Shown: in pieces, positions 1-64,000 of the stretch
Layout: each line of letters opens with the position of its first letter
Position numbering within the stretch: the stretch's first letter is position 1
Assembly: GCA_026003195.1 (NCBI GenBank)
Contig: BPGU01000004.1
Location: forward strand, 320,317 to 384,316
DNA length: 64,000 nt
Reading direction: 5' to 3'
From: Armatimonadota bacterium
Lineage (GTDB): Bacteria > Armatimonadota > HRBIN16
Program-made: the position numbers and the translations under genes
Notes under the pieces: model-generated
The model's input: the letters and a program-made list of their open reading frames with translations, nothing else
Told to the model about the DNA's origin: nothing
Databases searched by the model: none

Positions 1-571
1 GCTCGGGCGTCTGTACCTGTGCCGCCACCTCGAAGTCCACCGTCTCGAAGTTGTTGTAGCTGCGCTGCTGCGTGAAGTGCAACTCCACTTTTTCGAAGGT
101 GGGAATGGTATTCAGGCGCAACATCATCTCTCCCACTTGCTGCTGGGTCAAGGTAGAACCGGTGAGGGTGATGACCGTGCTCTGTTGCTTCTTGTCACCA
201 TCCTGCTTCTGCGAGCTGGTGATGCTGGTGAGCCACACATCGGCAGGCAAGCATCGGGCGATGCCGTTGATGGTAGCATACCAGCGCTGGGTATGCTGTT
301 GTGCCTCGGTGAGGGTGCGCAGTTTAGGCATCAACGCCTGGGTGTCGCGCTCGGTCTTGGCAACCAGCTCTAAGGTCGGCTGGATCTTCTGGATCTCCTG
401 CTGGGCGCGGTTCAAGCGCGCCTGCAGAGACAGGTTGCTCATGCCCAGGAAAGAGAATACTCCTGCCAGCACTCCCACCTCTGCCAGCAGGACGGTGAGC
501 AACTGCCTGCGACGGCGTATCTGGAGCGCCTGCTGCTCTCTGCGCTCCGAGATCATGTTGATAAACGGCAT
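1..571 (-). CDS. pilN: PilN-like type IV pilus assembly protein (3' end beyond window)
   Basis: Open frame from an ATG at 571 running off the left edge, about 190 residues visible. It begins MPFINMISERREQQ, has a basic stretch (RRRRQ) and then one hydrophobic segment (LLTVLLAEVGVLAGVFSFLG) before a long helical periplasmic part, which is the bitopic PilN layout. PilN links cytoplasmic PilM to PilO in the inner-membrane alignment complex of type IV pili or type II secretion. A GGAGG ribosome site sits just upstream, and the start lies 26 nt after the pilM stop, so the two are one operon. pilO would be expected beyond the edge. Family assignment rests on the layout and on the pilM neighbour. 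Confidence 0.85.
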   Translation of the reverse strand, partial: MPFINMISERREQQALQIRRRRQLLTVLLAEVGVLAGVFSFLGMSNLSLQARLNRAQQEIQKIQPTLELVAKTERDTQALMPKLRTLTEAQQHTQRWYATINGIARCLPADVWLTSITSSQKQDGDKKQQSTVITLTGSTLTQQQVGEMMLRLNTIPTFEKVELHFTQQRSYNNFETVDFEVAAQVQTPE

Positions 572-597
572 ACCGGTACCTCCTCTCCCTGTGCCGT

Positions 598-1815
598 TCA
601 GGCGGCGTGAAGCTGCCGTTCGGCAAACGCCTCACGCACTGCCAGCCCTACCGCAATCCCCAACACAGGGGTGAACATTTGTAACGCTTCGGCGGAGATA
701 TGTGCGGTGTCAAAATCGGGATTATTGAACGGGTCGCCTGGCTCGACCTCCAAGCCCAACCGTGCCGAGGCATACTCCGCAAAACCGCCGAGGCGAGAAC
801 TGCCTCCGGTGAGAATGAGACCACTGACCTGCCCCTGAGGACTGCCCTCTGGAAATTGGGATTGATAGTAGTGTAGCGAACGGCGTACCTCGCGCAGCAG
901 CTCGTCCACATGCCCCTGAAGAGCCTTGAGCACCGATTCGTCCTGGTGGTTGCTCGCGCTCTCCGCAACGCCTTCGCCCTCCTCCACAGAGGCAGCAGTG
1001 CGCGAGCGATTGCTCCGACGCTTCAGTAACTGTCGGAAGTCTACAGTGTGCTTGAACTTCTCCGCTTCCGACCAGCTGCAGTGCAACGTTGCCTGCACAG
1101 TCTGAGTGAAGGCGTCGCCTGCGATGGGGATAGTACGGGTCAGGAAGAAGCCCTCGTTCGAGACGATGTACAGGTTGGTGCACGAGGCACCAATATCCAC
1201 CAGAGCAACGGGGTGCTCCTGCAGCTTCGCCATTGCCACGCGATTGATTTCGAACAGGGCACGGAAGAGTGCGAACGCCTCCACTTCTACCGCCAGCGCT
1301 TCCAGTCCCGCCAGTTCTACCGTGCGAACCTGTGCGTCCACCATCTCGCGAGGAGCCACGACCAGCAGCACCTGCATCTGTTTTTCCGCCTTCTGTTCGC
1401 CTTCTGCCGGAGCCGACTCCACATCTCCAAGAATCTCGAAGCCCACGTAGCTGTCCTCAATGGAGGTGGAGACATATTTGCTGGCTTCGTAGCGAATGGT
1501 TTTACGCAGCATGGCTTCGGTCATCTTGGGCAAGGTGACCTGTCTGACGATGACCGGCGCGCCGGCAATGGCGGTAACGGCTGCAGAGGCGCGGAAAGTG
1601 TTTTCGCGCAGGAGCCGTTTGATAGCGTCCGCGACCTCCTGCGGTTGCACGATGACGCCGTCACGGATGGCGTCGGCTGGGGTAGGACACTGTGCGATTT
1701 GCAACAACCTCCACCCGGTGCGGGTAGGTTCCACCTGCACCGCCTTCATCGTGTAGCTGCCTAGGTCCAGTCCAACGACGCCCTGTTTGTGGAAAACTCC
1801 CTTCCAACGAGCCAT
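598..1815 (-). CDS. pilM: PilM-like actin-fold ATPase of the type IV pilus
   Basis: 405-residue cytoplasmic protein of the FtsA/PilM actin-like fold. Visible marks are the phosphate-1 loop VGLDLGSYTMKAV at about residues 14-26, a second phosphate loop VDIGASCTN, and the adenosine motif LILTGGSSRLGG near the C-terminus. PilM binds the N-terminal tail of PilN, the next gene. A Ser/Arg-rich linker (KRRSNRSRTAASVEEGEG) around residue 250 looks like a loop insertion. The frame is open to 1905, but I chose the ATG at 1815: it has an AGGTGG site 7 nt upstream and gives the expected short lead-in before VGLDLGS. Confidence 0.93.
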   Translation of the reverse strand: MARWKGVFHKQGVVGLDLGSYTMKAVQVEPTRTGWRLLQIAQCPTPADAIRDGVIVQPQEVADAIKRLLRENTFRASAAVTAIAGAPVIVRQVTLPKMTEAMLRKTIRYEASKYVSTSIEDSYVGFEILGDVESAPAEGEQKAEKQMQVLLVVAPREMVDAQVRTVELAGLEALAVEVEAFALFRALFEINRVAMAKLQEHPVALVDIGASCTNLYIVSNEGFFLTRTIPIAGDAFTQTVQATLHCSWSEAEKFKHTVDFRQLLKRRSNRSRTAASVEEGEGVAESASNHQDESVLKALQGHVDELLREVRRSLHYYQSQFPEGSPQGQVSGLILTGGSSRLGGFAEYASARLGLEVEPGDPFNNPDFDTAHISAEALQMFTPVLGIAVGLAVREAFAERQLHAA

Positions 1816-2105
1816 TAGCTGCCACCTCTTGTGCTCCCGGGCAACAGCCCGAGCAGGTGTGAGGAATCCTTCCACACTCGCGCGGGTGGACAGGATGTCC
1901 CTCATGCTGAATTATCGTGAAACTGGTAAAAAAACTGGAGAGTAAGGAGAAACATTGCAGCATGTTGCAGGTATACTTTGTGTGTCGGGGAACGGCTTGA
2001 GACGGAAAGACAACTCCTTGAGGAGATGCTCTGATACAAGGGAACAACAGCGTTCGTGCACCTCTCAGAAACAGGGTAATGATCACTGTTCCTCACGGGA
2101 GATGG
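1816..2105. other. Intergenic region upstream of pilM
   Basis: About 290 bases before the first dispersed repeat. It should hold the promoter of the leftward pil operon, but I see no convincing -35/-10 pair; only isolated AT-rich patches occur around 1910-1930 and 1965-1985. No coding frame here has a ribosome site or a recognisable product. Confidence 0.4.
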
Positions 2106-2160
2106 GTGAGGTTGCTCTGGCACAGGAGATGGCTTCGCCGCTCCGCGGCTCGCAAGGACA
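2106..2160 (+). repeat. Dispersed repeat family 2, copy 1
   Basis: The core (AGGAGATGGCTTCGCCGC, then CGGCTCGCAAGGACA) recurs in reverse complement at 39401-39435. A more diverged copy at 57127-57170 shares GGTGAGGTTG and CAGATGGCTTTGCCGCT. The core can fold through its GCGGC/GCCGC parts. All three copies are intergenic. Confidence 0.6.
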
Positions 2161-2165
2161 CCCGG

Positions 2166-2600
2166 ATGGTGGCGGAGTACAACCGTTATCGCCAGGGTGG
2201 CTCTCTTGCCGACCGGCTGACGAATCTGGTATTATCCTAGGCGGATGCGGGCTGGACGGCAGGCGACCCATCGGCGGCGGAAGGTGCGGCGTTCGTGAAG
2301 GCGGTCGATGCCCTGCAGCGCACCATCGGCGCCGCGTGGGAGATCCAGAACATCGCAGCACTGCCCAGGCTGGCAGGCGGATTGGGAGTAGGTCTACTCG
2401 ATGTTGCCGAAGACCTTGCGGGCAGTGGGTTCAGCCTGGCACGGCAAGGGGTGCGACAAGCAGTGCGGGAACTCCCGCCCGTAGTGATGGGGAAACTGGA
2501 GGGCGAACCTTCCGACGAGCCGAAAAGCCACCGACTCGGTTCGGCAGCAGCCTCGCCCTCCAGAGGGTGCTGCGCTAGCTCATCACGCGCATATCAATGA
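2166..2600 (+). pseudogene. Possible broken ORF of unknown function, interrupted by an in-frame TAG
   Basis: From the ATG at 2166 the frame reads MVAEYNRYRQGGSLADRLTN..., meets TAG at 2238-2240, and reopens in the same frame for about 110 codons (e.g. AAFVKAVDALQRTIGAAWEI). The downstream part has a protein-like, Ala/Leu/Gly-rich composition until it enters repeat copy A. I recognise no family. It sits directly after a family 2 repeat and its tail overlaps the 3' end of the convergent gene, so it is either a decayed gene fragment or a chance open frame. There is no clear ribosome site at 2166. Confidence 0.3.
2496..2563. repeat. Dispersed palindromic repeat family 1, copy A
   Basis: Perfect 11-bp arms CTGGAGGGCGA (2496-2506) and TCGCCCTCCAG (2553-2563), with a further imperfect GAGCCG/CGGTTCGGC inner match. 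It lies 11 nt beyond the stop of the leftward gene ending at 2575, where an RNA hairpin could act as a terminator. Related copies are at 7861-7996, 39473-39510 and 46472-46509. Confidence 0.75.
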
Positions 2601-3393
2601 CCGCTGTCAAGCCCACGCCGTTTACCCGGCGCAGCTTCAGCGGGTTGAGGTCGTCGGTAGGGATAAGAATCTTCACGCGGAACATGCCGTTGGAGAAGAG
2701 GTCTTCGTATTGCCACACCCCCGCTACCTTGTCCACGTCGGCGGAGGGTCCCGATACCTGCGCACCACCGATGTAGGCGTTCTCGCCCAACGTCGCCATC
2801 GGGATAACCTTCGTGAACTCCTCGGCATCCTTGCGCAGGCTTAGCTTGTTAATCACCTCGTTCAGCTGGTTGCCCGCGTTTTTGACAGCGACCGCCACCG
2901 CCGCGGCGGCAATCACCTCTTTGCCTCCCAAGCCCTTCGGATGGGTGACTTTGAAACCGCCTTCCAGCGCGACGTCAATCAGCGCGGAGATGCCCACCTT
3001 CTCTACCCGGCGCAGCCCCGTCAGGCTATCGCTGGGCACCAGCACCTTGATGCGGAACCTGTCCAGCGACTCTTCTATCTGGAACACCGCCTGCACCTTC
3101 TGGACCGCTTCTTTGGGTCCCATCACCTGTGCCGCGCCGACGTAGCCTTTATCGCCGATGCTGAGAATCGGCACCACTTTCGTCGCCTGATTCACGGGCA
3201 CATTCTGGCGAAGGGTGATTTCGTTGATGAACTTGTCCAGCGCCTTCGCGTTTTGCTTCACCAGATAGCCGATGCCGATGAGCTTCACACCGCCGCGCAG
3301 AATCTTGCCCAGGTCCTGGGCACTGCTCCACTCCGACACGCTGGCGGTCAGCAGAAAGACCATCGCTGTGGCCAGCACGAGTACACGTTTCAT
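2575..3393 (-). CDS. Secreted protein with two copies of a ~110-residue domain
   Basis: 272 residues starting with a signal peptide (MKRVLVLATAMVFLLTASVSEWSSAQ). The mature part is an internal duplication. Both halves share a helix with (D)KFINEITLR or NEVINKLSLR, then TKVVPILSIGDKGYVGAAQV or TKVIPMATLGENAYIGGAQV, then RFRIKVLVPSDSL or MFRVKILIPTDDL, and finally a GI/GL-x-ALIDV or TAVIDM ending. I recognise no named family; a periplasmic or cell-surface role is inferred from the signal peptide only. The start is supported by AGGAGGTG upstream. It lies 14 nt after the sucD stop, so it may be read with sucCD. Confidence 0.8.
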   Translation of the reverse strand: MKRVLVLATAMVFLLTASVSEWSSAQDLGKILRGGVKLIGIGYLVKQNAKALDKFINEITLRQNVPVNQATKVVPILSIGDKGYVGAAQVMGPKEAVQKVQAVFQIEESLDRFRIKVLVPSDSLTGLRRVEKVGISALIDVALEGGFKVTHPKGLGGKEVIAAAAVAVAVKNAGNQLNEVINKLSLRKDAEEFTKVIPMATLGENAYIGGAQVSGPSADVDKVAGVWQYEDLFSNGMFRVKILIPTDDLNPLKLRRVNGVGLTAVIDMRVMS

Positions 3394-3407
3394 CGGGACA
3401 CCTCCTG

Positions 3408-4283
3408 TCAGGTTCGGTGCGCCAGTGCCTGCTTCACCAGTTCCGGTATCTCGTAGAGCGCGTCCGCCACCGGTACGCCTGCCGCACGCAGGGCGTCCAC
3501 TTTCGCTTGTGGCGTTCCGGTGCGCCCGGAGATGATCGCTCCCGCGTGACCCATTCGCTTGCCCGGCGGTGCAGTGCGTCCGGAGATAAAGCCAACGACC
3601 GGCTTGCGCATCGTGCGGATGTACTCCGCCGCGATTTCCTCATCCGAGCCTCCGATTTCACCTACCAGCACCACCGCCTGCGTGTCCGGGTCCTCTTCAA
3701 ACAGCGGAAGCAGGTCTACAAAGGTGCTCCCCAGCACCGGGTCACCGCCTATTCCTATACAGGTAGACTGTCCCAAGCCCGCTTTGGTTAGCAGGTCCAC
3801 GATTTCGTAGGTGAGCGTGCCACTGCGTGAGATCAGCCCCACCGGTCCGGGAGTGAAGATGTTGCCCGGCATGATACCGATTTTGCACTGCCCGGCAGTC
3901 ATCATCCCGGGGCAGTTGGGACCGATGAGGCGCACTCCCCTCTGGCGAACCAGTGCCACCGTTTTGACCATATCCTGCACCGGGATGCCTTCCGTAATGC
4001 ACACGATGAGGCGAACGCCCGCGTCCGCCGCCTCCAGCACTGCATCCGCCGCGAAAGGAGCAGGCACGAAAATCACCGAGGCGTCCGCGCCTGTTGCCTG
4101 CACCGCCTGGGGGACGGTGTCAAAAACCGGCACACCCAGCACCTCTTGACCGCCCTTACCGGGTGTCACCCCCGCCACAATCCGCGTGCCGTAGTCCAGC
4201 ATCTGCCGAGTGTGGAACTCGCCTTCGCGTCCGGTGATGCCCTGCACCAGCACGCGCGTGTCCTTGTCAATCAGCACCGCCAT
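3408..4283 (-). CDS. sucD: Succinate-CoA ligase, alpha subunit
   Basis: 291 residues, the usual SucD length (E. coli 289). The N-terminal Rossmann CoA-binding part carries [13 protein letters not shown]. The active-site phosphohistidine is H246 in [10 protein letters not shown], the same number as in E. coli. With SucC it converts succinyl-CoA and ADP or GDP to succinate and ATP or GTP in the TCA cycle. The start ATG overlaps the sucC stop by one base (TGATG), showing translational coupling. Confidence 0.98.
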
Positions 4284-5431
4284 CAGCGCGTCACCTCCAC
4301 GATTTTACGTGCCGCCTCCTGCATGGTGACGGCAGGAATGAGCTCTGTACCTTGCAGCAGCGCAAGCCCCTCTTCAGCTCGTGTGCCCGCCAGGCGGATG
4401 ACGATGGGCACCTTCACCTGCAGGCTGCGGATGCCTTCCAGAATGCCTTTGGCGACCTCATCGCCGCGCGTGATGCCTCCGAACACATTGAACAGTACGC
4501 CCTTCACGTTGGGGTCCATCAGCACAATCTCCAGCGCGTTGCGCACAAGGTCTGCCTTCGCGCCGCCGCCGATGTCCAGAAAGTTGGCGGGCTTGCCTCC
4601 GGCACGGCTCACCTCGTCCAGCGTGCTCATTACCAGTCCCGCGCCGTTGCCGATGATGCCAATGTCACCGCCTAACCGCACATACTGGATGCCCCGCCGA
4701 TGCGCCTCCGCCTCGATGGGGTCTTCCTCGCTCTCCTCTTTGTATTCGCTGAACTCCGGGTGGCGGAAGAGGGCGTTGTCGTCGATGTTCAGTTTGGCGT
4801 CGGCGGCGAGGCACTGCCCCTCGGTGGTCAGCACGAAGGGGTTGATTTCCGCCAGGGAGGCGTCACTGCCCACGTACGCTTTGTACAGCGCCAGCAGGAA
4901 CTTTGTCGCGGTCGGAACCGCCTCGCGAGCGATGCCCGCATGGTACAGTGCCTGCCGCGCCTGATAGGGCATCAGTCCCTGCCAGGGTTCCACCCACACC
5001 TTGACGATGGCTTCGGGATGCTCTTCCGCTACCTGCTCGATGTCCATCCCGCCCATTGCGCTCACCATCACCACGTCGCGTTGCCTGGCGCGGTCTAAAG
5101 TGATGCCCAGATAGTACTCCTGTGCGATAGAGATGGCTTCCTCCACCAGCACCTTGTGCACCGGAACACCCTGTGGCGCCTGCGGGGTGACCAGCCTCGA
5201 GCCGATGAGCGCACGGGCGTGCTCCTCCGCCTGTTCGGGTGTGTCTGCCAGACGGATACCGCCCGCCTTGCCTCGCCCGCCTGCGTGCACCTGCGCCTTC
5301 ACCACCACGCGCCCGCCCAGCTCCTGTGCAATCGCGCGCGCCTCTTCAGGGGTAGACGCCACACGCCCCCGAGGGACCGTTACCCCATAGCGCACGAGCA
5401 CCTCTTTCGCCTGATATTCGTGAATCTTCAA
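4283..5431 (-). CDS. sucC: Succinate-CoA ligase [ADP-forming], beta subunit
   Basis: 382 residues with an N-terminal ATP-grasp domain ([11 protein letters not shown]..., [16 protein letters not shown]) and a C-terminal CoA-ligase domain ([30 protein letters not shown]). It binds nucleotide and works with SucD. The start is TTG at 5431, supported by AAGGAGG nine bases upstream and by alignment of the first residues with the family's MNLHEYQAK start; no ATG or GTG fits. It is the first gene of sucC-sucD. Confidence 0.97.
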
Positions 5432-5560
5432 CCGAGCACTCCTCCTTGCATAGCGACCTCATCCTTTAGTGGTAATTTATCCGAGCAAAGGGGTTCTCCT
5501 GCTGGTAGTGTGTCCAGGCTGGAGATGTGGCGCCTCTTCGCGGAGAAACGGAAGCCGCCG

Positions 5561-6686
5561 CTAAGGCAAATCCCATATCAGCAAGCGGCACGGCAGCTCC
5601 GCCTGCAGGAAGTCGTAACATGCGGTCGGCTCCACCGGGGCAAACTGCTCCAGCGCAGGGTTGTCGCTGATGGCCACGATACGGCTCCCGCCGTACTCTG
5701 TGCTCCATTTGTGCCATAGCTTCCGGTACGGATGCACCAGTTCCGAAGGCTTGCCCATGCGCACGCCGTAGGGTGGGTTGGTCACCAGCACTACCGGTTG
5801 CTCGGGCGGTGGTAAGGTGAGCGCATTCGCCACCGAGAACACGATATCGCCGACCTCGCTGCCTGTGCGTTTTGCCTGGCTATCTCGATGGATCGCGCGT
5901 TCCAGTCGCTGCTTCGTATCGGGGGAGAGACGCTGTTCACCGTTCTGCTAACCTCCAGTTGCGCCTGCCATCGCCGCTCGTCGTGCGGGATCAGCACGCG
6001 AAATGCCCACTCCTCGCGTCCCATCCCAGCAGGGGGGCTGATCCCTCGTCGCCACAATGCGCCCTCTATCAACAGCGTGCCCGTGCCGCACATCGGGTCT
6101 ACCAGCGGGCGGTCGTCCCACCTGGAAGCCATCACCACTGCTGCCGCCAGCGTGGGGCGCAGGGCGGTGAGATGTGCCAGACTCTGCCGCCACGGTCGGC
6201 GATGCAGGCTGGAGCCGGTGAGGTTGAAACCCAGCAGGTACTGGTCGTCCACCAGCGTGGAGAATATCTCTACGTCAGGGTTGTCCAGATTCACAGGAGG
6301 ACGCTGCCCCCTGCGTGCGATGAAGCGGTCGCACACGACCTGCCCCACCACGCGGGCGATGTCCATGTTGGTGAAGTCGTGTGTGCCGTCGCGCTCGGAG
6401 CGGATGGCGAAGGCGTAGCGGTTCTCGAACCACTCTTCGTAGGGAACCTGCCACGCGACCTCTTCGATCTCCTTCAGGTTCCTCACCTGTGCCCGCGCCA
6501 GCAGGACGAATACGCGATGGACGGTACGAGCGTACAGGTACAGGCGGTAGAGAATGTTCCACTCGGCGCGGAAGAAGACACGTGATGGCTCGTGTCGGTG
6601 ACCTCCGCGCACAAGGTGCTGAGCTCCCGTGCGGTGATAAACTCCAGCCCGGTGGTGCAAGTGGCAAAGAACTCGGTAAGCATCAT
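5561..6686 (-). pseudogene. THUMP/RlmL-type 23S rRNA methyltransferase gene with two frameshifts
   Basis: Three frames join into one recognisable class I SAM methyltransferase of about 375 residues. Frame 1 starts at 6686 (MMLTEFFATCTTGLEF, the RlmL/THUMP start). Frame 2 takes over near 6585 (SRVFFRAEWNILYRLYLYAR) and carries DPMCGTGTLLIEGAL and SDWNARSIEIARQNAQAA. Frame 3 takes over near 5865 (EVGDIVFSVANALTL) and carries the catalytic TNPPYG, ending at 5561. Each switch needs one base restored, near GACACGAGCCATCAC and near GCAGCGAGGTCG. Neither site is a homopolymer. All key motifs are intact, so this is either a very recent pseudogene or two sequence errors. Family members add m2G to 23S rRNA. 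Confidence 0.85.
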
Positions 6687-6995
6687 CCCCCTGCCATTAT
6701 CATATCACAGAAAGGATGGGGTACCGGTGGATTTTTTCAGAAGTTGCCGAGCAATCCCCGTGACAGCATGAAGTTCTGGTAGAAGTTGCGTATCCAGGAA
6801 GGGGGGCAAGACGGTTTTGGTGCTCTTCCAGGCGGAGAGAACCTTGCCGTAGGTTCCGGGTTCGATGCGCAGTGGTCAGCTGAGACGTGCAGTTTCTGCC
6901 TGAGCCGCTGCAGAAAGCCCGCCCAAAATGTTGGAGCACGCGGGTTGGTTGTGGGTGTGGAGGGCTAAGCGATTTCTCGATCACCGTCCCAACGA
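6687..6995. other. Intergenic region with no recognised content
   Basis: About 310 bases between the broken methyltransferase and the radical SAM promoter. No coding frame with a ribosome site, no clear hairpin and no match to the window's repeat families was seen. Confidence 0.4.
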
Positions 6996-7032
6996 TTGAC
7001 TCTCCCGTCCAGTATGGTATACAATAGTATAC
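6996..7032 (+). promoter_or_regulatory. Promoter with a palindrome over -10 and start site
   Basis: TTGACT (6996-7001), 16-nt spacer, TATACA (7018-7023). The inverted repeat GTATACAATAGTATAC (7017-7032) covers the -10 and likely +1. The start codon at 7036 is only 12 nt past the -10, so the mRNA is probably leaderless or nearly so. Confidence 0.65.
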
Positions 7033-7035
7033 GTC

Positions 7036-7842
7036 ATGCGCTACCTGCAGGTTCAGGAGATACGCTGCAAACATCTGCTACACCGAACAGGCGCGTCCTT
7101 TGCAGAGTGGACACTCAATCCATACATCGGATGCGGGTTCGGCTGCTCCTATTGCTACGTACCTATACTGCGGGCAAAACGCGGTCAGGAGGGGGCGGAA
7201 ACATGGGGCAGCTGGGTGCAGGTGAAAGTGAACGCGCCCGACGTCGTGCGACGGGAGATGCTGGAAGTGCCCCGCGATGCACACCTTCTCATCGGCAGCG
7301 CGACCGACGCCTGGCAACCGATAGAGAAGCGCTATCAGGTATCGCGCGGGGTACTGTATGAGCTGAGCTTTTACCCGAACCGGGTGACCATCCTCACCCG
7401 TTCTCCCCTGCTTCTCCGTGACATCGACCTGCTGAAGCGGTTCGAGCACGTCTCGGTACACATCTCCGTTCCCACAGTGGATGAAAAGGTGCGCCGTGTC
7501 TTCGAGCCGCACGCGCCGGCGGTGGCAGGACGGCTGGAGCTCACACGCCGGTTGCTGAACGCCAGCATCCGTGCGACCTGGGCGTGGTGCCCGTTCTTGC
7601 CGGGCGTAGAGAACACCCCCGAACAGATCCGGCAGTATGTGCGAACGGCGGCGCAAACCGGCGTACGCGAAATCTGGGTGGGCAGGATCAACTACTGGAG
7701 CTTTCTGGAGGAACGTTACAAAGCGCTGTTGCGCAGATACCGGGCGCAAGCGGGGTGGGTAGCGCGCCCGCTGGTACGGGAGGAGACCGAGCAGCTGGTG
7801 CGGGAAGAGTGCGCGAAGGTGGGAATTGTATGCCGGATTTGA
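7036..7842 (+). CDS. SPL-like (Rv2578c-type) radical SAM protein
   Basis: 268 residues. The radical SAM [4Fe-4S] motif is CGFGCSYC, with Cys 33, 37 and 40 (CX3CX2C), preceded by EWTLNPYIGC, typical of spore-photoproduct-lyase-like and Rv2578c-like proteins. Those families form a 5'-deoxyadenosyl radical; the substrate of this subgroup is not established, and a DNA-repair-type role is only a possibility. There is no Shine-Dalgarno and the promoter lies directly upstream. The gene stands alone, facing the GYD gene across repeat copy B. Confidence 0.88.
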   Translation: MRYLQVQEIRCKHLLHRTGASFAEWTLNPYIGCGFGCSYCYVPILRAKRGQEGAETWGSWVQVKVNAPDVVRREMLEVPRDAHLLIGSATDAWQPIEKRYQVSRGVLYELSFYPNRVTILTRSPLLLRDIDLLKRFEHVSVHISVPTVDEKVRRVFEPHAPAVAGRLELTRRLLNASIRATWAWCPFLPGVENTPEQIRQYVRTAAQTGVREIWVGRINYWSFLEERYKALLRRYRAQAGWVARPLVREETEQLVREECAKVGIVCRI

Positions 7843-7860
7843 AACTGGTCGCCCCAAAAC

Positions 7861-7996
7861 CTGGAGGGCGAACCTCCGCGTGAGCCGAAACGGTTAGCCC
7901 CACCTTGCCTCCCCGCAAGCGGAGAGAGAAAGTGTCCCCCTGCCTGCAGAGGGATGAGAGGGAGGCTAACGGCTCGGCAGGAGCCTCGCCCTCCAG
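7861..7996. repeat. Dispersed palindromic repeat family 1, copy B (longest)
   Basis: Left arm at 7861-7899 (CTGGAGGGCGAACCTCC, GTGAGCCG, CGGTTAGCC) pairs with the right arm at 7964-7996 (GGCTAACGGCTCGG, GAGCCTCGCCCTCCAG) around a central segment of about 64 nt. It fills the gap between two convergent genes, 18 nt after one stop and 12 nt after the other. Confidence 0.85.
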
Positions 7997-8008
7997 AAGA
8001 ACCGCTGC

Positions 8009-8269
8009 CTAGAAGCTCTCTGCAGGAACAGCCAGCATGGTATCGGTGACCAGCAGACCGGTCTCCGCCACAGCGCGCAGGAAGCGGTTGGCGGTCGCCT
8101 GGTCCGGGGCAGACCACACAGATACCAGATCATACTGCCCGTAGGTAATCATCGCCGCCTGAATCTGGATACCGTGCTGGGAAGCCAGACTGTTGAGCTG
8201 TACCAGACCACCACCGAACAGGTCCTTCGCCCGCCCCGGTGCTGCTTTCGCGAGCGTCACAAACTGCAT
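8009..8269 (-). CDS. GYD-domain protein
   Basis: 86-residue single-domain protein of the GYD family, named for its conserved Gly-Tyr-Asp, here TYGQYDLVSVWSAPD in the middle. These small ferredoxin-fold proteins have no established activity. I chose the ATG at 8269 over the GTG at 8278 because GGGAGGTG is correctly spaced only from the ATG and overlaps the GTG. It lies 55 nt downstream of the ADP-ribosylglycohydrolase gene on the same strand and is probably co-transcribed. Confidence 0.85.
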   Translation of the reverse strand: MQFVTLAKAAPGRAKDLFGGGLVQLNSLASQHGIQIQAAMITYGQYDLVSVWSAPDQATANRFLRAVAETGLLVTDTMLAVPAESF

Positions 8270-8324
8270 GGCTGACACCTCCCTCGTTGGAGATTTGTGT
8301 ATCGCGCTTCAGGGAAGCCCCCTG

Positions 8325-9635
8325 TTAGCCTGTGCTGGTCAGTACCTTCGTCGCCTGCCTCAGACTGCGTTTTGCTAAATCGCTGATTCGGTTCTCGGCG
8401 AAACCAAACACCGCGCTGTACAGCGTGTCCCGCAGAGGTTCTATCCACTTCGCTGGTAATGCCTTCGCGCCGAATGCCGCTCCCCAGATACTGCCTGCGG
8501 TAGCGCCGTTGCAGTCGGTATCCATGCCCTGCATAACCGCGATGGTGATGACCTTTTCGAAGTCCGGCCAGCCCCACAGCAGAGCGTTCAGCACGATGGC
8601 GTCGTTATTGACCGTGTGTACGGGATGGTATTTGCCATAGTATCGATTCAAAAGGCGTTCCAGAGCCTCCTGCCAGCTCTGGCACTCTTTGCGCCACCGC
8701 AGGCAATCGCGTATCATCTCCGCTTCGCGGCTCTGAGCGGGGATTTCCGCCGCGCCCGCGTGGATGATCTCCATCACATCCTGCGTGGCAAAGGCAGCCG
8801 CTATCATCGCCGCGACGAACATCTCACCGTAGATGCCGTTTTTCACATGCGACAGGGCAGCATCCCGATAGGCGAACTCGGCCGCTTTCTCCGGGCAACC
8901 GGGCGCAACGTATCCCCAGAAATCCGCCCGAATACGCGCACCAATCCACTCACGGTAGGGGTTCAGGTGTCTCGGAACCTCCTCCAGAGGCAACTCATTG
9001 ACCAGATTGATGTACGCCTGCCGCTCCGCCGTGTAGGTCTGGTAGGCGGGGAGCAGGTGCAACCAGGCATTACCCACATCGCGCGTGGTGAAGTCCGCAC
9101 CATGCCCTTCAAAAATGTGCAAACCGAGAACCGTGTAGTCGGTGTCGTCATCACGCTCGCCAGCGCGGATATGTCCTCTGGTGCACCAGGTATACGGCTG
9201 CGGCACCCCATCGGGCGGAGTACGTGTCTGCGCAGGCAGGTAGTCGGTCATCGGGTAGGCATCTGCTCCCTCCAGGTACTGGCGGATGCGCTCGTGGCTC
9301 CAGCCCTCCACCGGCTTGCCCAGCATACACCCTGCCACACGTCCGAGCCACGCGCCGTGCAACCTGTCCAGCAGGTCCTCTTCACAGATGACCATTTGGA
9401 AACGGCGCACACCCTCGTCGCGCGCCTGTCGGATGCTGTGCAGGTCGCTGGGTTCGTGGTAAGGGAAATCCTCGCGGATGGGCAGAGCCATCAGCTCATG
9501 GTACAGGCTCCAGAGAGCATCTGCACTTTCCGCCTCCTGCCAGCGCCCCATGTAGCCAGTGACGTCTGCGCCCTCTTCGCCGCGCTGAATGATTTCGTCG
9601 TGCACCAGCACACGCAGTGTTTCTACAGATGGCAT
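8325..9635 (-). CDS. ADP-ribosylglycohydrolase family protein
   Basis: 436 residues. The ARH fold is shown by DRLHGAWLGRVAGCMLGKPVEG near the start of the domain and by the two metal-site motifs ERDDDTDYTVLGL and GMDTDCNGATAGSIWGA. ARH/DraG enzymes hydrolyse ADP-ribose links with two Mg2+ ions. The substrate cannot be read from sequence, and many bacterial members act on small molecules. An extra N-terminal helical stretch of about 70 residues precedes the domain. ATG at 9635 was chosen because AGGAG lies 8 nt upstream; the open frame starts at a TTG nine codons earlier that lacks a site. Confidence 0.92.
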   Translation of the reverse strand: MPSVETLRVLVHDEIIQRGEEGADVTGYMGRWQEAESADALWSLYHELMALPIREDFPYHEPSDLHSIRQARDEGVRRFQMVICEEDLLDRLHGAWLGRVAGCMLGKPVEGWSHERIRQYLEGADAYPMTDYLPAQTRTPPDGVPQPYTWCTRGHIRAGERDDDTDYTVLGLHIFEGHGADFTTRDVGNAWLHLLPAYQTYTAERQAYINLVNELPLEEVPRHLNPYREWIGARIRADFWGYVAPGCPEKAAEFAYRDAALSHVKNGIYGEMFVAAMIAAAFATQDVMEIIHAGAAEIPAQSREAEMIRDCLRWRKECQSWQEALERLLNRYYGKYHPVHTVNNDAIVLNALLWGWPDFEKVITIAVMQGMDTDCNGATAGSIWGAAFGAKALPAKWIEPLRDTLYSAVFGFAENRISDLAKRSLRQATKVLTSTG

Positions 9636-9765
9636 CGCCTCGTCTCCTGAAAAAACGTCCAAAGGTCGTGGTCACAACGCAGCGTGACCCTTCCAAAAGC
9701 CGTCTCGCAACCATTCTTCGCGAGGGCAATCGACTACTCCTTCGCGCACATCCTGAAGATGAGTC

Positions 9766-11466
9766 TCAAGGAGGCCACATCGTGCCCAGCTGAGCGGCAT
9801 AGTACTTTCCTGCGTGCAGTTGCTGTAGGTGCAGGTCGGTTTGCCAGGCGCTTTCCAGGCGCATCGTATGCCATACCGAGAAGAGATAGAGCATCAATAG
9901 AACCCCTGCGATGGGCAAGCCTCCCCGCCGAACACCTTCCACCAGCGCGACGTTCGGCTCCTGCGCACGTACCAGCCCCCAGATGCCTATCGCAGTCACT
10001 ATCATCAGCAGTAGAAATGCAATCGCCATCGCCGTTGCCGTACGGAAGATCAGTGGCGACACCACCACCCACTCAGGCTGGAACTCTGCCCATTTTGCCA
10101 TCTCTGCCAGCATGACCATCGTCCGTGCCGGGAAGTCCGCCCACGGGGAGAGCACCATGAGCACACCAGCCACCAGCACGGTTGCCAGCAGCACGATATA
10201 AGGTGCCATACCCTGACGCAGCGAGGTGTGAGCCACTACCAGATACACCAGCCAGAGGAGAAAGGTTCCCCAAAACAGAAACAGCAAGAGCATGTTGACC
10301 GTCCATGCGCGCACCAGCTTCAGAGGCATGGATAGCCATCGCTGAGGCTCTACGCCTGCGCGGAGGATGGTGCGTGATGCGTCCGCCGCAGCAAACTCGC
10401 GCCGCACCCAGTCCGCGTCCATATCTCTTCCCATTGTGCGGAGAGACAAAACAAACTGCTGTCGGTTTCTTTGCCTGCGCTGTTCCGCCGTTTCGTTGGG
10501 GCGCCTTGCAGAGTGAGATGAGACGATAACCACATCCTCTACTGCCACTGCCACAAGCGCACCAATACTACTTCTCGCCTGGGCACGTATCCGACTGGCG
10601 CAATGCAGCATCGCAAGACGAATGTCTGCCGCCTCATGCCACTTGCCCTCTTTCTCCTTCTCATGGGCAAGATACCGCACCATTCTTGCTACAGAACGGA
10701 TGCCTGTCCAGTGCGGTTCCACCACCGCATACGATTTCGCAAAAGTGGAAATCGAAGATGATTTGCCAAAGGCAGTTTCCAGAAGATACAGCCCAGCCTC
10801 TGTCTCCTCGCGAGTGTAGTCCTCCCAGCGCGGTTTGCGGCTCGCACGTCGGACTGCTGCCAGCGCCTCTTTGTCACGATGAGCAGCGAACAGCCCCACC
10901 GCTCGCATCAGCGGAAAGTAGAGATTATCCGGGTCCACCCGTTCGCCCTCAGCGGCTATCCTGTCGTATGCGGAGAGATCTTCCGGAGAAGACGGCACGA
11001 CACTCTGGGCATTCGGTCGCTGGCTGGGTGGATAAAGCGCCCATTCCTCCACGCGCTGGATACGCACACGCTTCACCGTATCGTAACGCAGAACATGGGC
11101 GAGCAGGGCAGGTCGGCTGCCGAAGCGAGGCAACAGGTCGCCCAAATCCACCTCTGAGGGAGCACCCCGTTGCAACCTCCAGGACAGCTGGATGAGATAG
11201 TCCTCCGGGTGTTGCCTGACAACCTCCTCCAGCCTGACGCGAAACCACTCTGGCTCCGGCTCGGGCGCGCGAGGAGTTTGCACATACCACTCCCTCAAAG
11301 CCACATATGTATCCCGCGACGAGAAGAGCAGTCGGCACTGCATACGGATAAGCCAGGCGGTCTCTGGATGCCAGGCGAGTATCATCAGCAATACCGCAGG
11401 CACCACCATCCCCGTATAAGCGACCCACCGCATCGCCTGGGGTGTCCTGTTGCTTCCCTTGGACAT
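9766..11466 (-). CDS. Multi-pass membrane protein of unknown function
   Basis: 566 residues. One membrane segment lies near the N-terminus (VAYTGMVVPAVLLMILAW). A soluble, helix-rich region of about 350 residues follows, TPR-like in feel but without a clear repeat. Four C-terminal hydrophobic segments follow (MLLLFLFWGTFLLWLVYLVV; APYIVLLATVLVAGVLMVL; TAMAIAFLLLMIVTAIGIWG; GVLLMLYLFSVW). No catalytic motif is seen. Start at 11466 has GGAG 9 nt upstream. It is a single gene 107 nt after rex. The tail architecture loosely echoes the membrane protein at 17024-18850, but I cannot show homology. Confidence 0.75.
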   Translation of the reverse strand: MSKGSNRTPQAMRWVAYTGMVVPAVLLMILAWHPETAWLIRMQCRLLFSSRDTYVALREWYVQTPRAPEPEPEWFRVRLEEVVRQHPEDYLIQLSWRLQRGAPSEVDLGDLLPRFGSRPALLAHVLRYDTVKRVRIQRVEEWALYPPSQRPNAQSVVPSSPEDLSAYDRIAAEGERVDPDNLYFPLMRAVGLFAAHRDKEALAAVRRASRKPRWEDYTREETEAGLYLLETAFGKSSSISTFAKSYAVVEPHWTGIRSVARMVRYLAHEKEKEGKWHEAADIRLAMLHCASRIRAQARSSIGALVAVAVEDVVIVSSHSARRPNETAEQRRQRNRQQFVLSLRTMGRDMDADWVRREFAAADASRTILRAGVEPQRWLSMPLKLVRAWTVNMLLLFLFWGTFLLWLVYLVVAHTSLRQGMAPYIVLLATVLVAGVLMVLSPWADFPARTMVMLAEMAKWAEFQPEWVVVSPLIFRTATAMAIAFLLLMIVTAIGIWGLVRAQEPNVALVEGVRRGGLPIAGVLLMLYLFSVWHTMRLESAWQTDLHLQQLHAGKYYAAQLGTMWPP

Positions 11467-11573
11467 AACCGGTGTCTCCAAGCCGAGAGCATGGCAGCCC
11501 CGTAGCACCGGGGGCAGCACCGGGAACTGCCTCCGTGACTCAGGACACACCGGCAACGGCGAGGGTTTCGCTC

Positions 11574-12269
11574 TTATACTCCTTCGCCCTGAAGAGTGGA
11601 AGAGGCTGCAGAATGCTCCTCCTCGTGTTCCAGATGGTAAGAGAGCACCGCCAGCTCCTGCAGGAAGGAGACATTACGCACCACCACGTGCGGTGGAACC
11701 CGCAGGATAGTGGGCGCGAAGTTGAGGATGGCGGTTACCCCAGCATCTACCAGACGGTCCGCAACCTCCTGTGCTGCGCTGGCGGGTACCGCAATAATGC
11801 CAATGCGAGCACGGATATGCTTGTTGACCTCTTTCAGGCGATTCACATCCAGTATCTCGTGGTCCCACAGCATTCTGCCGATTTTGGCGTAGTTGTTATC
11901 GAACACCGCCGCGATGATGAACTTGTGCTCACGCAGACCGGGATAGCCCACCAGTGCGGAACCGAGGTTGCCTGCGCCCACCAGCAGCATCGGCTGCTCG
12001 CGATGGATTTTGAGGATTCGGGCAATGCGCCGGTGCAGCTCGCTCACCCTGTAGCCGACACCCGGCTTGCCAAACTCGCCAAAGTAGGACAGGTCCTTGC
12101 GAAATTGGGCAGCATTAATGCCTGTCTGCTCTTCGATGTCTGTGGAAGAGATGGTGTGCACCGCCGCTGCCTCGAGGTCGCTGAGCAACCGCAGGTAGGT
12201 CGCCATGCGCTCGAGAGTGGGGATCGGCACCCGATGATCATTGGTTTCTATCTTTGGACGACGTGCCAT
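11574..12269 (-). CDS. rex: Redox-sensing transcriptional repressor Rex
   Basis: 231 residues. The N-terminal winged helix is PIPTLERMATYLRLLSDLE, with SSTDIEEQTGINAAQFRKDLSYFGEFGKPGVGY typical of Rex. The Rossmann NADH-binding domain has MLLVGAGNLGSALVGY at about residue 90 and a C-terminal domain-swap helix. Rex senses NADH/NAD+ and represses fermentative and respiratory genes. The frame is open upstream to 12401, but those extra 44 residues lack family similarity. Its own promoter is at 12330-12359. No clear Rex operator (TTGTGA...TCACAA) is seen there. Confidence 0.95.
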   Translation of the reverse strand: MARRPKIETNDHRVPIPTLERMATYLRLLSDLEAAAVHTISSTDIEEQTGINAAQFRKDLSYFGEFGKPGVGYRVSELHRRIARILKIHREQPMLLVGAGNLGSALVGYPGLREHKFIIAAVFDNNYAKIGRMLWDHEILDVNRLKEVNKHIRARIGIIAVPASAAQEVADRLVDAGVTAILNFAPTILRVPPHVVVRNVSFLQELAVLSYHLEHEEEHSAASSTLQGEGV

Positions 12270-12329
12270 TCTCTGGATAAAGCCTCTCTGAGAAATATGC
12301 TCTTCGCAAAATATAGCATAGCTAGTAAA

Positions 12330-12359
12330 ATTATACCCTTCTGAGGCACAAAGGGTCAA
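12330..12359 (-). promoter_or_regulatory. rex promoter
   Basis: Reading leftward: TTGACC (12354-12359), 18-nt spacer, TATAAT (12330-12335), about 60 nt before the rex start. Confidence 0.65.
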
Positions 12360-12386
12360 GAGAGCAAAAAATATGAAGAGTGACCG

Positions 12387-12435
12387 TTGACATCGCTGCA
12401 TGGTCGTGCCATAATAATATTGAACATCTGTTCAA
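12387..12435 (+). promoter_or_regulatory. Promoter and ArsR/SmtB-type operator of the metal efflux operon
   Basis: TTGACA (12387-12392), 17-nt spacer, CATAAT (12410-12415). The dyad TTGAACATCTGTTCAA (12420-12435) covers the start site, and a further half-site TGTTCAA follows at 12438-12444. This matches the TGAACA...TGTTCA class of SmtB/CzrA operators, so apo-repressor should block transcription until metal binds. Confidence 0.8.
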
Positions 12436-12547
12436 ATGTTCAAAAGAAAACGAGGTCTTCAGGGTTTTGGACCGCGGAGGACGTGGAGGGACAGGGGAAA
12501 CTTTCTGCGCCCTTCGCGTGACCGATGGTCCGTTCACTCCGTAACCG

Positions 12548-12916
12548 ATGAAAAAGAGAGAACTCGCCATACAGTGTGCTCCTGACGAGCACGTAGATGC
12601 AACCGCCGTCGCTCGTGTGCAACAGTCGCTACCCGGTAGCCGCGAGCTGATGCGCATGAGAGAGATATTCGCCGCACTGGGCGACGCGACCCGCCTGCGT
12701 CTGCTGCTGGCGCTGAGCCGTCAACCGCTATGCGTGCACGAGCTGTCCGAGGTGCTGGATGTCAGCGTCAGCGCGGTTTCGCATCAGCTGCGTACGCTGA
12801 AGATGCTGAGGTTGGTCACTGCACAGCGCGTCGGAAAACGGGTGTACTACTCGCTGGATGACATGCACGTGCAACGTCTGCTCGAGGAGGGTTTGGAACA
12901 CGCTCTGGAGCGATAG
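12548..12916 (+). CDS. ArsR/SmtB-family zinc-responsive repressor
   Basis: 122-residue winged-helix repressor. The DNA-recognition helix is VSVSAVSHQLRTLKML. The C-terminal helix carries D105, H107, H118 and E121 in the D-x-H-x10-H-x2-E spacing of the alpha-5 zinc site of SmtB/CzrA. The alpha-3 Cys box is degenerate (LCVHEL, one Cys at 62), so Zn(II) through alpha-5 is the likely signal rather than Cd/Pb through alpha-3; this is inference. It is first in an operon with the P-type ATPase 4 nt downstream, behind a matching operator. Confidence 0.92.
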   Translation: MKKRELAIQCAPDEHVDATAVARVQQSLPGSRELMRMREIFAALGDATRLRLLLALSRQPLCVHELSEVLDVSVSAVSHQLRTLKMLRLVTAQRVGKRVYYSLDDMHVQRLLEEGLEHALER

Positions 12917-12919
12917 CCG

Positions 12920-15043
12920 ATGACGAACACCAGCTCCCAACAACCCAGCAAGCCACAGAAGAAGACCTTCCGCGTGAAGGAGATGGACTGCGCGGACTGC
13001 GCAACGGGTCTGGAGCAGGCAGTACGTCGGGTGCCGGGCGTGCAGCAGGTGAAAGCCGTTTTCCACACCGGAACGTTGTGGGTGTGGACCTCACCGGAGG
13101 TGGACGAGAGCGCTCTACACAAGGCAGCACAGCAGGCTGGGTATCGGCTTCTGCCCCACTCAGCGCACAGTCATGGGGAGAGCGGGCACCAGCGGGTGGG
13201 AACAGTCGTTCTTGCTTCATTGCTCGGCGTGGTGGCTTTCGTCCTGCAGAGGCAGCAGTTTTCCGCATGGCTCTTCGTTCCCCTCTACCTCACAGCGATT
13301 GCTCTCGGTGGAACGCCCACTTTCATCAGTGGATGGCGAGCGGTGCGCCAGCGCAACCTGGACACTAACGCGCTGATGAGTATCGCGGTGCTGGGCGCGA
13401 TAGGTTTGCAAGAGTGGGCAGAAGCCACAACGGTGGTCTGCCTGTTCGCTATCGGCAACCTGCTGGAGCACCTGACGACCGAGCGCACACGTCGCGCCAT
13501 TCGCCAGCTGATGGATTCCGCCCCGGAGACCGCTACCCTCGTGACTCCGGAGGGCACGCGCACCATCCCCGCCGACCAGGTACAGCAGGATGACCGCATT
13601 CGTATCCGTGCCGGCGAGCGATTCCCGCTGGATGGCGAGGTCATAGAGGGTTACTCCGACGTAGACCAGTCCATGATCACGGGTGAAAGCCGTCCCGTAC
13701 CTAAGTCTCCGGGCGACACGGTGTTCGCCGGCACACTCAACCAGACTGGCATGGTGGACGTTCGCGTGACACATACCTACGAGAACACTACGCTCGCCCG
13801 GCTCATCCATCTGGTGGAAGAGGCGCAGGAACACAAAGCTCCGCTGCAGCATCTGGTAGACCGTTTTGCCCGCGTCTACACGCCGGTCGTGATTGCGCTG
13901 GCAGTGTTGCTTTCCACGATCCCCCCTCTCCTCTGGGGCGATTTTGAGCGATGGTTCTTCCGCAGCCTGAGCTTATTGCTCATTGCTTGCCCCTGCGCGC
14001 TAGTTATTTCTACACCGGTAGCCCTGGTCGCTGCACTGGGAACAGCCTCGCGCCGCGGCGTCCTGATCAAAGGCGGCATTTTCGTAGAGGCGATGGCACA
14101 GGTGCGCGCGATGGTCTATGATAAAACCGGCACACTCACCACTGGCAAGATGCGCGTGCGCGAGGTGCAGTGCCTGGATAACGCCCCCGAGGAGCAGCTG
14201 CTGGCAATAGCTGCCGCCGTCGAAACAGCGTCTCACCACCCGCTGGCAGAGGCTTTGCGCGAAGAAGCCAGCCAGCGTGCCCTGTCGTTGCCCCCAGCGC
14301 AGCATGGCACGGTGGTACCCGGCAAGGGCGTGGAAGGCGTCGTAGACGGCAAGTTGTGCCGCGTCGGTAGCGCGGAATTTGCCTGCACGCATCTGGTTCA
14401 GGATATGCCCTTTCTTCCCAGCGGAGAGGAGGAGGACGCCACCCAGGTGTGGGTGCAGATAGATGGTAAAACGGTAGGGCGTATCCTTTTCGAAGACACC
14501 CGCCGTACGGAGGCGGCTGAGGTCGTTCGTGAGCTGCGCAGGATAGGTATAAACTACCATGTCATGCTCAGTGGCGACACGGCACCCATTGCGCGGCGCA
14601 TTGCCCGCGACCTGGGATTGGACGAGGTGCGCGCTCCACTGTTGCCGGAAGAGAAGGTACAGGCGGTGCGCGAACTGCGCGAGCGGTTTGGAGCGGTAGC
14701 CATGGTCGGCGATGGCATGAACGATGCTCCCGCGCTGAAGGCAGCAACGGTAGGCATCGCCATGGGCGCCATCGGTAGCGATGTGGCGATAGAGGCAGCA
14801 GACATCGCCCTGATGAACGACGATTTGCGCCTCCTGCCCTATCTGGTACGCTTGAGTCGCGCCACAGTGAACATTATCCGGCAAAACATAGCCTTTGCCA
14901 TTGGCACGAAACTGCTGCTGTTGGTTGTCGCCGCACCGGGATACCTGCCCCTGTGGCTGGCTGTCATGGGCGATACGGGTGTTTCGCTACTGGTAACGTT
15001 GAACGCGCTGAGACTGGTAAGGCATCAGCCTTCCTCTTCATAG
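12920..15043 (+). CDS. Zn/Cd/Pb-exporting P1B-type ATPase
   Basis: 707 residues. An N-terminal heavy-metal-associated domain holds MDCADC (Cys 24, 27). Eight-helix P1B topology is expected. The membrane metal site is CPC at about residues 358-360, the class 2 Zn/Cd/Pb signature. The phosphorylated Asp is D401 in DKTGTLTTG, with the SHHP motif near 437 and GDGMNDAP near 597. It uses ATP to expel metal and confers resistance. Four bases separate it from the ArsR gene, so the repressor and its pump share one promoter and operator. Confidence 0.95.
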   Translation: MTNTSSQQPSKPQKKTFRVKEMDCADCATGLEQAVRRVPGVQQVKAVFHTGTLWVWTSPEVDESALHKAAQQAGYRLLPHSAHSHGESGHQRVGTVVLASLLGVVAFVLQRQQFSAWLFVPLYLTAIALGGTPTFISGWRAVRQRNLDTNALMSIAVLGAIGLQEWAEATTVVCLFAIGNLLEHLTTERTRRAIRQLMDSAPETATLVTPEGTRTIPADQVQQDDRIRIRAGERFPLDGEVIEGYSDVDQSMITGESRPVPKSPGDTVFAGTLNQTGMVDVRVTHTYENTTLARLIHLVEEAQEHKAPLQHLVDRFARVYTPVVIALAVLLSTIPPLLWGDFERWFFRSLSLLLIACPCALVISTPVALVAALGTASRRGVLIKGGIFVEAMAQVRAMVYDKTGTLTTGKMRVREVQCLDNAPEEQLLAIAAAVETASHHPLAEALREEASQRALSLPPAQHGTVVPGKGVEGVVDGKLCRVGSAEFACTHLVQDMPFLPSGEEEDATQVWVQIDGKTVGRILFEDTRRTEAAEVVRELRRIGINYHVMLSGDTAPIARRIARDLGLDEVRAPLLPEEKVQAVRELRERFGAVAMVGDGMNDAPALKAATVGIAMGAIGSDVAIEAADIALMNDDLRLLPYLVRLSRATVNIIRQNIAFAIGTKLLLLVVAAPGYLPLWLAVMGDTGVSLLVTLNALRLVRHQPSSS

Positions 15044-15084
15044 CCGGTTCCACCATTTGCCCTGTCGCGTCTGGAAAGTGGGTA

Positions 15085-15114
15085 TTGTGATTCGACGGGG
15101 TCGGGCGATATAAT
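15085..15114 (+). promoter_or_regulatory. Promoter of the hybrid histidine kinase gene
   Basis: TTGTGA (15085-15090), 18-nt spacer, TATAAT (15109-15114), about 70 nt before the start at 15187. Confidence 0.55.
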
Positions 15115-15186
15115 GAGAGGTGTTGATAGGCAGTCCCCATTCGAAAGGAATGGCATATTCGTTGCGAAGAAAGGGCGTGTTCCACG

Positions 15187-16746
15187 ATGGCATCGCAAGC
15201 GGAAGACGAACTGCGCTATCGGGCGCTGTTTCAGTGTGCTCAAGATGGCATCTTTCTTTTTGATGCCGACACGGGACGATTCATTGAGGTCAACGAAGCC
15301 TTTTTGCGTATGTTCGGCTACTCCCCCCAACAGATTGCCCAGATGACCATCTACGATTTGCCAAAGGACAGCAAAGAGAACATCCAGCGAAACATCCAGA
15401 GGGTATTGCAGAATGGCTACTGGCAGCTGGGCGAACGTCTCTACTATCGGGCGGACGGCTCTTTGCTCCAGGTGGAGGTCTACGCCGCACTCCTGGACCT
15501 GCAGGATCGTCGCTACATTATGGCGGTAGCCCGTGACATTACGGAACGCAAGCGCAACGAACAGGAACGCCAGCGGATGCGCGAGCAGCTGGAGCAAGCG
15601 CGTAAGATGGAGACCATCGGCACGCTGGCAGCAGGAGTAGCACACGATTTTAACAACCTGTTGACCGCAATCATGGGCAATGCCGAGCTATTGCAGACTA
15701 TCTATGCGGGCGACCCTCAAATCCAGGAGCGCACACAGCAGATTCTGCAGGCATGTGAGCGTGGCAAAAACATGGTGAACGCCTTGTTGACCTTTGGCCG
15801 CCGCGGCGTGACGGACATGCATCCGCAGCAGATGAACGAACTGGTCTCCTCTTCCCAGCAAATCCTGGTCTATATGCTACCAGCCAGCATTCGTGTGCAA
15901 ACTCATCTCCAGCCTGATTTGCCGCCGGTCCACGCCGACGCCACACAGATAGAACAGATGTTGATGAACCTCTGTGCAAACGCCAGAGACGCTATGCCCG
16001 CAGGAGGCACCATCACCCTGCGCACCTGCAAGGTAACGCTGGACGCGCCCCATGTGATGTCGGGCAAGGAGTTGCTCCCCGGAGAATACGTGTGCATCGA
16101 AGTGGAGGATACAGGCGGAGGCATCCCGCCGGAATATCTACCCCACATCTTTGACCCCTTCTTCACCACCAAACCTGTGGGGATAGGTACCGGTCTGGGG
16201 CTGGCCACCGTGTACGGTATTGTGCTGGCACATGGTGGAGGGATCGAGGTAGAGTCTCAGGTGGGAGTGGGTACCCGTTTTCGCATTCTATTGCCCGCAT
16301 GGACAGAGGGTCCACAGACACACCAGGCTCACGAGGAGACAGCCCAACACTGTTTGTTATGTCCGATTCGCGTGTTGTTTGTCGACGATGAGGCAAGTAT
16401 CCGCGAGCTGTTCACCCGGATGCTTCAGCACGAGGGCTGTGAGGTGGAATCTGTTGCTAGCGGCGAGGAAGCATTGCAGCTGGTGCGGGAAAGAGGAGCG
16501 CATTACTACCACCTGCTCATTACCGACCTGACCATGCCGGGGTTAAGCGGGATCGGTCTGGCACGGCAGGTTTACCAGATAGCGCCCCATCTCCCCGTTA
16601 TCCTGTGCAGTGGATATGGGGCAGATGTGGCAGAGCAGGCAGAGGAAATCCCCAATGTGGTCTGCTACGTTCAGAAACCCTATCGCCGCCAGCAACTGCT
16701 GGAAGCGATGGAGAAGGCTTTGAGGATTCACCCCTTTCCGTGCTAG
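15187..16746 (+). CDS. Hybrid PAS sensor histidine kinase with receiver domain
   Basis: 519 residues, no membrane segment, so a cytosolic sensor. Domains in order: PAS about 5-125 (GRFIEVNEAFLRMFGYSPQQI); HisKA with H153 in VAHDFNNLLTAI; HATPase with NLCANARDAMPAGG (N box), EDTGGGIPPE (G1) and GTGLGLATVYGIV (G2); C-terminal receiver about 395-510 with D447 in ITDLTMPG. The NtrB-like HDFNN box and attached receiver suit phosphorelay to an unlinked regulator; no regulator gene is adjacent. The PAS ligand is unknown. The ribosome site is weak (AAGGG about 12 nt upstream). Confidence 0.93.
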   Translation: MASQAEDELRYRALFQCAQDGIFLFDADTGRFIEVNEAFLRMFGYSPQQIAQMTIYDLPKDSKENIQRNIQRVLQNGYWQLGERLYYRADGSLLQVEVYAALLDLQDRRYIMAVARDITERKRNEQERQRMREQLEQARKMETIGTLAAGVAHDFNNLLTAIMGNAELLQTIYAGDPQIQERTQQILQACERGKNMVNALLTFGRRGVTDMHPQQMNELVSSSQQILVYMLPASIRVQTHLQPDLPPVHADATQIEQMLMNLCANARDAMPAGGTITLRTCKVTLDAPHVMSGKELLPGEYVCIEVEDTGGGIPPEYLPHIFDPFFTTKPVGIGTGLGLATVYGIVLAHGGGIEVESQVGVGTRFRILLPAWTEGPQTHQAHEETAQHCLLCPIRVLFVDDEASIRELFTRMLQHEGCEVESVASGEEALQLVRERGAHYYHLLITDLTMPGLSGIGLARQVYQIAPHLPVILCSGYGADVAEQAEEIPNVVCYVQKPYRRQQLLEAMEKALRIHPFPC

Positions 16747-16800
16747 TGCTTTGTCAAACCTTACCCTGAAGATGTTGATGTTGCCCCAGCGATGGAAAAT

Positions 16801-16874
16801 CGCGGGCAACAGGGGACGAAACCTGCTCACGCAGGTTATCCACCCCCACAGGGGTTTTGTCCATGTTGCCCGCG
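16801..16874. repeat. Long imperfect inverted repeat enclosing two small hairpins
   Basis: The outer arms CGCGGGCAACA and TGTTGCCCGCG pair over 11 bp. After a GG/A internal loop, GGACGAAACC pairs with GGTTTTGTCC over 10 more. Inside lie possible hairpins CTGC-TCAC-GCAG and CCCC-CACA-GGGG. It sits 55 nt after the hybrid kinase stop, between convergent genes, with no T-run. It may be a terminator-like element, a structured RNA or a mobile-repeat remnant. Confidence 0.65.
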
Positions 16875-17023
16875 ACTTCCAGTCACCGGGTGGTCTATGA
16901 GAACATGGAGCCTTGGCAGAGTACTAGGGCAAGGGATTGTTTCTTTCACTACGCTCTCTCACAACAACACCTCTGGTCGCGACCTGTATGGACTGGCTTA
17001 AGGGCCACAGGTTGTCTCTGTTC

Positions 17024-18850
17024 TCAAATAGCTGTGTCCGGTCTCCGGGGGCGCTCTGCTGTCTCTCGCACACGGATCGTCCCTACGTCGCGAACCGGTG
17101 CATCTACCTTCACCACTGGAGACAGCCCCTCCACCTGCACTGCGCGCGGAACTGGTGGCAAACGACGCGCTTCTACCCGCAGCAGAAGCACATACTCGCC
17201 GTGCGGTATAGAGGGAAACTCAAAACGCCCGGAGGCATCCGTCGCCACGACACCAGCCACCACACGCCAGGCAAAGGGGCGAACCACCAACACCTGCCGC
17301 TGCGCACCGGGGCGGTTGCTGATCCACAGCAGCGCATCCTCTCGTCGAATGACCCCCACGCGCACGCCTTCCGCCGGTTGCCCGTTCCACAGGATTCTTC
17401 CCGTCATCTTGCCTGTCGGTGAGGCGTCCCGGCGCATCTCCTCCGGTATCTCGCCACGCCTGTACCATTCCTGCGCCTTCGCCTCGTCGCCAAAGCGCGC
17501 ATACAGGTCACCCATTGTCTGACAGGCAGGTTGCGATTGCCGGAAGGGACGACAGCGCACGTGTAGCCAGTCCAGGTACCGCTTTGCTTCCGGCGTCACC
17601 GCACAGCGGGAAAGTGTCTCCACCATCAGCTGCACAAACTGCAGGCGTGGGGCGTGCTCGATGCACAGACGGTCAACCTCTAAACTGCGCACAGGGTCCC
17701 AGTCGATGGAGCGCACATCATGCAGGTGCACCAGCAGGAGACGTGCCAGAGTGGTCTGGTAACGCCGCGACTGCAGATACTGCTCTACTTTGTAGGTTAC
17801 GCCCGGCTCATTGGGAAAACCCACGATGGTCTGGAAAGGGATTCTCGCGACGCGCGTCGTGCCGTCCGATGCGAGGAACAGAACGGTGTCAGTGCCCGCC
17901 TCACCGAAAGGAATTTGTTCCTTCTCTGCCATCTGGGTCAAGTCGCGTCCGTAGTCCATTCTACCCAGCACGATGCCGAAGAACAGCCAGACGCCAGCCA
18001 GTGTCGCCAGAGACAGGGGCACCAAAGCCGCTGCCAGTGCGCGCACACGCTGATGATAGTCCCGCGCCGGGGCAACGACCGCCGTCCACAGGCTGCCCCA
18101 GCAGAAGCTGCCCACCGCTGCGATTGCCAGCGAGATGCCCGTGAAGGTCAGCCAGCCGCGCGGATTGAAGTCAGCCAGGGCACGCACGCCCCCGGGTGGC
18201 GCGAATGCGACAGGAAAGTCAAACAGGAACCGGTAGAGCGCAGCGCCGAAGTCGAAGCTGGTAAAACGCAGTACCAGTGCACCCAGGGCTCCTAAAGCCA
18301 GACCTCCTGCTGAAAGGCGCACGACTGCCCAGACGCTTCTGCGTTGCGCCCCGAGTACCCAGCCTGCTACCCCGTCTCTCGACCACAGGAGGGTGGAAAA
18401 CAGACATACGGCGACGCTTATCCCGAAAAGAGAACGCAAGACCTGCTCGGGCTGGGCGATGTACCACTGAGCCAGCAGAGAGATCACGCCGAGCCAGACC
18501 GCCAGCATCCACGCTAAACGCAGGGCGCTTTTTCTGTCGGTAGAACGCAGGGAAGCGGAAGACAGGGCTGCCCCTATCGCCGTACCCCCCATGAGCAGAT
18601 AGGCGAGGAGCACCAGCACCGGGCGCATTTGCAACCCAAAGGACCCCACTGTTGAAATCCAGCGTACCAAAGCAGACGACCAAGCCAGTGTATCCGGTAT
18701 CGGCAGGCCCGAAGCGTCCAGTGACCGCAATACGGAAGGCAGAATGCGCAGTGTTTCGATGTGCACCCGCAGAAAGGTAGGAATCATACCCAGCAGAGCA
18801 AAAACTGCACCGGTAAGCCATATGCGGCGTACCGGAAGATCGTCCTTCAT
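17024..18850 (-). CDS. Multi-pass membrane protein with C-terminal carboxypeptidase-regulatory-like domain
   Basis: 608 residues. The N-terminal half is rich in hydrophobic segments (e.g. IWLTGAVFALLGMIPTFL, VLVLLAYLLMGGTAIGAAL, LAWMLAVWLGVISLLAQW, LATLAGVWLFFGIVLG). A soluble middle of helical repeats follows (LGDLYARFGDEAKAQEWYRRG is TPR-like). The last ~120 residues (GKMTGRILWNGQPAEGVRVGVI ... DASGRFEFPSIPHGEYVLLLR) form the Ig-like fold of carboxypeptidase regulatory domains, probably outside the membrane. No enzyme motif is seen. It is the last gene of an operon with the kinase and site-2 protease upstream, 32 nt after the kinase stop. Confidence 0.8.
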   Translation of the reverse strand: MKDDLPVRRIWLTGAVFALLGMIPTFLRVHIETLRILPSVLRSLDASGLPIPDTLAWSSALVRWISTVGSFGLQMRPVLVLLAYLLMGGTAIGAALSSASLRSTDRKSALRLAWMLAVWLGVISLLAQWYIAQPEQVLRSLFGISVAVCLFSTLLWSRDGVAGWVLGAQRRSVWAVVRLSAGGLALGALGALVLRFTSFDFGAALYRFLFDFPVAFAPPGGVRALADFNPRGWLTFTGISLAIAAVGSFCWGSLWTAVVAPARDYHQRVRALAAALVPLSLATLAGVWLFFGIVLGRMDYGRDLTQMAEKEQIPFGEAGTDTVLFLASDGTTRVARIPFQTIVGFPNEPGVTYKVEQYLQSRRYQTTLARLLLVHLHDVRSIDWDPVRSLEVDRLCIEHAPRLQFVQLMVETLSRCAVTPEAKRYLDWLHVRCRPFRQSQPACQTMGDLYARFGDEAKAQEWYRRGEIPEEMRRDASPTGKMTGRILWNGQPAEGVRVGVIRREDALLWISNRPGAQRQVLVVRPFAWRVVAGVVATDASGRFEFPSIPHGEYVLLLRVEARRLPPVPRAVQVEGLSPVVKVDAPVRDVGTIRVRETAERPRRPDTAI

Positions 18851-18882
18851 GTGATTGCCTCCCTCATTGGATGTCCACCCCC

Positions 18883-19926
18883 CTACTCTTCCAGCAGAGG
18901 AGCCTTTTGGGCTTTGCCTGCCGGCAGGGTGAAAAGCACTGTTGTGCCCTTGCCCAGCTCGCTCTCGATCCAGATACGCCCTTTCTGTGCCTCCACCGCC
19001 AGCTGGCAGAAGGTCAGCCCCAACCCCGTACTCGCACCTTCCTTGCGCGCCTCCACCTGCGCATACTTGTCAAACACCTTCTCTACCCACTCGGGCGGGA
19101 TGCCCGGGCCCTGATCGGCGACGCTGAAGGTCACTGTACCGTTGCTGGAAGTGCGCACGCGGATGGTGATAGTGGAATCCGCAGGAGTGTATTTGAGCGC
19201 GTTGCTGAGCAGGTTCACCAGCACGCGGGTAGTGATGTCGGGGTCGGCGATAACAGTTTGCACCTGCGGGTCGGGTTCGTAAACGATATTCACCCGATTT
19301 TGCGCTGCCCACAACGCCACTACCGCGAGGGAGTTGTCCACCAGGTCATCCACGCGCACTTCCTGTGTTTGCACGGGCATCTTGCGGTTTTCCAGTCGGG
19401 GCAGGTCCAGCAAAGAGTTCACCAGAGTGAGTATTCGGTTACTGGAGATAAGCGCCATGTCCAGCAGCTCTTGTTCGTTTTCATCCATTCTCCCGTTGCG
19501 CATCTGGCGCAGGGTCTGCAAACCGGTGAGTACGTTCGTCAAAGGGGAGCGCAAGTCATGAACGATGAAGTGCATGAGATCCTCCTGGCGTTTGCGCGAC
19601 GCCAGCAAACCGGAGAGCATATACGTCACAATGAGAAAGATGGCGGAACGCACCGCCAGGTTCCAGTAAGGGACCACATTGCCTGTATCGTGTGGAGTAG
19701 AAAGCACATCCGCCGCGAACCACGCTATCGCACTGGCTACTGCCAGAATGACACCGGGTTTCTCTCCGGCAAACCAGTCTACCAGAATAATCGGGATGAG
19801 GTACAGAATCAGGATATCGGGCTCGGTGAAGTAGTCTACGATGGCGATCAGGGCAACCATCACCAGCCCGATGGTTGTCCAGAAGTTTCTGGAACGCCTG
19901 CTCAGCCAATCCACAATCCTTTGCAC
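18883..19926 (-). CDS. Membrane sensor histidine kinase
   Basis: 347 residues. About four hydrophobic segments fill residues 17-108 with little extracytoplasmic loop, so it probably senses something in the membrane or a protein partner. HisKA has H123 in HFIVHDLRSPLTN. HATPase has LLSNALKYTP (N box), VADQGPGIPPE (G1) and GLGLTFCQLAVE (G2). The start is GTG at 19926 with GGAGG 6 nt upstream. It lies 13 nt after the site-2 protease stop. No response regulator is adjacent. Confidence 0.92.
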   Translation of the reverse strand: MQRIVDWLSRRSRNFWTTIGLVMVALIAIVDYFTEPDILILYLIPIILVDWFAGEKPGVILAVASAIAWFAADVLSTPHDTGNVVPYWNLAVRSAIFLIVTYMLSGLLASRKRQEDLMHFIVHDLRSPLTNVLTGLQTLRQMRNGRMDENEQELLDMALISSNRILTLVNSLLDLPRLENRKMPVQTQEVRVDDLVDNSLAVVALWAAQNRVNIVYEPDPQVQTVIADPDITTRVLVNLLSNALKYTPADSTITIRVRTSSNGTVTFSVADQGPGIPPEWVEKVFDKYAQVEARKEGASTGLGLTFCQLAVEAQKGRIWIESELGKGTTVLFTLPAGKAQKAPLLEE

Positions 19927-19939
19927 GTTACGCCTCCAA

Positions 19940-21052
19940 CTACACGGTGTGACCTCGCTGGGAGGCTCTCCTCGCTGCGGTGTCCAGGGCGGACTGAATC
20001 AACAGGAACTCGCCGACGTTATCCATCGTCAACAAGCCGACCAGTTCCTCACCGCGCATCACAGGCAGGGAGTGGCAAGCACAGGACTGCAAGCGAGGCA
20101 ACACGTTTTCCAGCATTTCGGCTGCGTCTACCACCTCAAAATCCCTCTGCATCACCTCTCGCACCAGACGGTGTTCTCCATGCGACGCCAGAGCGTTCAA
20201 CAGGTCACTGCGCGTGAGCACACCGGTGACTCGCCCACCTTCCATGACCGGAAAGTCCTGCTGCCAACCCTTCAGAATCAGTTCTATCACCCTTTCCAGA
20301 GGGTCGTCCGGTGAAATCGTACGGAAATCGGTCAGCATCGCACGCTGCACCGGAATGCCACCCAGCGCAGATTGAATCTGCACCATACTGGCTTCTTGTG
20401 CCGCACCAATCCACACAAACAGCGCAATGAACAGAAGGAACGGGTTAAACAGCAACCCCAGAAAACCAAACAGGAACGCCATCCCCTGCCCCAGCGCAGC
20501 AGCGATATGGGTGGCTTGCACATAGTCCATGCGCATTGCCAGCAGGGCACGCAGCACCCTCCCACCGTCCATCGGAAAGGCAGGTAACAGGTTAAACGCT
20601 GCCAGGAACAGGTTGACCATCATCAGCCTCGACCATATAGACCCTCTCACCGCGTCCACTTGTTCCATCGGTAACAGGCTCGCCTTCGCCTGCACAAACA
20701 GGTAGAGGAGGACAAACAGCACCACGTTCACCGCCGGACCCGACAGTGCCACCCAGAGCTCCTCGATGGGCTTGTTTGGCATTCTTTCCAGACGTGCTAC
20801 GCCTCCTATAGGTAACAGCGTGATGTCACGAGTGCGGATGCCGTACCGCTTCGCGGTGAGAGCGTGACCGAACTCGTGCAAAAGCACACATCCGAAAAGG
20901 AGCAGGATAAAGACTACTCCATTTACAACCGCCTGCACCGTGCCGAGTTGAAGCCAGTGTAGGAGGGCAATCCAGCCGATGAGGAGAAGGAACGTCGCAT
21001 GCACGTACACCGCGATACCCGCATACTCGCCCACCTTCCACGACCATCTCAT
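19940..21052 (-). CDS. Site-2 protease family zinc metalloprotease with CBS pair
   Basis: 370 residues, SpoIVFB-like. The catalytic HEFGH (H59, E60, H63) sits in the second membrane segment, and the third zinc ligand Asp is in FNLLPAFPMDGGR. Two CBS domains fill residues about 230-360 (VQRAMLTDFRTISPDDPL; VREVMQRDFEVVDAAEML) and would bind adenine nucleotides to gate activity. The family cleaves membrane-bound regulators within the bilayer. It is first in an operon with a sensor kinase. The frame is open far upstream, but ATG at 21052 gives the family start. Confidence 0.92.
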   Translation of the reverse strand: MRWSWKVGEYAGIAVYVHATFLLLIGWIALLHWLQLGTVQAVVNGVVFILLLFGCVLLHEFGHALTAKRYGIRTRDITLLPIGGVARLERMPNKPIEELWVALSGPAVNVVLFVLLYLFVQAKASLLPMEQVDAVRGSIWSRLMMVNLFLAAFNLLPAFPMDGGRVLRALLAMRMDYVQATHIAAALGQGMAFLFGFLGLLFNPFLLFIALFVWIGAAQEASMVQIQSALGGIPVQRAMLTDFRTISPDDPLERVIELILKGWQQDFPVMEGGRVTGVLTRSDLLNALASHGEHRLVREVMQRDFEVVDAAEMLENVLPRLQSCACHSLPVMRGEELVGLLTMDNVGEFLLIQSALDTAARRASQRGHTV

Positions 21053-21186
21053 AGGCAATTTCCTTCCTTTCTCATCCTGTGGTCGACACTCCCTATTATG
21101 ACTTACGCAACAGGAGGGGAATATATAACAGGGGAACCCAGATATATTTCGCGAAAGGGACGTACAATACCTCTGTCTGCCAGCGG

Positions 21187-21215
21187 TTGACAACAGGCAG
21201 ACATCGGCGTATACT
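21187..21215 (+). promoter_or_regulatory. Promoter of the trkA-type pair
   Basis: TTGACA (21187-21192), 17-nt spacer, TATACT (21210-21215), 42 nt before the start at 21258. Confidence 0.75.
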
Positions 21216-21257
21216 GAAGTTCGGTACAATCTCGAAGAACAGGGGCGAAGGCTTCCG

Positions 21258-21710
21258 ATGAGAATAGTCATTCTGGGTTGTGGACGTACGGGCGCCGCAC
21301 TGGCTCGCATGATGGCAGCGGAGGGACACAAGGTCACGCTGATAGAGTGGAACAACGACTCTCTGGAGAGGCTGGGCGGGAAGTTCTCCGGCGCAGTGAT
21401 ACCCGGCAACGGGCTGGATGAGGATATCCTGAAAAAGGCAGGCATCGAGCAGGCGGACCTGTTCGCTGCGCTGACCGAAGGCGATAATCGCAATCTGATG
21501 GCGGCGCAAATCGCTAAAGAGCGGTTCCACGTGCCCAAAGTGGTTGCCAAAGTGAACGACCCCATCCGGGCACAAGCCTACCGCAAACGCGGCATCTACA
21601 CCATCTGCTACGGGCTCATCGGCTCCGCGATCATCCGCGACCTGGCGTACGACCGCCCGCTGGGTTCGGTCGAGGAGTATAATGTGCTGCCCCCCGAACT
21701 GGAAGACTGA
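21258..21710 (+). CDS. TrkA-N (RCK) K+ transport regulator, short form
   Basis: 150 residues comprising only the RCK N-terminal Rossmann domain: MRIVILGCGRTGAALARMMAAEGH, acidic end of beta-2 (LIEWNN), VIPGNGLDEDILKKAGIEQADLFAALTEGDNRNL. It binds NAD(H) or ATP/ADP and forms a gating ring on a Trk/Ktr K+ channel. No RCK-C domain is present. It is followed 16 nt later by a full-length paralogue, so the two may form a mixed ring. No channel subunit gene is in the window. Confidence 0.9.
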   Translation: MRIVILGCGRTGAALARMMAAEGHKVTLIEWNNDSLERLGGKFSGAVIPGNGLDEDILKKAGIEQADLFAALTEGDNRNLMAAQIAKERFHVPKVVAKVNDPIRAQAYRKRGIYTICYGLIGSAIIRDLAYDRPLGSVEEYNVLPPELED

Positions 21711-21726
21711 GTGAGGTAGTGCGACG

Positions 21727-22395
21727 ATGTACATTATCATCGTAGGTGCTGGCAATGTCGGCTACTATCTGGCGAAGACGCTGATGAACGCCGGGCACGA
21801 GGTGCTGCTGATTGAGCGCGACAAGAGGCGGTGCGCGCTTCTGCAGGACGAACTGGGCGAAATGGTGATGCGCGGACGTGGTGACGAAATTCACACCATG
21901 CGTGAAGCGGGTGCTGACCGTGCGGATATCGTGGTCGCCTGCACAGGGGACGATGAGGATAACCTGATTATCAGTCAGATTGCGAAGTGGTACTTCAATG
22001 TACCGCGCACCGTCGCGCGCATCAACGACCCGCGTAACGAAGGCATCTTCCAGCAGCTTGGCATCGATGCTACCGTCAGCAGCACGAACATTATCTATCA
22101 TCTGATTGAGCAGGAGATCGAGACTGGCGAGATTATTCCGCTGGCGGCTTTGAAGCGCGGCAACATCGAAATCGTCGATGTGGAGCTGAGCACGCGCTCG
22201 CCGGTGGTCGGCAAGCGCATCGAGGACATTTCTCTCCCGCCAAATGCGCTCATTGTGTGCCTCATTCGGCACGAAAATGCCGTGCTACCGCATGCAGACA
22301 CCGTGCTGGAGCCCGGCGACAGCGTGATTGCGCTGGTATCGGCACAGGACGAACCCCAGCTGCGCAAGGTGTTTGCGGAGGAGCAGGAGGTCTAA
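21727..22395 (+). CDS. TrkA/KtrA-like K+ transport regulator (TrkA-N + TrkA-C)
   Basis: 222 residues. RCK-N: MYIIIVGAGNVGYYLAKTLMNAGHEVLLIERDK, followed by VMRGRGDEIHTMREAGADRADIVVACTGDDEDNL. RCK-C lies at about 140-220 (NIEIVDVELSTRSPVVGKRIEDISLPPNALIVCLIR ... VLEPGDSVIALVS), which in relatives can bind a second ligand such as c-di-AMP. It is co-transcribed with the short paralogue. An odd feature is the pair of RCK subunits with no adjacent TrkH/KtrB channel. Confidence 0.92.
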   Translation: MYIIIVGAGNVGYYLAKTLMNAGHEVLLIERDKRRCALLQDELGEMVMRGRGDEIHTMREAGADRADIVVACTGDDEDNLIISQIAKWYFNVPRTVARINDPRNEGIFQQLGIDATVSSTNIIYHLIEQEIETGEIIPLAALKRGNIEIVDVELSTRSPVVGKRIEDISLPPNALIVCLIRHENAVLPHADTVLEPGDSVIALVSAQDEPQLRKVFAEEQEV

Positions 22396-22417
22396 CCCTG
22401 CTCCCTCTTGCGCCTCG

Positions 22418-23215
22418 TCAGTCCGCACCGGCGGTGATTTGCAGGCTTAGAATGCCCACCGGGCGGTCGCGCCAGCCCTCCACCAGTCCACCGGGGCGAT
22501 ACAGGGCGAAAGCGGTGAGGGCTTCCAGCGACGTCCCCGCCGTCGGGAAGCCGCGGGGTGCGAAGGTTACCCCCAGATTCGCCCGCAATCCGCGCGCGAG
22601 CCGGACGCCTATTGCTCCCCCCAGCACAGGACGATAGGTGGTATCCCCACGACGGTCGGCGTACACGCTGCCTTCCAGAGCCACTTGCCAGCGCGCAGTG
22701 CGCGCAGAAAACCCCAGAAAAGACAGTCCGAAAGTATCCGCCGCTTCGGTGCCTGCGTGCGTACGCGAGTAGGAAAGACGGTATCCTGTTGTCCGTTCCA
22801 CTGTGCGCTGCAGGGAGAGCAAGCTGGTGGTATCTATGCGCGGAGGCGTGTAGGTGAAAACCCCTTCCACCACATCCGCCGTGCCTTCCCCGCCTTCCAG
22901 CCGACGCAGTGAGAGCACCAGCTGGCGGTTTTGTTCCTCGCGGAGCACATGCTCCAGCCCGTACCATCGGGAGGTGGTGGAGAAACGGTTCGTCCGCACG
23001 CGCCCCTTCGCCACAAACCGTTGCCAGCCAACCTGCACCTCCGTGCGGGCGTCCACGCGCAGCGCCACCGACTGCTCGTTGACCCACAGGGTGCGTCCCT
23101 CTACCTCTGCCGCGTACCACGTAGAAGAGGCGCGCACATCATCCGTGTGCGCCTGCGCGATAGCGGACAGGAGCAGCATCCATCCGATGCTCCACAGTAT
23201 TCGAGGTCGGCTCAT
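22418..23215 (-). CDS. Secreted, probably outer-membrane beta-barrel-like protein
   Basis: 265 residues with a signal peptide (RILWSIGWMLLLSAIAQAH). The mature chain alternates polar and hydrophobic residues in short strands (EVQVGWQRFVAKGRV; FGLSFLGFSARTARWQVALEGSVYAD; IGVRLARGLRANLGVTFAPRG; VGILSLQITAGAD), suggesting an outer-membrane barrel. No family recognised. Its ATG overlaps the stop of the upstream lipoprotein gene by 4 nt (ATGA), so the two are translated together. Confidence 0.75.
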   Translation of the reverse strand: MSRPRILWSIGWMLLLSAIAQAHTDDVRASSTWYAAEVEGRTLWVNEQSVALRVDARTEVQVGWQRFVAKGRVRTNRFSTTSRWYGLEHVLREEQNRQLVLSLRRLEGGEGTADVVEGVFTYTPPRIDTTSLLSLQRTVERTTGYRLSYSRTHAGTEAADTFGLSFLGFSARTARWQVALEGSVYADRRGDTTYRPVLGGAIGVRLARGLRANLGVTFAPRGFPTAGTSLEALTAFALYRPGGLVEGWRDRPVGILSLQITAGAD

Positions 23216-23949
23216 GGCTTCAAAGCCTTCAAGATCAGGCGTGACACATTGCCCAGCGCAGGTCCGCCGGGCAGAGCTTCAAAACTTACCGCTGCGACCG
23301 GGTTTCCTGCCTCCGTTTGTGCAACGAAGGTGCGAGTCATGTCTACCGTTCCGTTGGCGTGCTGAACAAACAGACGCGAAGTGCCTTCTACTGCCCCTGC
23401 GTCGGTGAGAAACGCCACATACGAGTTCTCGATGACTGAACCCAGCGCAGGGAAGCGCGCTTCAAACTTGGTGGGCAAGGTGGTGCGCAGAGTGCCTCCT
23501 GAGGGGAAGACATCGAACACATAAGCGGTCAGTGCGCTGCGGAACTCCTTACCCTCCTGCACCACGCGGATGTTTTCGGCAACGGCAGTGTATCGCCCTT
23601 CGGGCAGTTGCAGGTCGTCCAGCAGGGTGCCATCTCGGCTCACGCGGAAAGTGCGTATGAGGCTGGAAGACGACGGAGTGTCCGTGCGAGGATTGACGAA
23701 ACCATCCCCCCGGTACAGGCTCACTGTGACCACATCCTGGTCAAAGCCCACGCCAGGCAGTTGGGAGACATCTTTTCGGATAATCACTACCCCGTCTCCT
23801 GGCTCTACCACGACCCTGCCGTTGGTCAGCTGAATATACTGGGCTAAGGGTCCCCCTGCACCTCCGCCGCCTCCTCCACAGCTGCTGAGCACCAGCGGCA
23901 AACCGCTCACAAGGAGAACCCCCAGCAGTATCCGAAGCGTATTCGCCAT
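23212..23949 (-). CDS. Predicted lipoprotein of unknown function
   Basis: 245 residues. The lipobox LVLSSC ends at Cys 24, after a hydrophobic signal, and is followed by a Gly-rich spacer (GGGGGGAGG). The mature chain is strand-rich (YIQLTNGRVVVEPGDGVVIIRKDV; LPEGRYTAVAENIRVVQEGKEF) and may be an Ig-like or DUF4382-like surface fold; that is a guess. Start at 23949 follows AAGGGAAAA. It overlaps the barrel-like gene, so they may act as one envelope unit. Confidence 0.78.
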   Translation of the reverse strand: MANTLRILLGVLLVSGLPLVLSSCGGGGGGAGGPLAQYIQLTNGRVVVEPGDGVVIIRKDVSQLPGVGFDQDVVTVSLYRGDGFVNPRTDTPSSSSLIRTFRVSRDGTLLDDLQLPEGRYTAVAENIRVVQEGKEFRSALTAYVFDVFPSGGTLRTTLPTKFEARFPALGSVIENSYVAFLTDAGAVEGTSRLFVQHANGTVDMTRTFVAQTEAGNPVAAVSFEALPGGPALGNVSRLILKALKP

Positions 23950-24054
23950 TTTTCCCTTGACCTCGTCCCGTCGAAGTGGCTGGTGAAAATACCGGGTGTC
24001 ACTGTAACATGAAAGGGGGGATCTTGTCAAATGGGGGGAGCCAACGAAGAAAAA

Positions 24055-24130
24055 TGGCGCGCCCGGAGGGACTTGAACCCCCGACCTTGAGGTCCGCAAC
24101 CTCACGCTCTATCCACTGAGCTACGGGCGC
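24055..24130 (-). tRNA. tRNA-Arg (anticodon GCG), CCA encoded
   Basis: Reading leftward from 24130: acceptor GCGCCCG pairs with CGGGCGC, D arm GCTCAGTGGATAGAGC, anticodon stem TGAGG/CCTCA with loop TTGCGGA (anticodon GCG, decoding CGC), T arm with GGTTCAAGTCC. The discriminator G and the 3' CCA are encoded (24055-24058). Confidence 0.95.
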
Positions 24131-24144
24131 GCGCTGACATCACT

Positions 24145-24173
24145 ATTATACAGTGCGCTTTGCAAAAAGTCAA
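24145..24173 (-). promoter_or_regulatory. tRNA-Arg promoter
   Basis: Reading leftward: TTGACT (24168-24173), 17-nt spacer, TATAAT (24145-24150). It begins right after the stop of the sulfur operon. Confidence 0.85.
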
Positions 24174-24174
24174 G

Positions 24175-25368
24175 TTAACACCCACCCAGTTTGCGTTTCG
24201 GTTTTTCTGGCTCGGGGGGTGCCAGATCTTCTTCGCGAATCAGTTCCGGCAGTTTCTCGCGAGCGCGTTTGCGAAAACGATAGGTGTACTCCTCGTACAT
24301 GTTCCTGGGTGGACCAGGCGGCTGGAAGTTCAGAATGTCCTGACGGAACTTCTCCAGCCCACCTTCCAGAATGCGAATACGCTGGAAGCCGAGCTCTCGA
24401 GCGATGACCGCCATCCGTCGCTCGGTCATTTCGTCGTTCGCCACAAAGACGTTGATTTTACCCCGCACACGTAGCAGCCGGGAAGGCTCCTGCTCGAACA
24501 GATTGTCCACCGTCAAGGGGTACGACTTGGGTAGCTTCTCTTTGGAAATCTCTTCGCGCGGACGGAAGTCTATCACCTGTATCTGCTCATCGCTGTCGTC
24601 CAGCAAACGGAAGGCAAACTCGTCTACGGTCATCACTTCCAGCGGGTAGGAGCGCACAAACTGCTCGTCCTGCACCATCTGCAACAGGCTTGCCTTGCGG
24701 TCTGTGAAGGAGAATGCAGAAAGTGCCAGCAATATGCCGAGCGCCACTGCACCTGCTCGCGCCAGGTTCCAGCGTGGCAGAACGGGCTGGACACCTTTGA
24801 CCCTGCGCTCCACGACCGAAGCGATGCCGAAAGCGATCAGGGCGAATATCACCATGAGAAAGGCGAACAGCCCTGCCGGGATGCCCAGCGTTTCGTAAAT
24901 ACGCGGAGTTCCCAGATAGGCAGCCTTGTACAGCCCTTCCAACCAGGGGTACGCTTCCGCGAAAAGAAACACTCCTACCAGCGCGCCCACGATAAACACC
25001 ATCGCATCGCGCTTACCGGTGGAGGCAGCGCAGAAACTGGTGCCCGGGCAATAGCCTCCTACCACGAAGCCCAGCCCCATGATGATCCCACCGACTATCG
25101 CCGACCACAGGTAGGTAGGGTTGATGTACACCTGGCTCAGATCCAGCAAGCCGAAGTGGTTCAGCGCCATCACACCTACCATTGCCACCACGCCTGCGGT
25201 GAAAAACACACGCAACACCGTAAAGTCGTAGCCGTAGAACAGTCCCACCAGTCGCCGGGAAGAACCAAACCCTGCCTGTTCCAGAATTGCCCCAAAGGCA
25301 ATGCCCACGAAGAAGGCGAGGATGTAGTTCAGGTTTTCACTGATGAGGTTCGGTACTAAAGGTCCCAT
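24175..25368 (-). CDS. YeeE/YedE-type sulfur-compound transporter half with C-terminal rhodanese-like domain
   Basis: 397 residues. About six to seven membrane segments in residues 10-245, with the conserved GGYCPGTSFCAAS of the YeeE/YedE (TsuA) family, whose cysteines pass thiosulfate across the membrane. After residue about 265 comes a rhodanese fold (VMTVDEFAFRLLDDSDEQIQVIDFRPREE ... LGFQRIRILEGGLEKF). The active loop reads VFVANDEMTERR, without the catalytic Cys, so this domain is probably a sulfur-compound or partner-binding module rather than a sulfurtransferase. The tail ends in a charged KPKRKLGGC. Last gene of a four-gene operon. Confidence 0.88.
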   Translation of the reverse strand: MGPLVPNLISENLNYILAFFVGIAFGAILEQAGFGSSRRLVGLFYGYDFTVLRVFFTAGVVAMVGVMALNHFGLLDLSQVYINPTYLWSAIVGGIIMGLGFVVGGYCPGTSFCAASTGKRDAMVFIVGALVGVFLFAEAYPWLEGLYKAAYLGTPRIYETLGIPAGLFAFLMVIFALIAFGIASVVERRVKGVQPVLPRWNLARAGAVALGILLALSAFSFTDRKASLLQMVQDEQFVRSYPLEVMTVDEFAFRLLDDSDEQIQVIDFRPREEISKEKLPKSYPLTVDNLFEQEPSRLLRVRGKINVFVANDEMTERRMAVIARELGFQRIRILEGGLEKFRQDILNFQPPGPPRNMYEEYTYRFRKRAREKLPELIREEDLAPPEPEKPKRKLGGC

Positions 25369-25378
25369 CTTCGCCCTC

Positions 25379-25897
25379 CTAGGTCCACAGCTTGCGGAAG
25401 AAATAGGCGAAGGCGTATGCCCCCGCGAAAATAGCCACCATGGTCAGGATACCGCCGGTTGCCATCACCGCCATCCCGCTGAGCGCGGCACCGCTGGTGC
25501 AACCTCTCCCCAGCTGCGAACCGATACCCCATAGGATGCCCCCCACAAAGGCGGCTATCCAACGGGTGCGTGAGGCTACACGCGGACCTGCTTCGGTCAT
25601 CAGTCTGAGTCTCCCCGCCGCCAGCGCGGACAGGAAAGCTCCTACTGCCACGCCGATGACCTCGAACACGAGCCAGTTCTTCAAAGGGTTGCCTTCAGGA
25701 TGTTCCTGAACGTATTCCGCGTAGAATTTGGCTTTCTGAGCATGTGCTGGTGCCACAGCCTGTACTCCGGCAACAGTGAAGCTCTTGATGGCTCCGCTCG
25801 CGCCCAGCCCTCGTCCGGTGATGTAAATGGTGGCAATCAGCAACAGTCCCAGTAAAGTGCCCGCCACGTACGGGTTCATGTACTTGCTTTCACTCAT
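25379..25897 (-). CDS. YeeE/YedE-type transporter, second half protein
   Basis: 172 residues, four or five membrane segments. It carries SQLGRGCTSGAALSG, the N-terminal cysteine motif of YeeE/YedE proteins. The partner motif (GYCPGT) is on the next gene, so the transporter is split between two proteins. A non-membrane loop (AHAQKAKFYAEYVQEHPEGNP) lies between the first two segments. Its ATG overlaps the cytochrome b stop by 4 nt, and the next gene follows after 10 nt. Confidence 0.88.
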   Translation of the reverse strand: MSESKYMNPYVAGTLLGLLLIATIYITGRGLGASGAIKSFTVAGVQAVAPAHAQKAKFYAEYVQEHPEGNPLKNWLVFEVIGVAVGAFLSALAAGRLRLMTEAGPRVASRTRWIAAFVGGILWGIGSQLGRGCTSGAALSGMAVMATGGILTMVAIFAGAYAFAYFFRKLWT

Positions 25898-26541
25898 GAC
25901 TGTGGTACCTCCTGAGCGATAGGTGTCGGCGTCGGCTCCTCGACCTCCTCGTAGCCGGTAATCATGGCACGCAGGTTCGAAAGCACTGTCTCTCCGGTGG
26001 TGGTCATGTACACGTGCAGTATCACGAACGCCACCATCAGAAACGCGCCCAGGGTGTGCGCAATAGCGATGAACCTCAGCGACTCGATGTTGATCGCCTC
26101 GATGCCATAGCGCGTCGGATATCGGTAGAACATGTACAGCAAGCCGGAAACCACCAGCAGAGGAAAGAGCACCACCTTCAGCAGAAAGTAGGTGATCTTC
26201 TGCAGGGGATTGAGCTTGCTGAGCACGGTCTTTTTGGTGGGATGCGGCGCGTTGCGGAAGATGCCGAATACATAGTACTCCAGCTGCGCGCGCATATTCT
26301 CCAGCGTAGGTACATATTGCCTCCACTGCCCCGTGCTGAAATGCCAGAAGATGGCAAACACGATGAGCGCAATCAGCAGGTATGCAGCGATGTTGTGGTA
26401 TCTCACCGCCTCCTCGAAGCCGAAGAAGTGCAACGAGCCGTGTATCTCAAAGCCGGTGAAGGCGAGGAAGAGCACCAGTATCGCTTGCATCCAGTGCCAG
26501 AACCGCTCAAAGCCGGTGTATATCTGAACGCGCTTTTTCAT
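25894..26541 (-). CDS. Membrane b-type cytochrome (FDH/hydrogenase gamma-like)
   Basis: 215 residues with four membrane segments. Candidate haem-ligand histidines are in FERFWHWMQ, VRYHNIAAYLL, AIFWHFS and AHTLGAFLMVAFVILHVYM, the layout of quinone-reactive cytochrome b subunits of formate dehydrogenases, hydrogenases and thiosulfate reductases. It would pass electrons between the quinone pool and the octaheme protein encoded just upstream. Both ends overlap neighbours by 4 nt (ATGA). The start at 26541 is chosen on that overlap and on MKKRVQIYTGFERFWHW. Confidence 0.88.
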   Translation of the reverse strand: MKKRVQIYTGFERFWHWMQAILVLFLAFTGFEIHGSLHFFGFEEAVRYHNIAAYLLIALIVFAIFWHFSTGQWRQYVPTLENMRAQLEYYVFGIFRNAPHPTKKTVLSKLNPLQKITYFLLKVVLFPLLVVSGLLYMFYRYPTRYGIEAINIESLRFIAIAHTLGAFLMVAFVILHVYMTTTGETVLSNLRAMITGYEEVEEPTPTPIAQEVPQS

Positions 26542-28121
26542 GACGAACCCTCCCGACGACGTTTCAGAGATACGGCAACACGCAAGCCTCCATGCGCCAG
26601 CACGCCCACCGCAGTGAGTATCACCAGTGCTTTGCCCGCCGTATCCACCAGAGGCAGATAATCCCTGCCCGGAATATAGAAATCCTTCAGGTTGGCAATG
26701 CGGCTTCCCTGTCGTGTGTGGCATTCGCTACAACGCACCGCTTTCTCCTTCGGCGAGACCATATGGTTGAGGGGCCAGTAAGCGATGGTCTCCACAAAAC
26801 CCAGCTGCCCACTGAAAGGTAAACCGCGCTCTTTCATGCCCACCTCGATAGCGCGTATGCACTCGAAATCTTTCCAGAACGCCCCCTCGCCCGGCTTGGG
26901 TGCAAACAGTTTGGGCGCAACCAGAATGTTGTTCACCGGGTCGTAGCACTGGTTGGTGCGCATGACCTTCACCGGGAAGATTTTGGCATCCGGGTCTGCG
27001 TAGGAGCCGTTGAACCTGTTCAGTTCCACCGGCTTCGAGGCATCCGCTATTTTGTCTCCCAGCAGGTAGTGCGTGGCAGTGCCGTTGAACCAGACGTAAT
27101 CCGGTTTCAGGTTCTTCCCCCAGCGGAAGGTGCCTTTCTCGGACAGATAGATGATGTTGCCCTCCGCATCGGTTTCCCTGTAGGGCTTGCCATCTCGTAG
27201 TTTGCCTGCAGTGGACCAGTCCCAGTACAGTTTGGTCGGGTTCACTTTGGCGTAAATGGGGATATGGCAGGTCTGGCAGGCTACCTTGAGCGTGTGCTCG
27301 TTCAAGATTTCTTTCTCGTGTGGCGTGCTGGTATGACACTGCTCGCAGGTCACCCGATTGCGGTTCATGGAAGAGAGCGAGTAGAGCTGTCCCCGAATCT
27401 GGTGTTTCTCCGTGAGGTGGCAGTCCACGCACTGCATATTGGCTCCGTCGACTGCCATGTGCACGTCCACGTCGCGCGACGGCTCAAACAGGGCTTCCTC
27501 CAGGTCGCCGTGCTTGACGTTATTGCCGCCCCCTCCGTAGAAGTGGCAGACACCACAGTTGCTGCGCTGAGGTCGCCCTACGCTGGAAGCCACCAGCGCA
27601 AGGTCCACGTCGGGGCTGGGCGCACCACCCGCGTTAGATGCCTTCGCGTAGGTGCCGGTGCCGTCATGGCACACGAGGCAGTCGATGTTGCGCGGGTCGT
27701 TGAAATCAAAAGTTTTCACCGAGGTCATGCCGAAGCCGACGTGGCATTTCGCGCAGGCGAGCTCGTTTCCTTGCGCGGCGAGGCAGAAGTTGTTCACCGC
27801 ATTTCTCTTACCCAGATAGACCACGCCCCGCCCCTGGATGTACTCCTCGCGCTCCCAGTTCCAGTGGTTGGAGTTCATCACCTCGATGTGTCGCCCATTG
27901 TGACAGCTGATGCAAGCTTCTGTGACTTCCTGAGGTTTCTTGAAATCCTTCTGTAGCTGGGGGAACTTGCTGTGGTCCACAGGGGACTCATGGCTTTGGG
28001 AATATCGCGCTCGGAGCTGCGAGAGAGGGTCGGGGAGAACCTCCCTGGGAGTGAGCGATGCGACCACTGCCACCACAACCACCAGTGCAATTGTTGCCAA
28101 AATCGGTATTGCCTGTTTCAT
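26538..28121 (-). CDS. Octaheme c-type cytochrome of the tetrathionate reductase family
   Basis: 527 residues with exactly eight CXXCH sites: C70, C123, C148, C189, C231, C259, C282 and C464. There is an N-terminal signal anchor (AIPILATIALVVVVAVVAS) and a C-terminal membrane helix near 490-512, so it is held on the outer face of the membrane. The arrangement of seven sites in the first half and one near the end, with a long haem-free region between, resembles octaheme tetrathionate reductase. These proteins reduce tetrathionate and can also act on nitrite and hydroxylamine in vitro; the physiological substrate here is inferred as a sulfur oxyanion from the YeeE neighbours. First gene of the operon. 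Confidence 0.88.
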   Translation of the reverse strand: MKQAIPILATIALVVVVAVVASLTPREVLPDPLSQLRARYSQSHESPVDHSKFPQLQKDFKKPQEVTEACISCHNGRHIEVMNSNHWNWEREEYIQGRGVVYLGKRNAVNNFCLAAQGNELACAKCHVGFGMTSVKTFDFNDPRNIDCLVCHDGTGTYAKASNAGGAPSPDVDLALVASSVGRPQRSNCGVCHFYGGGGNNVKHGDLEEALFEPSRDVDVHMAVDGANMQCVDCHLTEKHQIRGQLYSLSSMNRNRVTCEQCHTSTPHEKEILNEHTLKVACQTCHIPIYAKVNPTKLYWDWSTAGKLRDGKPYRETDAEGNIIYLSEKGTFRWGKNLKPDYVWFNGTATHYLLGDKIADASKPVELNRFNGSYADPDAKIFPVKVMRTNQCYDPVNNILVAPKLFAPKPGEGAFWKDFECIRAIEVGMKERGLPFSGQLGFVETIAYWPLNHMVSPKEKAVRCSECHTRQGSRIANLKDFYIPGRDYLPLVDTAGKALVILTAVGVLAHGGLRVAVSLKRRREGSS

Positions 28122-28302
28122 GTTCTCCCCCCTGCTGGGACGTTCAGCCCTTTGCTTATTCTATTCAGTGACCTTACTATCTTTCTAACAGATTAGATAC
28201 GAAAAATCAAGGGTTGGATTCGCAAAAACACCCGAACTGCGGAAACATTTTGGAGTGGTTCCCGTCTGTACATATCAGGAATCTCTACCGGGAGGTCATG
28301 AG

Positions 28303-28929
28303 ATGAAAAGGCGCGTTTCTCTCCAGATGGCAGGAGGTATGGTGCTGGCATTGCTGGTGGGCTTTCTGCTGGGCAGTAGCATCCAGCCGCTACGGTCGCA
28401 GCCGTCCGCACAACCACCTGCTGCTCAGACTGCCGGTGACGCACTAGTGGAGAAGCTAGTACGTGAAGCCGATGAGACAGGCAGACAGGTGCGCACCGAT
28501 GTCGCCGCCCTGACCGAGCTCATGAAGCGGGTCATTCGTGAAGTAGAATTAGGGCAGCAGTACCCCGAACTGGAACAACGAGGTAAGATGCTGGGCGAGC
28601 GTGTGGGGGTGGATGTGGAAGTGGCGGTGGCACAGACTCTTCTGGCGGTCGCGGAGAAGTCGGTGGTGCGCAACGGACAGGAGCAGTGGGTGATTCAGCG
28701 CATCGTGGACTTCTTCCGGGTGCCCCAGTCCGACGTGTTGCGCTACCGCGAACGTGGCTATCCGATGAGCTCTATCATCCTGGCGTATGGAATCGCCAAA
28801 GCGGCGAACGCTGCGCCAGAGCGGGTGTTTGAGATGCGCCAGATGCGACAGAGCTGGCCCGCCATTGCCGTCGCTCTGGGAGTGAAACCACAGGAGCTCA
28901 GCAAGGCGCTGCAGGGAATATTTCCGTAG
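28303..28929 (+). CDS. Membrane-anchored or secreted helical protein, unknown function
   Basis: 208 residues. An N-terminal hydrophobic segment (MAGGMVLALLVGFLLGSSI) is followed by a Gln/Pro/Ala linker and a long helical region. The C-terminal part (VPQSDVLRYRERGYPMSSIILAYGIAKAANAAPERVFEMR) has a Tyr/Arg-rich core that may be a small domain. No family recognised. ATG at 28303 has GGGAGG about 8 nt upstream. It diverges from the octaheme operon. Confidence 0.75.
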   Translation: MKRRVSLQMAGGMVLALLVGFLLGSSIQPLRSQPSAQPPAAQTAGDALVEKLVREADETGRQVRTDVAALTELMKRVIREVELGQQYPELEQRGKMLGERVGVDVEVAVAQTLLAVAEKSVVRNGQEQWVIQRIVDFFRVPQSDVLRYRERGYPMSSIILAYGIAKAANAAPERVFEMRQMRQSWPAIAVALGVKPQELSKALQGIFP

Positions 28930-28961
28930 CGTGCTGCAGGGGCAGGCACAACGATGACTCC

Positions 28962-28989
28962 GGGGGGCAATCGCTAGGGGTTGCCCTCC
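28962..28989. terminator. Hairpin between convergent genes
   Basis: GGGGGGCAA (28962-28970) pairs with TTGCCCTCC (28981-28989), one G-T wobble, 10-nt loop. No T-run on the plus strand; probably a shared 3' element. Confidence 0.5.
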
Positions 28990-28995
28990 AGGATT

Positions 28996-31900
28996 CTATG
29001 GACTGTCATCTACCTGCCCGGGGATCCATACGCCGTCACCCGCGCCGAAGTCCCAGATGAGCAGCACAGCGCGACCATCACCGTCGGCATCTGCCCGTAA
29101 CAGGGCAAGAGGGGTGTCTCCATCCAGAACCACCTCTCCTCGCCGGGCGGATTTCAGTCGCCACCATGCGCGACACGCCTCGTTGCTCACCGTCATGCCC
29201 TGCACGGGCGCAACGGCGTCCAGAGCCAGTACGGTCGGTGTACGGACGGTACGCTGTGCTTCGTCTATCTCGCTGATCAGTGCCCTGCCGCGCAAGAACT
29301 CATAGTCCCCCAGCCACAACCGCCACCTGTTGCCCTCGCGCCTGGCGCGAAATATCTCATAATCTGCCTGATGCTCTCCCGCACGGAACAGGATGACGCG
29401 GTGAAGAAGGTCTTCCTCGCCGACGTGGCTCTGCAGGTGCACGACCACTTCGTGCTTGTCGGGCACTACCTCTGCAACCGTTCCCCGCAGGTCGTGCGCT
29501 CGCCATCTCCGTTCGCCACAGAGAACCTCACCGCCAGTGACGAACGCCCGCTGGAGCTTGCCCTCCTGATCGAAGCGCAGGACGGCGAACGCCGCGCTGC
29601 ACGTCATGCCATCGGGTAGTTCTACCCGCTTCTCGGGCGTGAGGGACAGGAAGACCACATCCCGTCCGCAGGGGTGGCTCACCTCTATGGCAATAGTGTC
29701 TGTACTGTTGGGAGGCAGCGGAAGCAGGCGCACGTTGCGAATCAGCGGAGTGCTGCGCGATGCTTCAATCACCGTCACGAAGGTACTGCGCAGAGGTTCC
29801 GCCTGCTCGGTGCGCGTGTGGGCAATCAGGTACTTGAGCGGTGGATTGGCGCGGTTGCCCTTGGGGTAGCCGTTACAGGCGATAAAAAGTGTCGGCTGCG
29901 TGGGCAACCAGTGAATGCGCAGGCGGATGTCGCCCTGTCGCCAGCTGGCCAGCCAGGGGCGGTCGCTCTGCGCCTCTTGAGGGTCGGTGAGAAAAGCAAA
30001 GCCACTGCCCAGATAGCCATGAAAGCCCGAGGTGGCGTTCGCTCGCTGGGGGTCGTCGTACATCTTCCCGAAAGGCACATTTTCCCCTGCGAGGGTGCCA
30101 GCACGGGGTAGCGCAAAATCGATGCCTTTGTACACCACCTCGGCACTGGGCAGGTGCAGGGAATAATGATGTTGCCGACCTCCTTGCACATGAAACACGT
30201 CCACCACATAGAAGGCATCGGCACCGGGCAGGTCTACCATCGCTGTTTGCCGGCGATAGAGAGACGCTTTGCCGGGGTAGACGCTTTCGGCAGAGGCATC
30301 TACGAACTGTACCCACGTGGACTGCGCGAAACGATGCAGGCGCCCTCTGGCGAAATTCGCCTGACGCTGTGCGTCGACCATCACGGTACAGTGGCTGACG
30401 GTATGTTGTGTCCAGCCGGGAGGTTCGGGGTCGTCGGCAGCAAACTGCGGATAGCCCAGGTCAGGCAGCAGTTTCTTGCCAAAGGCGAACAGCTCGATAT
30501 TGAGCCGGTCGTAGTGTCCATGTCCCCCTCCTGCCCAGCCGTAGTACAGCGTCAGTGCACGCTGGTTTTCGCCCTGTCCGCTGCGCAGAATCGCCAGCCC
30601 GTAATCGCCCAGCAGGCGCGAACGCTCATAGGGCGAAGTATCCGGCAGGGCGGATGGCGCAGGCGGAAAAGCTGACTGGAACAGGTCGGTGAACCCGGTG
30701 TAGGCGCGCTCCGCGTTGCCCTGTGGTTTGGGAAGCAAGGGGTAGAACAGCGGGTCGCCATACTGGCGATAGGCGATTTCCGCCATCCACGCGGGCAGGT
30801 CAATGCGCGAAGCCTCCGCACTGCCCGAATCGCCGATGGTGGGCGTGAAGCCCTTCACGGCACTCATCTCGAAGGGGTAATAAAACAGACGTTTGACGGT
30901 GGGATGCTCAAACAGGTTCACGCCTGCTCGAAGCAGGTGATCGCAGATGCGCGCCACCTCCTGATTCCAGATGAAATGGTATCCGGGCGCGGACTCGTGT
31001 CCCATGCCCTCGCGGAAAAAGAGGTTCACCAGCGCATAGCGCAGCCCTTCATGGGTGTAACGGTCTCCTGTGTGGTGGAGCAAATAGTCGATGCACCATT
31101 TCAGCAGTTCCGGGTCCTGAGAGACGATAGCGGTCGTGAGCAGCGTTTTCTGGTGCATTCCGTAGTTGCCGGAGATGCGATACTCCTTGATGGCTTTGAT
31201 GAACTCCATCAGCAGGTTGCGGTAGAGGTGTTGTCGAATGGCTTCAGCGTCTTTGCCCAGTGCGCGCTGCAGTTCGACGTCCCCATCGATGGCATCCCAC
31301 ACAAAGTCCACCGCCTCCGCCAGGTTGGTGGCGACCCCTGTTTCCCAGATGGCGTTGACGATTTTGCCCGTGTAGGAGGGCTGGAACTCGGTGGCGTAGC
31401 GTGACTGCTTGTTGTGGTCCATGTCGGGATAGTAGTCGGCGATGCGGCAGAGCATCACCAGCGCCTTGTGTGCGTAGCGGCGGTCTCCCGTCAACAGGTA
31501 CGCCCGCGCCAGATTGTGTACTGCAGGGATGATGTGGCGCAGCCAGTGCCAGTGGCAGTAGTAGGCAACGAACCAGTATTTTTTCTCCTCGCCGGGCTTC
31601 TTCCAGCCCCAGCCGTCGTCCGGGTAGTCACCGGTCAGCAGAGAGCGGTCTTTCATCCCGCTTTTCAGGAACGCACCGAAGTCGTTGGAAGGGAACTCGC
31701 TCTTACAGTTGGGACAGATGACCTTCCAGGGTTTCTCCAGCGGGGTTTCGAAGCCGTAGTTACCGTACTTGAAAGTCTCCCTGCCGCACACAGGGCACCC
31801 TGAGAAACTGATATTGAAGGCGCGTGGCACCTGAGGCGGAGGGATGGTCTCGCGCAGGTAATCGTCGCTGAATTGTGCCCACTGCTGCGCCGTTTGCAGG

Positions 31901-32067
31901 ATGTCCTGCACTGCCTGACGGGCAGGTTCCTCATTCGCCAGGCGATGACGTGCGCGCTGTATCTGTTCAGGTGTGAACAGGGCGATGGTTTTCTTGGACA
32001 CGGTATCCGCCTTTCCCACCGCGATGCCGAGACAGAACGCGGTGACCAGAATCATCAGCACACGCAT
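28996..32067 (-). CDS. Secreted heparinase II/III-like polysaccharide lyase family protein
   Basis: 1023 residues with a signal peptide (RVLMILVTAFCLGIAVGKAD). The N-terminal (alpha/alpha) toroid of the alginate lyase/heparinase type has NYGMHQKTLLTTAIVSQDPE and HESAPGYHFIWNQEV. The heparinase II/III beta domain starts near 560 (GDYGLAILRSGQGENQRALTLYYGWAGGGHGHYDRLNIELFAFGKKLLPDLGY). GHGHYDRLN holds the His/Tyr typical of the active site. A C-terminal beta-rich region follows. It should act on acidic polysaccharides outside the cell; the exact substrate is unknown. Start at 32067 has GAGGAGGAG upstream. Confidence 0.9.
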   Translation of the reverse strand: MRVLMILVTAFCLGIAVGKADTVSKKTIALFTPEQIQRARHRLANEEPARQAVQDILQTAQQWAQFSDDYLRETIPPPQVPRAFNISFSGCPVCGRETFKYGNYGFETPLEKPWKVICPNCKSEFPSNDFGAFLKSGMKDRSLLTGDYPDDGWGWKKPGEEKKYWFVAYYCHWHWLRHIIPAVHNLARAYLLTGDRRYAHKALVMLCRIADYYPDMDHNKQSRYATEFQPSYTGKIVNAIWETGVATNLAEAVDFVWDAIDGDVELQRALGKDAEAIRQHLYRNLLMEFIKAIKEYRISGNYGMHQKTLLTTAIVSQDPELLKWCIDYLLHHTGDRYTHEGLRYALVNLFFREGMGHESAPGYHFIWNQEVARICDHLLRAGVNLFEHPTVKRLFYYPFEMSAVKGFTPTIGDSGSAEASRIDLPAWMAEIAYRQYGDPLFYPLLPKPQGNAERAYTGFTDLFQSAFPPAPSALPDTSPYERSRLLGDYGLAILRSGQGENQRALTLYYGWAGGGHGHYDRLNIELFAFGKKLLPDLGYPQFAADDPEPPGWTQHTVSHCTVMVDAQRQANFARGRLHRFAQSTWVQFVDASAESVYPGKASLYRRQTAMVDLPGADAFYVVDVFHVQGGRQHHYSLHLPSAEVVYKGIDFALPRAGTLAGENVPFGKMYDDPQRANATSGFHGYLGSGFAFLTDPQEAQSDRPWLASWRQGDIRLRIHWLPTQPTLFIACNGYPKGNRANPPLKYLIAHTRTEQAEPLRSTFVTVIEASRSTPLIRNVRLLPLPPNSTDTIAIEVSHPCGRDVVFLSLTPEKRVELPDGMTCSAAFAVLRFDQEGKLQRAFVTGGEVLCGERRWRAHDLRGTVAEVVPDKHEVVVHLQSHVGEEDLLHRVILFRAGEHQADYEIFRARREGNRWRLWLGDYEFLRGRALISEIDEAQRTVRTPTVLALDAVAPVQGMTVSNEACRAWWRLKSARRGEVVLDGDTPLALLRADADGDGRAVLLIWDFGAGDGVWIPGQVDDSP

Positions 32068-32227
32068 AGCGATGCTCCTCCTCAGTGAGAGTTTGGCGAA
32101 AGGGGGAGGTAGTTCCTGTCTGGGGTGGGAAAGCAGGCGGGGTAGACTCTGAGAACAGGATTCGTCATCTGCCACAGGGTAATTGTATCCTGCAAGTGAC
32201 TACAGCGGATGGAGGTGCAGAAGATCG

Positions 32228-32755
32228 ATGCCGCGCAAGTTGCCTCACTCGCATACCTGTTTTGTGTGTGGAGAGAGTAATCCGAAAGGGTTGAACGTTC
32301 GCTTTTATGCCGATGAACACGGTGCCATTGTGCCTCTGCTCCTGCGTGAGGAGCAGATGGGCTATCCGGGCATCGCACACGGCGGTGTTCTGATGAGCAT
32401 TCTGGACGAACTCATGGGCTGGGCGGCAACCATGCAGACGGGAGAGTTCAGCGTATCGGCGGAAATCAATACGCGCTTCCTCAAGCCGGTGCCGCTACAT
32501 ACTCCGCTGACCGCGCGGGCGCAAATGACCCAGCGGCGAGGCAGAGTATGGTACACGCATGGCGAGATTGTGGACGAAAAGGGCACGGTATACGTGCGAG
32601 CCACCGGTAAATATGTTTCCATCGGCAAGGAACGTACGGCGGAGATATTGAAGCTGATGATACACGACCCAGATGCCCTCTCGCCAGAAGAGCTTCTTGC
32701 GGAGTTTTCGCTACATAGAATGAAAGCTGTGGCGGAGAGCACACGAAAGGAGTGA
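32228..32755 (+). CDS. Hotdog-fold (PaaI-like) thioesterase
   Basis: 175 residues. After a short N-terminal CFVCGESNPKGLNV (possible zinc-knuckle start common in this subgroup) comes the hotdog core: GYPGIAHGGVLMSILDELMGWAA, with the PaaI-like H-G-G-x-x-x-x-x-x-D/E active-site stretch, then VSAEINTRFLKPVPLHTPLTARA. It would hydrolyse acyl-CoA or similar thioesters. GGAGG lies about 12 nt before the ATG. galT begins 6 nt after its stop, so the two share a transcript without an obvious functional link. Confidence 0.88.
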   Translation: MPRKLPHSHTCFVCGESNPKGLNVRFYADEHGAIVPLLLREEQMGYPGIAHGGVLMSILDELMGWAATMQTGEFSVSAEINTRFLKPVPLHTPLTARAQMTQRRGRVWYTHGEIVDEKGTVYVRATGKYVSIGKERTAEILKLMIHDPDALSPEELLAEFSLHRMKAVAESTRKE

Positions 32756-32761
32756 GTGTCC

Positions 32762-33784
32762 ATGTCCGAACTGCGTCAGGATATTGCCACCAAGCGGTGG
32801 GTGATTGTGTCTAAAGAGCGAGCGAAACGTCCACACCAGTTTCTGAAGCAGATGGTGGTACAGGAGGAACCCGACCACCGTGACGACTGTCCCTTCTGCG
32901 AAGGGAACGAGGGGCAAACTCCCCCGGAGGTGTACGCTCTGCGTAATGGGAGCGAACCCAACCAGCCCGGCTGGAAAGTGCGCGTGGTGCCCAACAAGTT
33001 TGCCGCGCTCTCCCCTTCAGCCAGGTGGGAGGTCAAACATCCCGAGATTTTCACCACCATCAACGGCTATGGTTCCCACGAGGTGATTATCGAAACCCCC
33101 CAGCACAACCAGACTCTGGCAACCCTCCCGCAGGAGCAGGTGCAGCTGGTGCTGCAGGCGTTGCTCCAGCGGATGCGTACGTTGGCGCAAGAAGACCGTA
33201 TCGCTTTCGTACAGGTGTTTCGCAATCATGGCGCGGCGGCGGGCACATCGCTGGTACATCCTCACTCGCAGCTGATTGCCACTCCGATTGTGCCCACCAA
33301 CATCCGCGAGGAGATCGAGGAAGCACGTCGCTTCTACGATGACCGGGTCACCTGTGTGTACTGCTATATGCTGGAGAAGGAGCTGGAGCGCGAAGAGCGC
33401 ATCGTACTCAGCACAGACCATTACGTGGTGATCGCGCCTTTCGCCTCACGTTTTCCTTTCGAACTGATGATACTACCGCGCCGACACAGCGCGTCCTTCG
33501 TGGCGGAGGCGAGAGGCGAGGACGTAGCCTTTCTGGCGGATGTGTTACGGCGCACTCTGCTGTTGCTTTATCGCGCAGCCAACAATCCCGACTATAACGC
33601 CGTGTTGCATACTGCGCCGCTACGCGATAGCTGCATGGATTACTATCACTGGCATATCGAGATCGTGCCTCGCCTGACGACGCCTGCTGGGTTCGAACTC
33701 GGAAGCGGCATCTACATCACCACCGCTATCCCGGAAGAGACCGCCGCCTACCTGCGCGAGCAGGCACAGCAGCTCGGAATATAG
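32762..33784 (+). CDS. galT: Galactose-1-phosphate uridylyltransferase
   Basis: 340 residues, a HIT-superfamily nucleotidyltransferase. Zinc-type CPFCEGNEG is near the N-terminus, and the active-site loop GAAAGTSLVHPHSQL holds the HPH with the uridylylated histidine. A second zinc-type CVYC and the C-terminal YYHWHIEIVPR match GalT. It exchanges UMP between UDP-glucose and galactose-1-phosphate (Leloir pathway). Start ATG at 32762 has AAGGAG 9 nt upstream; the in-frame GTG at 32756 is too close to that site. Confidence 0.95.
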   Translation: MSELRQDIATKRWVIVSKERAKRPHQFLKQMVVQEEPDHRDDCPFCEGNEGQTPPEVYALRNGSEPNQPGWKVRVVPNKFAALSPSARWEVKHPEIFTTINGYGSHEVIIETPQHNQTLATLPQEQVQLVLQALLQRMRTLAQEDRIAFVQVFRNHGAAAGTSLVHPHSQLIATPIVPTNIREEIEEARRFYDDRVTCVYCYMLEKELEREERIVLSTDHYVVIAPFASRFPFELMILPRRHSASFVAEARGEDVAFLADVLRRTLLLLYRAANNPDYNAVLHTAPLRDSCMDYYHWHIEIVPRLTTPAGFELGSGIYITTAIPEETAAYLREQAQQLGI

Positions 33785-33791
33785 AACCAAG

Positions 33792-33816
33792 CGGGCACTC
33801 CTTGCAGGAGTGCCCG
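33792..33816. terminator. Bidirectional terminator hairpin
   Basis: CGGGCACTCC pairs with GGAGTGCCCG (10 bp, loop TTGCA), followed by TTT on the plus strand. It serves galT and the convergent SurA-like gene. Confidence 0.8.
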
Positions 33817-33821
33817 TTTCA

Positions 33822-34889
33822 CTAAGGCGTGGCGCCCCCGGGCGACGGTGTGGGCACGGTCGGTAGGGCTGGCGAAGGTTGTGCCTCCTGAAGCTGTTGC
33901 TGTAACTGCTTCATCTCCTCCTGCCAGCGGCGGTTGTAGCGAGGTATCTCAAACGACACTTTCGCCTGCGACCGCATCTGCATGAGCTCACGTCCCAGAT
34001 TGCGCTTGCTCTTTGCCTGCATCAGCAACCGGCGCAGGTCTTCCTTCACCTCGTCCAGCGGGCGAACCTGGCGGTCCTTCTTGTCCAGCACCTTGAACAA
34101 CACCCAGCCGTTCACTAATTTGCCCTGTGCACTCGGAACCTTGAGGGGCTGAGGGGGAGTGACGCTACCCACAGGTGTTTTCTGCAGCGTCTGCCACAGC
34201 TGGGGAAACTGCTTGAAGGTCTCATCGGTCTCGCGCATCCACACACCGCCACTCTGGGGCATGTTGGGCAGCTTCAGAGACTTCTGCACCGCCACGACGT
34301 GGAAGTCGGTACCTTTTTTGAGCATCGCCTGCACTTCATCCAGCGTCTTGCGGTTGTCCAACAGAATCAGCGCGACTTGCACCTGAGCCGGAACGGTGAA
34401 CTGCTGGATGTTCTGCTGGTACGCTTTCTTCACCTCATCATCGCTGACGGTGATGCCCTTGGTGAGGAGCTTGAAAGCCGCCAGTTCCACCTGGATATCC
34501 TCTTTCAGGTCGTCCTGCGTGTAGCCAAGCGTCTTCAGTCGCTCGTTGAAGCCCGGCAGTTTTTTCTGTCGCTCCAGCTCCTGGCGAATCTCCTCTTCGG
34601 TGGGCATGACCTTCTCTTTTTCCGCCATTTGCAGGATAATACGGCGGTCTACCAGCATCCGCAGAGCCAGATATCCTGCCTGTTCGCGCAGAATACGACC
34701 GGTAGCCGGGTCGCGCACAGGGTTCTCGCCTTGCGTGAGCGGGACCGCCATCCGCTCGAGTGTTTTGTAGTAGTCTGCCTGGCTAATAGCAGTGTCGTTG
34801 ACCTCGCCGACCTTTTTTCCGCCGCAGCCGGCGACTGCCAGCAGAATCGCCGCCGGAAACACTATGCCTAACAGCAGCCATTTTCGCAT
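33822..34889 (-). CDS. SurA/PrsA-like periplasmic chaperone lipoprotein
   Basis: 355 residues. Lipobox at AVAGC near residue 21. SurA N-terminal chaperone region (VGEVNDTAISQADYYKTLERM ... LALRMLVDRRIILQMAEKEKV ... EEEIRQELERQKKLPGFNERLKTLG). A PPIC-like rotamase segment follows (VQVALILLDNRKTLDEVQAMLKKGTDFHVVA, GWVLFKVLDKKDRQVRPLDEVKEDL). The C-terminus is Pro/Gln-rich. It likely folds exported proteins. Start M8 at 34889 has GAGGAG upstream; the first ATG overlaps the previous stop but lacks a site. Last gene of a five-gene operon. Confidence 0.87.
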   Translation of the reverse strand: MRKWLLLGIVFPAAILLAVAGCGGKKVGEVNDTAISQADYYKTLERMAVPLTQGENPVRDPATGRILREQAGYLALRMLVDRRIILQMAEKEKVMPTEEEIRQELERQKKLPGFNERLKTLGYTQDDLKEDIQVELAAFKLLTKGITVSDDEVKKAYQQNIQQFTVPAQVQVALILLDNRKTLDEVQAMLKKGTDFHVVAVQKSLKLPNMPQSGGVWMRETDETFKQFPQLWQTLQKTPVGSVTPPQPLKVPSAQGKLVNGWVLFKVLDKKDRQVRPLDEVKEDLRRLLMQAKSKRNLGRELMQMRSQAKVSFEIPRYNRRWQEEMKQLQQQLQEAQPSPALPTVPTPSPGGATP

Positions 34890-34906
34890 AACGGGTCTTT
34901 CTCCTC

Positions 34907-35419
34907 TCATTCGTCCGTTGTTCCCTCGTTCTTCTGAACTCTTTCGCCAGAGGATACCTCTTCGGAGCCAGCACGCTGTTGCTCGACGCGCGGCATACGC
35001 AGCTGCACCACCAGCGAGACCTCTCCCTCTGGTACACCGGTGAGGCGTGCAATCTCCTGTACATCACAGCCTGCGTCTGCCAGCGCGAGGATGCGATCCA
35101 CCGGAACTCGCGGAGGCTCCTCCTGCACGTCCACTGCGACCGCCTGCGCTGTGCCTCTCACCGAATGCGTTTGCAGCGCGTGCAATACCTGCTCTGCCCG
35201 CGTGATGCGCTCTTCCAGCTGGGCAATGCCCTCGTAGAGGGTCGCGCGTACTTCCTGCAACGTCTGGCGCAACTCCTCATGCAGTTGCTCTATCTGCTCG
35301 CTTTGCTGCTGCGAGGTCGCCTGGCGCACCAGCAACTGCAACTCATCCCGCACGCGCAACACCATCACACCCGCCAGAGCGAGCAGGGCAGCTTGTGCCA
35401 GCAGAAAAAAGAACTCCAT
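34907..35419 (-). CDS. Membrane-anchored coiled-coil protein with C-terminal HTH-like segment (DUF2802/DUF6115-like)
   Basis: 170 residues. N-terminal membrane helix (FFLLAQAALLALAGVMVL), a coiled coil from about 25 to 85 rich in Gln/Glu (QQQSEQIEQLHEELRQTLQEV), then a helix-turn-helix-like piece (RILALADAGCDVQEIARLTGVPEGEVSLVVQLR). This is the layout of small DUF2802/DUF6115 proteins often found near flagellar genes; no flagellar genes are here. Its ATG overlaps the upstream gene's stop by one base (TGATG). Confidence 0.75.
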   Translation of the reverse strand: MEFFFLLAQAALLALAGVMVLRVRDELQLLVRQATSQQQSEQIEQLHEELRQTLQEVRATLYEGIAQLEERITRAEQVLHALQTHSVRGTAQAVAVDVQEEPPRVPVDRILALADAGCDVQEIARLTGVPEGEVSLVVQLRMPRVEQQRAGSEEVSSGERVQKNEGTTDE

Positions 35420-36228
35420 CAAATCACCTTCAACAGAGCTCGCACAGGACGACCATCTGCTACCTGTATCCCGGATACCACCCACAGACAGGCAGCATCC
35501 GCATCGATATGCCCCGGACGAGGATGCACGTAAAGCACCCCACGCCGTTCATCAATCTCCATACGCGCCACCGCGTGCGCAGGCACAGGGTAGTATACGC
35601 TTTCCACTCGTGCGTATCCTTTTGCAGCTCGCTGTAGCGCCTCCCGGCACAGGCGGCGATGCTCCGCCCGGAACCGCTCAAAGGGCACAGCGTGCCGAAC
35701 CATCGGTACACGCCATATCCGTGAAGAGCGTCTCTCTCTGCAGTGAAACCGCTGGATGGTTGCCCGTTGCGCCCGGCAGTGCCAGCGCAACTGTACCGAA
35801 AGAGTTTGGGCGTTCTTCGGCAGCAGACGCACGCGCGCCCGAACAGCGGGCTGATGCCTGCATAATAATACGCGATGAGAAACCGGTAAGGTTGCACGCC
35901 CGCATACGAGTGAGCGAACCTGACAGCGAGATTTTACTGTCAGAGCGCATACCCTTGCCCTGGCGGAGGGAGCACAGACGGCATACACTCGTGTACCAGG
36001 GCAAGAGAGGCGATGTACGGTGCAGTTTCGTGCTGGCGGAACGATGCCTTTTACCCGGCACTCTACGGGACGAGCACACCGCACCGACGGAGGTGACTGC
36101 TGTAGAGGAAACGAGGCACTCCCCGGCTGGACGAAAGCCAGGTTCCCACCATATATCTGGGGAGCATGGGTAGCGAACGCCCAGGTGAGTACGCGCAACC
36201 AGAACTGTCCCCACCACGGCACCTTCAA
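35419..36228 (-). CDS. Hypothetical Cys/Arg/Val-rich exported protein, TTG start
   Basis: 269 residues from a TTG at 36228 that overlaps the upstream gene's TGA, with GAGGAG about 12 nt before it. A possible signal (WWGQFWLRVLTWAFATHA) precedes a long region of alternating Val/Arg/Cys strands (RVKGIVPPARNCTVHRLSCPGTRVYAVCAP). The last 90 residues are more ordinary (FERFRAEHRRLCREALQRAAKGYARVE ... RGVLYVHPRPGHIDADAACLWVVSG). Overlapping starts and stops at both ends argue that the frame is real. No family recognised. The composition is unusual, so a hidden frameshift in the middle cannot be excluded. Confidence 0.6.
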   Translation of the reverse strand: MKVPWWGQFWLRVLTWAFATHAPQIYGGNLAFVQPGSASFPLQQSPPSVRCARPVECRVKGIVPPARNCTVHRLSCPGTRVYAVCAPSARARVCALTVKSRCQVRSLVCGRATLPVSHRVLLCRHQPAVRARVRLLPKNAQTLSVQLRWHCRAQRATIQRFHCRERRSSRIWRVPMVRHAVPFERFRAEHRRLCREALQRAAKGYARVESVYYPVPAHAVARMEIDERRGVLYVHPRPGHIDADAACLWVVSGIQVADGRPVRALLKVI

Positions 36229-36767
36229 GCGGCTTCTTGCTCCTCCTGCACCACACGTAGTGCTTGCTGCAGACGGCTGAGAGGCTCCAGAACATCCATG
36301 GTGCGTGCTGCGCTAATCAACGCTTCCACAGCTTGACGCTGCTGGGCAGTATCCTGATCGCCAAACCGAACGCGCAGGGGAGCACCTGCCAGGGAGAGCT
36401 GCACCAGCATCTCCCCTTCGCCAACGGTCATCGTTGCCCCCAGGTCGGTCATCGGCGCCATTTCGGTGGGAAAAAGCATTACGACAGGCGCATGCATCGC
36501 TTCCAGAGGCTCCAGCAGCATCTCCTCCTGAACAATCCACACCTCGGGGTGTGTCTCCATCGCCTGCAACAGGGTTTGGGCAATCACCTCTCGGCACAGG
36601 TAACGATGCAGGGCATTGCCGTAAAGAATACGCTGCAGCGGTGTCGCACGCATCGGCTCGGTGTAACGAAACTCCACCGGTAGCCCAAAAGAGTCCGTAC
36701 TCATCGCCGCACCGATGAACAACGACGGTTCCACTTCTGCGGCGGTCAAGTATCCCAAAAGGCTCAT
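36225..36767 (-). CDS. Hypothetical protein in the SurA-like operon
   Basis: 180 residues, soluble, no signal peptide (MSLLGYLTAAEVEPSLFIGAAMSTDSFGLPVEFRYTEP). A C-terminal amphipathic helix (AVEALISAARTMDVLEPLSRLQQALRVVQEEQEAA) may form a coiled coil. No motif recognised. GTAGAGGAG precedes the start, spanning the 8-nt gap after the small upstream gene, and its stop overlaps the next gene's TTG. Strict coupling suggests it acts with its neighbours. Confidence 0.75.
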   Translation of the reverse strand: MSLLGYLTAAEVEPSLFIGAAMSTDSFGLPVEFRYTEPMRATPLQRILYGNALHRYLCREVIAQTLLQAMETHPEVWIVQEEMLLEPLEAMHAPVVMLFPTEMAPMTDLGATMTVGEGEMLVQLSLAGAPLRVRFGDQDTAQQRQAVEALISAARTMDVLEPLSRLQQALRVVQEEQEAA

Positions 36768-36775
36768 CTTCTCCT

Positions 36776-36979
36776 CTACACTCGCAGGTCTATCAGGTGA
36801 GTCTCCTCAGGGACTGTCTGCTCGCCATCTTCTATCGTTTCCGGTTCTTCGGCTTCTGTTTGTTCGCGCGTGGGGGGGCGTTGCCCGCCTGTGGAGTCGC
36901 GCGAGGGCGATTCGCGATGCACAGGGCGAATCGCATTGCCGTAAACCACCGGTCGGATGGCGACATCGTCGGGTTTCAT
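36776..36979 (-). CDS. Small Pro/Glu-rich hypothetical protein
   Basis: 67 residues from ATG 36979 (MKPDDVAIRPVVYGNAIRPVHRE), with AGGGGGG about 7 nt upstream; earlier ATGs at 36985 and 37006 are less well placed. The C-terminal half is acidic and disordered-looking (EQTEAEEPETIEDGEQTVPEE). First gene of the five-gene operon; its last codons carry the next gene's ribosome site. Function unknown. Confidence 0.6.
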   Translation of the reverse strand: MKPDDVAIRPVVYGNAIRPVHRESPSRDSTGGQRPPTREQTEAEEPETIEDGEQTVPEETHLIDLRV

Positions 36980-37078
36980 AGCCATACCCCCCTGTTGCAC
37001 CCCCATGCGGATGCAAGGACGGCAATCAGTATCGATTATCGGTCAGTGGAGAGGGAGTCTGCAGATCTGGGAAGACAC

Positions 37079-37108
37079 CGTTGGCAGGCGCGGATGCGCC
37101 TGCCAACG
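37079..37108. terminator. Strong hairpin after the pseudopilin operon
   Basis: CGTTGGCAGGCGC pairs with GCGCCTGCCAACG (13 bp, loop GGAT), 13 nt beyond the leftward stop at 37121. No T-run. Confidence 0.7.
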
Positions 37109-37120
37109 AAAAGGTGCTTG

Positions 37121-37300
37121 CTATCGGGACGATTGTGGTGTTGTTCCTTGCTGAGCGGGTATCTGTGGATAGGGTGCCCAGCTTTTCAACACGCTCTCTT
37201 TGGGCGGTGAGGTCTGACGCCAGAGCACTGCCACCACAATAGCCAGTATCACTACAAGCACGCCGATAGCCACCGGCAGTGGTACTTCGCGGCGGGTCAT
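37121..37300 (-). CDS. Small single-pass membrane protein
   Basis: 59 residues: a basic start (MTRREVPLP), one membrane helix (VAIGVLVVILAIVVAVLW), then a Pro/Gln-rich extracytoplasmic tail. ATG at 37300 has GGAGG 9 nt upstream; GTG at 37309 overlaps that site. It follows the pseudopilin gene by 13 nt and ends at a strong hairpin, so it may be an accessory of that exported protein. Function unknown. Confidence 0.65.
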   Translation of the reverse strand: MTRREVPLPVAIGVLVVILAIVVAVLWRQTSPPKESVLKSWAPYPQIPAQQGTTPQSSR

Positions 37301-37313
37301 CACTGCCACCTCC

Positions 37314-38198
37314 TCATTGCCGGCAGCGTGTTGGCACCAGCGTTCGGTCTGCCTCTACAGTGTACTCATGCGGACATCCCGTGCCCCAGGGCACAGCCTT
37401 CGCATGACCGTCGGCGAAGACCACGTTCATGTTGCCCGCGAACGGAGCCAGCGTACTTCGGTTGGGTGGATTCATGTTGACAGCCCAGGGCGGTTGCCCC
37501 CCTGTGTTCAGATAGGTAGCGACGGTGAACCCGCAGGGCAATTGTCCGTTATCGTCCAGTATATCGAGGTCGCAACCACTAATGATATGATAGTTGATAC
37601 CGTTAACAATGATGCGGGTGGAAGCGACCTCCTCGATGGCAGCCAGCGTGACGGGCGAATCGCCGGTTGTCCATTGCGGGTAAGAGGCGTACATACCACC
37701 ACGTCCACTGTAGCCCTCCCCATGCCCGCGTGCAGCTCCTACAGTGGTCTGGTGCGGCCAGGTGGACCAGCGCAGGTTCACCGCTGCATAGGAAACGGGA
37801 AGCACACGGTTGGGTGCAGAGCCTTGTACGATGCTACCGTGCAAACCGTAGTTCAGCCAGTTTGCCACGTTTTCGGGGAAGAGCAGAGCGTACTTGGGCG
37901 AACGGAAAATCTGGTGGTTTTTGGTGTAGGGCAGTACCAGCGCCATCCACGTCACGAACTGACCGGGATCACCCTGTAAGTCAGGACGCCACGCCTCTGC
38001 AGGAGCCATCGTCTCGTCGTAGTCCTGGGCATACATCTGCACCGCCAGACCAATTTGCTTGAGGTTGCTCAGGTCCGACGTCTGTCGTGCCTTGTCGCGG
38101 GCTTGCGCAAACACCGGGAACAGAATGGCTGCCAGTATCGCGATAATCGCGATCACCACAAGCAGCTCGATGAGCGTGAAAGCGTTTCGCTTGAACAT
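37314..38198 (-). CDS. Type II/IV prepilin-like protein with H-X9-DG type C-terminus
   Basis: 294 residues. A prepilin signal [22 protein letters not shown] (cleaved before F/A-F-T-L-I-E by a prepilin peptidase) starts a long helix continuing [36 protein letters not shown]. The end has [17 protein letters not shown], the DG signature of the abundant DUF1559/H-X9-DG pseudopilins of Planctomycetes, Armatimonadota and relatives. Cys residues near 215 and 275 could form a disulfide. It is expected on the cell surface or in a pseudopilus. Promoter and palindrome at 38280-38330; an IS abuts the -35 box. Confidence 0.92.
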
Positions 38199-38279
38199 GG
38201 AATTAACCCCCCTTAGAAAGTGATATGCTCACGGTTGTTGCCAACCGATTATCGCCACCAGAAAGGTTCTTTTCCACTT

Positions 38280-38330
38280 GTGAATACGTATTCACGCTTC
38301 TATGATACCCCCTTTTGCCAATAAAGTCAA
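38280..38330 (-). promoter_or_regulatory. Pseudopilin promoter with a perfect 16-bp palindrome at +1
   Basis: Reading leftward: TTGACT (38325-38330), 17-nt spacer, TATCAT (38302-38307), then GTGAATACGTATTCAC (38280-38295), a perfect palindrome starting 7 nt past the -10, where a repressor would block initiation. The IS target duplication begins on the last base of the -35 (38330). Confidence 0.72.
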
Positions 38331-39303
38331 GTGGTTTGGAGGGTGTTCGAAAAATCGCGTAACCCACCACACCCACAACCAACACAAAAAACAAACGCCT
38401 CCCAGCACCTGCACCAGTCCCACCATGTTCCACAACACAAACATCCCCCACACCCATACCCGTGCACCTTCCCACGAACGCGCTCGCCACACGCTCCCAT
38501 ACGCACTCTTCACGCTCCCAAACACCTGCTCTATCCGATAACGCTCCCCCAACGCCCAACCATACTGCTCTGCACGCAAACGCGCACGCAACCGCGCATC
38601 CGCACGCACCTGCTGATGCAACCCTGCCTCCACACGCGCCACAGGCAACCAACCCGCCTCCTCCAACTGCTTCAACAATCGCGCCCGATACCCATACAAC
38701 CTGTCCCCCACCAACAAAGTGCCAGACCCCAACCCACCACGACCATACCGCTCCACCCACGCCCCCAACAGCCGCCCCTCATCCGCATACGCCGCCCCAC
38801 ACGATAACCCTATCACCCACGCCCGATCCCCCTGCCAATACACCAACGCCACCACCTTCACATGCGAACGCTGCTGACGTATCTGTTCGCAAATACTGCG
38901 CGAAAAACGGCGAGGCATATCCCACGCCCGTGCCATCCACAAACACACACGGCGTTTCACAGGTCAGCGTCTCTGACGCCATGCCCTGCTGGGCAAGCCA
39001 ATGGAGCAGTTGTTGCAGGCGTTTGTCTGCAAGATGCTGCAAGCGGTAGGCGAGCGTGCCTAAGGCAGGCAGAGGGTGGTCGGGCAGGATTTCGGGGGCA
39101 AGCGCCAAAAGCAGGCGTCGGTAGGAGGCGTTTTCGCGCACGGCAAGCAGCCAGAGGGTGAGGATGAGGGCTTCGGAGTATTTGCAGGGTCGTCCGCGTC
39201 GTTTGGGGAGAGGGTGGAGTTGGCAAAAGCGCTGGACAAGGCTGTAAATGGTGCGTACCCGTATGGTGGCGAGGGTAGTTTGTCTGAAGTGTGTGTGTTT
39301 CAT
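38292..39303 (-). CDS. IS transposase in two frames; stop codon outside the element
   Basis: About 336 residues if the frames are joined. Frame 1 (39303 to about 38890) gives the N-terminal helical part and the first catalytic Asp in CVFVDGTGVGYASPFF. Frame 2 (+1 relative to frame 1) gives VKVVALVYWQGDRAWVIGLSCG, the second Asp in LLVGDRLYGY and the Glu in GERYRIEQVFGSVKSAYGS. The switch lies between about 38910 and 38885, near CCGTTTTTCGCG, where T5 could allow slippage; otherwise it is a disabling frameshift. The last residues (RFFEHPPNHLTLLAKGGIIEA) are encoded by the inverted end and 47 bases of flanking DNA, the TGA falling inside the pilin operator palindrome. Confidence 0.8.
38330..38338. 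repeat. Left target-site duplication of the IS
   Basis: AGTGGTTTG, identical to 39348-39356 on the other side of the element. Confidence 0.9.
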
Positions 39304-39347
39304 AGTATGTTTTATACCCGATACTCACCGATTTTTCGAACAGCCTC
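38339..39347 (-). mobile_element. Complete insertion sequence, 1009 bp, DDE transposase
   Basis: Ends GAGGGTGTTCGAAAAATCG (38339-38357) and, inverted, GAGGCTGTTCGAAAAATCG (39329-39347): 18 of 19 bases match. A perfect 9-bp target duplication flanks it, so the insertion is intact and fairly recent. Size, inverted ends and DDE transposase fit the broad IS4/IS5/IS982 group; 9-bp duplications occur in the IS903 subgroup of IS5 and in IS982, but I cannot fix the family. Its transposase reads leftward, toward the pseudopilin operon. Confidence 0.93.
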
Positions 39348-39356
39348 AGTGGTTTG
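39348..39356. repeat. Right target-site duplication of the IS
   Basis: AGTGGTTTG, matching 38330-38338. Confidence 0.9.
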
Positions 39357-39400
39357 AACTTCTAGGATTCTCTTTTTGGTGATATGGCGTGACCAATATG

Positions 39401-39435
39401 TCCTTGCGAGCCGCAGGGCGGCAAAGCCATCTCCT
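39401..39435 (-). repeat. Dispersed repeat family 2, copy 2
   Basis: TCCTTGCGAGCCGC, then GGCAAAGCCATCTCCT: the reverse complement of the core at 2124-2160. With the family 1 copy at 39473 it fills most of the 300-nt gap between the IS and the DUF4091 gene; no other signal was seen there. Confidence 0.65.
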
Positions 39436-39472
39436 GCGCTGGGAAGGGGTTCGGTGAAGGGAACAATGGGAA

Positions 39473-39510
39473 CTAACGGCTCGGCGGGAGCCTCGCCCTG
39501 CAGAGGGTGA
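39473..39510 (+). repeat. Dispersed repeat family 1, half element (copy C)
   Basis: CTAACGGCTCGG, GGGAGCCTCGCCCTGCAG and AGGGTG match the right arm of copy B. Its reverse complement matches copy D at 46472-46509 at all but four of 37 positions. The left arm is missing. Confidence 0.7.
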
Positions 39511-39657
39511 AGGCACGAATCAGCCTGGGCGAACGACCAAGGAGCAGGAGTGCTTGGATGTGTGTCGAAGTGGAAAGCAAGAGAGACATCTCCTATTGTG
39601 GAGTGGCGACATCAACGACGAGATGACCCACCGAAGCGTGCGAGGCTGGAGGTGACG

Positions 39658-42600
39658 ATGCGACTTCTTCTTCTCGGAGTACTGCTGGCGACGTTTCCCC
39701 AGCTGGCGGCGCAGAATCTGCTACCGCCGTTTTCGCAGTGGCAGACAGGAGAAGCGTCCGGCGTGCCAGCCGACTGGAACGTGCAACAGAGTGTGTTTCG
39801 TGCTGAAGCACACGGCAAACAGGTACTGGCGGTGCGCGGCGCGGGCGAGGACAGCGCATACTGGCGTACGCCTGTGCTGAATTTGCCCTCAGGCAGAGCA
39901 TACGTTTTTCGCTTCCGTGCCAGAGCAGAGGGAAACGGAACCATCATCAGCGGGCTCAACGCGGTCAACCACGATTTCCTCGCCAGCCCGGACTGGCGCG
40001 AGCACGCCTACGCCTTCCAGACACCTGATAACTCATCGTCGCTATTTATCCGGCTGGGACAGTGGCACCTGAAAGGGGTTGCCTACTTCCAGAACGCCGA
40101 GCTGTACCCTGCACAGGTGGTACACCGTCGCTGGGGTAACTGGACGCTGGGCGAGGGGGAGATTGTACGGGACGGAAAGTATACCGACTCGCACGCTTTG
40201 GGCTGGTACGGCACCAATATCCATCGCACCCTCTTCCGACAGAACGCATACTTCAACACCAACCGCTGGGTGTTCAGCGCAGGGAGCGAGGTGATTTATC
40301 GCTATGCCCTCCCCTCCACCATGCATCAGGCAAGCGTTCGGATCAACGTCAACTACCACACAGGCGGCTCGCTGGTGGTGGACGTCAGCAGGGATGGACA
40401 GCAGTGGCAGCGGGTGATGAACGCCTCACGGGCAGGGTCGGTAGAGACATCGTTGCCCGAGAACCTCTTTCCGACGAGACAGGTGTATGTGCGGCTTGCG
40501 GTGGAAGGCGAGGGGGCGTATGCTCAGGTAGACACTTACCGCTTTCGTGCGAAAGTAGATTACCGGGGCGTGCCCATCATCGGGCAGACACTGGTGTTTG
40601 AGGAGCGCGTCACCACGCCCGGTTTGCAGGTTCAGTGGTCCCCCGAGCCAGGCAGCTGGCGCATCCGCTGGACCAACCGGCAACCCGCCTCCCGTCCGAT
40701 AGAGGTCTCCTTGGGGGTGGACGGTCGCTGGCAACCACTGGGTCAATTGACCCTGAAGCCCAATGCCAGCGGCGACACGGTGCTGAGGCTAACTGGGCTA
40801 TCGGCGGGTAAACATACCATAGCGTTGCGTGTTACTTCTGGACGAGCGATTCTCTATTCCGTACAGACTGAGGTGACCACTGTGGTTCTGGACGAATCAG
40901 GCTACGGCTATCCCCTTTCAGCACCTGCGGGCTTCGGCGAAGTCTGGTGGTGCGAGGGCGCATGGAAGGTGGGACGGGATCGCCCTGCGCCTTCTGGCAA
41001 ACCCAGCACCGCCATGCTCATCGAGGCGGCACGAGGCGAATTCGAACCGGCGCAGCTAGTGCTGCGGGCAAAGGAACCAAACACCGTGCTGGAAAGCGTC
41101 TCTGTGAGTGACCTGACAGGTGCAAAGACACACATCAACGCCTCCCAGATACGCCTGTACGAGGTGGCTACAGTGCATGTGGAGCACCCCAGCGATAGCC
41201 TGGGCGTACCCGGCGAGTATCCCGACCCTCTGCCCCCGCTCAAGACCCCTCTCGTCCTGCCGCAGGGACGCAATCAGGCACTGTGGATACTGGTTCACGT
41301 GCCGGAAAGCGCCGTAGCGGGGGACTACAAAGGCACGATCACCGTGCGCACCAACCGGGGCGAAATCACTGTGCCCCTGCAGGTGACCGTCTTCGACTTT
41401 GCCCTGCCCCAATCGCCCACCCTGCGCAGTGGTTTTGGCATCAGCGCGTGGAACATCAAGCGGTATCATCACCTGCAAACGCCGGAACAGGAGAAACAGG
41501 TGTGGGAGATGTACATGCGTTCCTTCGCCGAGCACCGCATCGCGCCATACTCGTTCTATGCCTACGCGCCCATTCGGGTGCGTTTCGAAGGCGAAGGCGC
41601 AGACAAAAAGGTCATCGTGGACTTCAGCGAGTTCGACGAAGCGGCGAAGCACTATCTGGATGAGGTGGGGTTCAATGCTTTCGTGCTCCCTCTGGAGGGA
41701 ATGGGCGGCGGCACGTTCTACGAGCGTTACGCGGGCGAGTTTGGCGGTTTCCAAACGGGCACTCCCGAATACGAACGGCTCTGGGGCGACTACGTGCGTC
41801 AGGTGGAGGCGCATTTGCGCGAGAGGGGCTGGCTGGAAAAGGCATACGTCTACTGGTTCGATGAGCCAGAGCCTCGCGATTACGAATTTGTGATCGAGGG
41901 AATGCAACGTATCAAGCGCCACGCGCCCGGCATCCGCCGGATGCTGACCGAACAGCCAGAGCCGCCGCTGTACGGACACGTAGACCTGTGGTGCGGCCTC
42001 ACGCCAGAATGGACGCGCGAGAAGGCAGAGGAGCGCAAGAAGGCAGGCGAGGAGGTATGGTGGTATATCTGCACCGGTCCGCGTGCTCCTTACATTGGGC
42101 TGTTCATCGAGCACCCGGGCATAGAGATGCGTCTGTGGGGGTGGCAGACATGGCAGTACGGCATTCAGGGTATTCTCATCTGGGAAACCACCTGGTGGAC
42201 CAGCCCCACCGCTTTCCCCAACAGCCTGCAAAATCCCTGGGAAGACCCAATGAGCTACGTGAGCGGATACGGCGTGCCACAGGGCACCAAACAGTTCTGG
42301 GGTAATGGCGATGGGCGTTTTCTATACCCACCGCGTCGCGACCCGAATGGGCAGCATCCTCCCGCTATCGAGCCGCCGTCTCCTTCCATACGCTGGGAGA
42401 ACCTGCGCGACGGCGTGGAAGACTATGAGTACTTCGTCATACTCCAGAAGCAGATAGAGCGCTTGCGTGGCAAAGCCCCCGCCTCGGTGATCAGCGAGGC
42501 TGAAAAGCTGCTGCAGGTACCGGAGCACATCTCTCGTGACCTGACACACTTTACCACCGACCCTCGCCCTCTGATGGAACACCGACACAAGATAGGGAGG

Positions 42601-42672
42601 ATGATTGAACGGCTCCAGAAGATCGAGCGTGGGGGCGGAACCGTCGCTCAGGAGGAAGGAACATGGCATTGA
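39658..42672 (+). CDS. Large secreted DUF4091 (glycoside hydrolase-like) protein
   Basis: 1004 residues with a signal peptide (MRLLLLGVLLATFPQLAAQ). N-terminal carbohydrate-binding-like jelly rolls cover roughly 20-420 (FRFRARAEGNGTIISGLNAV, WVFSAGSEVIYRYALPST). A beta-rich linking domain (ARGEFEPAQLVLRAKE, VPESAVAGDYKGTITV) follows, then a TIM-barrel-like DUF4091 catalytic region (RSFAEHRIAPYSFYAYAPI, KAYVYWFDEPEPRDYEFV, GILIWETTWW, IRWENLRDGVEDYEYFVIL). Asp/Glu in FDEPEP and IWETTWW are catalytic candidates. Substrate unknown. GGAGG precedes ATG 39658. The next gene overlaps its end by 10 nt. Confidence 0.9.
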   Translation: MRLLLLGVLLATFPQLAAQNLLPPFSQWQTGEASGVPADWNVQQSVFRAEAHGKQVLAVRGAGEDSAYWRTPVLNLPSGRAYVFRFRARAEGNGTIISGLNAVNHDFLASPDWREHAYAFQTPDNSSSLFIRLGQWHLKGVAYFQNAELYPAQVVHRRWGNWTLGEGEIVRDGKYTDSHALGWYGTNIHRTLFRQNAYFNTNRWVFSAGSEVIYRYALPSTMHQASVRINVNYHTGGSLVVDVSRDGQQWQRVMNASRAGSVETSLPENLFPTRQVYVRLAVEGEGAYAQVDTYRFRAKVDYRGVPIIGQTLVFEERVTTPGLQVQWSPEPGSWRIRWTNRQPASRPIEVSLGVDGRWQPLGQLTLKPNASGDTVLRLTGLSAGKHTIALRVTSGRAILYSVQTEVTTVVLDESGYGYPLSAPAGFGEVWWCEGAWKVGRDRPAPSGKPSTAMLIEAARGEFEPAQLVLRAKEPNTVLESVSVSDLTGAKTHINASQIRLYEVATVHVEHPSDSLGVPGEYPDPLPPLKTPLVLPQGRNQALWILVHVPESAVAGDYKGTITVRTNRGEITVPLQVTVFDFALPQSPTLRSGFGISAWNIKRYHHLQTPEQEKQVWEMYMRSFAEHRIAPYSFYAYAPIRVRFEGEGADKKVIVDFSEFDEAAKHYLDEVGFNAFVLPLEGMGGGTFYERYAGEFGGFQTGTPEYERLWGDYVRQVEAHLRERGWLEKAYVYWFDEPEPRDYEFVIEGMQRIKRHAPGIRRMLTEQPEPPLYGHVDLWCGLTPEWTREKAEERKKAGEEVWWYICTGPRAPYIGLFIEHPGIEMRLWGWQTWQYGIQGILIWETTWWTSPTAFPNSLQNPWEDPMSYVSGYGVPQGTKQFWGNGDGRFLYPPRRDPNGQHPPAIEPPSPSIRWENLRDGVEDYEYFVILQKQIERLRGKAPASVISEAEKLLQVPEHISRDLTHFTTDPRPLMEHRHKIGRMIERLQKIERGGGTVAQEEGTWH

Positions 42673-43994
42673 AAGCTGCCGTTTGCGAAACCAACATCAC
42701 ACCGCCTGTCGGCGTCTGGCTGGCGGGGTACGCGGGGCGTCCCAGCGGTTGCCTCGGAGTGCACGATGAGCTAATGGCACGAGCGCTGGTGCTGGAGGAT
42801 GGTCCAAGCCTCGCCGCGGTAGTGAGCCTCGATCTGGTAGCACTGGATTTCGACCTCGTGGCGATGATACGCGATGGCGTATCGCGGAAGGTAGGTATCC
42901 CCCCGGAAAGACTCTTGCTGAACTGCTCACACACCCATTCCGGTCCGGTCACACGCACTTTCCGCGCCATGGGGGCACGCGATGACCTGTATTGCGACGT
43001 AATGGCAAGGAAGGTGATCGGCGCGATCCAACAGGCTGCGGACACGCTGGAGCCGGCACGCTTGCGATGGGGAAGGGCATCGGTGCAGATAGGTATCAAC
43101 CGGCGTGAAATGCGGGAAGGGCAGATGGTGCTGGGGGGTAATCCGCGTCGTCCCATCCAGCCTTATGTGGATGTACTGCAAGTAGAACGCGAGTCGGGCA
43201 CGCCTCTGGCAACCCTTTTTGCGCATGCCACTCATCCTGTGGTGCTGGGCGGACAAAACCTGTGGGTCAGCGCAGACTTCCCCGGCATGGCGTGTGAGTT
43301 CCTGCGGCGTGTTGGAATGGGTGTACCCATGTTCCTGCAAGGCTGTGCCGGAGACATCAACCCCGTCGAGCGTGGTTCCTTCGCCACTGCGCGCAAGCTG
43401 GGCGACATTTTGGGAGCGTCGGTCGTGGTGGCTTCCCATCAGGCGGAGCCGGTGCAGGACATCCCCTTGTCCGGGGCTCTGCGCACCGTGAATCTGCCTT
43501 ACTACCTGCCTTCGCCCGAAGAGGCGCAACAGCATCTGCACCAGATGGAAAGCGAACTACACCTTGCCGAACAAAAGGGCGAACCAGTGCATGTGCTCAC
43601 CTGGCGACAGGATATGGTACGCTGGGCGCAGGACCTGGTGCTGGCTGCAGAAAAAGGGCAGCCGACGCATCTGCCTTTCGAGATGCAGCTGCTGCGAATA
43701 GGAGACGTGCACCTGCTTGCCTTCCCTGCCGAGATGTTTGTGCATTATGCGCTGGATTTCGTGAGACAATCGCCTCATCAGCCAACCATCGTGCTGGGCT
43801 ATAGCAACGGTTGCTGGGGATATATCCCCACAGCGGCGGATTACGCTCTCGGCGGATATGAGGTGGATGTGGCGTATCGCTACTACGGCACGCTGATGGT
43901 CTCCTCAGAGTGCGAGCACCTCCTCCGCGAGGAAGTGTACGACCTGCTGGGAGTGTCCTCTGCGGACAGGACACCCTACACGGCAGGGATGTAA
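42663..43994 (+). CDS. Neutral/alkaline ceramidase-like metalloenzyme
   Basis: 443 residues, no obvious signal peptide. N-terminal AAVCETNITPPVGVWLAGYAGRP is typical of the family. Zinc-ligand candidates are in NCSHTHSGP and FAHATHPVVLGGQNLWVSADFPG, and FLQGCAGDINP is the family's G-x-GD-x-(S/N)P segment; LGYSNGCWGYIPTAADYALGGYEV near the C-terminus also matches. The classic enzymes hydrolyse the N-acyl bond of ceramide; bacterial relatives without a signal may act on other amides. Translation is coupled to the DUF4091 gene, suggesting a shared glycan or glycolipid task. Confidence 0.88.
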   Translation: MALKAAVCETNITPPVGVWLAGYAGRPSGCLGVHDELMARALVLEDGPSLAAVVSLDLVALDFDLVAMIRDGVSRKVGIPPERLLLNCSHTHSGPVTRTFRAMGARDDLYCDVMARKVIGAIQQAADTLEPARLRWGRASVQIGINRREMREGQMVLGGNPRRPIQPYVDVLQVERESGTPLATLFAHATHPVVLGGQNLWVSADFPGMACEFLRRVGMGVPMFLQGCAGDINPVERGSFATARKLGDILGASVVVASHQAEPVQDIPLSGALRTVNLPYYLPSPEEAQQHLHQMESELHLAEQKGEPVHVLTWRQDMVRWAQDLVLAAEKGQPTHLPFEMQLLRIGDVHLLAFPAEMFVHYALDFVRQSPHQPTIVLGYSNGCWGYIPTAADYALGGYEVDVAYRYYGTLMVSSECEHLLREEVYDLLGVSSADRTPYTAGM

Positions 43995-44071
43995 GAGTTT
44001 GGTATACTGTGTATGGCGAGTGCATACAGAGCGCTCTTGAGGGGTGAAATCGCCTCTGTGACTGAAAGAGT

Positions 44072-44683
44072 GTGAGGGAACCCTTGCAGGTGGCAGCTGT
44101 CGTGCTCGCGGGAGGCGGTAGCCGGCGCATGGGGCGTGATAAAGCCCTGCTGGAGTGGCACGGTCGTCCCCTGCTGGAGCATGTTCTGAGCCGTCTGGAA
44201 ACCGGTTTTGAGAAGCGGGTGGTGGTCGGTGGTCTCCCGGAATGGGTGACGTCGCGGGGTGTCCTCTGGATACCAGATGAGCATCCGGGTGCCGGAGTGG
44301 CAGCAGCCATACGTACCGCCCTGCGCTACCTGCAGCAGCCCTGCTTCGTCTGCGCCTGCGATATGCCCTTCGTCCATGTGGAGTTCGGCAGGTGGCTGCT
44401 GGAGAATGCCGGAGGCGCGGTGGCGCATGTGCCACTCTGGCGAGGACAAGCTCAACCTTTGCACGCCGCCTGGTTTCCCGAAGCGGTGTCCTTTATCGAG
44501 GCGAGCCTGCAAGAGGGTGAACATGCCGTGTGGCGCCTTCTGCAACGTCTGGAGAGTGCGGGCACTCTGCGGTGGGCAGAGGAAGAGGTCATCCGCCCCT
44601 TCGATGCCGACGGACAGTGCTTCGTCAACCTGAACACCCCGCAAGAGTGGCGACAGTGGACGACAGCCTCGGAAAGGAGGTGA
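44072..44683 (+). CDS. mobA: MobA-like molybdenum cofactor guanylyltransferase
   Basis: 203 residues. The nucleotide-binding signature VVLAGGGSRRMGRDKALLEW is at the start; DEHPGAGVAAAIRTAL and CDMPFVHVEF (the metal-binding Asp) follow. MobA attaches GMP to molybdopterin using GTP. The length is right for MobA. Start GTG at 44072 is uncertain: it has only a weak GAAAGAG site, and TTG 44084 or GTG 44090 also keep the family start. The stop overlaps the AAGGAGG site of rng, so the two are co-translated. Confidence 0.87.
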   Translation: MREPLQVAAVVLAGGGSRRMGRDKALLEWHGRPLLEHVLSRLETGFEKRVVVGGLPEWVTSRGVLWIPDEHPGAGVAAAIRTALRYLQQPCFVCACDMPFVHVEFGRWLLENAGGAVAHVPLWRGQAQPLHAAWFPEAVSFIEASLQEGEHAVWRLLQRLESAGTLRWAEEEVIRPFDADGQCFVNLNTPQEWRQWTTASERR

Positions 44684-44692
44684 GGCAAGCGG

Positions 44693-46426
44693 ATGAAAAA
44701 AGAAATCATCGTCAACGTGGGCAGCCGTGAGACGCGCATTGCCGTTCTGGAAGAGGACCGGCTGATGGAGCTGCATGTGGAGCGTGAAGAACGCATCGTC
44801 GGCAGTATCTACAAGGCGCGTGTGGCGAACGTGCTGCCCGGTATGGACGCGGCGTTTGTGGATATCGGTTTGGAGCGCAATGCTTTTCTGTACGTCGGCG
44901 ACATCCTGCCCGAAAGCGGCGAGGAGACCCCTGCTCCCGCGTCGATGCGTCGCTCTGCCCTGCGCAACCGCAACATCCGGGAGATTCTGCGCGTGGGGCA
45001 GGAGATTCTGGTTCAGGTCACCAAGGGTCCGCGCGGCACCAAAGGCTGCCGAGTCTCGACACGGATCACCCTGCCCGGCAGGTACGTGGTACTGACCCCG
45101 GAGGGCGAGCACCTGGGCGTTTCGCGCAAAATCACCGACCCCAAGGAGCGTGAACGGCTCAAGCGAGTGGGACGAGAGTTGCGTCCAGAGGGCTTCGGGC
45201 TGATTATCCGCACCGAGGCAGAAGACAAAAGCGAAGAGCAGCTGCTGCAGGATATCGAATGGCTTCTGGAGCAGTGGGGCAAGATTCAGGAGACCGCTCG
45301 CAAGGCGAAGGCGCCCGCGTTGATCCACAAAGACTACTCGCTGTTGTACAAGACGGTGCGCGACATCTTCAGCTCGGATACGACGCGCATGGTGATTGAC
45401 GACCCGGAGGAGTTTCAGAAAGCGGTGGAACTTGCCGGTCGCTTCGCGCCTAAGCTCAAGTCACGCATCGAGCTGTACGACAAGCACGAACCGATTTTTG
45501 ACCACTTCCGCATCGAGCAGGAGATAGACCGCCTGATGAAGCGACAGGTTTACCTGAAGTCGGGCGGTTATCTGACGATAGACGAGACCGAAGCGCTGAC
45601 CACCATCGATGTAAACACAGGGAAGTTCACCGGCAGCACGAGTCTCGCCGACACCATCTTGCGGACCAACATCGAAGCCGCCGAGGAAGTGGCACGGCAG
45701 CTGCGCCTGCGCGATTTAGGGGGGATCATCGTGATTGATTTCATCGATATGACCAGCGCGCATGACCGCCAGCAAGTGATGCGCACCCTGGAACGTGCCC
45801 TCAAGCGCGACCGCGCCCGCACCAAAATCAGCCATATCAGCCCGCTGGGACTGGTGCAGATGACGCGCAAGCGCACCGGCGAGTCGGTGGTGGAACTGCT
45901 GATGGAGCGGTGTCCCTATTGCGGTGGACGAGGACGCATCATCGCCCCCGAATCGGTCAGCCTGGACATCGAACGGGAGCTTACCCGTCGCGCCGCCGCC
46001 GAGCATGCGGAAGCTTATCTGGTCATCGCACACCCCAAAGTGGCAGAGCTTCTTATCGGTCCGGAGGGCGAAAACGTAGACGAACTAGAGCATACTCTCC
46101 ACTGCGCCATTTATGTGCGTAGCGACCCGGACAGGCACTTGGAGAGCTACGATATCCGACAGGGTACCATGGCGGACTTTGACCGTTCCTGGCTGGGTTT
46201 CCGGCGAGCGCAGGTGGTGGAGTGCCTGGTGGAGCCCTCCTCGCTGGCTGCAAACGGCAACCTGAAGTTCATCGGCTGGACGGACGGCTTCTTGCTAGAC
46301 CTCACCGATGGTGCAGAATATGCAGGGCAGCGGGTTAAGGTACGCCTGCTGGATATCCGTCGCTCCTTTGCTTTTGCAGAGGTCATCCCCTCGACACGCC
46401 CGCTGGAGCGCAACGAGATACCATGA
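44693..46426 (+). CDS. rng: Ribonuclease G/E family endoribonuclease
   Basis: 577 residues, in the RNase G size range. S1 domain at about 35-125 (GSIYKARVANVLPGMDAAFVDIGLERNAFLYVGDI). The catalytic core has the metal-binding Asps in TIDVNTGKFTG and VIDFIDM, with the DHE-type region between. CPYCGGRG near 405 is the zinc-link that joins dimers. It cuts single-stranded AU-rich RNA in rRNA maturation and mRNA decay. No long RNase E-type scaffold tail is present. The start has a very strong AAAGGAGGTG site. Confidence 0.95.
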   Translation: MKKEIIVNVGSRETRIAVLEEDRLMELHVEREERIVGSIYKARVANVLPGMDAAFVDIGLERNAFLYVGDILPESGEETPAPASMRRSALRNRNIREILRVGQEILVQVTKGPRGTKGCRVSTRITLPGRYVVLTPEGEHLGVSRKITDPKERERLKRVGRELRPEGFGLIIRTEAEDKSEEQLLQDIEWLLEQWGKIQETARKAKAPALIHKDYSLLYKTVRDIFSSDTTRMVIDDPEEFQKAVELAGRFAPKLKSRIELYDKHEPIFDHFRIEQEIDRLMKRQVYLKSGGYLTIDETEALTTIDVNTGKFTGSTSLADTILRTNIEAAEEVARQLRLRDLGGIIVIDFIDMTSAHDRQQVMRTLERALKRDRARTKISHISPLGLVQMTRKRTGESVVELLMERCPYCGGRGRIIAPESVSLDIERELTRRAAAEHAEAYLVIAHPKVAELLIGPEGENVDELEHTLHCAIYVRSDPDRHLESYDIRQGTMADFDRSWLGFRRAQVVECLVEPSSLAANGNLKFIGWTDGFLLDLTDGAEYAGQRVKVRLLDIRRSFAFAEVIPSTRPLERNEIP

Positions 46427-46471
46427 GAGCGAGGCACTTCTCATTGCTCCTGTCCTTGTGCGTTTTGCCTG

Positions 46472-46509
46472 CACCCTCTGGAGGGCGAGGCTCTCACCGA
46501 GCCGTTGGC
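46472..46509 (-). repeat. Dispersed repeat family 1, half element (copy D)
   Basis: CACCCTCTGGAGGGCGAGG, then CACCGAGCCGTTGG. It lies between the convergent rng and glycosidase-like genes, like copy B. Confidence 0.72.
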
Positions 46510-46527
46510 ACCCTGGGAAAGGTGCTC

Positions 46528-47337
46528 CTATGGCTTGCTACTGCCGAAGGCGGAGTGCCTGATGCGCAACGGTAGTATGGAATACTTCCGTTGTTCAAAT
46601 TGCTCGCGGTTCTCGTAGACCAACACCAGATTGGTCAACCGACGCAGAGGGCGCATCAGTATCCTGCCGCGATAGTACATGCCGGTGGAGGAGCCAGCAT
46701 CCAGATTGATGGCGTCCACGCAGCCCAATCGGTGCATCACCATTGCCATCTGTCTCAAGGTGATAGGCTTGCGCGTGCCGACGAACAGCAGTTGATTCTC
46801 GCGCGTCACACCGACCGCCAGCCTCCACGCCGGACGAAGCAGATGTTTATCGCGAAAGCCCTCTGCACGCGGATACACCCCGATTTTGCCAGCCTTCACC
46901 AGGCGCGGTCCCGAGCGGATGACGAAATCGTAAGCGCTCCAGTCCTCGCGACGGTTGCGCTGGACATCCACAAACTCCACCTGGTTGTCGGGAGTGATGC
47001 ACAGCGCAGTGCCGATACCGCCGAAATGCACCATCTTCCCTTCTATCACGATGTCACCGACGGGTAGATAGGAGCGCGTCCCGAAGAAAGTGCCGGTGAT
47101 GGCTGCGGTAGGCTGAGCGCGTGCCACCATGCTCTCCAGTGGCTCGGTGCGTCCACGCTGCTGTTTTGCCAGCATGCCCGTTACCTTGACGTTTTCATCG
47201 TTCATGTGGACGCGAATGATTTTGACCGGAATATCCAGCACGGTGGTGGCAATCAGCTGCACACTGCTACTGGCTGCCCATACAGCGCTGCCAAGATGCC
47301 ACCAGAGAATCACCATCCACAACCATCGCCTTCTCAT
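46528..47337 (-). CDS. Secreted phosphodiester glycosidase-like (NAGPA/DUF2233) protein
   Basis: 269 residues with a signal peptide (RRRWLWMVILWWHLGSAVWAAS). The domain carries AAITGTFFGTRSYLPVGDIVIEGK near 70, FVIRSGPRLVKAGK, RPAWRLAVGVTRENQLLFV, and the hallmark CVDAINLDAGSSTGMYYRGRI. Relatives (NAGPA, DUF2233, YngK-like proteins) cleave GlcNAc-phosphodiester links; the substrate here is unknown, perhaps cell-surface polymers. ATG 47337 has GAGGGG upstream; the longer frame to 47382 lacks one. Confidence 0.9.
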   Translation of the reverse strand: MRRRWLWMVILWWHLGSAVWAASSSVQLIATTVLDIPVKIIRVHMNDENVKVTGMLAKQQRGRTEPLESMVARAQPTAAITGTFFGTRSYLPVGDIVIEGKMVHFGGIGTALCITPDNQVEFVDVQRNRREDWSAYDFVIRSGPRLVKAGKIGVYPRAEGFRDKHLLRPAWRLAVGVTRENQLLFVGTRKPITLRQMAMVMHRLGCVDAINLDAGSSTGMYYRGRILMRPLRRLTNLVLVYENREQFEQRKYSILPLRIRHSAFGSSKP

Positions 47338-47441
47338 CGCTACCCCTCTTCTGCTCCAGCTCTGCCGTACCGGTTGTTCCATATTCTGCCGTCACCCGTT
47401 CGTTGTTATTAAGATACCCAAAAACCCGTAGAGATACCAGT

Positions 47442-47470
47442 TTGACAATCACCTTGCGCCGTGATAGGAT
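47442..47470 (+). promoter_or_regulatory. Promoter of the dockerin-like secreted protein gene
   Basis: TTGACA (47442-47447), 17-nt spacer, TAGGAT (47465-47470), about 70 nt before the start. Confidence 0.7.
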
Positions 47471-47541
47471 TCCCTTTCGGAAGAGAGTGCAATCAGGCGG
47501 GGCTCTCGTCGAGCCTGGAGGCGATGAAAGGAGATAGAGCG

Positions 47542-48843
47542 ATGCGAGTTCTCGGAATGATCTTCTGGATGCTTCTCCTTGGGGCGGTGGGTATCGCCAG
47601 AGCTCAGGTAGTTTTCTCGGACAACTTTGAAAGCTACCAGGGGCAACAGCAGCTGGAACAGTATGACAACCCGAACGACCTGTTCGACATAGTGTGGCGG
47701 ACACGCAACGTCTGGCACGGGCAGATTGCCCCGCCCAACCTGCAGCTGGTCCATATCGTTACTCCCTATACGCACCCAGCCTATCCGGGTGACCCCTACT
47801 TGCCTCAACCTGCCGATGCGAAGGCGCGAGGGGCACAGAGCCTTTGGCTAAAGGCGGGGGCACACCGAGCCAACTTCCTCAACCTCGCGGCGCCGCTGGG
47901 AGCGGGGGCGTACGTGGACTGGTGGTTCTACGATACAGGCTCCGCAAATAAACAGGCGAACGCCTGGGTGGAGCTGCTGTATTATACTACAGGTTTGCTG
48001 GATGTGGGCGCGGGCGTGACCACCGGACAGGTGGAATCGTTCTCGCTGGGGGCAGCGAGTTTCGATCCGAAAGCGAACCTGAGCACTTATCAGGTGCGAG
48101 GAGACATTTCAGACCCGGCGTACTATCCGCCCGACTCGTTCGCCAGCCAGGGAGGGGGAGCCGCGACATGGGCAAATTTCAGCGGCACCTCGCGTTCCAC
48201 GGGCTGGCATCACGCGGCGATATGGCTGTGGAAGCCTAACGAGGTTCTGTTCATTCTGGACGGTGCGCTCAAGACCGAACCCCGCAACCCCGCTTATGGT
48301 GCTACCACCGTGCGCATTCGTGGACTTGCCAGCAATGCCACCGATTTCTACTTCGATGACGTGACCGTAGGGGTGGGCATTCCGCCTGCGATGCCTCGCT
48401 CCAACACTGCCTGCGCCATCTCGCTGAACGATTTCATCGGCGACTATTCACAAGTGAGCGTGCAGGTGCAGGTGCGCCATTCCAACGACGCGCAACCTCT
48501 GGAGACGCAAACGGTCGTGCTTTCGGAAGGGGGAAGCGCGCAGATTGCCCTGCCGGTAGGCACATGGGACCTGGCGTTCAAGGCAGACCGCTCTCTGCGG
48601 CGGGTGTTGCGCGGCGTCCATGTGCCCGCTAGCGGCACGCTGAACGTATCGCTGCCGGGGGGCGACGCCGACGGCGACAACGAGGTCAGTCTGTTCGACT
48701 TCGGCAAGCTGGTCTCGGCGTTTGGCAAAATATCTGGCGAGCCGGGTTTTGACCCCACTACCGACTTCGACGGAGATGGGGAGATCAGCCTGTTTGACTT
48801 TGGCATCCTTGTGCGGAACTTCGGTCTGACAGGAGACGAATAA
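47542..48843 (+). CDS. Secreted protein with C-terminal dockerin-like calcium repeats
   Basis: 433 residues with a signal peptide (MRVLGMIFWMLLLGAVGIARAQ). The main part is a beta-sandwich-like domain opening VVFSDNFESYQ, with strands such as GAYVDWWFYDTG and DFYFDDVTVGVGI, as in laminin-G/LamG-like or surface-adhesion modules. A small Ig-like region follows. The last 60 residues hold two EF-hand-like repeats, DADGDNEVSLFDFGKLVSAFG and DFDGDGEISLFDFGILVRNFG, the dockerin-type calcium fold. No cohesin is in the window, so cell-wall or partner attachment is inference. AAAGGAG precedes the start. Confidence 0.85.
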   Translation: MRVLGMIFWMLLLGAVGIARAQVVFSDNFESYQGQQQLEQYDNPNDLFDIVWRTRNVWHGQIAPPNLQLVHIVTPYTHPAYPGDPYLPQPADAKARGAQSLWLKAGAHRANFLNLAAPLGAGAYVDWWFYDTGSANKQANAWVELLYYTTGLLDVGAGVTTGQVESFSLGAASFDPKANLSTYQVRGDISDPAYYPPDSFASQGGGAATWANFSGTSRSTGWHHAAIWLWKPNEVLFILDGALKTEPRNPAYGATTVRIRGLASNATDFYFDDVTVGVGIPPAMPRSNTACAISLNDFIGDYSQVSVQVQVRHSNDAQPLETQTVVLSEGGSAQIALPVGTWDLAFKADRSLRRVLRGVHVPASGTLNVSLPGGDADGDNEVSLFDFGKLVSAFGKISGEPGFDPTTDFDGDGEISLFDFGILVRNFGLTGDE

Positions 48844-48852
48844 GCAGCAAAA

Positions 48853-48879
48853 CGCCCCTCTCCGGTCAGGAGAGGGGCG
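48853..48879 (-). terminator. Terminator between convergent genes
   Basis: CGCCCCTCTCC pairs with GGAGAGGGGCG (11 bp, 5-nt loop). Read leftward it is followed by TTTT, so it mainly ends pfp transcription. Confidence 0.8.
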
Positions 48880-48892
48880 GGAAGAGGTTTCG

Positions 48893-50548
48893 CTAACCGC
48901 GCTCCAGTTGTAGAGTGATCGTAGGCGCGTCGCAGATTTCGCTCGGACCGAAGTACTGGATGGGTCCGGGAAAGCGGTAATCGTCCTCCACAGCCCACTT
49001 CTCGCGCTGTTGGGCAAAGGTCTGGAACGGTTTGCCGTTCAGGTCCACCAGCGCCTTGCGGATAACAGGTGTGGGCTTGCCTTTGCGTACCTCGATGTTC
49101 AGCATCATCGTCACAGGCACGCCACCTGCTATCCATTCATCCGCGCTCTTCGTCAGGTTGCGCACGTACACCGTATAGCCTGTTAACCCGGCGCGTATGA
49201 GCTGTGCGGCAGCATAGCCCAATGTATAGGCGTAGTCGGCGTCGAAGTTAGACGGAGCGGCGCACCGCCCTTCGTAGCCGAAGAAGTGGCTTAAGGGGCT
49301 GAACTTCACCTCTTTTGCCTCGCCCTTCGCCTGCATTTCGCGGATGCGGTCGGACACGAGGTCGATAAGCAGTCGTTCCGTCTCCACTTGCGACAGAGGC
49401 ACGTTGCCGTGGCTGTCGCGGCGCAGAAGCACTTCCTGAATGTCCTGCGGCAGGGAGCCGTATACCCGCGCGCTGTGGTCACTGAGCTTGGTGCTCAGGT
49501 ATTGCACACGCTCGGAGTGGTCTGGCAGGCTGTGGATATACTCCTCCTCCTGTCCCAGTATCGCGCTGAGCTCATCGATCAGCGTCTTAATTTCAGCGAT
49601 GAACTCCACCAGCCCTTCTGGCACCAGGGCGATGCCGTAGTTCTTACCCGCTTGCGCCCGCTTCACCACCGAGTGCACAATCTGCTGCACAATCTGCTCG
49701 AGGGTGATACCCTTCGCCTGCACCTCTTCCGAGATGAGGGCGATATTGGGGTGGGTTTGCAGAGCGCATTCCAGAGTCACATGGCTGGCTGCGCGTCCCA
49801 TCAAGCGGATGAAGTGCCAGTACTTCACCGCCGAAGTGGCATCGCGGGCGATATTGCCAATCAGCTCGGAGTACACCTTGCTGGCGGTATCGAAACCGAA
49901 CGAGGCTTCGATCAGCTCGTTCTTCATATCGCCGTCGATGGTCTTGGGTACGCCAATGATGCAGGTGGTGGAGCCTACCGAGCGCAGGTACTCCGCGAGT
50001 ACCGCCGCGTTCGTGTTCGAATCGTCGCCCCCGATGATGACCAGCCCATCCAGTCCCATCTCTTCGAAGTTCTTGCGACAGGCTTCCAGCTCTTCCGGCT
50101 TTTCAATCTTATCGCGCCCGGTCATAATCATATTGAAGCCGCCGGTGTTTCGGTACTGGTCTACGGTGTCGGCGGTGAGCTCGATATACTTGCCCTTGAT
50201 CACACCCGCAGGTCCCTTGAGGAAGCCGTACACCTTGCTATCGGGGTTTGCCGCCTTCAGCGCATCAAACACACCGGCAATCACATTGTGGCCGCCGGGC
50301 GCGGGTCCTCCGGAAAGCACCACGCCTACCCGAAGTGGCTTCGTGCTCAGGTCTCCTTTGCCTTCCACCAGCGTTGCGATGGGCTGACCGCAGGTGAGCG
50401 GAAAGAGTTTGCGAATCTGCTCCTTGTCGGTCGCCGGCTCGGTGGGTTCACCCAGCTGCACGGCGACGTGCCCCGTCCGCAAAGCAGGTGGCAACTTGGG
50501 TTGATACGATGCTCGAGCTTGCTGTAGCGGAGATTTGGTGTCCGTCAT
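48893..50548 (-). CDS. pfp: PPi-dependent 6-phosphofructokinase (long, plant-type PFP)
   Basis: 551 residues, the long clade II PFP length. GVVLSGGPAPGGHNVIAG is the phosphate loop. IGGDDSNTNAAVLAEY has the GGDDS form typical of PPi-users instead of GGDGS. PKTIDGDMKN holds the catalytic Asp pair, and MGRAASHVTLECALQTHPN the sugar-binding Arg/His. It reversibly phosphorylates fructose-6-phosphate with PPi, so glycolysis and gluconeogenesis share the step. ATG start at 50548. Confidence 0.96.
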   Translation of the reverse strand: MTDTKSPLQQARASYQPKLPPALRTGHVAVQLGEPTEPATDKEQIRKLFPLTCGQPIATLVEGKGDLSTKPLRVGVVLSGGPAPGGHNVIAGVFDALKAANPDSKVYGFLKGPAGVIKGKYIELTADTVDQYRNTGGFNMIMTGRDKIEKPEELEACRKNFEEMGLDGLVIIGGDDSNTNAAVLAEYLRSVGSTTCIIGVPKTIDGDMKNELIEASFGFDTASKVYSELIGNIARDATSAVKYWHFIRLMGRAASHVTLECALQTHPNIALISEEVQAKGITLEQIVQQIVHSVVKRAQAGKNYGIALVPEGLVEFIAEIKTLIDELSAILGQEEEYIHSLPDHSERVQYLSTKLSDHSARVYGSLPQDIQEVLLRRDSHGNVPLSQVETERLLIDLVSDRIREMQAKGEAKEVKFSPLSHFFGYEGRCAAPSNFDADYAYTLGYAAAQLIRAGLTGYTVYVRNLTKSADEWIAGGVPVTMMLNIEVRKGKPTPVIRKALVDLNGKPFQTFAQQREKWAVEDDYRFPGPIQYFGPSEICDAPTITLQLERG

Positions 50549-50632
50549 CGTCTTCGCCTCTCTTCTCCACGCTATTGGTGCACTAATATCTTACACCACA
50601 AGTCGCAAAATTGCCACCACAGAAGCACAAGA

Positions 50633-50657
50633 AGCCCCTTCCGGGCAGGAAGGGGCT
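50633..50657 (-). terminator. hpf terminator hairpin
   Basis: AGCCCCTTCC pairs with GGAAGGGGCT (10 bp, 5-nt loop), 20 nt beyond the hpf stop; followed leftward by a T-rich TTCTTG. Confidence 0.7.
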
Positions 50658-50676
50658 CCGCGCAAAAGGTCACCGG

Positions 50677-51252
50677 CTACTCTTCACCAACCAGCAAACC
50701 GTAGGTTCCGTCTTTGCGGCGGTAGAGCACCCGCACACCCTGCGTTTCCATGTCCAGAAAAACATGGAAGTCGTGCTGTAACATCTCCATTTCCATCGCT
50801 GCCTCTTCTAGTGTGGAAGGCTTCAGCGTGAATCGCTTGATGCGTGCGATGCGGAAGGGAGGGGGTTCTTCTTCACCAGGCTCGGTGGTCGGCTCTTCTC
50901 CAGTGGCTTCCAGCAGAAGCGTAATCTCCTCCGCATGTAACATGTCCTCCCGGTCGCGCTTCGCCAGCGAGCGGAATCTCTTACCCTTGAAACGCGCCAG
51001 CTGCGCTTCCAGTTTGTCTACCACCCGATCTACGGTGGCTCGGAGGTCATTGCTCGTGTCTTCTGCGCGCAGGGTGATGCCATCGCCGTTGAGGGTGATT
51101 TCTATCGTGTGTCTGCCACGTATCTCCTCGTGTACCACAGCCGCAGTGCGAAAGTTTTTGAAATGACGCTCGAGCTTCTGGATTTTCTTTTCGATGTAGT
51201 CGCGTGCTGCTGCAGACAACGAGCCTTCCATATCGCGGAATTGTACTTGCAT
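50677..51252 (-). CDS. hpf: Long-form ribosome hibernation promoting factor
   Basis: 191 residues. The N-terminal HPF/YfiA domain (MQVQFRDMEGSLSAAARDYIEKKIQKLERHFKN ... IEITLNGDGITLRAED) binds the 30S decoding region. An acidic Pro/Glu linker (EEPTTEPGEEEPPP) joins it to the C-terminal dimerisation domain (RFTLKPSTLEEAAMEMEMLQHDFHVFLDMETQGVRVLYRRKDGTYGLL), which pairs 70S ribosomes into 100S in stationary phase. ATG 51252 follows GAGAGG; the five extra upstream codons are less likely. Confidence 0.95.
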   Translation of the reverse strand: MQVQFRDMEGSLSAAARDYIEKKIQKLERHFKNFRTAAVVHEEIRGRHTIEITLNGDGITLRAEDTSNDLRATVDRVVDKLEAQLARFKGKRFRSLAKRDREDMLHAEEITLLLEATGEEPTTEPGEEEPPPFRIARIKRFTLKPSTLEEAAMEMEMLQHDFHVFLDMETQGVRVLYRRKDGTYGLLVGEE

Positions 51253-51605
51253 GGCTACGCCTCTCACTCGTCGATGAATGTTCAGGCAGGTACTGCCCCG
51301 TGACTCTTACTTCCTTCTATTATTTACTTTATTCGCTTTCCGGTACAGGTAAACCTCTCTCTACCGAACGAATATTTGATGAACGTGCAGGAATACAAGG
51401 ATAGATGCATGCCGGCGCGGCGCAAGGGACGAGAAATGCGTGAAACTCCCTTCTCCTTGCTGGGGTCTGATAGTAGGCGACAGAGTTCTCTTGTGGCCGG
51501 GTATTTTTCGTCCAAAATCTTCGTATGCTCTCTGTCCTGAGGCAAATTTTGTAATATAATACGAGTGGATGGATATTGGACACCGATGGAGGAGGAACCG
51601 CGCTG
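51253..51605. other. Divergent intergenic region before the cytochrome pair
   Basis: About 350 bases. TATAAT at 51555-51560 is a good -10 for the rightward cytochrome genes, but no matching -35 lies 17-18 nt upstream, so activation by a regulator is possible. No gene or clear hairpin was seen in the rest. Confidence 0.45.
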
Positions 51606-51944
51606 GTGAAAATCAGATTGTTGTTCAGTACCTTGCTGGCGCTTGGGCTGATAACGAGCGCTTTGGCGACGCCTAAGTACTTGGTGGTTTTCACGAAAAC
51701 CTGTTCCCCGCCAAAGGACAGTGCACTGGCGAAAGCCAAGTGCATGAGCTGTCACGTGAAGGGCAAGGAGCTCAATGTCTACGGCAAGGACCTGCAGAAG
51801 GCATTGCAGGAGAAGAAAACGAAGGACTTGACCGCGGAGATTCTCAAGTCTGTGGAGAAGCTGGACTCGGACAAGGACGGCGCCTCCAACGGCGACGAGA
51901 TCAAGGTGGGTACCCTGCCCGCAGACCCCAAGAGCAAGCCATAG
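51606..51944 (+). CDS. Small secreted monohaem cytochrome c-like protein, copy 1
   Basis: 112 residues. Signal peptide VKIRLLFSTLLALGLITSALA; one haem site CMSCH (KAKCMSCHVKGKELNVYGKDLQKAL); then a helix and a calcium-type loop LDSDKDGASNGDEI, like thrombospondin type-3 or EF-hand repeats. The start is GTG at 51606 with GGAGGAGG about 10 nt upstream. It is followed by a near-identical paralogue. Probable role: a periplasmic electron carrier or haem-binding partner; the partner enzyme is not in the immediate neighbourhood. Confidence 0.82.
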   Translation: MKIRLLFSTLLALGLITSALATPKYLVVFTKTCSPPKDSALAKAKCMSCHVKGKELNVYGKDLQKALQEKKTKDLTAEILKSVEKLDSDKDGASNGDEIKVGTLPADPKSKP

Positions 51945-52013
51945 CCCTGTAGCATCTCGACAAAAGCGACAGTGGTTACGAACAGAAAAACGAAACCTGA
52001 AGGAGGGAACCGC

Positions 52014-52388
52014 ATGAACAAGAACAGAGTGTACATCAGCACTGTGCTTGCGTTTGGGCTGATGATGAGCGCGCTGGCATCGCCCAAAATGCAGGTCGTT
52101 TTCAACAAGACGTATCCGGCTCCGAAGGACAGTGCGCTGGCGAAAGCGAAGTGCATGAGCTGTCACGTGAAGGGCAAGGAGCTCAATGTCTACGGCAAGG
52201 ACCTGCAGAAGGCATTGCAGGAGAAGAAAACGCAGGACTTGACCGCGGAGATTCTCAAGTCTGTGGAGAAGCTGGACTCGGACAAGGACGGCGTTTCCAA
52301 CGGCGACGAGCTCAAGGCGGGAACCTTGCCTGCAGACCCCAAGAGCAAGCCTGCGCAGGGAAAAAGCGCTGAAACAGCAACCGAGTAG
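52014..52388 (+). CDS. Small secreted monohaem cytochrome c-like protein, copy 2
   Basis: 124 residues: signal peptide (NRVYISTVLAFGLMMSALAS), CMSCH haem site, calcium-type loop LDSDKDGVSNGDEL and a 12-residue extra tail (AQGKSAETATE). Over about 170 nt spanning the haem site it differs from copy 1 at only three bases, while signal peptides and mature N-termini differ strongly. AAGGAGGG precedes the ATG. A strong terminator follows. Confidence 0.83.
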   Translation: MNKNRVYISTVLAFGLMMSALASPKMQVVFNKTYPAPKDSALAKAKCMSCHVKGKELNVYGKDLQKALQEKKTQDLTAEILKSVEKLDSDKDGVSNGDELKAGTLPADPKSKPAQGKSAETATE

Positions 52389-52422
52389 TGCAAGCTGTAG
52401 ATAGCAACGTGTGGAACATTTT

Positions 52423-52449
52423 GCGGCGCCATCTCTGGCGCCGCTTTTT
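52423..52449 (+). terminator. Rho-independent terminator of the cytochrome pair
   Basis: GCGGCGCC pairs with GGCGCCGC (8 bp, loop ATCTCT), then TTTTT at 52445-52449. Confidence 0.9.
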
Positions 52450-52451
52450 GG

Positions 52452-55286
52452 CTAACCCGTACTCTGCATGGCAGCGGCGATACCTGCAATGCTCAGCAGG
52501 ATAGCATCGTGCCAGGCGCCCTGTGTATCCTGTTCCTTCTGGTGCTCCCAGAGGTCCAGCAACGCGAGCTGCAACCTGTTCAGAGGCATGACCGCCGGGT
52601 TACGCAGCAGCACGGTGCGCTGCACCACTTTGGCGTTCTGCATCAGCTCGGTCTGTCCAGTGATACGCAGTATCCACTCCACCGTGCGCTGATATTCCCG
52701 TTCAATGGTCTGGTGGAGACGCTGTCCCAGTTCAGCGGGCTGCACCCGCGACGCATACAGCCGCGCGGTGGGTAGATGTGCTCGCACCAGCTCCAGCTGA
52801 GCGTTGTCTATAACCATACGAAAGAGCGACCACTGACGGTACATGTGTTGAAGCAACTCCAGGTTCTCAGAGCCCTGAGAGCCGAACCATTCGAGCGCAC
52901 TTCCCACTCCGTACCAGCCGGGTATCACGTAGCGGCTTTGCACCCAGGCAAAGACCCACGGGATGGCACGCAGGTTCTCCAGCCCTACGACGTCTCCCTG
53001 GGGGCGGAAGACAGGACGGGAGGCGATGGGCAATCGGCTAATATGGGAGATGGGGGTTGCCTGGGTATAGAACGTCCAGAAATCCGCGTCCTCGTACACC
53101 AGTGCACGATACACCTGCAGGGAGTAGCGTGCCAGTTGTTCCATGGCTTGCTGCCAGCGTCGTGGAATACGCTTACGCACGCAGCCCGCTGTAGCCAGCA
53201 ACACCGCGTTGGCAATCTGTTCCAGGTGCCGATGTGCGATAGGCGCAAGTCCATAGCGGAATGACACCACCTCGCCCTGCTCGGTAAATCGAATGCGTCC
53301 GTTCATACTCCCGGGTGGTTGCGAGAGGATGGCCTGGTTCGCGCGTCCGCCTCCGCGTCCAATGGTGCCGCCACGACCATGAAAGAGGCGAAAGTCCACC
53401 CCCGCTTTGCGGCAGGTCTGTGCCAGGCGTGCCTGCGTTTCATGCAAGGACCAGTTTGCTGCCAGATAGCCGCCATCCTTGCTGCTGTCCGAGTATCCCA
53501 GCATGATTTCCTGAAAGTTGCCTCGCGCCTGGAGATGGTGCCTGTAAGCGCGATTGGCAAACAGGTCGCGCATCAGGGTGTGGCAGGTGTGCAGGTCGCG
53601 GATGGTCTCGAACAGCGGAACCACATCGATATCGCTTTCCATGTGTCCGTTCCGCCAGCGTACCAACCCAGCCTCCTTCGCCAGGAGCAGCACCTCCAGA
53701 ATGTCGCTGATGCCATGAGTCATCGAGATAACGTACGCCCGCACCGAGTCGGGCGAGATATAACGCAGAGCGTGTTTCATGACCTCAAAGACCTGCAGCA
53801 CCGACTGGGTGTGGGGCGAGCCTTCCCACTCACGCGGAAGCAGGGGACGGGTGCTGCACAGCTCCTGGGTCAGGAGGCGCACCTTTTCCTCTTCAGGCAG
53901 GTCACCATAGCGCACACGAGGGGGCAACACTCTTGCGGATGCCAATATCTCGTCGACCGCTTTGGCGTGTTCATCGCTGTGCTGGCGGATGTCCAGCGTT
54001 GCCAGATGAAAGCCAAATACCCGTAGCTGCGTGACCAGATGTGCCAGGCTGCCCTCTTCTGCCAGGGCACGGGCATGGTTCTCACGCAGGCTACGTTGCA
54101 ACAGAAGCATATCTGCCAGCAGTTCGCGGCTGTCCTGGTAAGCAGGAAAGTGCGCGACGAAGGAGGGACCTTCGGCATGAAAATCGGTCAGGGCATCCAG
54201 ATGTCGCAGAGTGGTTTTTAACCTCACCTCTACAAAGCAGAGTTTCAGAGCGTATGGCTCCCGAGTATGGCGACGTAGAATGTGTGCAGGCAGGGTGAGG
54301 TGCTTTTTATCCTCCTCCAGTGAGAGGAGCAGCTCTTCACTGGCTGGTACCAGACGGGTGCTTTGTGTCAATTCTCGTCGCAGCTGGTGTACACGGCGCA
54401 GATAGTGCTGCAGTACGAGCTTTTTGTGCATGAGCAGTGTCCACCATGTGACTTCTGGGGTCACATGGGGATTACCATCGCGGTCGCCTCCGACCCACGA
54501 GCGAAAACGGATGAATGGAGGTATCTCGAACTCTGCTTCGGGATATGCCTGTTGCAGGGCTGTGCGCAGGTCGTCCGTCAGCCAGGCGACCACGTCGAGG
54601 ATAGTATGCTGGAAGAAGTACAGCGCGTGGCGCACCTCATCCTGTGGTGTGACCGCTGTGGAGCTGAATTCATCCGTCTGCCACAAAGCCGTCAGTGTGC
54701 GACGAATCTCACCCTCTGCGATACCGATGGTGTTCAGAGGCAGGTCCAGGCGAGGTGCGTTCGGAGGCAAAGCACGTTCTGCCAGTTGCTGGGCAATCCG
54801 ATAGAGCTTGTCCAGTACGGAGCGGCGACGGGCTTCCGTAGGGTGGGCGGTAATGGTGGGACAGATGTCTATCTGGTACAGCAGTTGCTGCATCTGTTCG
54901 GCGGTCACGCCGTTCTCCTTCAAACGCAGTATGGCTTCACGGATGGACTCCGGACGAGGGATGCCTGTAGCCTGCATTTGTCGTTCGCGGTTCACGCGCA
55001 CGATCTCCTTTTGTTCCACGGTGTTCAGCAGCTGGAACAGCACAGTATATGCCCGCAAGAGCCTTTGCACCAGATGAGGGTCCCGCAACGGAGGGAAGCG
55101 TTCCAGCAAGGTTTGAGGGTCTGCCTCCTCTTCCGCCTCGTAGAGCTGGCGTGCGATATGCAGCAGGTGCTCTCCCTCCTGCTCGTGAAGCATCTCTCCA
55201 AGCAGGCGGTCCACAAGATCTACATCCTCGCACATGGGGCGAGGCAGCCCGACACATTCTGCTGATAAGCCCAAAAAAGAGCCCAT
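52452..55286 (-). CDS. ppc: Phosphoenolpyruvate carboxylase
   Basis: 944 residues. Catalytic motifs: TAHPTEARRRSVLDK (active His) near 145, GGDRDGNPHVT near 275, FHGRGGTIGRGGG near 625, and MLGYSDSSKDGGYLAANW (catalytic Lys) near 585; the C-terminus ends MQSTG, close to the usual NTG. It carboxylates PEP to oxaloacetate, refilling the TCA cycle. ATG 55286 has AGGGGG upstream; the frame is open to a TTG at 55319 that lacks support. Single gene. Confidence 0.95.
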   Translation of the reverse strand: MGSFLGLSAECVGLPRPMCEDVDLVDRLLGEMLHEQEGEHLLHIARQLYEAEEEADPQTLLERFPPLRDPHLVQRLLRAYTVLFQLLNTVEQKEIVRVNRERQMQATGIPRPESIREAILRLKENGVTAEQMQQLLYQIDICPTITAHPTEARRRSVLDKLYRIAQQLAERALPPNAPRLDLPLNTIGIAEGEIRRTLTALWQTDEFSSTAVTPQDEVRHALYFFQHTILDVVAWLTDDLRTALQQAYPEAEFEIPPFIRFRSWVGGDRDGNPHVTPEVTWWTLLMHKKLVLQHYLRRVHQLRRELTQSTRLVPASEELLLSLEEDKKHLTLPAHILRRHTREPYALKLCFVEVRLKTTLRHLDALTDFHAEGPSFVAHFPAYQDSRELLADMLLLQRSLRENHARALAEEGSLAHLVTQLRVFGFHLATLDIRQHSDEHAKAVDEILASARVLPPRVRYGDLPEEEKVRLLTQELCSTRPLLPREWEGSPHTQSVLQVFEVMKHALRYISPDSVRAYVISMTHGISDILEVLLLAKEAGLVRWRNGHMESDIDVVPLFETIRDLHTCHTLMRDLFANRAYRHHLQARGNFQEIMLGYSDSSKDGGYLAANWSLHETQARLAQTCRKAGVDFRLFHGRGGTIGRGGGRANQAILSQPPGSMNGRIRFTEQGEVVSFRYGLAPIAHRHLEQIANAVLLATAGCVRKRIPRRWQQAMEQLARYSLQVYRALVYEDADFWTFYTQATPISHISRLPIASRPVFRPQGDVVGLENLRAIPWVFAWVQSRYVIPGWYGVGSALEWFGSQGSENLELLQHMYRQWSLFRMVIDNAQLELVRAHLPTARLYASRVQPAELGQRLHQTIEREYQRTVEWILRITGQTELMQNAKVVQRTVLLRNPAVMPLNRLQLALLDLWEHQKEQDTQGAWHDAILLSIAGIAAAMQSTG

Positions 55287-55436
55287 TTTTTCCCCCTGGA
55301 GGCGTCCTGCTCTCTCCAATCTCTTCCCCCGCCCTGCGGAGATGCGCGCGGCAGGTGCAAGGCAGGGGAATTTTATACTTCTTCACGACACGACCCATCT
55401 CCTGCGGCAGAAGCACAACCCCCCGACCAAGAAGGG

Positions 55437-56933
55437 CTACACCCAGTGCACCTGGCGTATACGAGGTGCGCGGGCGAGGTATCGCTTCGCCTGCTCAGGC
55501 GTCATCTCCGGGTTGCGGAAGGAGATGCCGGACAGCCTCAGCATTCGGTGGAACGCTTCCTTGTGCGGCTGGATACCCGCAAACATCTCCTTGCCCGCTC
55601 CCAGCGCGGTCACCAGCGTCCAGTCGCCCGTGTGCTGCGTGCCTATCCACGCGATGCCGTTGTAGTTGGACAGGATCTCACCGAGCACGCCCGACAGGTT
55701 GGCATGGGCACGGTTGAGCGTGGGGGCGGTTTTGCCACTGGCGACGCTGGCAACAACCTCTGCCTCCTCACGGGTGATCTCCACACCTGTTATCTCACGC
55801 ACCGCCTCTCGCACTCTATCGGCAGTGGGTGTGCCCGCCTTCTTCAGCAGCTCCTGAACGGCAACGTAAGAGCCTTTTGCCTGTGTGATACGCTCCAGGC
55901 ACTTTGCGCTGTCACGATACTCTTCGCCCATACCGTTCAATCCCGGGTTGGAATTGCCGTGGTCGCTGGTAATGACCAGCAGAGTATCGGGATGCCTGCG
56001 TACAAAGTCTACAGCCACCGGAATGGCATCATCGAACGCCAGCTGGTCCCAGAGCAGAGCGGCGGCATCGTTGGCATGTGCTGCGTGGTCTACACGTCCC
56101 CCCTCCACCTGAAGCAGGAAGCCTTTCGGGGAGCGGGACAGGATTTCGAGCGCAGCGCGCGTCATCTCCGCCAGCGTGGGAACCCGTTCCCAGATCTGAG
56201 GGTCGTTCTGATGGTCGATGGTATAGGGCACATGTCCCCCGTAGAACAGTCCCAACACCTTCTCCGGGCGTTCGCGTCCCCGCACCTGTTCGCGCCTCTC
56301 CCAGAAGGCATACCCTTTGCGCTGGTATTCCTCGATCAGGTTGCGTTTATCCGAGCGCTGTTCCGGGTCAAAGAAGCGTCGCCCCCCGCCCATCAGCACG
56401 TCCACCACCTCCAGATACTGCTCGGCAATCACCTGTTCCTCATCGCGGCTCCAATGCGACGCTGCAAACCCCGCAGGTGTAGCGTGGGTAATCGTCGTGG
56501 TCGTGACCAGCCCGAGCTTTTTGCCCGCCCGGCGCATCACGTGCGCAATAGGTGTCAGCTTCGTGCCATCCGGCAGAACATTCACCGCCCCGTTGAACAC
56601 GCGCGAACCGCTGCCCCACGCACTGCTCGCCGCCGAGGAGTCGGTCACCAGCGAGTCCAGCGAACGAGTTTCAAACAGCCCCACCACCGCTTCGGGGTCT
56701 TGCAACAGACGGAACCAGTGAGTGCCTCTGCCGCGCACCATCTGCGAGAAAGGCTCCGCTATCGATGGCACACCCATGCTCATGCCATCGGAGACCATGA
56801 AGATGATGTTCTTGACGGGGGTAGAGCGAGTCCGTCCCTGCGCAGAGGCTTCCCGAAAGAGCAATCCACTGCTCACCAGTGCTGCTGCTCCCGCCTGCAA
56901 CAGTTCTCGTCGCGAAAGGTCTGATGATGTCAT
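55437..56933 (-). CDS. Tat-exported alkaline phosphatase
   Basis: 498 residues. Signal MTSSDLSRRELLQAGAAALVSSGLLF carries the twin-arginine motif SRREL, so it is exported folded. The phosphatase core has MVSDGMSMG (metal Asp), SLVTDSSAASSAWGSG (nucleophile Ser of the D-S-x-x-(T/S)-A type), GGGRRFF, EGGRVDHAAHAND and ITSDHGNSN (metal His). It uses two zinc ions and one Mg2+ to hydrolyse phosphomonoesters outside the cell. CAGGAGGAG precedes ATG 56933. No phosphate-regulon genes are adjacent. Confidence 0.95.
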   Translation of the reverse strand: MTSSDLSRRELLQAGAAALVSSGLLFREASAQGRTRSTPVKNIIFMVSDGMSMGVPSIAEPFSQMVRGRGTHWFRLLQDPEAVVGLFETRSLDSLVTDSSAASSAWGSGSRVFNGAVNVLPDGTKLTPIAHVMRRAGKKLGLVTTTTITHATPAGFAASHWSRDEEQVIAEQYLEVVDVLMGGGRRFFDPEQRSDKRNLIEEYQRKGYAFWERREQVRGRERPEKVLGLFYGGHVPYTIDHQNDPQIWERVPTLAEMTRAALEILSRSPKGFLLQVEGGRVDHAAHANDAAALLWDQLAFDDAIPVAVDFVRRHPDTLLVITSDHGNSNPGLNGMGEEYRDSAKCLERITQAKGSYVAVQELLKKAGTPTADRVREAVREITGVEITREEAEVVASVASGKTAPTLNRAHANLSGVLGEILSNYNGIAWIGTQHTGDWTLVTALGAGKEMFAGIQPHKEAFHRMLRLSGISFRNPEMTPEQAKRYLARAPRIRQVHWV

Positions 56934-57126
56934 TGTCTCCTCCTGTAGATTTTGCGTGGTCTCACTGCCTGATATTTCATTATACCTTCGGAGATATTTA
57001 GAAATGATGATGCCCACATGTCGTCCGGCAGGAACGGAGACTGCAAAGCCTTTCCGCTGCTGCAGAAAGAGGGAAAGGATGTTACTCTGTTAAGCCTGAT
57101 GCTTGCCTACACCCTGCAAGGGAAGG

Positions 57127-57170
57127 AGGTGAGGTTGAAATGGCGCAGCAGATGGCTTTGCCGCTTCTGA
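57127..57170 (+). repeat. Dispersed repeat family 2, diverged copy 3
   Basis: GGTGAGGTTG and CAGATGGCTTTGCCGCT match the start of copy 1 (2106-2145). It lies in a 340-nt intergenic region (56934-57272) that otherwise shows no gene or clear promoter. Confidence 0.4.
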
Positions 57171-57272
57171 CAGGGTGAAACCTGGAGCGGCTTGTAGAAG
57201 GAAAACCTCTACTTCTGGCGAATCAGCAAAGTGGTTATTCGGTTAACATAGGTGAACGAGGCGAGCACAGAA

Positions 57273-58094
57273 ATGGCGAGAGACACGGAACGTGAGCGCC
57301 ATACCGGCGAAATCCGCCTCGTCGTGCGTGGAGACGACATGGGTTCTTGCCACACGGCGAACGAGGCGTGCCTGCTGTGTTATCGGGAGGGTATCCTGCG
57401 CAGCGTGGAGGTGATGGTGCCTGCCCCGTGGTACCCAGAGGCGGTGCGGATGCTTCGAGAGTATCCCGAGCTGGATGTGGGCGTGCACCTGACCCTTACC
57501 AGCGAGTGGGAGGGCTGCAAATGGGGACCTGTCACCCATGCTCCCAGCCTGTGCGACCGGCGCGGACATTTCCTGCCGATGACCAGCCAGCGCGACGACT
57601 TCCCGCCGGGCACCGGCTTTCTGGAAAGCGGCTATCGGCTGGAAGAGGTGGAAGCGGAACTGCGTGCGCAGATTGAAATCGCGCTGGAGGACATCCCGCA
57701 GGTCTCGCACCTCTCCTGCCACATGGGCACGCCGATGGCTTCGCCGGATCTGCGCGACATCACACAGAGGCTCTCGCGCGAGTATCGGCTGCCGCTGGAG
57801 CATGAGGGAGTGCAGTTGGCAGGGCATCTCGGTGGGCAGGAAGCGGACGCACAGCGTAAGGAGGCGATTCTGCTGCAGATTCTGGACAGCCTCACGCCCG
57901 GTACGTGGCTCCTCGTAGACCATCCGGGGCTGGATACGCCGGAGATGCGTGCTCTGGGGCATATCGGGTATGAGCGTGTCGCTGCCGAGCGTGCGGCGGT
58001 CACGTATGCCCTTACGAGTGAAAAGGTGATACAGCGCGTTCGCGAGTATGGTATCCATCTCATCAGTTACGGCGATTTGCATCGAGCGGAGTAG
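57273..58094 (+). CDS. ChbG/YdjC-like carbohydrate deacetylase
   Basis: 273 residues. LVVRGDDMGSCHTANEAC gives the metal-binding DD, VGVHLTLTSEW the His, and VSHLSCHMGTPMA the further His of the ChbG/HpnK fold. ChbG removes an N-acetyl group from chitooligosaccharides; HpnK relatives act on hopanoid sugars. The ABC genes that follow suggest uptake of an acetylated sugar, but a 200-nt gap with a hairpin separates them. ATG 57273 has GAGGCGA upstream; GTG 57252 is an alternative start. Confidence 0.9.
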   Translation: MARDTERERHTGEIRLVVRGDDMGSCHTANEACLLCYREGILRSVEVMVPAPWYPEAVRMLREYPELDVGVHLTLTSEWEGCKWGPVTHAPSLCDRRGHFLPMTSQRDDFPPGTGFLESGYRLEEVEAELRAQIEIALEDIPQVSHLSCHMGTPMASPDLRDITQRLSREYRLPLEHEGVQLAGHLGGQEADAQRKEAILLQILDSLTPGTWLLVDHPGLDTPEMRALGHIGYERVAAERAAVTYALTSEKVIQRVREYGIHLISYGDLHRAE

Positions 58095-58150
58095 GAAGCA
58101 GTCGGTATGAGCAGGCGCAGTCTCCAGAAACGGTGGCACCTCTCCCCCAA

Positions 58151-58173
58151 CCCCTCTCCCACAGGCAGAGGGG
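58151..58173. terminator. Small hairpin after the deacetylase gene
   Basis: CCCCTCT (58151-58157) pairs with AGAGGGG (58167-58173), 9-nt loop, 56 nt after the stop. A neighbouring CCTCTCCCCC makes the region repetitive. Weak terminator or repeat fragment. Confidence 0.4.
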
Positions 58174-58295
58174 AGTCAGCCGGCGCAGGCTGGCGTCGTT
58201 TGCAGGGGAACGGTTATTCCTCTGTCTCCACGTTGTGTCTCAACGAGCCCTTCCATGCGGTTCGCCCTGCCAGTGGCTCCTGCAAACTCTATCTG

Positions 58296-61049
58296 ATGTT
58301 CAGGCTGGCTCTGCTGTTCATGGCGTTGCTGTTGGTGTCGGTAGCGCGCGCTGAAGACAAAAACGTGGTCACCATCCGGCTGGCGAATATCCCCCTGCGC
58401 AGCGCGACGGGCGTGCAGAATCAGGCGGAGCTGGCGGTGTTTGACGCCTTCTTCCGCAAGCACCCGAACTACCGCTACGAGCGCGTGACCGGTCTCGCCC
58501 TGCCGGAGGGTCTGGCGGAGGCGCAACAGATGATGGCATTCGCCGCCGACCGTGCTCCCGATGTGTTTGACCTCAGCATCCGACAGGTGCAAAACTACAT
58601 CCGCCAGGGGTTGATCCTGCCTCTGGACGACCTGATTCGCGAATACCGAAAGAAGAATCCGCACTGGAAACCGCCCTCGCTGGGCTTGACCGAGCACCAC
58701 TACGACGCCGCGCGCGGACCCGATGGCAAACTATACGCCATCGTCAGCGATTACTGGATTCTTGGGCTGTGGTATCGGCGCGACCTGTTCGAGGAAGCGG
58801 GCATCGTGCCGCCCCGACCGCCCAAAGACTGGCAGGAGTATTTCGAGTTCGCACAGCGGCTGACCTATCCCCAAAAGTATGTCAAGGGCGCGCGCTTCCA
58901 GACGGGGCAGTATGGAACCGCCATCCGCACCGGCTACACCGCAGGCTACATCTTCACCAACTTCGTGTACCAGGCGGGCGGCGACATGACTCTGCAGGAG
59001 CGCACCTGCCCGGTGGATGGTACGGTGAACGAGTTCAAGCAAGAGGACAAGCAGTGCCTGTGCCGCCAGTGCGGGCGCAGTCTGGCAGACCAGCCCCGAC
59101 GCTGGAAGGTGGCTTACGGACGCGAGCCGGGGCAACGTGCGCTGCGATTCTACAAAAAGCTGCGCTGGACGGAGTGGACACGCTGTCCCGATTGCCAGAC
59201 GCCCAACAACCTGCCGGTCGCGGTGTGCCCGAAATGCAAAGAGGAGAACCCCATTCGCGACGAGGTGGAGCGTCTCAGCTGCCGCGTGTGCGGCACGGTG
59301 ATACCGGTAAAGCGCGAGCAGACCCGTTTCCGCTGCAAAGAATGCGGACGCGACCTGCGTGGGCAGCCGGTGTACACCGGTGTGGTGCGCGTGGGGGGCG
59401 ACCCGGTGGAGATGTTCCTGCGCGGTGAAATCGCCATGATGCTGGACCACATCAACCCGCAGGTGATAGACCAGGTGCTCACGCAGGGCGGTTTGCGTCC
59501 CGACCAGATAGGGCTGGGGCCGCCTCCCAGCGCAGGCGAAGGGGGAGTACGCGCTGCGCTCACTGGAGGACGCGCCTGGGTCATCAGCGCACGCGCCGCC
59601 CGCGACCCGAAGGTGCTTCAGGCGGCGTGGGAGTACCTCGTCTTTCGATGCAGTGAGGAAGCACAGCGCATCATCACCGAAGTCTATGTGAAAGGCGGCT
59701 ACCCGCACCTCATCCGTCCGCAGATGCTGAAGAAGTTCGGCTTCACCGAAGAGTACGAGGACTACGAACCCACCTTCCGCCGGGCGATGGAGGAGGCTCC
59801 GAAATACGGGCGCATCCAGCCGCACGACCCCTACTACCAGCACGTGGAGGGGCACGAGCTGGCAGTTCCTATTGACACCATCCTGTACGAGGGCGGACAG
59901 TACAAGCACCCCGCACAGGTCATCCAGACCAGCATGAACAAGGTGAACGCGAAGCTGTACCGCGTGGTGCCGCCGGAGGTGGAGCGTCGGCGCAACCTGC
60001 TGGGCACTATTATCTTTCTGCTGGTGGCTCCGCTGGTGGTGTATGGGTTCGTGTGGGCGATGCGCGAGCAGTCGGAAGTGCATGTGGGCGCACTGCAGCA
60101 GAAAGCCACTCAGGTGGTCGGCTCCGGGGCACGGCGCAGGGTAACCACCATGCTGGCGTGGTCGTTGATGCTGCCTGCGCTGCTGACAGTGGTGCTGTGG
60201 CAGTACGTGCCACTGCTGCGCGGCACGCTGATGGCGTTCTACGACTACAAAATCTACGGCAACAGTCAGTTCGTGGGGCTGGCGAACTTCATCGAGGTGA
60301 TGACCAGCCCTGACTTCTGGAACTCGGTGCGGGCGACGGTGCTGTATGTGGGGCTAAATCTCGCCATCGGCTTCGTCGCGCCCATCTTCCTCGCGCTGCT
60401 GTTACACGAGGTACCGAGGGGCAAAATCCTCTTTCGCGTCATCTTCTATCTGCCGGCGGTCACCACCGGGCTGGTCATCATGTTCCTGTGGAAGATGTTC
60501 TACGACCCCTCGCCCTACGGCTTCCTGAACCGCATCATGATGCCCGTGCTGCACGCGCTGGGCGTGGTGTCGCCCGAGGTGAAGTACATCGACTGGCTGC
60601 ACACGCCCGGGTTGGCGATGCTGTGCGTGGTGATACCCGGCGTGTGGGCAGGGGCGGGACCGGGCAGCCTGATTTACCTCGCCGCGCTCAAAACCGTGCC
60701 CGAAGACCTGTACGAAGCCATCGCAGTAGACGGCGGCACCTTCTGGCACAAGATGTGGTACATCATGTTCCCCTCGCTCAAGCCGCTCATCCTGATTAAC
60801 TTCATCGGCGCGTTCATCGGCAGCTTCCACGCGATGCAGAACGTGTTCGTGATGACAGGCGGCGGTCCCGCCAACTCTACGATGGTGCTGGGCATTCATA
60901 TCTGGACGAACGCCTTCCTGTACCTGCGCTTCGGCTATGCGACGGCGATGGCGTGGGTGCTGGGCTCTGTGCTGATTGGCTTCACTATCCTGCAGCTGCG
61001 CATCCTCAAGCGCGTGGAGTTCCGCGCGGCACACGCGGTGGAGGCATGA
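58296..61049 (+). CDS. ABC transporter: solute-binding protein with zinc-ribbon insert fused to MalF-type permease
   Basis: 917 residues. Signal FRLALLFMALLLVSVARA; a family 1 solute-binding fold (VVTIRLANIP, FDAFFRKHPNYRYERVTG, PDVFDLSIRQVQNYIRQGLILPLDDL, GPDGKLYAIVSDYWILGLWYRRDLFEEAGI). Cysteines at 238, 254, 256, 259, 297, 300, 311, 314, 329, 332, 347 and 350 form CX2C knuckles, enough for three zinc ribbons, between GGDMTL and GDPVEMFLRGEIAMM. A membrane helix near 570 joins to a MalF-type permease with EAA loop DLYEAIAVDGGTFWHKMWYIMFPSLKP. ATG 58296 lacks a ribosome site but overlaps the stop of a 13-codon reading frame (58255-58296, TGATG). The second permease starts 3 nt later. No ATPase is adjacent. 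Confidence 0.9.
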   Translation: MFRLALLFMALLLVSVARAEDKNVVTIRLANIPLRSATGVQNQAELAVFDAFFRKHPNYRYERVTGLALPEGLAEAQQMMAFAADRAPDVFDLSIRQVQNYIRQGLILPLDDLIREYRKKNPHWKPPSLGLTEHHYDAARGPDGKLYAIVSDYWILGLWYRRDLFEEAGIVPPRPPKDWQEYFEFAQRLTYPQKYVKGARFQTGQYGTAIRTGYTAGYIFTNFVYQAGGDMTLQERTCPVDGTVNEFKQEDKQCLCRQCGRSLADQPRRWKVAYGREPGQRALRFYKKLRWTEWTRCPDCQTPNNLPVAVCPKCKEENPIRDEVERLSCRVCGTVIPVKREQTRFRCKECGRDLRGQPVYTGVVRVGGDPVEMFLRGEIAMMLDHINPQVIDQVLTQGGLRPDQIGLGPPPSAGEGGVRAALTGGRAWVISARAARDPKVLQAAWEYLVFRCSEEAQRIITEVYVKGGYPHLIRPQMLKKFGFTEEYEDYEPTFRRAMEEAPKYGRIQPHDPYYQHVEGHELAVPIDTILYEGGQYKHPAQVIQTSMNKVNAKLYRVVPPEVERRRNLLGTIIFLLVAPLVVYGFVWAMREQSEVHVGALQQKATQVVGSGARRRVTTMLAWSLMLPALLTVVLWQYVPLLRGTLMAFYDYKIYGNSQFVGLANFIEVMTSPDFWNSVRATVLYVGLNLAIGFVAPIFLALLLHEVPRGKILFRVIFYLPAVTTGLVIMFLWKMFYDPSPYGFLNRIMMPVLHALGVVSPEVKYIDWLHTPGLAMLCVVIPGVWAGAGPGSLIYLAALKTVPEDLYEAIAVDGGTFWHKMWYIMFPSLKPLILINFIGAFIGSFHAMQNVFVMTGGGPANSTMVLGIHIWTNAFLYLRFGYATAMAWVLGSVLIGFTILQLRILKRVEFRAAHAVEA

Positions 61050-61052
61050 GCG

Positions 61053-62888
61053 ATGGCTCTGTTCGGACCCTGCGAACAACGCACGCTGACCGCTCGCGCG
61101 GTGTATACCTTCATCTATACCGTGCTGATTGCAGGCTCGGTGACGATGATCTATCCCTTCCTGCTGATGCTGGGCGCGTCCATCACCACCGACACCGACT
61201 TCGACGACTGGCGCGTCCTCCCCGCCTACCTGCGCGACGACACCGCGCTGTTCCGCAAGTGGATGAACGACCGCTACGGCGCCGACTTCCACGTCGCCCG
61301 CCGCATCCATCGGCTGGAGGTGACCAGCTTCCGCTTCCTGGAAAAGATACCCGATTACCATGTGGAAGACCCCAAGGTGCAAAGGCGGGTGGACGACTGG
61401 CTGCAGTGTGTGAAAACCCTGCCCGACGAGTGGGTGAAGGCGCACTTCATCGACGACAAACGCACCCGCCTGACCAACCAGCGCTACGCCCGCTGGCTTA
61501 TCCGACGCTACGAGAACGATATCGAGGCGTTCAACCGGCAGTACGGCACGGTGTACTCCAGCTTTCCCGAGGTCGCGCCCTTTGAATATGACCTCACCCA
61601 CAAATCGCGTCGGGAGACCTCGCCGTTGCGTCAGCTCTATCTGCAGTTCCGTCATACCCTGCCCGCGCACGACCTGATGGCAGTACTGGCGACCGATGGC
61701 TTCCTCGCCTGGGTGGAGCGGCACATCGGCGGGATAGAGGAGCTGAATGCCCTGCTGGGCACGCGCTACCGGTCGCTGGACGAGGTGCTGTTCCCCGCAG
61801 AACGCCCCAAAGACCTTCGCTGGCAGAAGGTGTGGGATCGCTATGTGCGCGAGCGGTTCCCGCTGCTGTTTGTGCGTGTGGAGGGCAATTGGGATGCGCA
61901 GTGGCAACGCTTCTTGCGGCAAAGACATCCGCGCCGCCCGCTTTCCGAACAGCTGCTGCGTTTCTCACCCACCTTGCCGCAGGACGACCTGCGCTTTGCC
62001 GACTGGGTGCTGTTTGTGGATACGGTGGTGCCGCCCGAAGCCAAGCGGTTGACGACGGTAGAAGGTCTGTGGCGTCAGTGGCTGCGCCGCAAGTACGGCA
62101 CGCTACAGGCAGTCAACGCCGCACACGGCACGTCGTGGACGCGCTGGGAGGAAGTGTATCCCCCTCGCGCCGAGACGGACGTGCTCACCTTCTGGCGCCA
62201 GAAAGAGGAGATTCGGCGCGAATTCCTCACCCGCAACTATCGGCTGGTGCTGGACTACATCCTGTTTCACGGGCGCGCGCTGTGGAACACTTTCGTGCTG
62301 GTGCTGATGACGGTGCTGGGGCATTTGACGGTGCAACCGCTGGCGGCGTACGGGCTATCGCGGTTTCACCTGCCTTACGCGCACAAGATTCTGCTCTTCC
62401 TGCTGGCGACGATGGCGTTCCCCGCCGAGGTGGCGATGATTCCAAACTTCCTGCTGATTAAGGAGCTGGGCTTGCTGAACACCTACTGGGCGCTGGTGCT
62501 GCCCGGTCTGGCGAGCGGAATGGGCATCTTCCTGCTCAAAGGCTACTTCGACAGCCTGCCACAGGAGCTGTACGAGGCGGCGATGCTGGACGGTGCAGGC
62601 GAGCTGCGCATGTTCTGGAGCATCACTGTGCCGCTGTCTATGCCCATTCTGGCGGTGATTGCACTGGGTGCGTTTACCTCGGCGTATGGCGGGTTTATGT
62701 GGGCGTTTCTGGTGGTGCAAAAGCCCGAGATGTGGACGATGATGGTCTTCCTGTGGCAGCTGGGTCGGGACAGTTACCCGTGGGTATGGATGGCAAGTCT
62801 GGTCATCGCCGCCCTGCCCACCCTGCTGGTGTTCATCTTCGCGCAGAGGGTCATCCTGCGGGGCATCATCGTGCCGACGATGAAATGA
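61053..62888 (+). CDS. ABC transporter MalG-type permease with ~360-residue extracytoplasmic insertion
   Basis: 611 residues, against about 280 for a normal MalG-type subunit. TM1 at about 17-40 (VYTFIYTVLIAGSVTMIYPFLLML). Residues 45-400 then replace the usual short loop. The remaining segments start near 408 (WNTFVLVLMTVLGHLTVQPLAAYGLSRF), with EAA loop LPQELYEAAMLDGAGELRMFWSITVPLSMP. The insert has three motif copies: 148-175 (YENDIEAFNRQYGTVYSS), 219-248 (IGGIEELNALLGTRYRSL) and 343-370 (YGTLQAVNAAHGTSWTRW), each ending EV-x-x-P. This resembles the WLR-x-x-YGTL-x-x-LN-x-x-WGT motif of GH42-like glycosidases. It is likely paired with the fused protein upstream. Confidence 0.9.
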   Translation: MALFGPCEQRTLTARAVYTFIYTVLIAGSVTMIYPFLLMLGASITTDTDFDDWRVLPAYLRDDTALFRKWMNDRYGADFHVARRIHRLEVTSFRFLEKIPDYHVEDPKVQRRVDDWLQCVKTLPDEWVKAHFIDDKRTRLTNQRYARWLIRRYENDIEAFNRQYGTVYSSFPEVAPFEYDLTHKSRRETSPLRQLYLQFRHTLPAHDLMAVLATDGFLAWVERHIGGIEELNALLGTRYRSLDEVLFPAERPKDLRWQKVWDRYVRERFPLLFVRVEGNWDAQWQRFLRQRHPRRPLSEQLLRFSPTLPQDDLRFADWVLFVDTVVPPEAKRLTTVEGLWRQWLRRKYGTLQAVNAAHGTSWTRWEEVYPPRAETDVLTFWRQKEEIRREFLTRNYRLVLDYILFHGRALWNTFVLVLMTVLGHLTVQPLAAYGLSRFHLPYAHKILLFLLATMAFPAEVAMIPNFLLIKELGLLNTYWALVLPGLASGMGIFLLKGYFDSLPQELYEAAMLDGAGELRMFWSITVPLSMPILAVIALGAFTSAYGGFMWAFLVVQKPEMWTMMVFLWQLGRDSYPWVWMASLVIAALPTLLVFIFAQRVILRGIIVPTMK

Positions 62889-62909
62889 GGTCTGCTTTTT
62901 GTCGCAAGC

Positions 62910-62958
62910 GAGTCGTCTACCCCCGATTCGGTATCTCCACGAAGGAGGTAGACGACTC
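62910..62958 (+). terminator. Hairpin ending the ABC operon
   Basis: Perfect 12-bp arms GAGTCGTCTACC (62910-62921) and GGTAGACGACTC (62947-62958), 25-nt loop, followed by TTT. Confidence 0.75.
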
Positions 62959-63005
62959 TTTGGCGTAGCTACACAGAAAATTTTGCGCCCATGTGCCCCA
63001 AAGGC

Positions 63006-63034
63006 TTGCCTTTTGGCGGGGACTATGATAGAAT
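63006..63034 (+). promoter_or_regulatory. Possible CRISPR leader promoter
   Basis: TTGCCT (63006-63011), 17-nt spacer, TAGAAT (63029-63034). It lies about 80 nt before the first repeat in an increasingly AT-rich stretch (TTTAATTTTCTCATC at 63080) that looks like a leader. Confidence 0.5.
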
Positions 63035-63114
63035 AGAGGCAAAGCGTGGCGTTTTCCAGCGGGCGTTCCTTGACAACCAGTTTAATTTTCTCATCAAACG
63101 ACAAAAACTGTTTG

Positions 63115-64000
63115 GTTACGAGCCTACCTATAAGGGATTGAAACCCTCAGCGGCACGATCTGGTGGTAGCCAGAACAGCAGGTTACGAGCCTACCTATAA
63201 GGGATTGAAACGCAAGTCGTTCTGGTTTATTGTTGCGAACTTCACAGCGGTTACGAGCCTACCTATAAGGGATTGAAACACAGCTGCAGAAGCTGCCCGC
63301 AGTGGTATGTTCAATATGTTACGAGCCTACCTATAAGGGATTGAAACCTTTCTTAGCAAGCACGTGTATCTTCTTGATCTGCGCGTTACGAGCCTACCTA
63401 TAAGGGATTGAAACTAAAGTTGATGTCACTGTTCTGTTCGGGCTGTTCCGCGTTACGAGCCTACCTATAAGGGATTGAAACGTAGAACTGCCCATCGTAT
63501 CCGCTCTGTGGTAGGAAGTTACGAGCCTACCTATAAGGGATTGAAACTTCTCCGGAGTGATCGGAGTGTGCTTGTGTTCAGGTCGTTACGAGCCTACCTA
63601 TAAGGGATTGAAACTTTGGTATGTGTTACAGGCTCTGATGCAGTCTCCCAGTTACGAGCCTACCTATAAGGGATTGAAACGATCAACGAGAACGAGAACA
63701 AACACGTAGTCTATATGTTACGAGCCTACCTATAAGGGATTGAAACGTCACGCCGGAACGAACCGCCGGTGAAGGAACGCAAAGTTACGAGCCTACCTAT
63801 AAGGGATTGAAACTAAATTTCAATTCTACGCGAGCCCCATGCTCGTTCAACGTTACGAGCCTACCTATAAGGGATTGAAACGTATGAACGGTGACTTCAT
63901 AACCGTCTGGTAAACAGTTACGAGCCTACCTATAAGGGATTGAAACTTGAACGGTTATACGATGGGAAGAAGTTTCTCGTGGATAGTTACGAGCCTACCT
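63115..64000 (+). CRISPR. CRISPR array, 13 full repeats plus one cut by the right edge
   Basis: A 30-bp repeat starting GTTACGAGCCTACC and ending GGGATTGAAAC begins at 63115, 63182, 63250, 63318, 63385, 63452, 63518, 63585, 63651, 63717, 63784, 63852 and 63917, with a partial copy at 63986. The 13 spacers are 35-39 nt and all different; the repeats appear identical. The ATTGAAAC 3' end is the classic 5'-tag of type I (A/B) and III systems, so transcription runs left to right from the AT-rich leader. No cas genes are in the window; they, or more array, would lie to the right. Confidence 0.98.

Follow-up and report, generated by a model that had tools for sequence, protein, structure and literature searches.

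An octaheme cytochrome operon of an Armatimonadota bacterium with a split YeeE/YedE transporter and a candidate Gly-Gly-Cys sulfur-carrying arm

A four-gene operon on the minus strand of the 64-kb window (the whole stretch of DNA that was analysed), at positions 24175-28121, encodes an octaheme tetrathionate reductase family cytochrome (OTR), a cytochrome b and a YeeE/YedE transporter in two halves, of which the second continues into a rhodanese-like domain and a Gly-Gly-Cys (GGC) tail. With a probability of about one half, this set is read here as a periplasmic reductase of sulfur oxyanions that draws on quinol and is coupled to the YeeE channel through a swinging arm like that of SoxY. The preliminary description of this DNA overlooked the rhodanese-like domain and its GGC tail, a part that likely alters the mechanism, and did not mention the N-terminal signal/anchor and the C-terminal hydrophobic helix of the OTR. 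The features of the operon are as follows.

26538..28121, minus strand: otr, octaheme tetrathionate reductase family cytochrome, 527 aa (TIGR04315, E 5.7e-177; PDB 1sp3, E 3.4e-125)
otr residues 5-23, minus strand: signal/anchor helix (hydropathy)
otr residues 499-517, about 26571-26627, minus strand: C-terminal hydrophobic helix (hydropathy)
27783..27785, minus strand: otr Cys113, counterpart of Shewanella Cys64 (1sp3 alignment; 79/79 in the clade)
27513..27515, minus strand: otr Lys203, invariant counterpart of Shewanella Lys153 (1sp3 alignment; clade alignment)
25894..26541, minus strand: cytochrome b (PF01292), 215 aa (PF01292, E 4.5e-29)
25379..25897, minus strand: first YeeE/YedE half, 172 aa (PF04143, E 6e-22)
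codon 25499-25501, minus strand: invariant Cys133 of the first YeeE half (Cys in 75/75)
24175..25368, minus strand: second YeeE/YedE half with rhodanese-like domain and GGC tail, 397 aa (PF04143, E 3.4e-15; PF00581, E 3.7e-07)
codon 25048-25050, minus strand: Cys107 of the second YeeE half (invariant in 66 homologues)
24331..24639, minus strand: rhodanese-like domain, residues about 244-346, catalytic Cys replaced (PF00581; Foldseek)
24178..24186, minus strand: C-terminal Gly-Gly-Cys, proposed tip of a sulfur-carrying arm (GGC in 66/66 complete homologues)

The layout is exactly as first claimed, with four genes on one strand and three junctions. The otr gene (28121-26538) and the cytochrome b gene (26541-25894) share a 4-nt ATGA overlap, as do the latter and the first YeeE half (25897-25379), and a gap of 10 nt (25369-25378) precedes the second half (25368-24175). 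A tRNA-Arg gene lies directly downstream on the same strand (24055-24130). The source genome has 4.58 Mb and holds a single copy of otr and cytochrome b of this type; the named relatives nearest to this OTR in a similarity search were a Chthonomonadia MAG and Bacterium HR16, both of which we take to be Armatimonadota. The operon linkage proposed at the outset was borne out by a survey of octaheme cytochrome neighbourhoods: relatives in several phyla share the order otr-cytochrome b-YeeE-YeeE in 70 of 80 cases, a figure that describes the operon's own clade only, since the relatives were found through similarity to this OTR. A few of these loci have an inserted gene or a last gene cut by the contig end. 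The conservation of gene order is far above chance expectation.

The family of the octaheme cytochrome was correctly recognised from the beginning. The protein scores 589 bits against TIGR04315 (cut-off 375), covering model positions 1-440 of 440, and the next best model reaches 41 bits. Like the Shewanella oneidensis OTR (1sp3, TIGR04315), which it matches over the full length, it has eight CxxCH heme motifs. The window protein has no CxxCK motif, and its Asn110, Cys113 and Lys203 align with Shewanella Asn61, Cys64 and Lys153 and are all invariant in the clade. Together with Asp150, these residues presumably form the active site of the Shewanella structure of 2004, in which Lys153 is taken to be the heme 2 ligand. 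The Shewanella Asp150 is replaced by Asn in the window clade (77 of 79 members), and the same position holds Asp in 11 of the 17 OTRs that have cytochrome b as their sole partner. The window operon also differs from the Shewanella system in that its OTR has a membrane helix near the C-terminus and is accompanied by a cytochrome b of its own and by the YeeE-rhodanese partner. This helix tracks cytochrome b, being present in 95 of 96 OTRs with that partner (17/17 plus 78/79) and in 1 of 25 with neither cytochrome b nor YeeE. OTR-like domains were also seen within much larger proteins of ~1080-1170 aa with 13-14 CxxCH motifs in the Acidobacteriota set (L155-L163), with neither YeeE nor cytochrome b in the vicinity. 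The selenoproteins listed in PMC13188914 include one octaheme protein of TIGR04315 and one YeeE/YedE protein.

A grouping of the cytochrome with nitrite or hydroxylamine enzymes, named beforehand as a result that would speak against the sulfur assignment, did not emerge. It is scarcely probable that the enzyme acts chiefly on nitrite or hydroxylamine and that its sulfur neighbours are incidental. The Shewanella OTR does reduce nitrite and hydroxylamine in vitro as well as tetrathionate (PMC4484225), which counts against the swinging-arm reading, but the window protein has no CxxCK motif and no NrfA, ONR or HAO model came near its cut-off, grounds on which this identity was rejected, and the linkage to sulfur-family genes is conserved.

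The second gene was held to encode a membrane quinone-type cytochrome b, and this stands: the product matches PF01292 with 101.9 bits (cut-off 30.1), and His16, His49, His162 and His176 are retained in 79-80 of 80 relatives. The closest model is that of the thiosulfate reductase cytochrome b, with a score below that model's cut-off. The protein is likely a quinol dehydrogenase subunit.

Both transporter halves match PF04143, at 79 and 56.8 bits against a gathering score of 27, in agreement with the split YeeE/YedE first described. It is the C-terminal half of TsuA that the first half resembles (E 2.8e-12). Relative to TsuA the halves thus stand in reverse order, whereas they run colinearly with the YedE/FdhT model; because the halves are repeats, their assignment to particular halves of TsuA or FdhT is not firm. 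With YeeE/TsuA and YeeD/TsuB, the window proteins share the Sulf_transp fold family, conserved cysteines and a cysteine-bearing partner domain beside the channel. They differ in that the transporter is split in two genes, whose scores of 46.7 and 19.8 bits fall far short of the 400 required by the TsuA equivalog model, and in that the partner is rhodanese-like with a GGC tail predicted to lie outside, whereas theirs is a cytoplasmic TusA-like protein. TusA is the usual acceptor family for YeeE-delivered thiosulfate. A search for it gave no match in the window genome and was positive in 11 of 14 control genomes, and TusA was thus discarded as the YeeE partner there. PmpA and PmpB form a split YeeE that likewise consists of two half-size proteins with one key cysteine each (PMC11582611); by comparison, the window halves are larger (172 and about 220 aa), carry a rhodanese fusion and share an operon with otr. 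A YedE-type transporter together with sulfur-carrier proteins is also found in the YTD cluster (YedE, TusA, DsrE) of sulfur disproportionators (PMC13047784), from which the window operon differs by a carrier predicted to be periplasmic, a respiratory cytochrome in the operon and no TusA match in the genome.

The product of the last gene terminates in -KRKLGGC. Among 66 complete homologues, GGC is the exact C-terminus in 60, lies 1-3 residues before it in the other six and is missing in none; the linker that leads to it from the last conserved Arg varies between 27 and 34 residues, and the last eleven residues of the structure model are of low confidence. A flexible C-terminal Gly-Gly-Cys, as in the swinging arm of SoxY, is therefore present. 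The domain that bears it is not considered an active rhodanese sulfurtransferase, as the active-site loop cysteine is lost: the position holds Ala in the window and Ala, Gly or Ser in nearly all homologues (one of 67 has Cys). In the structure model, the rhodanese domain is of good quality and the membrane half is weak (pLDDT mostly 45-84); a Foldseek search with it matched rhodaneses only, so the model is uninformative on the YeeE fold. In the first locus set, 80 of 2742 open reading frames have a terminal GGC, and all 80 match this rhodanese family. In the Acidobacteriota set the count was 5 of 2567, with three YeeE-rhodanese fusions and two unrelated frames.

SoxY carries its sulfur on a GGC swinging arm, and SoxYZ and the window protein have in common the idea of a periplasmic carrier with such an arm (PMC11237559), but the window carrier has a rhodanese-like fold and is tethered to a transporter. 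It is not a SoxY by family, since it matches PF04143 and PF00581 and not PF13501; a SoxY search of the window genome gave no match, with the control for the same search also silent. By analogy, the GGC tail looks like a tethered arm that would hand sulfur between the OTR and the YeeE transporter. In a search of mostly open-access literature, no paper described rhodaneses that bear a GGC motif or a swinging arm, and none that mentions octaheme cytochromes together with YeeE/YedE described this operon and tail.

The GGC tail is predicted, with good support, to be on the periplasmic side, where it would probably stand beside the OTR. In the second YeeE half, mean Lys+Arg runs from the N-terminus through the loops as 0.0, 2.0, 0.06, 1.0, 1.4 and 3.8; this alternation, with six helices, places the N-terminus outside, and therefore the rhodanese domain outside too. 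Independent support for a periplasmic tail comes from basal relatives with separate, lipoprotein-like rhodaneses. In the basal loci L070, L074, L078 and L079, a separate rhodanese with a GGC end lies directly behind otr-cytochrome b, and its N-terminus resembles a lipobox or forms a signal anchor. In L071, L072 and L080 the product encoded between cytochrome b and YeeE is a double rhodanese that is lipobox-like at its start and ends in GGC. In L074 and L078, moreover, the rhodanese that belongs to the YeeE half is not fused to it but has its own gene, and begins with a membrane anchor. Several of the separate GGC rhodaneses of basal relatives retain the active-site loop cysteine. At L081, a single open frame (2632-4347) spans cytochrome b and a GGC-tailed double rhodanese.

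These free GGC rhodaneses bear on a simpler account, in line with the preliminary description, in which the OTR acts as a reductase on free tetrathionate, thiosulfate reaches YeeE unbound, by diffusion, for import and the rhodanese with its GGC serves assembly or stability only. That account draws on the reduction of tetrathionate by OTR in vitro (PMC4484225), on the 36-fold induction of an acidobacterial otr by tetrathionate (PMC8528874) and on the import of thiosulfate by YeeE proteins (PMC11073785). However, it leaves unexplained both an invariant cysteine tail behind a variable linker and the free GGC rhodaneses of the basal relatives, and it is regarded as rather unlikely.

For the swinging-arm reading, we infer the substrate, the direction, the formation of a conjugate, its hand-over and the role of the arm in the window operon as follows. 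Electrons from quinol would pass through cytochrome b to the membrane-anchored octaheme OTR, a periplasmic reductase of tetrathionate or of a closely related compound such as a thiosulfonate or a different polythionate. A single channel would be built from both YeeE/YedE halves, and the rhodanese-like domain, its own active cysteine lost, would present a flexible GGC-tipped arm at the periplasmic side. The GGC cysteine may then bind the sulfur species covalently and shuttle it between the OTR and the channel mouth, from which the channel may relay it to the cytoplasm via its own conserved cysteines. On the cytoplasmic side, YeeE is thought to pass thiosulfate on to a cysteine in a partner protein (PMC11073785), and the GGC would be the outer-side equivalent of that cysteine. 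The swinging-arm reading also draws on the response of the acidobacterial otr to tetrathionate (PMC8528874) and on the divergent soxY-soxZ pair that adjoins otr in lucinid symbionts (PMC11237559).

Menaquinone has a potential below that of the tetrathionate/thiosulfate couple. Because this couple, at +198 mV (PMC8528874), lies above menaquinone, the reductive direction is favoured, and the formation of tetrathionate with menaquinone as acceptor would be uphill. The same value weighs against an oxidative scheme, in which the OTR would oxidise thiosulfate or carrier-bound sulfur and send electrons to quinone while YeeE supplies or removes sulfur. Although the tail is Sox-like and a divergent soxY-soxZ pair adjoins otr in sulfur oxidisers, namely lucinid symbionts (PMC11237559), this scheme appears distinctly unlikely. 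Besides the weak model of the membrane half, further observations count against the reductive swinging-arm reading itself. Caldithrix abyssi has an OTR, and its predicted sulfur or tetrathionate respiration gave no growth (PMC5317091), and the divergent locus L146 pairs OTR and YeeE with a rhodanese that ends in -YCTAH, with neither GGC nor cytochrome b.

In an OTR tree (n=121), all GGC-bearing loci fall into one clade nested among cytochrome b-paired OTRs, with a support of 0.98 without the four basal loci and 0.64 with them; the members in which no GGC was detected are all cut by a contig end. The GGC rhodanese thus appears, from this phylogeny, to have arisen a single time, in OTRs that already had cytochrome b as a partner. 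Of 151 genomes in the window's phylum, nine encode a protein closely homologous to the YeeE-rhodanese fusion, and seven of the nine have an otr above cut-off. In the other two, L098 begins at a contig edge within cytochrome b, and L104 (921-2691) has the YeeE-rhodanese-GGC gene after the first otr-like codons joined to the middle of the first YeeE half. L104 was rejected as a YeeE-rhodanese locus without otr, since it looks like the operon missing the part from early otr to the middle of the first YeeE half, by a deletion or an assembly join.

The wider sample led to the rejection of a universal OTR-YeeE linkage. Acidobacteriota-labelled genomes have an OTR above cut-off in 27 of 297 cases, and the majority of the loci examined comprise otr and cytochrome b only, or neither partner; where otr-cytochrome b-YeeE occurs, the GGC end is present. 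The Pseudomonadota sample consisted of five plasmid records only, and in one of these (L094, Paracoccus ferrooxidans plasmid pFER4) otr-cytochrome b lies directly behind a suf/cysteine desulfurase cluster with no YeeE. Because most OTRs outside the clade have no YeeE or GGC carrier nearby, the arm is not required for OTR as such.

Regulatory genes recur in these neighbourhoods. A MerR-type regulator with a cysteine-rich C-terminal part lies near and upstream of otr in L006, L031 and 23 other loci, and MarR- or ArsR-like genes take its place in others. The main functional rival builds on this: the YeeE-rhodanese would supply a regulator of otr in the cytoplasm with sulfane sulfur or thiosulfate, as SoxT1B, which works in signal transduction, does for SoxR (PMC11582611). 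MerR-, MarR- or ArsR-like genes are indeed found near otr in about 38 of 80 loci, but the type of regulator varies by locus, none adjoins the window operon, and the transporter and the enzyme are co-transcribed and highly conserved, which makes such a signalling role very unlikely.

The physiological substrate of OTR has been unclear since the Shewanella structure, and an invariant carrier cysteine beside the enzyme offers a direct, single-residue handle on it. A bolder and tentative proposal, doubtful as it is, holds that the natural substrate of the clade's OTR might be a sulfur group on the tethered GGC cysteine and not free tetrathionate, that respiration and import might form one channelled machine, and that the SoxY beside otr in symbionts might represent the same principle, independently reached. 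If the swinging-arm reading is true, a respiratory enzyme and a membrane transporter would be linked by a covalent sulfur carrier, in a layout found in several bacterial phyla.

Follow-up and report, generated by a model that had tools for sequence, protein, structure and literature searches.

At positions 58,296-61,049 of the 64,000-nucleotide stretch of Armatimonadota DNA analyzed here (the window), there is a gene for a 917-residue protein in which a sugar-binding protein is fused to a permease, as identified from the open reading frame with its translation and from Pfam matches (this and all window features described below are on the forward strand unless noted). The gene is one open frame, with an ATG at 58296 and a stop codon that ends at 61049; another in-frame ATG is located upstream, at 58107, and the start at 58296 is preferred because it fits the signal peptide. 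The latter is predicted for residues 1-20 (58296-58355) from a hydrophobic stretch at residues 1-19 and a cleavage site read from the sequence (MFRLALLFMALLLVSVARA|ED, with the junction VARA|ED), and lacks a lipobox cysteine. It is followed by a family 1 sugar-binding protein that carries two inserted modules (residues 21-545; 58356-59930) and matches SBP_bac_8 (3e-17) and SBP_bac_1 (6.9e-17), both above the cut-off, with the best stretches within residues 50-232; among solved structures, the best long binding-protein match of the family profile is the trehalose/maltose-binding protein 1eu8. An anchor transmembrane helix (residues 568-586; 59997-60053), recognized by hydropathy and as a long helix in the structural model, joins the binding protein to a MalF/SugA-type permease core (residues 609-912; 60120-61031) that consists of six helices, with an EAA-like loop near residue 806. 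BPD_transp_1 matches residues 692-907 above the cut-off (3.9e-11), and in VIA-align comparisons the modeled permease half aligns with SugA (7cad_A) at a Z score of 24.2 over 275 residues with an rmsd of 2.0, and likewise with MalF (Z 24).

Given that the binding protein has the signal peptide on one side and the anchor helix on the other, and that the MalF-type core begins in the cytoplasm, this predicted topology would place the binding protein outside the membrane. Nearly all matches in the structure comparison were permeases, with one binding-protein match; the binding-protein lobes themselves were poorly modeled (pLDDT often under 50), because the input to the model was limited to near relatives and ordinary importer parts. 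A frameshift or a mis-joining of separate genes was rejected as the source of the fusion, given that the same fusion recurs throughout the phylum, near relatives included.

The fused protein contains 14 cysteines, of which 12 (residues 238, 254, 256, 259, 297, 300, 311, 314, 329, 332, 347 and 350) fall within residues 238-350, the other two being at 452 and 777. The chance of such a 113-residue stretch is about 4e-7, and this probability together with the genus-wide invariance of the cysteines (see below) led us to reject a chance or drifting cluster. The first-pass annotation described these 12 cysteines as CX2C-style knuckles in one block. Their number and span are confirmed, but they are split over two loops of the binding protein, with four in loop 232-272 and eight in loop 293-360, and a helix in between that is also present in ordinary binding proteins; the knuckle description applies to both ribbons of the second loop but not to the first loop, which has one CX2C only.

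Insertion 1 (residues 232-272; 58989-59111), delineated from alignments with and without the insertion, is a ribbon-like module with four cysteines (C238, C254, C256 and C259) in the spacing C-X15-C-X-C-X2-C, where the first half-knuckle is CPVD; its pLDDT in the model is 59-73. Insertion 2 (residues 293-360) displays a tandem double zinc-ribbon pattern and is the only one of the two in which paired CxxC knuckles with ribbon spacing are complete. Its ribbon A (residues 293-316; 59172-59243; C297, C300, C311 and C314; CX2C-X10-CX2C) is assigned from a sub-cut-off match to DZR and predicted strands, and its ribbon B (residues 325-356; 59268-59363; C329, C332, C347 and C350; CX2C-X14-CX2C) from weak matches to Zn_ribbon_FGT1_2, HypA and PRK14890. 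Among the Pfam and further ribbon profiles compared with the fused protein, no zinc-ribbon family reached its curated cut-off: insertion 2 covers the entire DZR profile at 8e-5 and 23.1 bits (cut-off 27.3), scores 23.1 bits against TackOD1 (cut-off 32), and matches DZR_2, the FORGETTER1 ribbons, HypA and others below the cut-off, weakly but consistently. In the model, short strands lie between the knuckles of insertion 2 (for example, 303-305 and 308-310, with pLDDT 71-86). The DZR register and these strands suggest that the cysteines of insertion 2 pair sequentially, forming two sites. Nested pairing (297/300 with 347/350) was considered in view of single-ribbon relatives, whose cysteines line up with the outer pairs, but is disfavored by the same register and strand positions. 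Three putative tetrahedral metal sites in the fused protein are plausible. To our knowledge, zinc-ribbon-like modules are rare on the outer side of the cell membrane. The originally annotated combination of ribbon-like knuckles with an extracytoplasmic binding protein fused to a MalF-type permease is borne out by the Pfam matches, the weak ribbon matches, the strands in the model and the invariant cysteines.

Within the genus, all 12 cysteines are invariant in eight sequences, with switching between TGC and TGT at 10 of the 12 codons. Pairwise dN/dS is approximately 0.04 in both parts of the binding protein and in insertion 1, 0.03 in the permease and 0.15 in insertion 2, which, except for its cysteines, is looser than the remainder of the protein. 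The pattern of four cysteines in insertion 1 and eight in insertion 2 is that of the genus of the window. Neither insertion was found in 46 of the 84 sequences compared, a set that was partly picked for carrying insertions and is not a census. The cysteines are shared throughout the genus but not in the wider family, many members of which lack the modules altogether; as judged from the alignments, the ribbons are lineage-specific.

Other lineages show different ligand sets at the same two loops. One clade, of families f9 and f26, lacks insertion 1 and has a single, four-cysteine insertion 2, with the variants CEDDDEPC...CPKC and CPND...CKKCH, and in family f31 insertion 2 reads CPHC...CPQH. 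Insertion 1 of a further clade has a constant length of 40-41 residues and conserved neighbors, and takes the forms CPTCG...TCSKGH (Cys3His), CPQCG...DPAGH, CPTTG...APDTGED and SPTTG...APDTGED; its ligand set thus ranges from complete through partial to absent, with Ser, Thr or Ala in place of cysteine, although the module is retained. On a quick tree built without the insertion columns, the minimal number of changes is six for insertion 1, five for insertion 2 and five for the presence of cysteines; long branches meet in this tree, so that the exact number of insertion events is uncertain and gain and loss are not separable.

The fusion itself is far more widespread than the ribbons. A query comprising the linker and the permease has matches in 251 of the 291 Armatimonadota genomes; the stronger matches come from many families and lie in open frames of approximately 780-1100 residues, whereas the weaker ones may in part be ordinary separate permeases. 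Because the stronger matches are in such long frames and the alignments of fused homologues span both halves, we consider the fusion a widespread trait of Armatimonadota. The annotated fusion is accordingly real, but the architecture is phylum-wide rather than a local oddity. No plasmid record contained one place covering 80% of the fused protein, and among viral contigs the fused protein had no match and the partner permease (see below) matched only ordinary permeases. Another fused binding protein-permease, 818 residues long and without ribbon insertions, is encoded in the same genome (L162, positions 6563-9019), about 5 kb past the end of the window. Also in L162 (positions 9242-11470) is a gene for a 742-residue exported protein composed of near-identical TLTGCTLSGNRASGDGGGVYC-like repeats of the beta-helix type, with regularly spaced cysteines and two dockerin-like stretches at the end.

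Three bases past the fused gene begins the gene for a 611-residue MalG-type partner permease (61053-62888), identified from its open frame, a BPD_transp_1 match above the cut-off and structural similarity to MalG and AlgM2 (Z 19-20). The partner is located directly downstream of approximately 42 of the 65 sampled fused genes, including three cut or overlapping cases; it is just upstream in one (L107) and was not found next door in about 20, and the contig ends in four. Between TM1 and TM2, the partner contains an outer domain (residues 45-392; 61185-62228) of about 350 extra residues, which is conserved across Armatimonadota, ranges from 330 to 470 residues in 41 family members and is all-helical in the model. 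The profile of this domain aligned with itself yields shifted matches (E 4e-30 and 4e-21), which indicate four to five repeats, each about 70-78 residues long. One of the repeats matches Glyco_hydro_42 (2.7e-7, residues 336-405), and this match was detected in 12 of 17 relatives (best 6.8e-17). The similarity to GH42 (PF02449) consists of the motif W..WL..KYG...N...GT and is confined to profile positions 150-208, about 59 of 376; the partner differs from GH42 in its tandem repeats and in lacking a catalytic barrel, and no full GH42 catalytic domain was found. With so small a part of the profile and an all-helical model, the outer domain is not a GH42 enzyme. In the open-licence papers searched, we found no description of this domain.

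The components are those of a CUT1-type importer: a family 1 binding protein, a MalF/MalG-type permease pair and a MalK-type ATPase with an OB domain. The genome encodes one OB_MalK protein (1e-14), outside the operon of the fused gene. We consider it fairly likely that this is a sugar importer of the CUT1 type in which the receptor is tethered and, in some lineages, has its loop modules braced by metal, putatively zinc. In such an importer, the sugar-binding protein, covalently tethered through the anchor helix to the MalF-like half, would catch an oligosaccharide outside the membrane and dock on its own MalF half and on the MalG-like partner, which bears the large repeat-built outer domain, and import would probably be driven by the MalK-type ATPase encoded elsewhere. 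The three ribbons of the genus, one in insertion 1 and a tandem pair in insertion 2, would stiffen otherwise floppy loops, and the rigid loops could probably touch the partner's outer domain or influence how the binding cleft is reached. The architecture, the pairing of the two genes, the invariant cysteines and the distribution over lineages are observed; zinc binding, its structural role, docking and the sugar substrate are what we infer for this importer. As for the substrate, the match to 1eu8 may serve as a hint but is no proof. The same strand encodes a YdjC-like deacetylase (1.7e-43; 57252-58094) just upstream of the fused gene, and the opposite strand an alkaline phosphatase (5e-71; 55437-57017); these neighbors are a possible hint at amino-sugar oligosaccharides.

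The 12 cysteines might alternatively form redox or structural cystines without metal. Disulfides are common in exported proteins of thermophiles, the fused protein has a signal peptide and an even number of cysteines, and the genome encodes DsbD along with two VKOR-type oxidases (frames of 174 and 415 residues in L193 and L194), a pair that suggests an active disulfide-forming system by which exported cysteines could be oxidized. However, the spacings CPxC-X10-CPxC and CxxCG-X14-CxxCG are of the zinc-ribbon type, with many weak matches to ribbon families, one relative has 13 cysteines in its modules, and the Cys3His sets or Asp at a ligand position in other lineages do not fit disulfides. We regard this explanation as a serious rival, albeit rather unlikely. 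The first-pass annotation also raised zinc or redox sensing. In such a sensor, loss of zinc or oxidation would alter the binding protein and gate transport. Exposed cysteines on an extracytoplasmic receptor could indeed meet varying redox or metal levels, and the presence of ribbons is lineage-specific, but in sequences closely related to the Cys3His form, a module of the same length persists with the ligands changed to Ser, Thr or Ala, so that the transporter design is independent of the metal. The persistence of the module without ligands in sister lineages favors structural metal over sensing, and we consider a regulatory sensor highly improbable.

A further possibility is that the modules are recognition surfaces for polysaccharide, the cell wall or the outer domain of the partner, with zinc just shaping the surface. 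This explanation overlaps with the metal-braced importer and differs from it in placing recognition first. Both insertions are in neighboring loops of the binding protein, and the outer domain of the partner is large and conserved, whereas the faster evolution of insertion 2 relative to the other parts of the binding protein speaks against this role; recognition as the primary role is quite possible, if somewhat doubtful. To return to the metal-braced importer, docking on the outer domain of the partner is an appealing idea and may occur. In its boldest form, the outer loops of a phylum-wide receptor would repeatedly gain and lose ribbons that dock on the GH42-like repeat tower of the partner, making a closed receptor-permease machine with a metal-braced contact not known from other CUT1 importers, a scenario that we offer as speculative and unlikely.

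Among known systems, MalEFGK2 and LpqY-SugABC of the CUT1 class share with the importer described here the binding-protein family, the MalF/SugA- and MalG-type permeases with EAA-like loops and a MalK-type ATPase in the genome, but here the binding protein is fused to the MalF half and contains inserted ribbons. The repeat domain of 350 residues is between TM1 and TM2 of the MalG half; the large outer loop of the E. coli importer (P2) is instead part of MalF. The insertions resemble DZR (PF12773) and DZR_2 (PF18912) in the paired CxxC knuckles, ribbon spacing, tandem double arrangement and predicted short strands, but score below the curated cut-offs and occupy the loops of a sugar receptor that is exported. 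Covalently linked substrate-binding domains are present in GlnPQ, with permease and receptor classes unlike those of the fused protein. In OpuA, the receptor is linked to the permease, and a hydrophobic helix serves as an anchor (PMC11065425). The linkage through an anchor helix is similar in the fused protein, but the permease and receptor classes differ, and OpuA has a receptor on both halves of the transporter, whereas here it would be on one half of a heterodimer. The open-licence papers searched yielded nothing relevant on ribbons in binding proteins or on a binding protein-MalF fusion. The Fimbriimonas genome paper lists 68 permease genes and 28 substrate-binding genes, in passages that do not mention the fusion (PMC4072686); such numbers would be consistent with fused genes having been classed as permeases.

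The ribbon-bearing fused importer is real and conserved. The fusion and the repeat domain of the partner are wider in distribution than the ribbons and are perhaps the greater surprise: a whole phylum has a tethered MalF-type sugar receptor, along with a partner permease that bears a large, unusual outer domain. The presence, erosion and absence of zinc ribbons at fixed loops form a natural series in which the role of the metal outside the cytoplasm becomes testable.
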